Virus record (IMG/VR): IMGVR_UViG_3300020446_000066
Coordinates: 1-26,742 of that record
Length of the DNA stretch: 26,742 nucleotides
Strand: one strand, 5' to 3'
Source of the DNA: a virus
How positions within the stretch are numbered: position 1 is the stretch's first letter; every line of letters begins with the position of its first letter. The position numbers and the translations under genes are program-made. The notes beneath the pieces are model-generated. The model did not search any database. It was not told the DNA's origin and was given only the letters and a program-made list of their open reading frames with translations. Positions 1 to 26,742 of this stretch are shown piece after piece.

Positions 1-31
1 TAAAATTGAAACTCTTTTTAATATTCGCCAT
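1..31 (-). CDS. Start of next structural gene (partial, runs off the left edge)
   Basis: An ATG at position 31 on the minus strand opens a frame that stays open to the window edge and reads MANIKKSFNF. It lies 19 bases after the stop codon of the large tail-fibre gene and just downstream of a CATAAATA box overlapping that stop, which is the arrangement expected for another late gene. The opening residues resemble, from memory, the N-terminus of long structural proteins in marine T4-like phages. Only ten codons are visible, so the product cannot be named. Confidence 0.45.
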   Translation of the reverse strand, partial: MANIKKSFNF

Positions 32-48
32 CAGTATTTTTTTTAGTT

Positions 49-56
49 ATTTATGA
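49..56 (-). promoter_or_regulatory. Candidate T4-type late promoter box (CATAAATA)
   Basis: CATAAATA fits the NATAAATA late -10 box described for T4-like phages. It overlaps the TAA stop of the 1922-residue fibre gene and lies 17 bases before the next ATG. The same box-on-stop layout recurs at two other gene boundaries here. No -35 element is expected for gp55-type sigma recognition. Confidence 0.55.
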
Positions 57-3000
57 ACCCTCAAGTGCAGTAACTTTCGCTGAAAGTTCTTTAACTGCTT
101 GTATGAGAACTGGTATTAATCTTTCATAACGAACTGCCTTTGTTCCATCATCCCTTGTGGTTGTGATACCAGGTAATCCAAGTGCCTCAACTTCTTGTGC
201 GATAACACCAGTATCTTGCTGCCCTAAGAAATATTCTTGATTAGTTCCACTTGGTTTCCAAGTGAATGTATTACCAGATAATGAATTAACCTTATCAAGA
301 GCATTTGGTATAGGAGTAATGTTATCTTTTAGATTTCTATCAGACGCAGCGAAAGCAATCACATCACCATTAACAAATCTACCCTCACCCTGAACCTCTA
401 TACCAGCGTTTGTAGTTTCAAATTTTTTATTAGTATTATGGAATAATTCAACTGATCCACCAACATTAGCATTAATTGAATTTTCACCAGCTTTTGCTCT
501 TATGTGAAGGATATCAGCTGATGTTGCACTAGAACTATTTTCTATGAAAAAGTCGCCTGTGTTGTTAGTAATAACACCATTAGTTCCGTTATGAAAAATC
601 TCTAAATCCCCATTATTACCTAATGTGAGTTTCTTACTATTATTCAATTTAATTTCTAAACCTGTGCCTGATAATTTTGTACCATCAAATGTAAGATTAG
701 AAGATGTTGCACCATTATTTGATCCATTCTTAAATACAACTTGATTGGCAGATCCAAAACTTAAATTAGCAGCAGTTGACGCACTTGAAGCATTACCAGA
801 AACACCACCTGTCAAATTACCACTAAAGTTTGTGGCATTAAGTGTATTAGTGGCAAAATTAAATGTTAATTGTGGATCTGTCTTACCATCAGTCATTGTA
901 CCAGAGAAAATATTCGTAAGAACAACTCTCTCAGTTCCAGTTGTAGCGGTGCTCATTGTTGCACCTGTGTTTGTTAAATTAGCACCATCACCCTCAAATG
1001 TTGCTGCCTTTACGTTTCCACCCACATTGACATCTTGTGCAATACCAACTCCACCAGTAACAACCAAAGCACCATTATTTGTGGCAGTTGAATTTGTATT
1101 ATTATTAATCTTAACCACTCCTTCAACAGTTACGTTAGCGTTATTCCTAACAGTACCGTTGAATGTTACAGGACCATCAAATTGCGATAGTATATTCTTG
1201 GATGATCCACCTTCTACTAAAAGCCTCTCCTTAACAATAACTTCATCAGCAACTAAACTTAAACGATTTGGATCTTCACCAGTAATTGTGGGAACTGGTA
1301 TATCGAATGTAGTTTGTTGTCCACTCGCAGATGCAATCTTGGTATTTCCAATGTAGAAATCACCCTTATCATTCATACCAGTGTAAACAACGTTACCACA
1401 GGATTTTTCTTGTGCTTGTGATAAGAATTCCTCTCTCTCTGAAAGTGTTCTATTTTGTAATTGAGGTAAAGCAGTTGAATAGTTACCTGGACCATAACCA
1501 ACATATTCAAATGTATGACCTGATGCTCTAAGAATGGATGGTCTTCTAAACTCGATTGGTAATGGTTTAATCTTTCTTAAATGGGAAGATTGTTTATGCT
1601 CGTTGATTCTACTACCCAATACACCACGTATCACTTCGATAGCATTATTTGTACCTAAAGTATCTTTAGAGACACGCATTATTTCTTCATCTACCTGCAA
1701 GTAAGAACCTAGAGGAAAACGTTGTATAATATTATCGGCAGTTGTATCTCCGTTAGGTAAGAGAACTTCAATAGTAGTTTGTGTTTTATTAATTAATTGA
1801 TTTGATATAAAATAATCATGGTCATAAATCGATAATCCTCTGATACCTAAATTCTCTTCACCTACATTGGATGCTGCATCATTAGCTGACAATCCATGCT
1901 TAAGAATATATGTTGGTGATGGTAATGCCGATGAAGTTGTTGCAGTAAATGTGTCTACGTCAACTACTGTTTTAACAATAAAGTCTCCAAGATTCTGGTC
2001 ATTACTATCTAATACTCTGAATGAATTACCAACAAGCAATCCATGTGCTCCAGTTGTATTAAATTCTGTCACCTCAGTACCTGATGCACTAGCAACAGAA
2101 ACAACAGGTCCCATATCAATGACTTGTTGACCTTCTAAAATAACATCACTTGTATGTTTATGTACTGTAATCTCATTATCAAGAGTAACACTAGATATTC
2201 GATGATATGAATCAGTTCCAGTTGATATACCTGTGACCTGAACATAATTACCAGTACCAACAGATATTCCATTAGTGGTTGATACGACATAAGCACTTGG
2301 ACCACCTCCAATACCACCAGTATCTACATCAGAACTATCAAAATATAATTGTTCTCCATTAGTATATCCTGAACCACCCTCTGTTATTGTAGCAGCGATA
2401 GCAACACCATTCTGTATTGTTACCATTGCTGTTGCACCATCCCAATTTGAGTTTGTGGGAGGAGTTGATGTATTATTTAATAATTTAATATTGTGATATG
2501 TAGCTTGACCAGATGCAGGAATATGGTTAGAACCACCAGAAAGGGTTGAAATATATTTTATTGCCCCAAAATTATGTTCTTCATCAAAAGTTAATACTGC
2601 TGTACTACCTGAATCACTAACATTATTAATTGTATTAGTGACATCAAAACCACTCATAAAGTTATTTGCAGTTTCTCTAGTAACACTTTTCTTTAAATCA
2701 TTTGTTACAACATCACCAATTGGGAAGTTTTTTGCAAAAGATGATGCTTCTGGTGGATTATCATTTACATTGTCACGATCATATTCAGGATATAGGTTAA
2801 CAATATTCTGATTGAATCTATCTTCAGAGAACTCATTTGATGGATCTACCATCTTGTTGTTAGAGTTTAATACGAATAAATGATAGATACCATCCTGCAC
2901 ACCTTCAATATACGGTGTGATGACTGTTGACCTGTAAATAAATAAATTTTCGTTACAGTCATTCCTATCAATTCTAGGTAATTGATTATTTCTAACACCA

Positions 3001-5819
3001 GTATTGTTTATAAATGTACCTGGTGAATGTGCTGCACCCTCCACATCTTTATTAGAAACTCTAAATTCCTTACTATTATCTCTATCAGTAACAATAAATG
3101 TACCATTGTATGCCTTATCATCTAGTCCAGTGGTATTAAGGTCACATTTTACATTTCTAATAATAACCTGATCTCCAACATTTAAGTTATGTGGTTTATC
3201 AGTTCTTATAACAATCTTATCTATTCCACTTACAAAGACAGCGTTGGATATGAACCTAGTATTACGATCAAAATCAAAATTATTTCTGGTTATCTCTGAT
3301 TTATTAAAATCTGTGTCTGATGATACGTTTGTAGAGCTAGAATCTTGTAAAATAAATCCATCACTTGGATCCTTTCCATTTCTTAGTTCTTTTGGAACAA
3401 CATATCTTAACTTATAAATCTTCTCATCTAAACTACGATTATCTTCTCTTCTATGAATATAACTTATATCAAGATCAGTTAATGAACCTATATTTAAGTG
3501 AATTGTATTATTTGTTGTGCTGGTATGAATAAACCATTGACTACCATCATATTGGATTGGATGTCCAGCGTCACCAGGTTTTTTATCTGAAACTCTACTG
3601 ATAATATTAAATTCTTCGTTAACATCAGCAACACTATCAATATAGATTCCATTTTGTGCGTTTGATAATGAGGATGCTATTCTTATCTCATTAGATGCTA
3701 ACTGAGAGTCAACACCTGCTGGTGTTGCAGTTGTTCCAGTAATTGCATAGTAAACTCTATGAGGATTAATATTTTCTGGTAGATTTCCATTGTCTGCAAT
3801 TATTCTAATAGTTTCACCTGTTTGCAAACTATGATTAGGTTGAATTAAATAAACAGATTTTTTTGCTGAAGTTGTAGCAGAGTGAGTTGCTTTATACTTT
3901 TTCTCTGAAGTATCTGCTGTAGCAGTGGTTGCACCATTTGACATAACAATGGTCGCTTCATAAGGTGTGCCACCCTTGTCAATATATAATTTTTCATTTA
4001 CTCTCGCACCAATTCTATAACCTTGAGCAAAATGTGATGGTGGTAAAGTTTCATCATTATATCCAAGCAAATAAGCTCTAGATGATGTTGTAGGTGTACC
4101 ACCATTGCTGCTTATTTGGAGTTGAAGATATTCGATAGTTTGTTCTGCAGTTACAACTGAACGTGGATTAATGATTGAAGTAACAAATCCTTTATCATCC
4201 TTTGCAAATGCTTCTTTCTTAAATCCCTCTGCTGCAAGTGCAAAAGTACCAAAGTTAGAGTTAGAGTTAGTAATCGAGGCATCAGCACCACCGATCATAT
4301 TAAAATGACTATGGAAACCAATAGCAAACACCGATACTATCTGTACGACTGCATCATTACTTACCTTGATGTGAGATGTACGAAATCCCTTTCTGTAATT
4401 TGCTTCTTGATCTAAATGATATACTGTTGCTGGATTAGTTGATGATGATTCTGATGATAGTAACTCTCCAGTTTGTTCTGAGAACGGGATACCACTATAT
4501 CTACGATTCGTTTTATCATACTTTACAAACGCTCTATCATCTTTTTGTAGTGATACAGCAGTAAACTGTGCCACAACCATTGACCTAAATCCAGTTGCCT
4601 TCTTACCATCAGCATGCATACCCTGCATACCATATACTGAACGCAATGATATGTTAAAGATGTATGGCGATGCACCTGATACTGTATCAGTCTCAACTAA
4701 AACCTGTGCATTTGCAGCACTCAATCCACCCACTTCACCTGCGGGTAAATTTGCCTTTACAAATGGTAAAAGGTAAGTAAATGAATTATCATTAATAATG
4801 CTCGAAACCTTTGTGGATATATTATAATCAGCAACGTTTACCCCTCTGATTTTAATTGGTGTTCCACCTGTGAAGTTATGTGGTAATGCTGTGGTTACAG
4901 TTACAACTTGACCTGGTGTTGCACCATCTCCCGATTCAATCTTAGTAATATTAAGAGGGTCGGTTGCAAAAGCTCCAACAATTTCAAACTCTGGTCTTTG
5001 AGGAGCAAATCCTTTGGGTGCAATAGGATATTTTTGAGTAATCTCTCTATTTGCTGATGCTTTATTGTAAGCGTTAGATAATTTACTATAGTAAATATCC
5101 AAGTCGGTTAGATCGCTATACTGAGATAATTTATTAACACCATCTGCATACTCAAAGCAAGTTAATTTGTGATGAGAGAACGTAGGTTTTGATTTATTTG
5201 CTGAACTAAAATTAACTGGGTCGGTATAAACTGTCTCTAATTCATTTCCATCGAAAATTGTAAACTGCCAGAAATAGCAAGCACCTGTTATACGAAATAT
5301 TGCACTTTGTTTAGCATCATTAGATGTAGGATTGGGAACATACTTTGGTCTTATTTTTGTTTTTCTTAAGTCTAATCCCACTATAGAGGTTCCTCTTGGA
5401 ACTATGACACCACCATGAACACTGTTAAATTTATAAAGTATATTATCTTCTTGTGTTAAATCAAAATTAGAATCTAAAGTGAGTGATAAGGTATTAATTG
5501 CTCCTGTAGTAGCACCACCAGGAGATACTGCTTTTGCCTGTCCTGATTCAGATTTAATACCAAAACCTGGTCTATTATCTACTATATGTTCGCCTGGAAA
5601 TAAAAGTATGGTTGTTCTCTCTACAAAATCATTATCATTGCCCTTCAGATATGAAAATCTCGCTGCTTCGACCATCGCCCTTTGTATAGTTTTAAAGGGT
5701 TTCGTTAAGGAGTTTCCTTGATTTTCAATACCATCGGTTGAATCAAGATCATTTGGATTCACATAAAGTATACGTCCTTCTGCGTTCTTTATGAAATTCT
5801 CTAGCTTATTAAGAGGCAT
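51..5819 (-). CDS. Giant tail fibre / tailspike-like structural protein with C-terminal S74 chaperone
   Basis: This 1922-residue protein is a very long modular virion fibre. The N-terminal quarter (residues 17 to about 230, and on to about 530) has pectate-lyase-like beta-helix character, beginning ILYVNPND and ending near TNSNSNFGTFALAAEGF. Small beta-barrel modules with PHNF/HNL followed by GG or GD recur near residues 310 and 873. A knob containing HTFEYVG sits near 1440. The C-terminal part has GGVGIAQDVNVGG and DLEIFHNGTNG repeats common in phage fibres. Residues 1826-1922 match the peptidase S74 intramolecular chaperone: SDRNLKDNI, then DTGVIAQEVEALGLPG and a final helix. In this family Ser and Lys drive autocleavage after trimer folding, so the last 97 residues are probably removed. 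It is likely a host-contacting fibre, transcribed from its own box at 5892-5899. The receptor is unknown. Confidence 0.85.
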   Translation of the reverse strand: MPLNKLENFIKNAEGRILYVNPNDLDSTDGIENQGNSLTKPFKTIQRAMVEAARFSYLKGNDNDFVERTTILLFPGEHIVDNRPGFGIKSESGQAKAVSPGGATTGAINTLSLTLDSNFDLTQEDNILYKFNSVHGGVIVPRGTSIVGLDLRKTKIRPKYVPNPTSNDAKQSAIFRITGACYFWQFTIFDGNELETVYTDPVNFSSANKSKPTFSHHKLTCFEYADGVNKLSQYSDLTDLDIYYSKLSNAYNKASANREITQKYPIAPKGFAPQRPEFEIVGAFATDPLNITKIESGDGATPGQVVTVTTALPHNFTGGTPIKIRGVNVADYNISTKVSSIINDNSFTYLLPFVKANLPAGEVGGLSAANAQVLVETDTVSGASPYIFNISLRSVYGMQGMHADGKKATGFRSMVVAQFTAVSLQKDDRAFVKYDKTNRRYSGIPFSEQTGELLSSESSSTNPATVYHLDQEANYRKGFRTSHIKVSNDAVVQIVSVFAIGFHSHFNMIGGADASITNSNSNFGTFALAAEGFKKEAFAKDDKGFVTSIINPRSVVTAEQTIEYLQLQISSNGGTPTTSSRAYLLGYNDETLPPSHFAQGYRIGARVNEKLYIDKGGTPYEATIVMSNGATTATADTSEKKYKATHSATTSAKKSVYLIQPNHSLQTGETIRIIADNGNLPENINPHRVYYAITGTTATPAGVDSQLASNEIRIASSLSNAQNGIYIDSVADVNEEFNIISRVSDKKPGDAGHPIQYDGSQWFIHTSTTNNTIHLNIGSLTDLDISYIHRREDNRSLDEKIYKLRYVVPKELRNGKDPSDGFILQDSSSTNVSSDTDFNKSEITRNNFDFDRNTRFISNAVFVSGIDKIVIRTDKPHNLNVGDQVIIRNVKCDLNTTGLDDKAYNGTFIVTDRDNSKEFRVSNKDVEGAAHSPGTFINNTGVRNNQLPRIDRNDCNENLFIYRSTVITPYIEGVQDGIYHLFVLNSNNKMVDPSNEFSEDRFNQNIVNLYPEYDRDNVNDNPPEASSFAKNFPIGDVVTNDLKKSVTRETANNFMSGFDVTNTINNVSDSGSTAVLTFDEEHNFGAIKYISTLSGGSNHIPASGQATYHNIKLLNNTSTPPTNSNWDGATAMVTIQNGVAIAATITEGGSGYTNGEQLYFDSSDVDTGGIGGGPSAYVVSTTNGISVGTGNYVQVTGISTGTDSYHRISSVTLDNEITVHKHTSDVILEGQQVIDMGPVVSVASASGTEVTEFNTTGAHGLLVGNSFRVLDSNDQNLGDFIVKTVVDVDTFTATTSSALPSPTYILKHGLSANDAASNVGEENLGIRGLSIYDHDYFISNQLINKTQTTIEVLLPNGDTTADNIIQRFPLGSYLQVDEEIMRVSKDTLGTNNAIEVIRGVLGSRINEHKQSSHLRKIKPLPIEFRRPSILRASGHTFEYVGYGPGNYSTALPQLQNRTLSEREEFLSQAQEKSCGNVVYTGMNDKGDFYIGNTKIASASGQQTTFDIPVPTITGEDPNRLSLVADEVIVKERLLVEGGSSKNILSQFDGPVTFNGTVRNNANVTVEGVVKINNNTNSTATNNGALVVTGGVGIAQDVNVGGNVKAATFEGDGANLTNTGATMSTATTGTERVVLTNIFSGTMTDGKTDPQLTFNFATNTLNATNFSGNLTGGVSGNASSASTAANLSFGSANQVVFKNGSNNGATSSNLTFDGTKLSGTGLEIKLNNSKKLTLGNNGDLEIFHNGTNGVITNNTGDFFIENSSSATSADILHIRAKAGENSINANVGGSVELFHNTNKKFETTNAGIEVQGEGRFVNGDVIAFAASDRNLKDNITPIPNALDKVNSLSGNTFTWKPSGTNQEYFLGQQDTGVIAQEVEALGLPGITTTRDDGTKAVRYERLIPVLIQAVKELSAKVTALEGS

Positions 5820-5891
5820 CTTTTTTATCTATATAAATTTGGTGGCGAAACCATACAATACTAGGTCTATTTAGCTTCCTAGTCAAGTCAT

Positions 5892-5899
5892 TATTTATT
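5892..5899 (-). promoter_or_regulatory. Candidate late promoter box (AATAAATA) for the giant fibre gene
   Basis: AATAAATA fits the NATAAATA late-promoter pattern and overlaps the TAA stop codon of the small 64-residue ORF. It would give a leader of roughly 65 bases before the fibre ATG at 5819. The leader contains a weak 5-bp inverted repeat (CTAGG/CCTAG, 5861-5882) that is probably not a terminator. Confidence 0.5.
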
Positions 5900-6093
5900 T
5901 ACTTGTCCTTCTGTGTTGCTAATTCCTTGTAAATAATTGCGTCTGGTGGTAGTAATTGATCACATACCCTTAATACCCTCATAAACTCATCAGTTGTCTC
6001 ACAACTAATCAATCTTTCATCACCATTCTCACTTAAGAGAACAAAAGAACGAGAACAAACATCAATTTCTACAAGAAGAACAAAGTCGTCCAT
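5899..6093 (-). CDS. Small hypothetical protein, 64 residues
   Basis: I do not recognise this protein. It has a beta-rich start (DDFVLLVEIDVCSRSFVLL) followed by a charged, helical-looking C-terminal half ending KELATQKDK. It has no signal peptide or membrane segment. It sits between the second oxygenase and the giant fibre gene, on the same strand, after a 50-base gap. No strong Shine-Dalgarno sequence precedes its ATG. Its support is position in a tightly packed gene run, ordinary amino-acid composition, and a stop codon that merges with the next promoter box. It could be a small phage accessory protein. Confidence 0.6.
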   Translation of the reverse strand: MDDFVLLVEIDVCSRSFVLLSENGDERLISCETTDEFMRVLRVCDQLLPPDAIIYKELATQKDK

Positions 6094-6138
6094 GTCTGTC
6101 TATGAATAACCTATTATATCATATGTATGTAATTCGTC

Positions 6139-6158
6139 AAGTGCTAATAAGTGCTAAT
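6139..6158. repeat. Perfect 10-bp tandem duplication at a stop codon
   Basis: AAGTGCTAAT occurs twice in direct succession and spans the stop codon of the second oxygenase. On the coding strand it reads ATTAGCACTT twice. A single copy would also give a stop two codons later at most, so the duplication barely changes the protein. It looks like a replication-slippage product. Confidence 0.8.
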
Positions 6159-6734
6159 GACATAATACCAAGTAACAGCGATTCTTTTGATTCCACTCTC
6201 TACTGGTTCTCCAGCATGAGGATAACACCAGTTAGAGGGAAACATTAAAGCATATCCTGGTTTTGGTTTATATGTGGTGTGTGCAAAAGCTGTGCCACCT
6301 CCAACAAAACCTTCAGTAAGATAAACAATTACAGATATTTGTCGATGATATTCTTTCAGTTCACGATCATCTGCTACATCGTGATGAAATTTATATTCCT
6401 GACCTTCCTTATATTGTAGAACTTGAATTCCTTCTCTCCATGATGTAGTGGATATTCCACCAGGCACTGGATAATAACTAAAATTTCGATGTATTTTTTC
6501 CACTCTCCTTTTATATTCAACTAATCCATCATTAATTTTATTGTGAAGATTCAAGGTTAAATCATAATTTTCATTCAATGTTGTGCCAGTGCTCGTACGA
6601 CCAGAACTTGTATCCTGTTTGGTTCCTTTTCCAAATACAGTGCTCCCTTGTAAGTGAAGAGTATCAATATATGCGTTAAGTTTATCAACCTCTTCTTTTT
6701 CAAGAATTTTAATAATTTGTATCAGTTCATTCAT
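6144..6734 (-). CDS. 2OG-Fe(II) oxygenase, prolyl-4-hydroxylase type (second copy)
   Basis: This 196-residue protein is predicted to use 2-oxoglutarate, oxygen and Fe(II) to hydroxylate a protein side chain, probably proline or lysine. The double-stranded beta-helix fold carries the iron ligands H117 and D119 (HHD), H173 (YPHAG) and the 2-oxoglutarate-binding R184 in KRIAVTWYY. I chose the ATG at 6734, one base after the upstream stop, because MNELIQIIKILEKEE aligns with MHQLIQELKFFDEEE of the adjacent paralogue; a longer reading to 6797 would add 21 residues overlapping the upstream gene. It is a diverged tandem duplicate of its neighbour. Similar oxygenases are common in T4-like cyanophages. 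The collagen-like fibres encoded just upstream are plausible substrates, but this is inference. Confidence 0.85.
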   Translation of the reverse strand: MNELIQIIKILEKEEVDKLNAYIDTLHLQGSTVFGKGTKQDTSSGRTSTGTTLNENYDLTLNLHNKINDGLVEYKRRVEKIHRNFSYYPVPGGISTTSWREGIQVLQYKEGQEYKFHHDVADDRELKEYHRQISVIVYLTEGFVGGGTAFAHTTYKPKPGYALMFPSNWCYPHAGEPVESGIKRIAVTWYYVISTY

Positions 6735-6735
6735 G

Positions 6736-7383
6736 TTATTGATTTGGTATAATGTAAGGTTGTAAAATATTATTTCCAATGCATCTTTGATCATCAACGT
6801 AATACCAGGTTACAGCAACCCGTTTTTTTCCTGATATGACTTTAGTTCCAGAATGTGGAAAGCACCAACTAGAAGGAAAAATTAAACCATATCCTGCCAT
6901 TGGTTTATATTTTTTATGGACAAACTCAGTATATCCACCCTCAAATCCATCACTCAAATATATTATAATAGATATTTTTCGATAAAATTCTTTTGCACCT
7001 ATTATTGATGATTCATCAACATGAAATACAAACTCTTGATCTTTCACATAATCTAATATCTGAATTACTTCACGATGTGATGTTGTATCTTTAGCACCTG
7101 GTACTGGATAACAATTAAATATCTCGTGTTCGTTTATTAAATTATCTCGGTAAGTTAATAGCACTTCATTCATTCTTTGATGGATAAAATTAGCGACTTC
7201 AGTATTATCTTGTAAATACAAACCAGTGCTTGAGCGAATTGATTTTTCAATTCTTGGATCTCCAGTTTTTCCATCAGTAAATCCAACAGGACATCCACCA
7301 AACTCCATCACATCTATTTTCTCATTAAGATATTTCAATTCTTCTTCATCGAAGAATTTTAATTCTTGTATCAATTGATGCAT
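6736..7383 (-). CDS. 2OG-Fe(II) oxygenase, prolyl-4-hydroxylase type (first copy)
   Basis: This 215-residue predicted dioxygenase is of the prolyl-4-hydroxylase family. Iron ligands are H121 and D123 (FHVDES) and H177 (FPHSG); R188 in KKRVAVTWYY would bind the 2-oxoglutarate carboxylate. Shared landmarks with the next gene include YPVPG near residue 92, ISIIIYLSDGFEGG near 138, and GLIFPSSWCFPHSG near 166, so the pair arose by duplication. This copy has an extra tail of about 20 residues after WYYVD. It starts three bases after the stop of the 118-residue gene and is followed at one base by its paralogue, so all three are probably co-transcribed with the collagen-like genes. All catalytic residues are present. 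The substrate is unproven; a small-molecule role is also possible. Confidence 0.87.
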   Translation of the reverse strand: MHQLIQELKFFDEEELKYLNEKIDVMEFGGCPVGFTDGKTGDPRIEKSIRSSTGLYLQDNTEVANFIHQRMNEVLLTYRDNLINEHEIFNCYPVPGAKDTTSHREVIQILDYVKDQEFVFHVDESSIIGAKEFYRKISIIIYLSDGFEGGYTEFVHKKYKPMAGYGLIFPSSWCFPHSGTKVISGKKRVAVTWYYVDDQRCIGNNILQPYIIPNQ

Positions 7384-7386
7384 TAA

Positions 7387-8825
<1,439 letters not shown>

Positions 8826-8843
8826 TTACAAAATGCTCAGTTA

Positions 8844-9221
8844 CTAAGTTATGTCCCAAGGTACGCAAGGTTTACCATAATCATCCGCTGAAGTTCCTAC
8901 TCCAACATTCCCATTTTCATCATAAAAAATTAATAATTGTTGATTTAATTTATCTTTAAACACTTGTTGCTCTTCTTCTGTTAATGTTGAGGTAATCCAA
9001 CTTGAAACTTGTTCTTTAGTTAAATTATCAAAATCAGTAAATTCTCCAGAAGAATAAGAATCTGGCACTGTAAAATTTAATGAGAAAAGCACAGTGCTGT
9101 TCATACCATTACTGTCAATACCATATAGATATCCTTCCATGCCATTAACAGTATAATTATTTGGTGTATTTTGTGTAAATAATTGGCTAACGTGCCAACT
9201 ATAAGATGTTGTGATTGACAT
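8844..9221 (-). CDS. Hypothetical virion-associated protein, 125 residues
   Basis: I do not recognise a named family with certainty. The N-terminal half looks beta-structured (SYSWHVSQLFT, then YTVNGMEGYLYGIDSNG and VLFSLNFTVPD). A helical part follows with the phrase FDNLTKEQVSSWITSTLTEE, and the C-terminus is GKPCVPWDIT. The pattern of strands followed by a 'T-E-E-Q-V-x-x-W-I' helix recurs, from memory, in small proteins near tail genes of marine T4-like phages. It begins two bases after the stop of the 903-residue fibre and precedes the second collagen-like fibre, so a role in fibre assembly or as a minor structural protein is plausible but unproven. Confidence 0.65.
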   Translation of the reverse strand: MSITTSYSWHVSQLFTQNTPNNYTVNGMEGYLYGIDSNGMNSTVLFSLNFTVPDSYSSGEFTDFDNLTKEQVSSWITSTLTEEEQQVFKDKLNQQLLIFYDENGNVGVGTSADDYGKPCVPWDIT

Positions 9222-9223
9222 AA

Positions 9224-11935
9224 TTAAAGAATTACTCCTCCCATTGCCATAATTGTAAAATAATTACTTCCTTTCTGCCCTTGTAGGGTAACAGTATTTT
9301 GTGAACTTTTACCGACGAATAATGCATAGTACGTACTGGATTGATAGATGACCTCTAGAGCAGGACTATTATTTCCAGACTCCCACATTCTAACAAGATA
9401 TACTCCATGTTCACCATTAAATCCAGGATTATGGGTATTTGAGTGAATAACAAGTAAGCATCCAGCACCTTGTCCTTGATTCACAGAAATACCAGTATCA
9501 TATGAATATCCAGTCTGATTATGTAGGAATCCAGTGTAAACATTAGTAATTAATCTAAACCCAGAATTGGTACTTCCATAACCATTTTGTCCGTAATTGT
9601 TAGGGATAGCACGTTGAGAGTTCCTAAATCCAAAATGATTTCCATAAAATTTCATGGCACCATTATCTTGTGCCTCTTGGATAAAATCACCTGTTCCCCG
9701 ATGCACTAAGTAAGAATTAGTATTTGCACCAGTATTTCCTCTTAATAATCTCAACCCAAAATCACCATAAGTCGTATCACCAATTAAGTCAAGGTATGAG
9801 AATTGATTATTTGATCCCATACCAAGTTCCATATGAGTATCACCACTTCCAGCATATACCTGTATTTTTCCTTGACCATCAAAGGTCATTTTAGATTCTG
9901 CTTGTAATGTACCTGTTCCTGTTGCAGTTAGTATTCTGTCATTTGCATTATCATTAATAGTTACATTTCCACCAGTGCCTGGATCCCCTTTCTGTCCCTT
10001 TATTGAAGTACCAGGAGGACCTTGGATACCTTGGATACCTTGGATACCTTGAATACCTTGAGAACCTTTATCACCATCTGTACCATCATTACCATCATTA
10101 CCTGGTGTACCTGGTGTACCTGGAGTTCCTGGTGTACCAGGAGTTCCATCTGAACCATCAGAACCATCTGATCCATCTGATCCATCAGCACCTGGTGGAC
10201 CTGCTGGACCTGGTGCTCCTGTATCTCCTTTTACTGAAGCACCATCTTGTCCATCAGTTCCATCTGTACCTGGTTCACCTTTTTGACCTTTGTTAGTTCC
10301 TGGTTCACCTTTTTGTCCTTTAGTTCCCTTAACTGCTGCGTTTGTGATTGCAATCCAATATCCATCATAGTAAATGTGTAAGTCTGCATCATCAGTATCC
10401 CACCATAAATCACCCGCAGAAGGTGTCGGACTCGTAGGTGGAGCATCACTTAAAATAACTGCCTGTGTTGCTCCCTTATCACCTTCATTACCTTTTTCAC
10501 CTGTTCCTTTCTCACCTTTCTCACCTTTTTCACCTTTATCTCCCTTTTCTCCTTTAGTACCTTCAGATCCATCTTCACCCTTCAGTCCTTTTTCACCTTT
10601 GTCTCCTTTATCGCCCTTGCTTCCTTTAATTCCTTTTGCATCTTGACCGTCTACACCCTTCTCACCTTTATCACCTTTATCACCTTTTTCTCCTTTTACA
10701 CCTTTTGTTCCATCTTCTCCTTTTAATCCCTTATCACCCTTGTCACCTTTATCACCTTTAGTTCCTAACTGACCATCTACTCCTTTATCACCCTTATCAC
10801 CTTTCTCTCCCTTATCACCCTCTTCACCTTTTTGTCCCTTGTCACCAGTTCTAGAAAAATTAAGGACACATTGCTCAGTATCAGATGGCAAGGTTCCTGT
10901 TCCATTCTGAACGCTTACCTCAACATATCCAGTTAAATCAGTTACATCCAATACTTCAAAGATTGCTAGTGAATTATCTGAATTATCATTAGATGCAACA
11001 TACAAATGTCCTTTAATAGTACTGTTAGAATCATCCCAAGACATTAAATGATTTGATACATCGACTGAATTGACATTTAAGTCATCAATATAAATTTCAG
11101 ATACATTACTGACTGTCCCATTATCAAAACGGAATACTCCTGTTGTTGGATCTGCTTGTACAGTTACAGACGAAAATCTATATCTTAATCCAGCTTTATC
11201 TCCTTGAGTGCCTTTAACACCTTCACCCTTTATACCTTTGTCTCCTTCATTTCCTTTATCTCCTTGTATTCCCTTCTCTCCTAAAGATCCTTTGTCACCA
11301 ATATTACCTTTGTCACCTTTTTGGAAATCACCTTTAATACCTTTCTGACCTTCTTCACCTTTTTGACCTTTATTTCCCTCTGCTTCAACTTCACCTTTTT
11401 GACCTTTCTGACCTTTATCTCCTACGGGACCTTGACCACCAGCGTTTGCCATAACCCACTGGGCAGAGTCATTATCTTGGTAATAGATATATAAGTCTCC
11501 CTTGTCACTCTCCCACCATAATTCTCCACTTCTTGCGTTTGATGGGGGATTATTGCCAATAGTAACTGGTATTACGGTTACAGTCGCTGCAATGCCTGGA
11601 TGTCCAGTGGGGTTTTGTACATCAACAAATGCTTCAACTGCTGCACCCTCAAAATTTAATTGAGTGATACTATTCGATGTACCAACTATCGTGCCTTCAT
11701 CAAAAACTGAAATTGCACCTGGTATCAGACCACCACCGACAGGAATCCAATATCTTCTACCAGGATAACCTGGTACTGCCACTAATTGATATTGAGAACC
11801 TGTAGGAACGGGATCTCCAGTTAATGGATCACCAATATTAGGTTCTGCTTGCTCAAGATTTAGATATTCATAACGATCATCTTTAAGTTGATCTTGAGGT
11901 GTTCTTTTGACTCTACCACTTAAATACTTTACCAT
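9224..11935 (-). CDS. Long collagen-like tail fibre protein, 903 residues
   Basis: This is a multidomain fibre. Residues 1-165 form a globular attachment region (MVKYLSGRVKRTPQDQL, EQAEPNIGDP) ending in a GELWWESDKGDLYIYY module. Collagen-like Gly-X-Y runs occupy about 168-248, 364-488 and 537-656. They are separated by a beta-structured insert (RYRFSSVTVQADPTTGVFRF, about 250-363) and a second LWW module (AGDLWWDTDDADLHIYY, about 507-534). A C-terminal head of about 247 residues (657-903) likely binds the host or caps the trimer. The first two runs are lysine-rich with K in the Y position (GDK, GEK, GQK); the third has GTP and GSD units. Y-position lysines and prolines are the classic sites of collagen hydroxylation. 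It is tightly linked to its neighbours by 2-base gaps. Confidence 0.87.
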   Translation of the reverse strand: MVKYLSGRVKRTPQDQLKDDRYEYLNLEQAEPNIGDPLTGDPVPTGSQYQLVAVPGYPGRRYWIPVGGGLIPGAISVFDEGTIVGTSNSITQLNFEGAAVEAFVDVQNPTGHPGIAATVTVIPVTIGNNPPSNARSGELWWESDKGDLYIYYQDNDSAQWVMANAGGQGPVGDKGQKGQKGEVEAEGNKGQKGEEGQKGIKGDFQKGDKGNIGDKGSLGEKGIQGDKGNEGDKGIKGEGVKGTQGDKAGLRYRFSSVTVQADPTTGVFRFDNGTVSNVSEIYIDDLNVNSVDVSNHLMSWDDSNSTIKGHLYVASNDNSDNSLAIFEVLDVTDLTGYVEVSVQNGTGTLPSDTEQCVLNFSRTGDKGQKGEEGDKGEKGDKGDKGVDGQLGTKGDKGDKGDKGLKGEDGTKGVKGEKGDKGDKGEKGVDGQDAKGIKGSKGDKGDKGEKGLKGEDGSEGTKGEKGDKGEKGEKGEKGTGEKGNEGDKGATQAVILSDAPPTSPTPSAGDLWWDTDDADLHIYYDGYWIAITNAAVKGTKGQKGEPGTNKGQKGEPGTDGTDGQDGASVKGDTGAPGPAGPPGADGSDGSDGSDGSDGTPGTPGTPGTPGTPGNDGNDGTDGDKGSQGIQGIQGIQGIQGPPGTSIKGQKGDPGTGGNVTINDNANDRILTATGTGTLQAESKMTFDGQGKIQVYAGSGDTHMELGMGSNNQFSYLDLIGDTTYGDFGLRLLRGNTGANTNSYLVHRGTGDFIQEAQDNGAMKFYGNHFGFRNSQRAIPNNYGQNGYGSTNSGFRLITNVYTGFLHNQTGYSYDTGISVNQGQGAGCLLVIHSNTHNPGFNGEHGVYLVRMWESGNNSPALEVIYQSSTYYALFVGKSSQNTVTLQGQKGSNYFTIMAMGGVIL
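9968..10327. repeat. Collagen-like coding repeat, third run of the 903-residue fibre
   Basis: Gly-X-Y units covering residues 537-656, including blocks of GSD, GTP, GND and GIQ. Sub-blocks such as the repeated ttggatacc (GIQ) and acctggtgt (GTP) units on the plus strand are nearly perfect tandem repeats. Confidence 0.88.
10472..10846. repeat. Collagen-like coding repeat, second run of the 903-residue fibre
   Basis: Gly-X-Y units covering residues 364-488, dominated by GDK, GEK and GLK. The charge pattern, with Asp or Glu in X and Lys in Y, favours inter-chain salt bridges that can stabilise a collagen triple helix without hydroxyproline. Confidence 0.88.
11192..11434. repeat. Collagen-like coding repeat, first run of the 903-residue fibre
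   Basis: Gly-X-Y units covering residues 168-248, mostly GQK, GDK and GIK. Two interruptions of register (EVEAEG and DFQKGDK) break the triplet periodicity and may form kinks in the fibre. Confidence 0.85.
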
Positions 11936-11937
11936 AA

Positions 11938-13401
11938 TTACGCACTACTATTTTCAAGAATACTTGCGATTAATTCCATCTGTAGTGGTGCAAAAAATCC
12001 ACCAGAATAACTTGGACCTACATTCACCACAAATGTATTGGCATTAATATAACTGTTACCCGTTGCTCCATTACTAATTGTTAATTCATCATCGGAAGCT
12101 GGATCCGTTACACGGGGATATGCGTGTTCTGTTTCTCTGTTGTCCATTGAACAACTGAATATAATTCCATTATCAATGATTCTAATTTTATCTCCATTTT
12201 GTAAGTTGTGTGCAATGTCAGTTTTAATTACTAATTCTCCTGCCCTTAAATTATATGTTTCAACAACTTGATCATCTGGATTTCTTGTGGAACCACCACC
12301 ATAGTAAATCGCTTGAGTTACATTGTACCTTGTGCCTATTTTATGGATATTATCTGTAAGTGAGTCACCATCAACATATGTATGAACAGAGGTATCAGAT
12401 GAGGTGCCAATAAAGACTTTGAAGTTAGTAGGGTCTATAATTTGACCTACCTCTAGAATCTTTCCATATGCATAATCTGGTTTTCCAACGTTATTAGAAG
12501 CTCCAGTATTAGTTCCATTCACACCTGAATTTCTTGGATATAATTTTACAGCTGTGTTACTATCAAGATCACAAGTAAACGCAAAACTTTCCTTTTCAAG
12601 TCTTATCAAATCACCAGTAGAAAAACCATGTGCAGTGGTTGTTGTGACAGTTAGTTGTCCTGAAGTTGGATCATAAGAAGTTCCAGGAGCAGAACTAAAT
12701 TTTGTGTACCCTGTAGGTGAACCAGCAGCATCTACGACTTCAACTGCAAGTGGTTTTGATCTTTCATAATAATGAATCGCTGAATTATAGTAGTGTGAAT
12801 AATCTTTACCTATGATTCCAATAGGCACTGAACCACCAATAAATGATGAAAATGTTTTTGATGTTCCAACAAATCCTTCAATAGACTCTACTGTGTAAGA
12901 TTGTTGAGGATCTGGAAATATATTGGTTGTGATACCTGTTTGACCTGGTTGACAGGTAAGTGCAATTCCTGCAAGTGTTATTGGATCACCTGGTTTAAAT
13001 GGATGAGGATCTTTCGTGTTTATAGTAACTATACCCGTGGGTTCATCATAATCCACATATGTAATGTAACCTACGTCTTGTTGTTTTGCCTCAATGAATA
13101 TCTTATCTTGTAGTAGTGGAGTTTTTTCAAGAACAAGTCTTCCATCAACAAGTATTGCTGCATCATTTGGTGGTATCTCAACGTCTTTGATTACTCTAAC
13201 ATCTCTTTTATTACCTGTGCTTCTTTGTGTTCTCTGTTGTGAAAAAGTTACTTTTGGAAATGTAGCAGCGATGCCAACGTTAGCAACCTGAACATATAAT
13301 AATAGTGCAGAAGTTCCTGTAGGAACCTCGTAAAGTTTTTGTTTACCAGGTGTAACAGGAACCGCTACGGATATAAATTTATTGACTGGTGCTATCGCCA
13401 T
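11938..13401 (-). CDS. Virion structural protein with three repeated beta modules, 487 residues
   Basis: This protein is probably a tail or baseplate decoration protein. Residues 1-110 form an N-terminal domain (MAIAPVNKFISVAVPVTPG) that looks beta-structured. Three copies of a module follow, each with an 'H/PH-x-F/L-x-x-G-D-x-I' strand pair and a cysteine: HPFKPGDPITL with LTCQPG (about 118-165), HGFSTGDLIRL with FTCDLDS and YPR (about 254-330), and HNLQNGDKIRI with FSCSMDN and YPR (about 392-475). Single strand-pair versions of the same module occur in the 1922-residue fibre. The gene lies between the 1152-residue beta-helix protein and the long collagen fibre with gaps of 1-2 bases, so it belongs to the same transcript. 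I cannot assign a T4 counterpart. Confidence 0.75.
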   Translation of the reverse strand: MAIAPVNKFISVAVPVTPGKQKLYEVPTGTSALLLYVQVANVGIAATFPKVTFSQQRTQRSTGNKRDVRVIKDVEIPPNDAAILVDGRLVLEKTPLLQDKIFIEAKQQDVGYITYVDYDEPTGIVTINTKDPHPFKPGDPITLAGIALTCQPGQTGITTNIFPDPQQSYTVESIEGFVGTSKTFSSFIGGSVPIGIIGKDYSHYYNSAIHYYERSKPLAVEVVDAAGSPTGYTKFSSAPGTSYDPTSGQLTVTTTTAHGFSTGDLIRLEKESFAFTCDLDSNTAVKLYPRNSGVNGTNTGASNNVGKPDYAYGKILEVGQIIDPTNFKVFIGTSSDTSVHTYVDGDSLTDNIHKIGTRYNVTQAIYYGGGSTRNPDDQVVETYNLRAGELVIKTDIAHNLQNGDKIRIIDNGIIFSCSMDNRETEHAYPRVTDPASDDELTISNGATGNSYINANTFVVNVGPSYSGGFFAPLQMELIASILENSSA

Positions 13402-13402
13402 T

Positions 13403-16400
13403 TTAGTTTAATGCTAATATTAGAGGAGTGAGTTGTGCTTGTATCGCTCTATTAAAATCTCTTCCTCGAATCGTTGAAGTTGTCTGATCGATGGTAAGAC
13501 CATCTCCAATACGGAAGTTACCTTTCTGGTCGGTGCTAGTAAATGGAACCTGTCCACCGTTTATCGCTACGACCTCATTCGCAGGGATAGGTTTACCCGC
13601 CTGGAATGGGTTAGCTGTATTTATGTCTGTACCTGCACCGATATATTCAAATGAATGTGAACTGGTTATAATACGACTTAATCTAACGAATTCAATTTTC
13701 ACATTAGATGTAATTGCATAAGGAATAAATTCATTAAATGTGATTGTTGAAAGTCCTACGACTTCTGATGTGACAGATGCTTCACTTACTGTAAATAATA
13801 TTGGATCCATATCGACTTCTAGTTGAGCATCTGTTCCTCCACCACCACCTTGTATGTTAACTGTTAAAGTTTGACCAGGTAAAAAGTTACGTCCACTATT
13901 AATAACATCAACTGATGTGATAGTTCCAGCAGCACTCACATTTGGTGAAAATTCTGGAATAATTGCTTCAGGACCTTGTGGTAATTCACTTAATGTTATG
14001 ATAGGTGGTGCAGCAGGAGAATATTGTCCTAATGATCCTCCAGTCAATACTCTTATTCCCCTTACTAATTCAAGTGGTTTATCTATTGAAATATTAGAAG
14101 GACTATCAGGATAATTTGCCATATTCAAGTGGAAATATGCACCTTGTCCATCAAAAGGTGTTCTAAATCTTCTTGTTGGTGTATTAAAGTCTTGAGTATT
14201 GATTGATATAATTGTGTCTGCCCCTCCAGCTGTTACAGTGTTAGTAAAACCATCAAACTCTACAATACCAAATCCATCTGCTTTCAACCCAACATTACCG
14301 AATGATGAGTTAGAGTTTGTTAAATCACATTGTCCTCCCGAAGTCGCAGCGATACCTACATCACTACAAATAGTAAATATGGAAACTAATTGTGCGTAAG
14401 CATTATTTGATAATGATACTCCAATACCTGCTTCATTATATTGTGTGAATGAGTCACACACCATTGACTTTAAATCTTGACCTAGATTATTTGTTCCTAA
14501 AGCATCAGCGTTAGCATAATCACCATTAATTTTCATACCAATACTTTTTGTCATAAAGTTTGTACAGTTACGAATATATGGTGATCTCCATCTTCCAGAA
14601 GAACCTTCATCTGCTGGACCATCCTCTGATGTGAATCCTGTGACTGCACGAAAATCATTTATAGTTGGATCATCTGCTGCTGCTGTTGTTGGTGGAAATG
14701 CAACAGCACCACAATTAGTATGATCATCAGCAAGTGATGCTCCTGTAAAACTTAAATTCTCAATCAAACATCCTCTTCTTACATGGAAAAAATCTTTATT
14801 TTTATTTTCTGGAATTAACAATACTAATCTCAAATCTTCACCATTTACAGCAACATCTTCACGAAGACCAATTGGATTATTTTCTAGGTATGTTCCACTT
14901 CTAACTCTTATTGTATCACCCTTCTGTGCGATTGCAGCTGCAGCACCAATTGTATATTTCGCATCACCTTCAAGTAATCCACTATTTGTATCACATCCAT
15001 TTTTAGTGACCCATATTGTTCTTTTTGTTTGGACACCAGATGGTCTCCAAGATACACCTACACCAACTCCTGATACATCAAATGATGATAAACGATAATC
15101 AGTTTTACAAATACCAACACCAGGTTCGTTAAAGAAATCTATAATACGTTTTTCTAATTCTAAATCACCAATAATTTTTGCGTCTTCACCTACATTTAAG
15201 TTTTTAGCAATCCCCACACCACCATCAATAACAGCAGCACCTGAAGAAGTATTATCTGATTGTTGTACAGAATTTACATCTAACCTCCCCTCTATAACTC
15301 CACTACCCCCAACATTCAAATTTAGACCAATCCCTACACCACCATCTATAACAGCAGAACCTGATGTTGGACTTGAAGAATTTGTGGTATCATCAACATC
15401 AAGTCTTCCCTTAATTACAGCGTTTGCACCAACATTTAAGTTTTTCTCAATTCCAACACCACCCTCTACAATTAATGCACCAGTATCCTTATCACCCGAA
15501 TCAGTAGTATCTTGTATCTCCGTTTGTCCACCAACAATAAGTTTCTTGACAATACCAACACCACCATCTATCTGAACTGATGCGTTTGTTGTACTCGTTG
15601 CTTCTGTAGCATCATTAAATGTAGATAATCCATCTACATCAAGTGTACTATTAAGAGTGGTAGCACCATCTACATCAAGTGTTGCATTCAACGTGGTATC
15701 ACCATCTACGTCGAGTGTGCTGTTAAGAGTAGTTGCACCATCTACGTCGAGTGTGCTATTAAGAGTAGTTGCACCATCTACATCAAGTGTACTATTAAGA
15801 GTGGTTGCTCCATCTACATTTAAAGTTGAATCAAAATCTACAGCATCCGTTGCATGAACTGTTCCACTTATATCTAATGTAGAGGTTGGATTATTATTAT
15901 TAATTCCAACATTTGACATCCTGTAGATATTATTACCATTATGACCCCAAAAATCTTTCGTTTGGATATTTGCAATTGTGGTTGGGTTCTGAGGATTTGG
16001 AATAGGAACTAAATTATCGACTCCAGTACCTAAACTATTAACCTGAACAAAATTAAGGTGTGAATAAAGTTGTGATGTTCCACCAATTGGTAAATCTGTT
16101 CCCTCATCCTGAACTCTTATTCCATCAAGGTCAGCAGGTGATACTTGATTCCAACGTATACCATTCTGATCCCTCTGCATATAATATCCATTCACACCAG
16201 GTGATCCTTGTGAATCGTAAATATTACGATCTACGTGAATACTACCCAAAACATCTAATTTTAATTCACCCTGTGTATCACCATCATATTCACCAGGCAC
16301 ACCAGGTACATTAGTATGTGTCCAATCACCACCGACACTTGTAGTTCCAATTCCAACAGTTCCTAATCCAGTAATTACAGTGCTATTATCACCTAGACCT

Positions 16401-16861
16401 ACTTGAAATTTTTCTACTGGTTGCGTAGTTCCAATACCAACCAAACCTAAATCGGTAATATTAAAAGATGTATCTCCTGCACTTACTTGAAACTTATTAT
16501 CAGGTTGAGTGGTGCCAATACCAACTCGACCTCCAACCACACCATTATCGTCACTTGTGGATGAAATCGCAACAAAAACAGTTCCTATCGCTCCAACATT
16601 AAATTGTTGATATACAGTAAGATAGTCCATATCTACTGGACCAACAAAGGTAGATAAACCAAGAACAGTAAAATTACGTTTTACCTTTAAATCTGTAAAT
16701 TCTACCTCATCTCCAAAATCTATATCTTTAGCAAATATATCTGCGTATAATGTTCCATAAACATATACATCATTTGTAAACTCAGATATCTGACTAAACT
16801 GGTTTACATCTTCTCTTTCGTAATTTGGATTTGGAACTTCACCCCTTAAAAAACCTGGCAT
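13403..16861 (-). CDS. Large modular tail/baseplate protein with beta-helix domain, 1152 residues
   Basis: The N-terminus (MPGFLRGEVPNPNYERED, residues 1-75) probably anchors the protein to the baseplate. VGIGTTQP repeats follow near 115-170. Six copies of a 12-residue repeat (LDVDGATTLNST) lie at about 343-411, then four longer GGVGI...NLNVG repeats to about 560. Residues of roughly 605-890 look like a pectate-lyase-type beta-helix (IWVTKNGCDTNSG, GDTIRVRSGTYLENNP, ending TNSNSSFGNVGLKADGF). A C-terminal knob has SFEYIGAG and KGNFRIGDG. The beta-helix end and the knob both match segments of the 1922-residue fibre, so the two are paralogous in part. GGAGG lies about ten bases before its ATG, in the end of the 241-residue gene. 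It may be a T4 gp10/gp11-like connector or a tailspike; neither is certain. Confidence 0.82.
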   Translation of the reverse strand: MPGFLRGEVPNPNYEREDVNQFSQISEFTNDVYVYGTLYADIFAKDIDFGDEVEFTDLKVKRNFTVLGLSTFVGPVDMDYLTVYQQFNVGAIGTVFVAISSTSDDNGVVGGRVGIGTTQPDNKFQVSAGDTSFNITDLGLVGIGTTQPVEKFQVGLGDNSTVITGLGTVGIGTTSVGGDWTHTNVPGVPGEYDGDTQGELKLDVLGSIHVDRNIYDSQGSPGVNGYYMQRDQNGIRWNQVSPADLDGIRVQDEGTDLPIGGTSQLYSHLNFVQVNSLGTGVDNLVPIPNPQNPTTIANIQTKDFWGHNGNNIYRMSNVGINNNNPTSTLDISGTVHATDAVDFDSTLNVDGATTLNSTLDVDGATTLNSTLDVDGATTLNSTLDVDGDTTLNATLDVDGATTLNSTLDVDGLSTFNDATEATSTTNASVQIDGGVGIVKKLIVGGQTEIQDTTDSGDKDTGALIVEGGVGIEKNLNVGANAVIKGRLDVDDTTNSSSPTSGSAVIDGGVGIGLNLNVGGSGVIEGRLDVNSVQQSDNTSSGAAVIDGGVGIAKNLNVGEDAKIIGDLELEKRIIDFFNEPGVGICKTDYRLSSFDVSGVGVGVSWRPSGVQTKRTIWVTKNGCDTNSGLLEGDAKYTIGAAAAIAQKGDTIRVRSGTYLENNPIGLREDVAVNGEDLRLVLLIPENKNKDFFHVRRGCLIENLSFTGASLADDHTNCGAVAFPPTTAAADDPTINDFRAVTGFTSEDGPADEGSSGRWRSPYIRNCTNFMTKSIGMKINGDYANADALGTNNLGQDLKSMVCDSFTQYNEAGIGVSLSNNAYAQLVSIFTICSDVGIAATSGGQCDLTNSNSSFGNVGLKADGFGIVEFDGFTNTVTAGGADTIISINTQDFNTPTRRFRTPFDGQGAYFHLNMANYPDSPSNISIDKPLELVRGIRVLTGGSLGQYSPAAPPIITLSELPQGPEAIIPEFSPNVSAAGTITSVDVINSGRNFLPGQTLTVNIQGGGGGTDAQLEVDMDPILFTVSEASVTSEVVGLSTITFNEFIPYAITSNVKIEFVRLSRIITSSHSFEYIGAGTDINTANPFQAGKPIPANEVVAINGGQVPFTSTDQKGNFRIGDGLTIDQTTSTIRGRDFNRAIQAQLTPLILALN
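15630..15832. repeat. 36-bp tandem repeat encoding LDVDGATTLNST units
   Basis: About 5.6 copies of a 36-base unit lie in frame inside the 1152-residue gene. Copies differ mostly at synonymous or conservative positions, for example catctacatcaag versus catctacgtcgag. The six peptide units are 12 residues each and likely form a regular beta-strand shaft. Confidence 0.9.
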
Positions 16862-16863
16862 TA

Positions 16864-17589
16864 TTAGAACCCTCCGAAGTTACTCAGTGCATTCGATAAT
16901 CCACTGGTATCAATAGAACTTAATTGATTCTGTAATTGACCACCTAATTCTGATGCTTGAGATGCCAATGCACCCGTATCAATACTACCTGAAAGTGTCT
17001 TTAATTGTTTTGCAGCTTCCTGTGCCTTTCCTTTTGCTATATCTTGAAGGTTATCAAGAGTGCCTCCAGTAAACGCATCAGATATAGCGTTACCACCAAC
17101 CTTCGTGCCACGAAAAACTAACCCACCAAACGTCACATCTCTTGGAGCAAGATTCCCTGTCAATGCATTTGTTGCTAAATTTGGAGTATCAAAAAAGATA
17201 CTATTCTTTCCCTGTATTGTTACATTCTTTTTAGACATTATATTAATATTTTCATCAGCATCAATTAATATATTAGAACCCTTTATCTTTATATCACCAT
17301 TTCTCTCAGCAGTTATTGTTACATCACCATTCTTACCAATAAGATTAAGGCAAGTTCCTCCATCCTTAGTTACTCCACCCACAATAGTAATACAATCATC
17401 ATTGAAGATATTCATCTGACCATCTTCGGTCATAGACCAAACACTCGTTTGACTGTTTTGTTCAGTTACTTGTTGGAATACGCTTCCACCACCAAACCCA
17501 ACAGTTGGATTACCTGTCTCAATTATATAATTAGATCTCTGATCGAAATCCCAACGTGCCCAGTTTTGTAGATTTGTATTAACCGCCAT
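16864..17589 (-). CDS. Beta-helix spike/needle-like protein resembling the gp5 C-terminal domain, 241 residues
   Basis: Residues of about 70-135 carry alternating short strands with G/D/N turns (NLIGKNGDVTITAERNG, DIKIKGSNILIDADENI, NIMSKKNVTIQGKN), the pattern of the trimeric beta-helix needle of T4 gp5 and of VgrG spikes. The C-terminal part is Ala/Gln/Leu-rich and helical, ending LSNALSNFGGF. The gene sits directly after gp5, whose own C-terminus here is a proline/serine tail instead of a needle, so the spike tip may be a separate polypeptide. A GATAAATA box overlaps the gp5 stop 21 bases upstream, giving this gene the first position in a new late transcript. The alternative is a baseplate protein unrelated to gp5. 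Confidence 0.65.
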   Translation of the reverse strand: MAVNTNLQNWARWDFDQRSNYIIETGNPTVGFGGGSVFQQVTEQNSQTSVWSMTEDGQMNIFNDDCITIVGGVTKDGGTCLNLIGKNGDVTITAERNGDIKIKGSNILIDADENINIMSKKNVTIQGKNSIFFDTPNLATNALTGNLAPRDVTFGGLVFRGTKVGGNAISDAFTGGTLDNLQDIAKGKAQEAAKQLKTLSGSIDTGALASQASELGGQLQNQLSSIDTSGLSNALSNFGGF

Positions 17590-17609
17590 ATGTCAGATTA
17601 TCGTATTAA

Positions 17610-17617
17610 TATTTATC
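17610..17617 (-). promoter_or_regulatory. Candidate late promoter box (GATAAATA) for the fibre operon
   Basis: GATAAATA fits NATAAATA and is fused to the TGA stop codon of gp5 (coding strand TAC TGA TAAATA). The distance to the ATG at 17589 is about 20 bases, leaving room for a short leader. It would drive the spike, fibre, collagen and oxygenase genes, which have no comparable boxes at their starts except an ill-placed one at 8819. Confidence 0.6.
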
Positions 17618-20033
17618 AGTAACCATAGCCACCACCTGATGGAGGACTGCTTGGTGGTGAACTTGGAGGACTACTTGGTGGTGAACTTGGAGGACTGCTT
17701 GGTGGTGAACTTGGAGGACTGCTTGAGGGTGGACTTGCTGGAGGTCCCATCGGTGCTTGTGACGTTGAAGATGCTGTGTCAGATGAAGTAGATGATAATG
17801 TACGATCAATTTGTATCTGTGATGTAGATGAAGGAATATTTACCATTGCTGATCTACTTTCGGCAGGTGTATCATAAATTATTGCATGAGCGGTTGTTGT
17901 ATGAGCAGCACCAACCATTTTAACACCCCTTGTTGGATGAACATGGAAAGCACCATAATATGGTTCACCATTAACATATCCAACAATATTATTTCTTGGT
18001 GTAATACAATCAATAACTTGTTTTGTTTCCCCTTGATATGAAGGTCTAGGGGCGATTTGTGGTTTTATAATAGCACCAAATCCTGTTGAAGATTCTATTG
18101 TTAATTGTGGAACATCTTTAACAGGAAATACGTTTGATATAATTGGATTTGGAGGTATGACATTCAATATACGTCCATCGTCGTCTAAAAATTTAACATA
18201 TTCATTACCAGCATTATCAGTTATAACATCATCATTTGTATACCCCTCACCAGGACTGACCACTGCAACATGGTCTATAATATATTCTTTGTCTTTTGAG
18301 TTCTCCTCTATCACAGGATAGTTTTCACCTGGTGTCACCACATATATGTCAATCACTTGTTGATAAGTTGGTGATGCAGGATCATAATCAATAATCGCTC
18401 TTGCATTTGCACCATATCCCTGATCACAATTATCCGTTATCTCAACTAAGGGAGGAACCGTATATCCCTGACCTGGATTTGTTAATTTAATTCCAATCAG
18501 ACTTCCAGTTTGTTGTGCGAGTGAGTCTCCAACTAAAGCACCGATAATTGGTTCTGCTAATGAACCTTCACCGTCTGATCCAAATAATTTAATTTCCATA
18601 CCTCTGCAATCAGATGGTGGAGACGCTTTACACTCACCTGTGTAGCTTGAACTACTTACGTCAGAGTTCATAAAATCAAATTGACCAAACCCAAGTAGTG
18701 AACCAAGAACTCCACCTGGTGCAGCTGCTGCTTCTTGTAATGATTGTGCAGCATTTGCAGCACTCATAATTGCTTCACCAGCTACACCTGGCATATTCAT
18801 TGGTCCTTTACCCAAACACCAAATACTAGATTTAACATTTGCTGTGCCAGGTGCAACGCATTTAATTGCTTCTTGTAATCCAAGTAATCCCTCTGCTTTA
18901 CCTCTTAAATTACTAATCATATCAAATCCACCTAATATTTTACCAACCCCACCAAGTTCAGGGGCAAGTTGATTACCAATACCAGATATAACTTTATTAA
19001 AAATTGCACCCATAAACTGTTCATTCATACAAGATGTAGGATTTTGGACGTTATCCAAGAAAGATGTTAGTAATGATCTTACATCTGGTAACATTGAATT
19101 ACCAATCGCTTCCATTACACAGGGTGCTTTCTTCTGTAAAGCAGCAACAGGTCCTAACATTGCTGCCTGTGCAGCAGTTCCTGCTTTTTTTGCGATTGCT
19201 GTATTCTTTGTCGCTGCAACGACTTTTGCAAATACATCACTGTATAAAACATCTAATCCTGAATTTAATTTAGGTGCTAGGGATGTCATCGCATTCTTGG
19301 TCAAATCACCAGTGAAACTATTACTTATCCCTGTTATCTTTTTGGACAACTTTGATATTAACTTACTTTTATTTGCTCCTGTGAGATTTTTATATTCTTT
19401 TGTTGCATTTTTCAAATTAGCTTGTATTTCTGCTTGAGCATTTGTTCCTGCAAAAGACACACACGAACCAACAGCATCAGATACAGCACGATATTCTCTC
19501 CCTGTTTGCTCTTTTAAAGTCTTCGCCCTGTCAGGTTCTATAAGCACTTTTGGATCATCTGCATCAGTGCTAGTATCACCTGTCTCATTTTCAGTAATTA
19601 TCTTATTACCAGGTTTTGTTTCTGGTGTATATCCTGTGAATGGTTGAAAAGGTGATGGTGGTTTTCTATTTTTAACATATTTTGAATTGCCTATTACACC
19701 AAAGATAACTGGTTGTTGTGCATCATCACCATCTAAAAAGAAACCAACAACAATATCACCTGGTGCAATGCGGATTGGTTTACATTTACCTGCTTTACCA
19801 GAACCAGCAGTTACAGGTATAATTACAGTTGCCCAAGGTAGATCTTTATCTTTAAGTTCTCTAGTATTTTGAGGATGATACCCCATTATACGAACTTTTA
19901 CACGATTACCCCAAGTATCAGGTTTACGATTAAAAGTAAGACTCCACGATGTTTTTGGTGGTATCTGTCCAATCCACCAACGGAATCCATCCTTTCCTAG
20001 AAAATTACTTTTTAATAGAAGGTTTTCAATCAT
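17616..20033 (-). CDS. 5: Baseplate hub protein gp5-like, OB fold without visible lysozyme domain
   Basis: This 805-residue protein is predicted to form the central hub spike beneath gp27. Residues of about 10-125 match the gp5 N-terminal OB fold (GFRWWIGQIPP, WGNRVKVRIMGYHPQN, IRIAPGDIVVGFFLDGD, QQPVIFGVIGNSKY). Where T4 gp5 carries its lysozyme, this protein instead has a long Ala-rich helical region with scattered cysteines (about 190-470, including SIWCLGKGPMNMPG), and I see no lysozyme E/D/T signature. Two PGxGYTxxx repeats follow (about 515-620), then YYGAFHVHPTRGVKMVGAAH near 695. The end is a (PPSS)n tail and GGGYGY. It begins in an ATGA overlap with the gp27-like gene, consistent with coupled production of hub partners. 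Confidence 0.82.
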   Translation of the reverse strand: MIENLLLKSNFLGKDGFRWWIGQIPPKTSWSLTFNRKPDTWGNRVKVRIMGYHPQNTRELKDKDLPWATVIIPVTAGSGKAGKCKPIRIAPGDIVVGFFLDGDDAQQPVIFGVIGNSKYVKNRKPPSPFQPFTGYTPETKPGNKIITENETGDTSTDADDPKVLIEPDRAKTLKEQTGREYRAVSDAVGSCVSFAGTNAQAEIQANLKNATKEYKNLTGANKSKLISKLSKKITGISNSFTGDLTKNAMTSLAPKLNSGLDVLYSDVFAKVVAATKNTAIAKKAGTAAQAAMLGPVAALQKKAPCVMEAIGNSMLPDVRSLLTSFLDNVQNPTSCMNEQFMGAIFNKVISGIGNQLAPELGGVGKILGGFDMISNLRGKAEGLLGLQEAIKCVAPGTANVKSSIWCLGKGPMNMPGVAGEAIMSAANAAQSLQEAAAAPGGVLGSLLGFGQFDFMNSDVSSSSYTGECKASPPSDCRGMEIKLFGSDGEGSLAEPIIGALVGDSLAQQTGSLIGIKLTNPGQGYTVPPLVEITDNCDQGYGANARAIIDYDPASPTYQQVIDIYVVTPGENYPVIEENSKDKEYIIDHVAVVSPGEGYTNDDVITDNAGNEYVKFLDDDGRILNVIPPNPIISNVFPVKDVPQLTIESSTGFGAIIKPQIAPRPSYQGETKQVIDCITPRNNIVGYVNGEPYYGAFHVHPTRGVKMVGAAHTTTAHAIIYDTPAESRSAMVNIPSSTSQIQIDRTLSSTSSDTASSTSQAPMGPPASPPSSSPPSSPPSSPPSSPPSSPPSSPPSSPPSGGGYGY
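17637..17733. repeat. 12/24-bp repeat encoding the (PPSS)n tail of the gp5-like protein
   Basis: A 24-base unit, itself two PPSS blocks, is repeated about four times near the end of the gp5-like gene. The units are nearly identical at the DNA level (ggaggactgcttggtggtga-like on the plus strand), which suggests length variation by slippage. Confidence 0.88.
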
Positions 20034-21358
20034 TTATCTTTCTTTCCCGTAGTATCCCTAATTAGTTTTAACTTAGTAAAGGAACCTTTACTCTCATAAA
20101 AATGCACTAACTCTTTAATCATATATAGACCACTTTGTTCATCGTCTCTTACTTTTGCTTTGTCTAGCGTTATCTTAGGGAAGATTAAATTAATAACAGC
20201 ACCTGCTGTGAGTGAAGTGTTCATAGGAATCGTTATATTTAATACCTGTGTAAAAATTGTATTATATCTCATCATCGCCTGTGAATGATATTCCATTGGA
20301 TCAGCATTCTTTTTTCTCGAATTTTTATCTTTCTTTTCAGTAATTCCAAAATCTAATACACCTGTCATGAATCGACTTGGGACATTTCCTAATGTTTCAC
20401 CAGTCTTATCTACTGGTGGTAAAAATACTTCAAAGTCTTGACCTAAATTTTCCATTTTTTCCGCATAATCTGAAACCTTAAAAAGACCTTGTTGAGGTGT
20501 TGTAAATGTTGAATCCACAGGGTTATAATACATTCGATAAGTGCAATAAGCACCTCTTTGTAAATTTTCAATTAACTTCTGGTTTCTCGTTGTGGTGTAT
20601 TCTAATATTCTGTAATCTTTATCAGGATCCTGATTATCAATAATGCCAGGTGAATAAGTATATTCAATAGGAAATGGATCACCCGATACTAGACTATCAA
20701 CTGATCTGAAATGATATCCCTCTTTTGTCTCAAAGAAAAAATAACCTGCAGTTGAACTTTTACCTCCTACTTCTGCTGGTACTGACTTTGATGCTAACCA
20801 AGTAAGTAAATAAAATGGTTTCTTCAAATTTCCATAAAAACCATATGGATTTTGAGTTTCATCAACATCAATATTCTTCTCACTTAACAATGATTCTTTT
20901 ATAATATTCTTTACACTATCTGATATTTTTTGAGAGGAAGGAAACTTTTTACCTACTCTCTGAGTTTCATTAGTTATCGCTTCTCTTGAAACAAGATTAA
21001 GGACAAATGATTCTCTCTCTGCGTCTATAAGTACATTTGTAATTGATGAAACATATAACTCATTACCATTATTTTCAGTAAATTCCATATCTGGTCCTAA
21101 TCCAGTGGCGGGAATTTTTATGTTTACCTTTTCACCACCATTTAATGGTAATCCATTGTAAATAGATGACATTTCACCATCCTTATCTTCAATTGTAAAA
21201 CCAGTATTAGCAACAACTACTTTTGCAGTTATCATAGGTGACAAAATATTTTCATAGTAACTAAAAGCTACAATACCTCTCACCAAATCAACAGTTGTAA
21301 CACCATCATTGGATACTATATCAAATAATTCTATAAAACTTTTATCTTGTGCTGCCAT
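20030..21358 (-). CDS. 27: Baseplate hub protein, gp27-like, 442 residues
   Basis: It is predicted to form the trimeric ring that joins gp5 to the tail tube. The N-terminus (SFIELFDIVSNDGVTTVDLVRGIVAFSYYENILSPMITAKVVVANTG) has the first tube-like domain pattern of gp27. The following text (VNIKIPATG, LYVSSITNVLIDAERESFVLNL, MIKELVHFYESKGSFTKLKLIRD at the end) fits the hub fold. Its length is comparable to T4 gp27 (391 residues). Position supports the call: it lies directly upstream of gp5 and overlaps its start by four bases. The assignment rests on domain pattern and gene order, not on a search. Confidence 0.75.
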   Translation of the reverse strand: MAAQDKSFIELFDIVSNDGVTTVDLVRGIVAFSYYENILSPMITAKVVVANTGFTIEDKDGEMSSIYNGLPLNGGEKVNIKIPATGLGPDMEFTENNGNELYVSSITNVLIDAERESFVLNLVSREAITNETQRVGKKFPSSQKISDSVKNIIKESLLSEKNIDVDETQNPYGFYGNLKKPFYLLTWLASKSVPAEVGGKSSTAGYFFFETKEGYHFRSVDSLVSGDPFPIEYTYSPGIIDNQDPDKDYRILEYTTTRNQKLIENLQRGAYCTYRMYYNPVDSTFTTPQQGLFKVSDYAEKMENLGQDFEVFLPPVDKTGETLGNVPSRFMTGVLDFGITEKKDKNSRKKNADPMEYHSQAMMRYNTIFTQVLNITIPMNTSLTAGAVINLIFPKITLDKAKVRDDEQSGLYMIKELVHFYESKGSFTKLKLIRDTTGKKDK

Positions 21359-21361
21359 TTT

Positions 21362-22714
21362 TTAACCTGATGATAATGCGATAGATTGAAGTTCAACTAA
21401 AGTTTTCTCAGTCGATTTTGTTAGAAACCTAATTGATTTTGATCCACCACCTGACATAGAAATTTGTGGTGACATTGATTGTTTGTTATTACCTATTATA
21501 ATAACTTTTCTTTTCTTTTTTGGTGCCTTGAAATCAAATTCTTCTCTTATAGATATTGGCATTATAGCAGTATCACTTCTAGATTTTTTAATACCTTTAA
21601 TTTCTGGAGAATCACTTTTCTTTTCATCCTCTAATACAGTTCCTCCTGCACTAGACATTGGAGGAGCTGAAGTATTTGTTTTTTGACCTCCACTTTCCTC
21701 AAGACCTGAAAGTAAATCATCAATTTCATTATTACCATCATCACCACCTGTTGTAATATCTTCTAATTCATTATTAGATACAACTCTACCATCCTCATTA
21801 GGGACAAATAATTCTGCACTTCGACTATCAATTCCAGCTGCATCACCAACGATAACTGGTTGCCCTGCCTCTACAGGACCTCCAAGATTTCTTCTCTCAA
21901 TCTCTTGCCCTTCATCAAGATTGTCAATACTGATATCTTTTCGTTTATCTTCTTCATCTTCTGGAACTGATGAATTTTCTAATAAAAATTCTTGATCTGA
22001 TAAGTCATTCGTTCCCTTATCCTTCTCTTTATCACTATCATCACTCAACCCCAAATTTTTGGCAACATCACCTGCACTCTGGATATCTTTATCCATAACA
22101 AATGAGTTAATAGATTCGGCAAATTCTTTATTTAATTTTACTATATTACTCTGAGTCTCCTCAAATGTGTCTTTTATCTTCTTATCGTCCTCAAAGAAGT
22201 TAAACTTATTAAATACACTGAAAAAATTATCTAGACCTGTCCCTATAGATTCAAAGAAGTCTCTCATTCCATCTATGAATCCAGTAAACACACCAACTAC
22301 CCTATTAATAAGTCCAAAGAGTTTTTTAAACGCTGCAATTATCTTAGGTAAATTTAGTAAAGCCCACCCTATTATCAACATACCAATAAAATCTAATATT
22401 CTTCCTAAAAATCCTTTTGTGCTCTTTTGTACTAAACTTCCTTGCCTTTTAGTGACACCAGTAACTGTAGATGCTTCAAGTTCATCTTCTCTCTGTTTTC
22501 TTAAAACATTTTCCCGTCTTTTCTTAAAAAATTCAGCATCTTGACTAATTAATTTACTCTTAAACTGGTTTGACTTTCTTGTTTCTTTTAATAATTCACT
22601 TGCATTTTTACCAATTGAAACCAATCCTTCAGATAAACTTGTAATTGATTTACGAATTGAGTCAATTCCTATTGATGTTTTTCTTAATGAACTTCTACGT
22701 AATCTTATACTCAT
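21362..22714 (-). CDS. Second tape-measure-like tail protein, 450 residues
   Basis: Residues 1-80 are basic and helical. A strong hydrophobic stretch at about 101-150 (GFLGRILDFIGMLIIGWALL, then VVGVFTGFIDG) resembles the hydrophobic segments of tape-measure proteins. The most telling feature is LGGPVEAGQPVIVGDAAG followed by SAELFVPNEDGRVVSNNEL (about 277-316), close to the GG-x-V-x-x-G-x-P-x-x-VGE-x-G-x-E-L-F-x-P motif near the end of many phage tape measures. The middle is acidic and probably disordered. A second motif shared with the 585-residue protein, G-h-LG-x-L-x-x-F followed by GW, suggests common origin. It may be the C-terminal half of a split tape measure or a hub partner. It starts one base after the previous stop. 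Confidence 0.65.
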   Translation of the reverse strand: MSIRLRRSSLRKTSIGIDSIRKSITSLSEGLVSIGKNASELLKETRKSNQFKSKLISQDAEFFKKRRENVLRKQREDELEASTVTGVTKRQGSLVQKSTKGFLGRILDFIGMLIIGWALLNLPKIIAAFKKLFGLINRVVGVFTGFIDGMRDFFESIGTGLDNFFSVFNKFNFFEDDKKIKDTFEETQSNIVKLNKEFAESINSFVMDKDIQSAGDVAKNLGLSDDSDKEKDKGTNDLSDQEFLLENSSVPEDEEDKRKDISIDNLDEGQEIERRNLGGPVEAGQPVIVGDAAGIDSRSAELFVPNEDGRVVSNNELEDITTGGDDGNNEIDDLLSGLEESGGQKTNTSAPPMSSAGGTVLEDEKKSDSPEIKGIKKSRSDTAIMPISIREEFDFKAPKKKRKVIIIGNNKQSMSPQISMSGGGSKSIRFLTKSTEKTLVELQSIALSSG

Positions 22715-22715
22715 A

Positions 22716-24473
22716 TCAATCTGCTACCCCTAAGACTGCTGTTGTGGAGAGTGCGTGTGGATTAGTTGTATCAAAATCTATGGCTGGTATAGAGGATTCA
22801 GATGAATTTTTAGTTCCACTTACCTGTTGAGAACCACTATTGTTACCACCACCTGTCTGAGATACAAATACCTCTGCATTATCTTCATTAAATTCACTTA
22901 TTTTATTTGCTGCATCGAGATTGCCATTTTTCACTGCTTCAATATTATTTGAATCAGCAGATACACCCTCTACTTCTTCTCCTTCTTTTTTATCTTTATT
23001 AAAAATCTTTATATCTTTCATACCAAGAGCATTCATTATTTTCTTGGCAAGATTTTTCATTACTGTTTCACCAGCAAAACCACCAATCAGAGCACCTATA
23101 AAGGCACCAGGTCCAGCACCAACACCACCAAATAATGCTCCTATTGCTCCACCAGCAATTGCACCAACTTTTGCACCTGCCATAAAACCAGCTGTTGCTG
23201 CAAGTGCTGACATTAGACCACCATCCTCACTTAATAATTCAGTGAAGAAGGTTATAAATGGTCCTAATACCTTTCCTAATAATTTACCAACACCAAGTTT
23301 GGGTAATCCCTTTGTGAGATTCATTGCCTTACTGACAACCCCAGACTTAGAAACTGCTTTTATTCCATCATCAACTAAATTTTTACCTCTGTTTAATAGA
23401 CCTTTTGCTCTTCCAAAAAAACCACCTGTCGTTGTAGGATTAGCCATCGCACCTTGAGCCATTGATGGATTTCCAACAAAGAACTTCTTAATTTTTCTTC
23501 CTTGATTAAGGAAGAAATTACTAGTTTTAGAACCTGTGACTTTTGCAACATCATCAACAGCACCTGTGACTTTCGGTGCATTAACACCTACAGCAGGTGT
23601 AAGTATACCAAATGGTTTTTTAATTACATTTGGAAGTTTTCTTAAAAAAGGTTTAGATATATTTTTTACCTTATTTCCACCAAAACCTAATATTTTAAAA
23701 GAGATTACTTGAGTAATTATTTCTCTTATGAATGCTCCTATTCCCCCAGCTCCAAGGATGCCAGCTCCCACTGTAGCTGCCTTTTTAACTAATCCAACTA
23801 ATAATACCTTTACACCAGCTAAAGCAGCTTTTAATACTCCACCAATCGCAACTCTTCCAACATTCGCACTAAAAATTCCCAATAAACCAAGAACTTTCTT
23901 CATCCCTATCTTTATAGCAGTTAAAGAACCAAGAATAACAGTTAAACCAACTAAAAATTTTGTCTTTAATCTATTGATTTTATCAACATTTCCCTCTGCC
24001 ATCGCTTGGAGTAAATCAACTCCTGTTACTGCTAACCACCCACCAGCAAGAGCATATAAAAATTTAGTTAATTGACCTAATATACCCTGAGTTTTTACAC
24101 CAATTTTTTGAACTGGTTGCATCAACGCTGATTGTATTTTTTGTTCGAGAGCACTTTCTTTACCCTCTCTTAATCCCTGCTCTGCTAATATTGCTTCTCT
24201 TCTTTGTTTTGCTGCTTCTCTCTGTCTTTCAAGTTGATCACCTAATGCTAAATTCTCTCTGACACTTTTTAAATTAAAATCTAAAGTTGCAATTTGTCTT
24301 GATATATTTTGTAATTGACCTGAAACTGATGTAAGTTTTAATGATTGTTCCTGCAATAAATCAGTTGTTATAGAATCTGGTTGTGAATTTTGTGTGGCAC
24401 CAAGAAAACTAGAAGAAATATTTCTCCTAACTGCCCTTATTCCTCCTGATATTGGTGAACCGAACTCATCCAT
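22716..24473 (-). CDS. Tail tape-measure candidate (gp29-like), 585 residues
   Basis: The protein would set tail length and be ejected with DNA. It has an N-terminal coiled coil (about 36-118, LLQEQSLKLTSVSGQLQN and on), hydrophobic segments at about 130-260 (GILGQLTKFLYALAGGWLAV, FLVGLTVILGSLTAI, GAGILGAGGIGAFI), and a glycine-zipper segment at about 420-472 (AGAKVGAIAGGAIGALFGG). These are typical of tape measures. Its length is nearly equal to T4 gp29 (590 residues), which would suit a T4-sized tail. It lies immediately after the gp26 gene and the -1-frame ORF, overlapping that ORF by eight bases, where tail-assembly chaperones are normally found. Sequence identity to gp29 is not visible by eye, so the symbol is left blank. 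Confidence 0.7.
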   Translation of the reverse strand: MDEFGSPISGGIRAVRRNISSSFLGATQNSQPDSITTDLLQEQSLKLTSVSGQLQNISRQIATLDFNLKSVRENLALGDQLERQREAAKQRREAILAEQGLREGKESALEQKIQSALMQPVQKIGVKTQGILGQLTKFLYALAGGWLAVTGVDLLQAMAEGNVDKINRLKTKFLVGLTVILGSLTAIKIGMKKVLGLLGIFSANVGRVAIGGVLKAALAGVKVLLVGLVKKAATVGAGILGAGGIGAFIREIITQVISFKILGFGGNKVKNISKPFLRKLPNVIKKPFGILTPAVGVNAPKVTGAVDDVAKVTGSKTSNFFLNQGRKIKKFFVGNPSMAQGAMANPTTTGGFFGRAKGLLNRGKNLVDDGIKAVSKSGVVSKAMNLTKGLPKLGVGKLLGKVLGPFITFFTELLSEDGGLMSALAATAGFMAGAKVGAIAGGAIGALFGGVGAGPGAFIGALIGGFAGETVMKNLAKKIMNALGMKDIKIFNKDKKEGEEVEGVSADSNNIEAVKNGNLDAANKISEFNEDNAEVFVSQTGGGNNSGSQQVSGTKNSSESSIPAIDFDTTNPHALSTTAVLGVAD

Positions 24474-24645
24474 TTCGTTCTTGTTGTGCTTTTAGATTTT
24501 CCTCTTCAATATATTGTTGGAGAAGTGAAACATAAATCTCTCTCTCCCACGGAATCATATTTTCTAGCTCTGTCAAGCTATATTTATGGTGCTGCATCAA
24601 GGCAAAATTTAGTTTATAGTATGACACTAAATCCTCATGTGCCAT
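24466..24645 (-). CDS. 59-codon -1-frame ORF, likely 'T' part of a frameshifted tail-assembly chaperone
   Basis: The frame reads MAHEDLVSYYKLNFALMQHH, then KYSLTELENMIPWEREIYV and a helix SLLQQYIEEENLKAQQERNG. The N-M-I-P-W-E-R-E and EEEN pattern resembles the second segment of frameshifted phage tail-assembly chaperones. It starts two bases after the gp26 stop and lies in the -1 frame relative to gp26, with no stop between the two frames. Its ATG lies inside a predicted stem and has no well-placed Shine-Dalgarno sequence. It could be made as a fusion to gp26 (299 residues in total) by -1 slippage, by reinitiation after the gp26 stop, or by both. Its last codons overlap the start of the tape-measure candidate. 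Confidence 0.75.
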   Translation of the reverse strand: MAHEDLVSYYKLNFALMQHHKYSLTELENMIPWEREIYVSLLQQYIEEENLKAQQERNG

Positions 24646-24675
24646 ACTTATCCGAAAAAACTCTGCAGCCCCTCT
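24618..24675 (-). promoter_or_regulatory. Candidate programmed -1 frameshift signal (SD, slippery site, stem-loop)
   Basis: On the minus strand the elements in order are AGAGGGG (24675-24669), 8 bases, the heptamer T TTT TTC (24660-24654) in the gp26 zero frame, a 5-base spacer GGATA, and a perfect 10-bp stem AGTATGGCAC/GTGTCATACT (24648-24639 with 24627-24618, one G-U pair, 11-base loop). The gp26 stop TAA begins 3 bases after the heptamer and its last two bases border the stem. All three elements match the classical dnaX-type layout. Slippage has not been measured. Confidence 0.72.
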
Positions 24676-25364
24676 ATAACGATTTCACTTTCAACCTTTG
24701 TATTTGGATTTATAACTTTTACTTTATGAGATAATTTTGGCATTGTATCAAAGAATTTTTCAATTTCCTTGAATTGAGAAGAATTTAGTGATTCTAAGAA
24801 TTCAATTAATTCTTTACTCGTACAGTCCTCTTGTGTCCAAGATTCTTCTTCTGAATAAATCTGGTCAATACAAGATGCAATTAAATCAAAAGTATCATCA
24901 ACATTTATTTCACCAGCAGCAAAATTAGATTTAATAAACTCATTTAATGAAGGATATCTCATTTTTAGAGTATAAGTATCATCTAATTTGATATCTGTTG
25001 AATGTCCCTTAGTTTTTTGTACCTTAATTGAATCAATGTTGATTGATGTAGGAACCTGAGTTTTTTCATCATCAGGACAAGTCACCATAACTTCAATCTG
25101 TTCTCCAACAGATTTACCACGAACATTCAAAAATAGGTATTCAATATCAAAGGTCGATAATTTTTCAACTTTGATTCCTTTTGTCAGTATACAAGTTGAT
25201 AAAATACTTTTTACAGCAGTCGCAATTTGTTTTTGATCTTGAGACTCTAAAGCTATAATTAAAATCTTCTCTTCTTTCACAAGAAAAGGTCTATATTTTA
25301 TCTTTCGATTAGACGAAGGAAGCACCAACTCATAGGTTGGTGTTGAAATGGTTGGTAAAGGCAT
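24648..25364 (-). CDS. 26: Baseplate hub assembly protein gp26-like / tail-assembly chaperone
   Basis: This 238-residue protein belongs to the T4 gp26/gp51 baseplate-hub family. The opening MPLPTISTPTYELVLPSSNR and KIKYRPFLVKEEKILIIALE are typical of the cyanophage members; LFLNVRGKSVGEQIEV and DDTYTLKMRYPSLNEFIKSN follow. Its length is close to T4 gp26 (208 residues). It is the first gene after the TATAAATA box at 25390, with about 20 bases of leader. The final codons AGT TTT TTC GGA TAA contain an in-frame slippery heptamer, and a -1 slip would replace the last residue and stop with the 59-codon ORF, giving a product of about 299 residues. Its position directly upstream of the tape-measure candidate matches that of lambda gpG, so a chaperone role is likely. 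Confidence 0.82.
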   Translation of the reverse strand: MPLPTISTPTYELVLPSSNRKIKYRPFLVKEEKILIIALESQDQKQIATAVKSILSTCILTKGIKVEKLSTFDIEYLFLNVRGKSVGEQIEVMVTCPDDEKTQVPTSINIDSIKVQKTKGHSTDIKLDDTYTLKMRYPSLNEFIKSNFAAGEINVDDTFDLIASCIDQIYSEEESWTQEDCTSKELIEFLESLNSSQFKEIEKFFDTMPKLSHKVKVINPNTKVESEIVIEGLQSFFG

Positions 25365-25389
25365 AATATTCTAAGCACTTCAGTGTGAC

Positions 25390-25397
25390 TATTTATA
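25390..25397 (-). promoter_or_regulatory. Late promoter box TATAAATA upstream of gp26
   Basis: This is an exact match to the T4 late -10 consensus, in the 52-base gap between the tail-tube cap gene and gp26. It lies 26 bases before the gp26 ATG. It probably drives the gp26-to-gp5 hub block. Confidence 0.75.
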
Positions 25398-25416
25398 GAG
25401 GTTTTCAAATACTATT

Positions 25417-26262
25417 CTAAACTATTCTTGTTCCAATTTCAGTTGATGAGAATCTCCTCGAACTATTATTTCCTAAATTTGTTCCACCATAAACGCCATT
25501 TGTACTTGAACCTGCAGTAGTGCTGTCAGATGCACCACTACTAAATGAACTTGGATTTAATATATTTTGATTATCAGCAACACTTCCTCCATCTCTTACA
25601 TTATTACCTAAATTAAATATTTCATTAAATGCTCTCTTCAAGTCTCTTGCAAGTGAAGATGATTCACCACAAATGTATCTGTCAAAACTAAATGATGCTG
25701 ATGCTTTTAATACCTGAGAACCTTGATAAGAAACCCTTGTAGAAGATAATGCCAAAGGAAATAATCCTATAAAACGATATTCTAGAAATCTATTGTAATC
25801 CCTCTCAAATTTGATAATTTTTGTTTCATTTGATTTATATGAATCTGGATAATTTAATGTAAAATGATAAGCATCACTAGTTAAATTCGTATTTGCACCT
25901 GTAACATATTCCATCCAATGCTCTAAAAACTTCATCGACTTGTATTCATTATCAACATAAAATTCTAATTGTATTTGAGTAAAATTACGTGTATGTGCAA
26001 ATCTCTCAATGACTCCTTGAAAATCTCCACGAGTATCAATTGATGCTAACGCACTACCTGGCAAAACTGCATCACTACACAAAAGTCCTACATCCTCACC
26101 AACAAAACGATCATTTACACCCTTCCTTCTTAAGAAAGAACGCAATCCATTTGCAGTTTGATTATAAGGTAAGGCAAACTTCACAAGATAATGTGAAGAC
26201 TGTGCTACATTCTGAAATCTTGGTAAAAAATCCGATATTGGTCTTGGTCTTGGTGCTGGCAC
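25417..26262 (-). CDS. Baseplate tail-tube cap/initiator, gp48/gp54-type, 281 residues
   Basis: The protein opens PAPRPRPISDFLPRFQNVAQ and continues SSHYLVKFALP, AVLPGSALASIDTRGDFQG, NFTQIQLEFYVDNEYKSMKF, FLEHWMEYVTGAN and IIKFERDYN, ending in a disordered Ser/Gly/Asn tail. This is the tail-tube-like fold used by proteins that sit on the hub and start tube polymerisation. T4 gp54 is 320 and gp48 364 residues; I cannot tell which it corresponds to. The start is GTG: no usable ATG exists upstream in frame, and the MxxPRPRPISDF start is typical. It diverges from gp4 across 32 bases holding an inverted repeat, and is followed by the TATAAATA box. Confidence 0.7.
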   Translation of the reverse strand: MPAPRPRPISDFLPRFQNVAQSSHYLVKFALPYNQTANGLRSFLRRKGVNDRFVGEDVGLLCSDAVLPGSALASIDTRGDFQGVIERFAHTRNFTQIQLEFYVDNEYKSMKFLEHWMEYVTGANTNLTSDAYHFTLNYPDSYKSNETKIIKFERDYNRFLEYRFIGLFPLALSSTRVSYQGSQVLKASASFSFDRYICGESSSLARDLKRAFNEIFNLGNNVRDGGSVADNQNILNPSSFSSGASDSTTAGSSTNGVYGGTNLGNNSSRRFSSTEIGTRIV

Positions 26263-26295
26263 TCTAAATAAAATTACATATCATATGTATTTAGA
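26263..26295. promoter_or_regulatory. Inverted TCTAAATA pair between divergent genes (possible paired late promoters)
   Basis: TCTAAATA on the plus strand (26263-26270) and the same box on the minus strand (26295-26288) face each other across a 17-base spacer that contains the palindrome CATATCATATG. Each differs by one base from TATAAATA and lies about 25 bases before the start codon it points to (26295 and 26262). It may be a compact bidirectional late promoter. The evidence is symmetry and spacing only. Confidence 0.4.
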
Positions 26296-26729
26296 TGTCT
26301 TATAAGGGAAAATACCACCCCTCCTATCCCAGAAAGTATAAAGGTGATCCTACAAATATAATTTACAGGTCACTCTGGGAGAGAAAGTTCATGGTATATT
26401 GTGATAAAAATGATAATATATTAGAATGGGCTAGTGAAGAGATAGCGATACCATATCGCTCACCTGTTGATAATCGTGTACATCGTTACTTTCCCGATTT
26501 CTATATGAAAGTCAAGGAAAGAGGTGGTAAAATAAAAAGATATGTAATTGAAGTGAAACCAGCGAAACAAACAAAACCACCTGTCAAACCAAAGAGACAA
26601 ACAAAGGGATATATTCGTGAGGCATATGAATATGCAAAAAACCAAGCGAAATGGAAAATGGCACGAGAATTTTGTGCTGACCGTCAGTGGGAATTCAAGG
26701 TAGTTACAGAAAAAGAGTTAGGAATATGA
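26295..26729 (+). CDS. 4: Head completion protein gp4-like with nuclease fold, 144 residues
   Basis: In T4, gp4 (also listed as gp50) is added to the packaged head to complete it before tail joining; T4 gp4 is 150 residues. This protein has SLWERKFMVYCDKNDNI (E29), then EWASEEIAIPYRSPVDN, RYFPDFYMKV and YVIEVKPAKQ. Together P67-D68 and E86-V-K88 form a PD-(D/E)XK nuclease-type signature, consistent with the family's predicted nuclease fold; whether it cuts DNA is not shown. The C-terminal third is basic and helical (KPKRQTKGYIREAYEYAKNQ). It is the only complete plus-strand gene in the window. Its stop overlaps the next plus-strand ATG in an ATGA junction, suggesting translational coupling. 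Confidence 0.85.
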   Translation: MSYKGKYHPSYPRKYKGDPTNIIYRSLWERKFMVYCDKNDNILEWASEEIAIPYRSPVDNRVHRYFPDFYMKVKERGGKIKRYVIEVKPAKQTKPPVKPKRQTKGYIREAYEYAKNQAKWKMAREFCADRQWEFKVVTEKELGI

Positions 26730-26742
26730 GTCGTATCGACCC
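26726..26742 (+). CDS. Start of the next plus-strand gene (partial, runs off the right edge)
   Basis: An ATG in ATGA overlap with the gp4 stop begins MSRID and continues to the window edge. AGGA precedes it closely. In T4-like phages the gene next to gp4 is often another head-completion or baseplate wedge gene such as gp53, but only five codons are visible, so the product cannot be named. Confidence 0.4.

Follow-up and report, generated by a model that had tools for sequence, protein, structure and literature searches.

A probable −1 frameshift joins gp26 to a conserved downstream domain in a large group of T4-like phages

In a large group of T4-like phages, the genes recorded as 'gp26' and 'gp51' most likely constitute a single chaperone gene read with a frameshift. 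We analysed a 26,742-nucleotide viral sequence (IMG/VR record IMGVR_UViG_3300020446_000066, positions 1 to 26,742; hereafter the window) together with its relatives and, from sequence comparison, interpret the locus with a probability of roughly 0.9 as a TAC-N/TAC-NC pair resembling lambda gpG/gpGT, in which one gene gives two products through −1 slippage. Most ribosomes would end at the gp26 stop codon and release TAC-N (238 aa), and a minority would slip by −1 on T TTT TTC, enter the second open reading frame (ORF) and produce TAC-NC (299 aa); the slipping ribosomes would be held by a downstream stem and perhaps also by an upstream AGAGGGG. On the lambda pattern, TAC-N would coat the tape measure, whose gene is adjacent, and the T domain of TAC-NC would bring in the tail-tube protein from the gene immediately upstream; both chaperone forms would leave the finished tail. 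We infer that slippage takes place, how often it does so, and that the products act as chaperones.

The original prediction had placed four elements at this junction: a zero-frame T TTT TTC at the gp26 end (AGT TTT TTC GGA TAA), AGAGGGG 8 bases before it, a perfect 10-bp stem with one G-U pair 5 bases past it and a 59-codon ORF in the exact −1 frame with no stop in between, so that a slip would give a 299-residue fusion. All four were confirmed to the base, on the minus strand (Table 1). The 3′ end of gp26 reads GAG GGG CTG CAG AGT TTT TTC GGA TAA, and translation of the −1 frame continues to 24466, giving FRISMAHEDLVSYYKLNFALMQHHKYSLTELENMIPWEREIYVSLLQQYIEEENLKAQQERNG; its ATG-started version spans 24645..24466 (59 codons, 59 aa), and the predicted fusion comprises 236 + 63 = 299 residues with the junction peptide QSFFRISMAHED. 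The first stem arm, AGTATGGCAC (24648..24639), starts 5 nt past the heptamer and pairs over 10 positions with GTGTCATACT (24627..24618).

Table 1. Features of the candidate frameshift locus, in window coordinates.
Feature	Coordinates	Strand	Basis
Tail tube protein gene, GTG start, directly upstream of gp26	25417..26262	minus	phrog_45 tail tube, E 1.9e-35
gp26, putative TAC-N (gpG-like short tail-assembly chaperone), 238 codons	24648..25364	minus	PF12322, phrog_150, hhalign
AGAGGGG, Shine-Dalgarno-like	24669..24675	minus	8 nt upstream of heptamer
Slippery heptamer T TTT TTC, zero frame	24654..24660	minus	Codons 236-237 of gp26; conserved in relatives
−1 frame C-terminal domain, putative TAC-C (gpT-like), 63 residues from the re-read Phe codon, plus stop	24466..24657	minus	phrog_634, phrog_150, hhalign
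Candidate stimulatory stem-loop, 10 bp, one G-U, 11-nt loop	24618..24648	minus	Fold, covariation
Probable tape measure protein, 585 aa	22716..24473	minus	Position, features

The window gp26 belongs to PF12322 (T4_baseplate, the family of T4 gp26/gp51; E = 1.7e-75), scoring 253.9 bits against a curated cut-off of 24.5, and also matches phrog_150 (E = 1.9e-81); in hhalign its profile aligned with T4 gp26 at E = 5.4e-17. The −1 domain matched phrog_634 (E = 1.7e-29) and positions 232-278 of phrog_150 (E = 6.6e-7). gp26 and the T domain were aligned as two separate alignments. Structure prediction gave an AlphaFold model of gp26 with a pLDDT of 86.4, and a search of this fold against the PDB returned no significant match; the HK97 TAC (2OB9) ranked second at E 1.3 and probability 0.23, which is no more than a hint towards an HK97-type chaperone. 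The gp26 profile yielded nothing meaningful against PDB sequences, and no sequence relation between gp26 and lambda gpG was found in this analysis. In the gp26 alignment, some lineages carry CxxC-type, zinc-ribbon-like motifs near residue 96, where the window's clade has CPDD; Cys pairs occur in this region of T4 gp26 and gp51 as well.

Viral-contig scans with three gp26 queries yielded relatives of the window, of P-SSM4 and of phiM19; sixteen annotated isolates were added, and removal of duplicates and truncated cases left 179 loci, which are not all independent and include many close relatives. The window itself lies outside this set; its junction is identical to that of locus L020 over the 46 columns used. 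A viral-contig scan with the gp26 of Vibrio phage D485 found no relative. An alignment of this junction across many T4-like phages had been proposed as a check and, once run, it revealed conservation of the heptamer, the frame relation and the −1 ORF: an in-frame T TTT TTN lies near the gp26 end in 174 of the 179 distinct non-truncated loci (162 TTTTTTC, 11 TTTTTTT and 1 TTTTTTG), and every one of these 174 has a −1 frame that continues for 58-74 residues and includes the conserved domain. Hosts of the phages with the site range from cyanobacteria through Sinorhizobium, Rhizobium, Pseudomonas and Aeromonas to Vibrio; the five loci without it are those of T4, Vibrio phages VP-1, D494 and K476, and contig L149. 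At other sites in these genes, in-frame XXXYYYZ motifs of any kind were counted at 206 of 40,605 codon positions, so conservation of the heptamer at the gp26 end is not a matter of chance.

Codon usage at the site bears on whether the heptamer simply follows from conservation of a Phe-Phe pair in the protein, as might be thought from the gp26 alignment, where F236 is invariant and F237 nearly so. Codon 236, the first Phe of the pair, is TTT in 174/174 loci, whereas TTC is common in the remaining Phe-Phe pairs of these genes (first codon TTC in 107 of 177). The preceding base is likewise T in 174/174, whichever amino acid its codon specifies (S, N, A, D, T or H), and at other sites in these genes 31-80% of the codons for these residues have T as their third base. 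The protein-motif explanation is left with a negligible probability, and the codon bias is what selection on an X XXY YYZ site would predict. Further upstream, GAGGR is found at −14 to −10 in most relatives, and the Glu codon at the AGAGGGG site is GAG 132 times and GAA 19 times, against 33% GAG elsewhere. Since other Glu-Gly pairs likewise prefer GAG (69%; 153 versus 70), a role of AGAGGGG as a selected stimulator is only suggested by this preference.

Of the 174 heptamer loci, 49 lack any ATG, GTG or TTG in the 11 codons that follow the slip, yet their −1 frame remains open and the domain is conserved, which argues for frameshifting as the source of the domain. In 92 loci an ATG 3-10 codons past the slip is the earliest start, and in 80 of these it stands at codon 4; the window belongs to the codon-4 group, with its ATG 2 nt past the gp26 stop codon and inside the stem. 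That the small ORF is instead a separate gene, translated from its own ATG either alone or coupled to gp26 termination, would agree with the proximity of this ATG to the gp26 stop, with its annotation as a gene of its own ('gp51') in the P-SSM4, Bellamy, S-H34 and phiM19 records, and with the TAATG overlaps of the Vibrio phages described below. We nevertheless regard a separate gene as highly improbable, given the 49 loci in which the whole domain is open in the −1 frame with the early start gone, the retention of the heptamer at the synonymous level, the burial of the window's ATG in the stem, and the S-CAM1, S-CAM8 and AsFcp2 records, which show no gene at the −1 domain even though these phages have it in conserved form. 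A combination of slippage-made fusion with a free T domain in ATG-bearing lineages would be compatible with the frameshift pair, and the ATG found as first start in 92 loci speaks for it; it is unlikely, considering that many lineages lack such an ATG and that in the window's clade the ATG is enclosed in a covarying stem.

Loss of the heptamer together with a small ORF bearing its own start, the case named beforehand as contradicting a frameshift, was encountered only in three distant Vibrio phages. In VP-1 (listed as Ackermannviridae) and in K476 and D494 (unclassified in their records), a gp26-family gene is followed by a −1-frame small ORF with a TAATG overlap and no canonical heptamer, an overlap that possibly reflects coupled reinitiation; the T-domain profile gave no match in these three genomes. 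A further arrangement occurs in contig L149 (IMGVR_UViG_3300049043_000112), where gp26 and the T domain lie in one frame at 1501-2391 (299 codons open) and no second PF12322 gene was found in the 236-kb contig; the single frame may reflect a fusion fixed in nature or an indel introduced in sequencing. Among other records, that of syn9 starts the −1 ORF gene internally. Overall, public records treat the pair as separate baseplate hub proteins, vary the second start or omit the second gene.

Evidence for the stem comes from folding and covariation. A 51-nt fragment containing it folds at −13.1 kcal/mol (z = −3.07 versus shuffles). Across 89 distinct junctions of the window's clade, picked by gp26 score without regard to the stem, 89.0% of stem pair cells are paired; both-side changes affect 55 cells, compared with 23.7 on average after shuffling and no more than 27 in slid versions, and 17 double compensatory branch changes (11 at pair 9) fall on the gp26 tree, against 0-5 in slid controls. 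Pair 9 joins the third base of an Ala codon to the second base of a Val/Glu/Ala codon. In distant loci the helix is mostly absent. The stem, whose conservation was to be examined alongside that of the heptamer, is borne out by covariation in the window's clade; it is a lineage-specific element confined to that clade, where it would presumably stimulate slippage. The covarying stem and the recurrent loss of the start codon are possibly new details of this system.

The same fusion could arise by transcriptional slippage, the site being a run of six to eight T. Yet the codon phase, the stem at a spacing typical of −1 frameshift sites and the covariation all fit ribosomal slippage, and a run of six T is short for polymerase slippage; we consider the transcriptional route very unlikely. 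Collectively, the conservation of heptamer and frame and the covariation of the stem support the proposal that a T4-like phage uses a lambda-style slip with gp26 as the G part. As a tentative extension, to which we give somewhat less than an even chance, the stem in the window's clade would both stimulate the slip and hide the ATG of the second ORF, leaving the fusion as nearly the sole form in which the T domain is produced; other lineages would have kept the slip site but lost the stem, the ATG or both, and T4 genes 26 and 51 would descend from such a gene by duplication and splitting.

Comparison with T4 places the fusion among known genes. T4 gp26 and gp51 both match PF12322, and gp51 matches phrog_150 to position 280 as well as phrog_634, the family of the −1 domain. 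In hhalign the −1 domain aligned with T4 gp51 residues 200-245 (E = 4.4e-5), the only part of full-length gp51 to which the small ORF was related, and a gp26 profile including the L149 fusion aligned over the whole length of T4 gp51. Each of the 12 isolate genomes with the slippery site has one PF12322 gene and T4 has two, the sole T-domain match of T4 being in gp51, in frame; this distribution identifies the predicted frameshift fusion, at the level of sequence, as the counterpart of T4 gp51, with the cyanophage 'gp51' being its C-terminal part only. The T4 pair may have arisen by duplication of a frameshift gene. One-gene genomes set against two-gene T4 give a simple picture of the frameshift gene and the gene pair as mutual stand-ins. 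T4 gp51 is needed for assembly and absent from the particle, and was described in 2010 as essential and of unknown function (PMC3004832); the comparison makes its role testable.

Gene order around the junction (tail tube, gp26, −1 ORF, candidate tape measure) parallels lambda V-G-T-H. The pair had been predicted to lie directly upstream of the tape measure, and for the 585-aa gene this agrees with its position and with TM-like segments at residues 172-192 and 208-232, but not with any detectable similarity to T4 gp29: hhalign with 20 relatives gave E 0.12 and a probability of 0.5%, and homology to gp29 was rejected. Judged by position and features only, the gene is a probable tape measure. Where the −1 ORF ends and this gene starts, the two overlap, as is usual among relatives, and its counterparts measure about 420 to 730 aa among relatives, including close ones. 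The P-SSM4 counterpart is annotated as an endolysin.

Frameshifting is reportedly kept in several T4-like groups, according to the abstract of the 2022 study by Vladimirov and colleagues. The original prediction was not aware of such a frameshift as a standard annotation for T4-like cyanophages and did not know of the 2022 publication, in which Vladimirov, Gautam & Davidson (2022, Virology 566:9-15), as cited in PMC12846349 and PMC10885494, identified the T4-like tail-assembly chaperone genes. Passages citing that work concern the same gene family as the one analysed here, with a short and a fused long gene in place of frameshifting in some T4-like phages (PMC10885494) and known polyT slippery sequences in TAC-N genes (PMC12846349). 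The principle was thus already described for T4-like phages in 2022, and the mechanism has long been known in other phages. The lambda gpG/gpGT pair and the conserved tail frameshift were reportedly the subject of Levin (1993) and Xu (2004). As in lambda, the −1 slip lies close to the 3′ end of the gene for the short chaperone, the C-terminal domain is in the −1 frame, the tail tube gene is upstream and the tape measure (here a candidate, by position) downstream. The slippery site differs, T TTT TTN not being that of lambda. In the lambda model, as set out in a 2016 review of the tail frameshift (PMC5009743), the tape measure is bound by G and GT, with T recruiting the tail tube protein; the same review treats T4 as the exception to that frameshift. 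T4 gp26 resembles TAC-N, and T4 gp51 resembles TAC-N plus the −1 domain in a single frame, but the two are separate genes on opposite strands with no slippery site. The TAC locus of Vandenendeviridae/Andersonviridae, described for phage Adele (PMC12846349), follows the same logic, with a −1 frame that is always open and a conserved polyT motif; it belongs to other phage families, and its motif is GTTTTT in place of the T TTT TTN found here.
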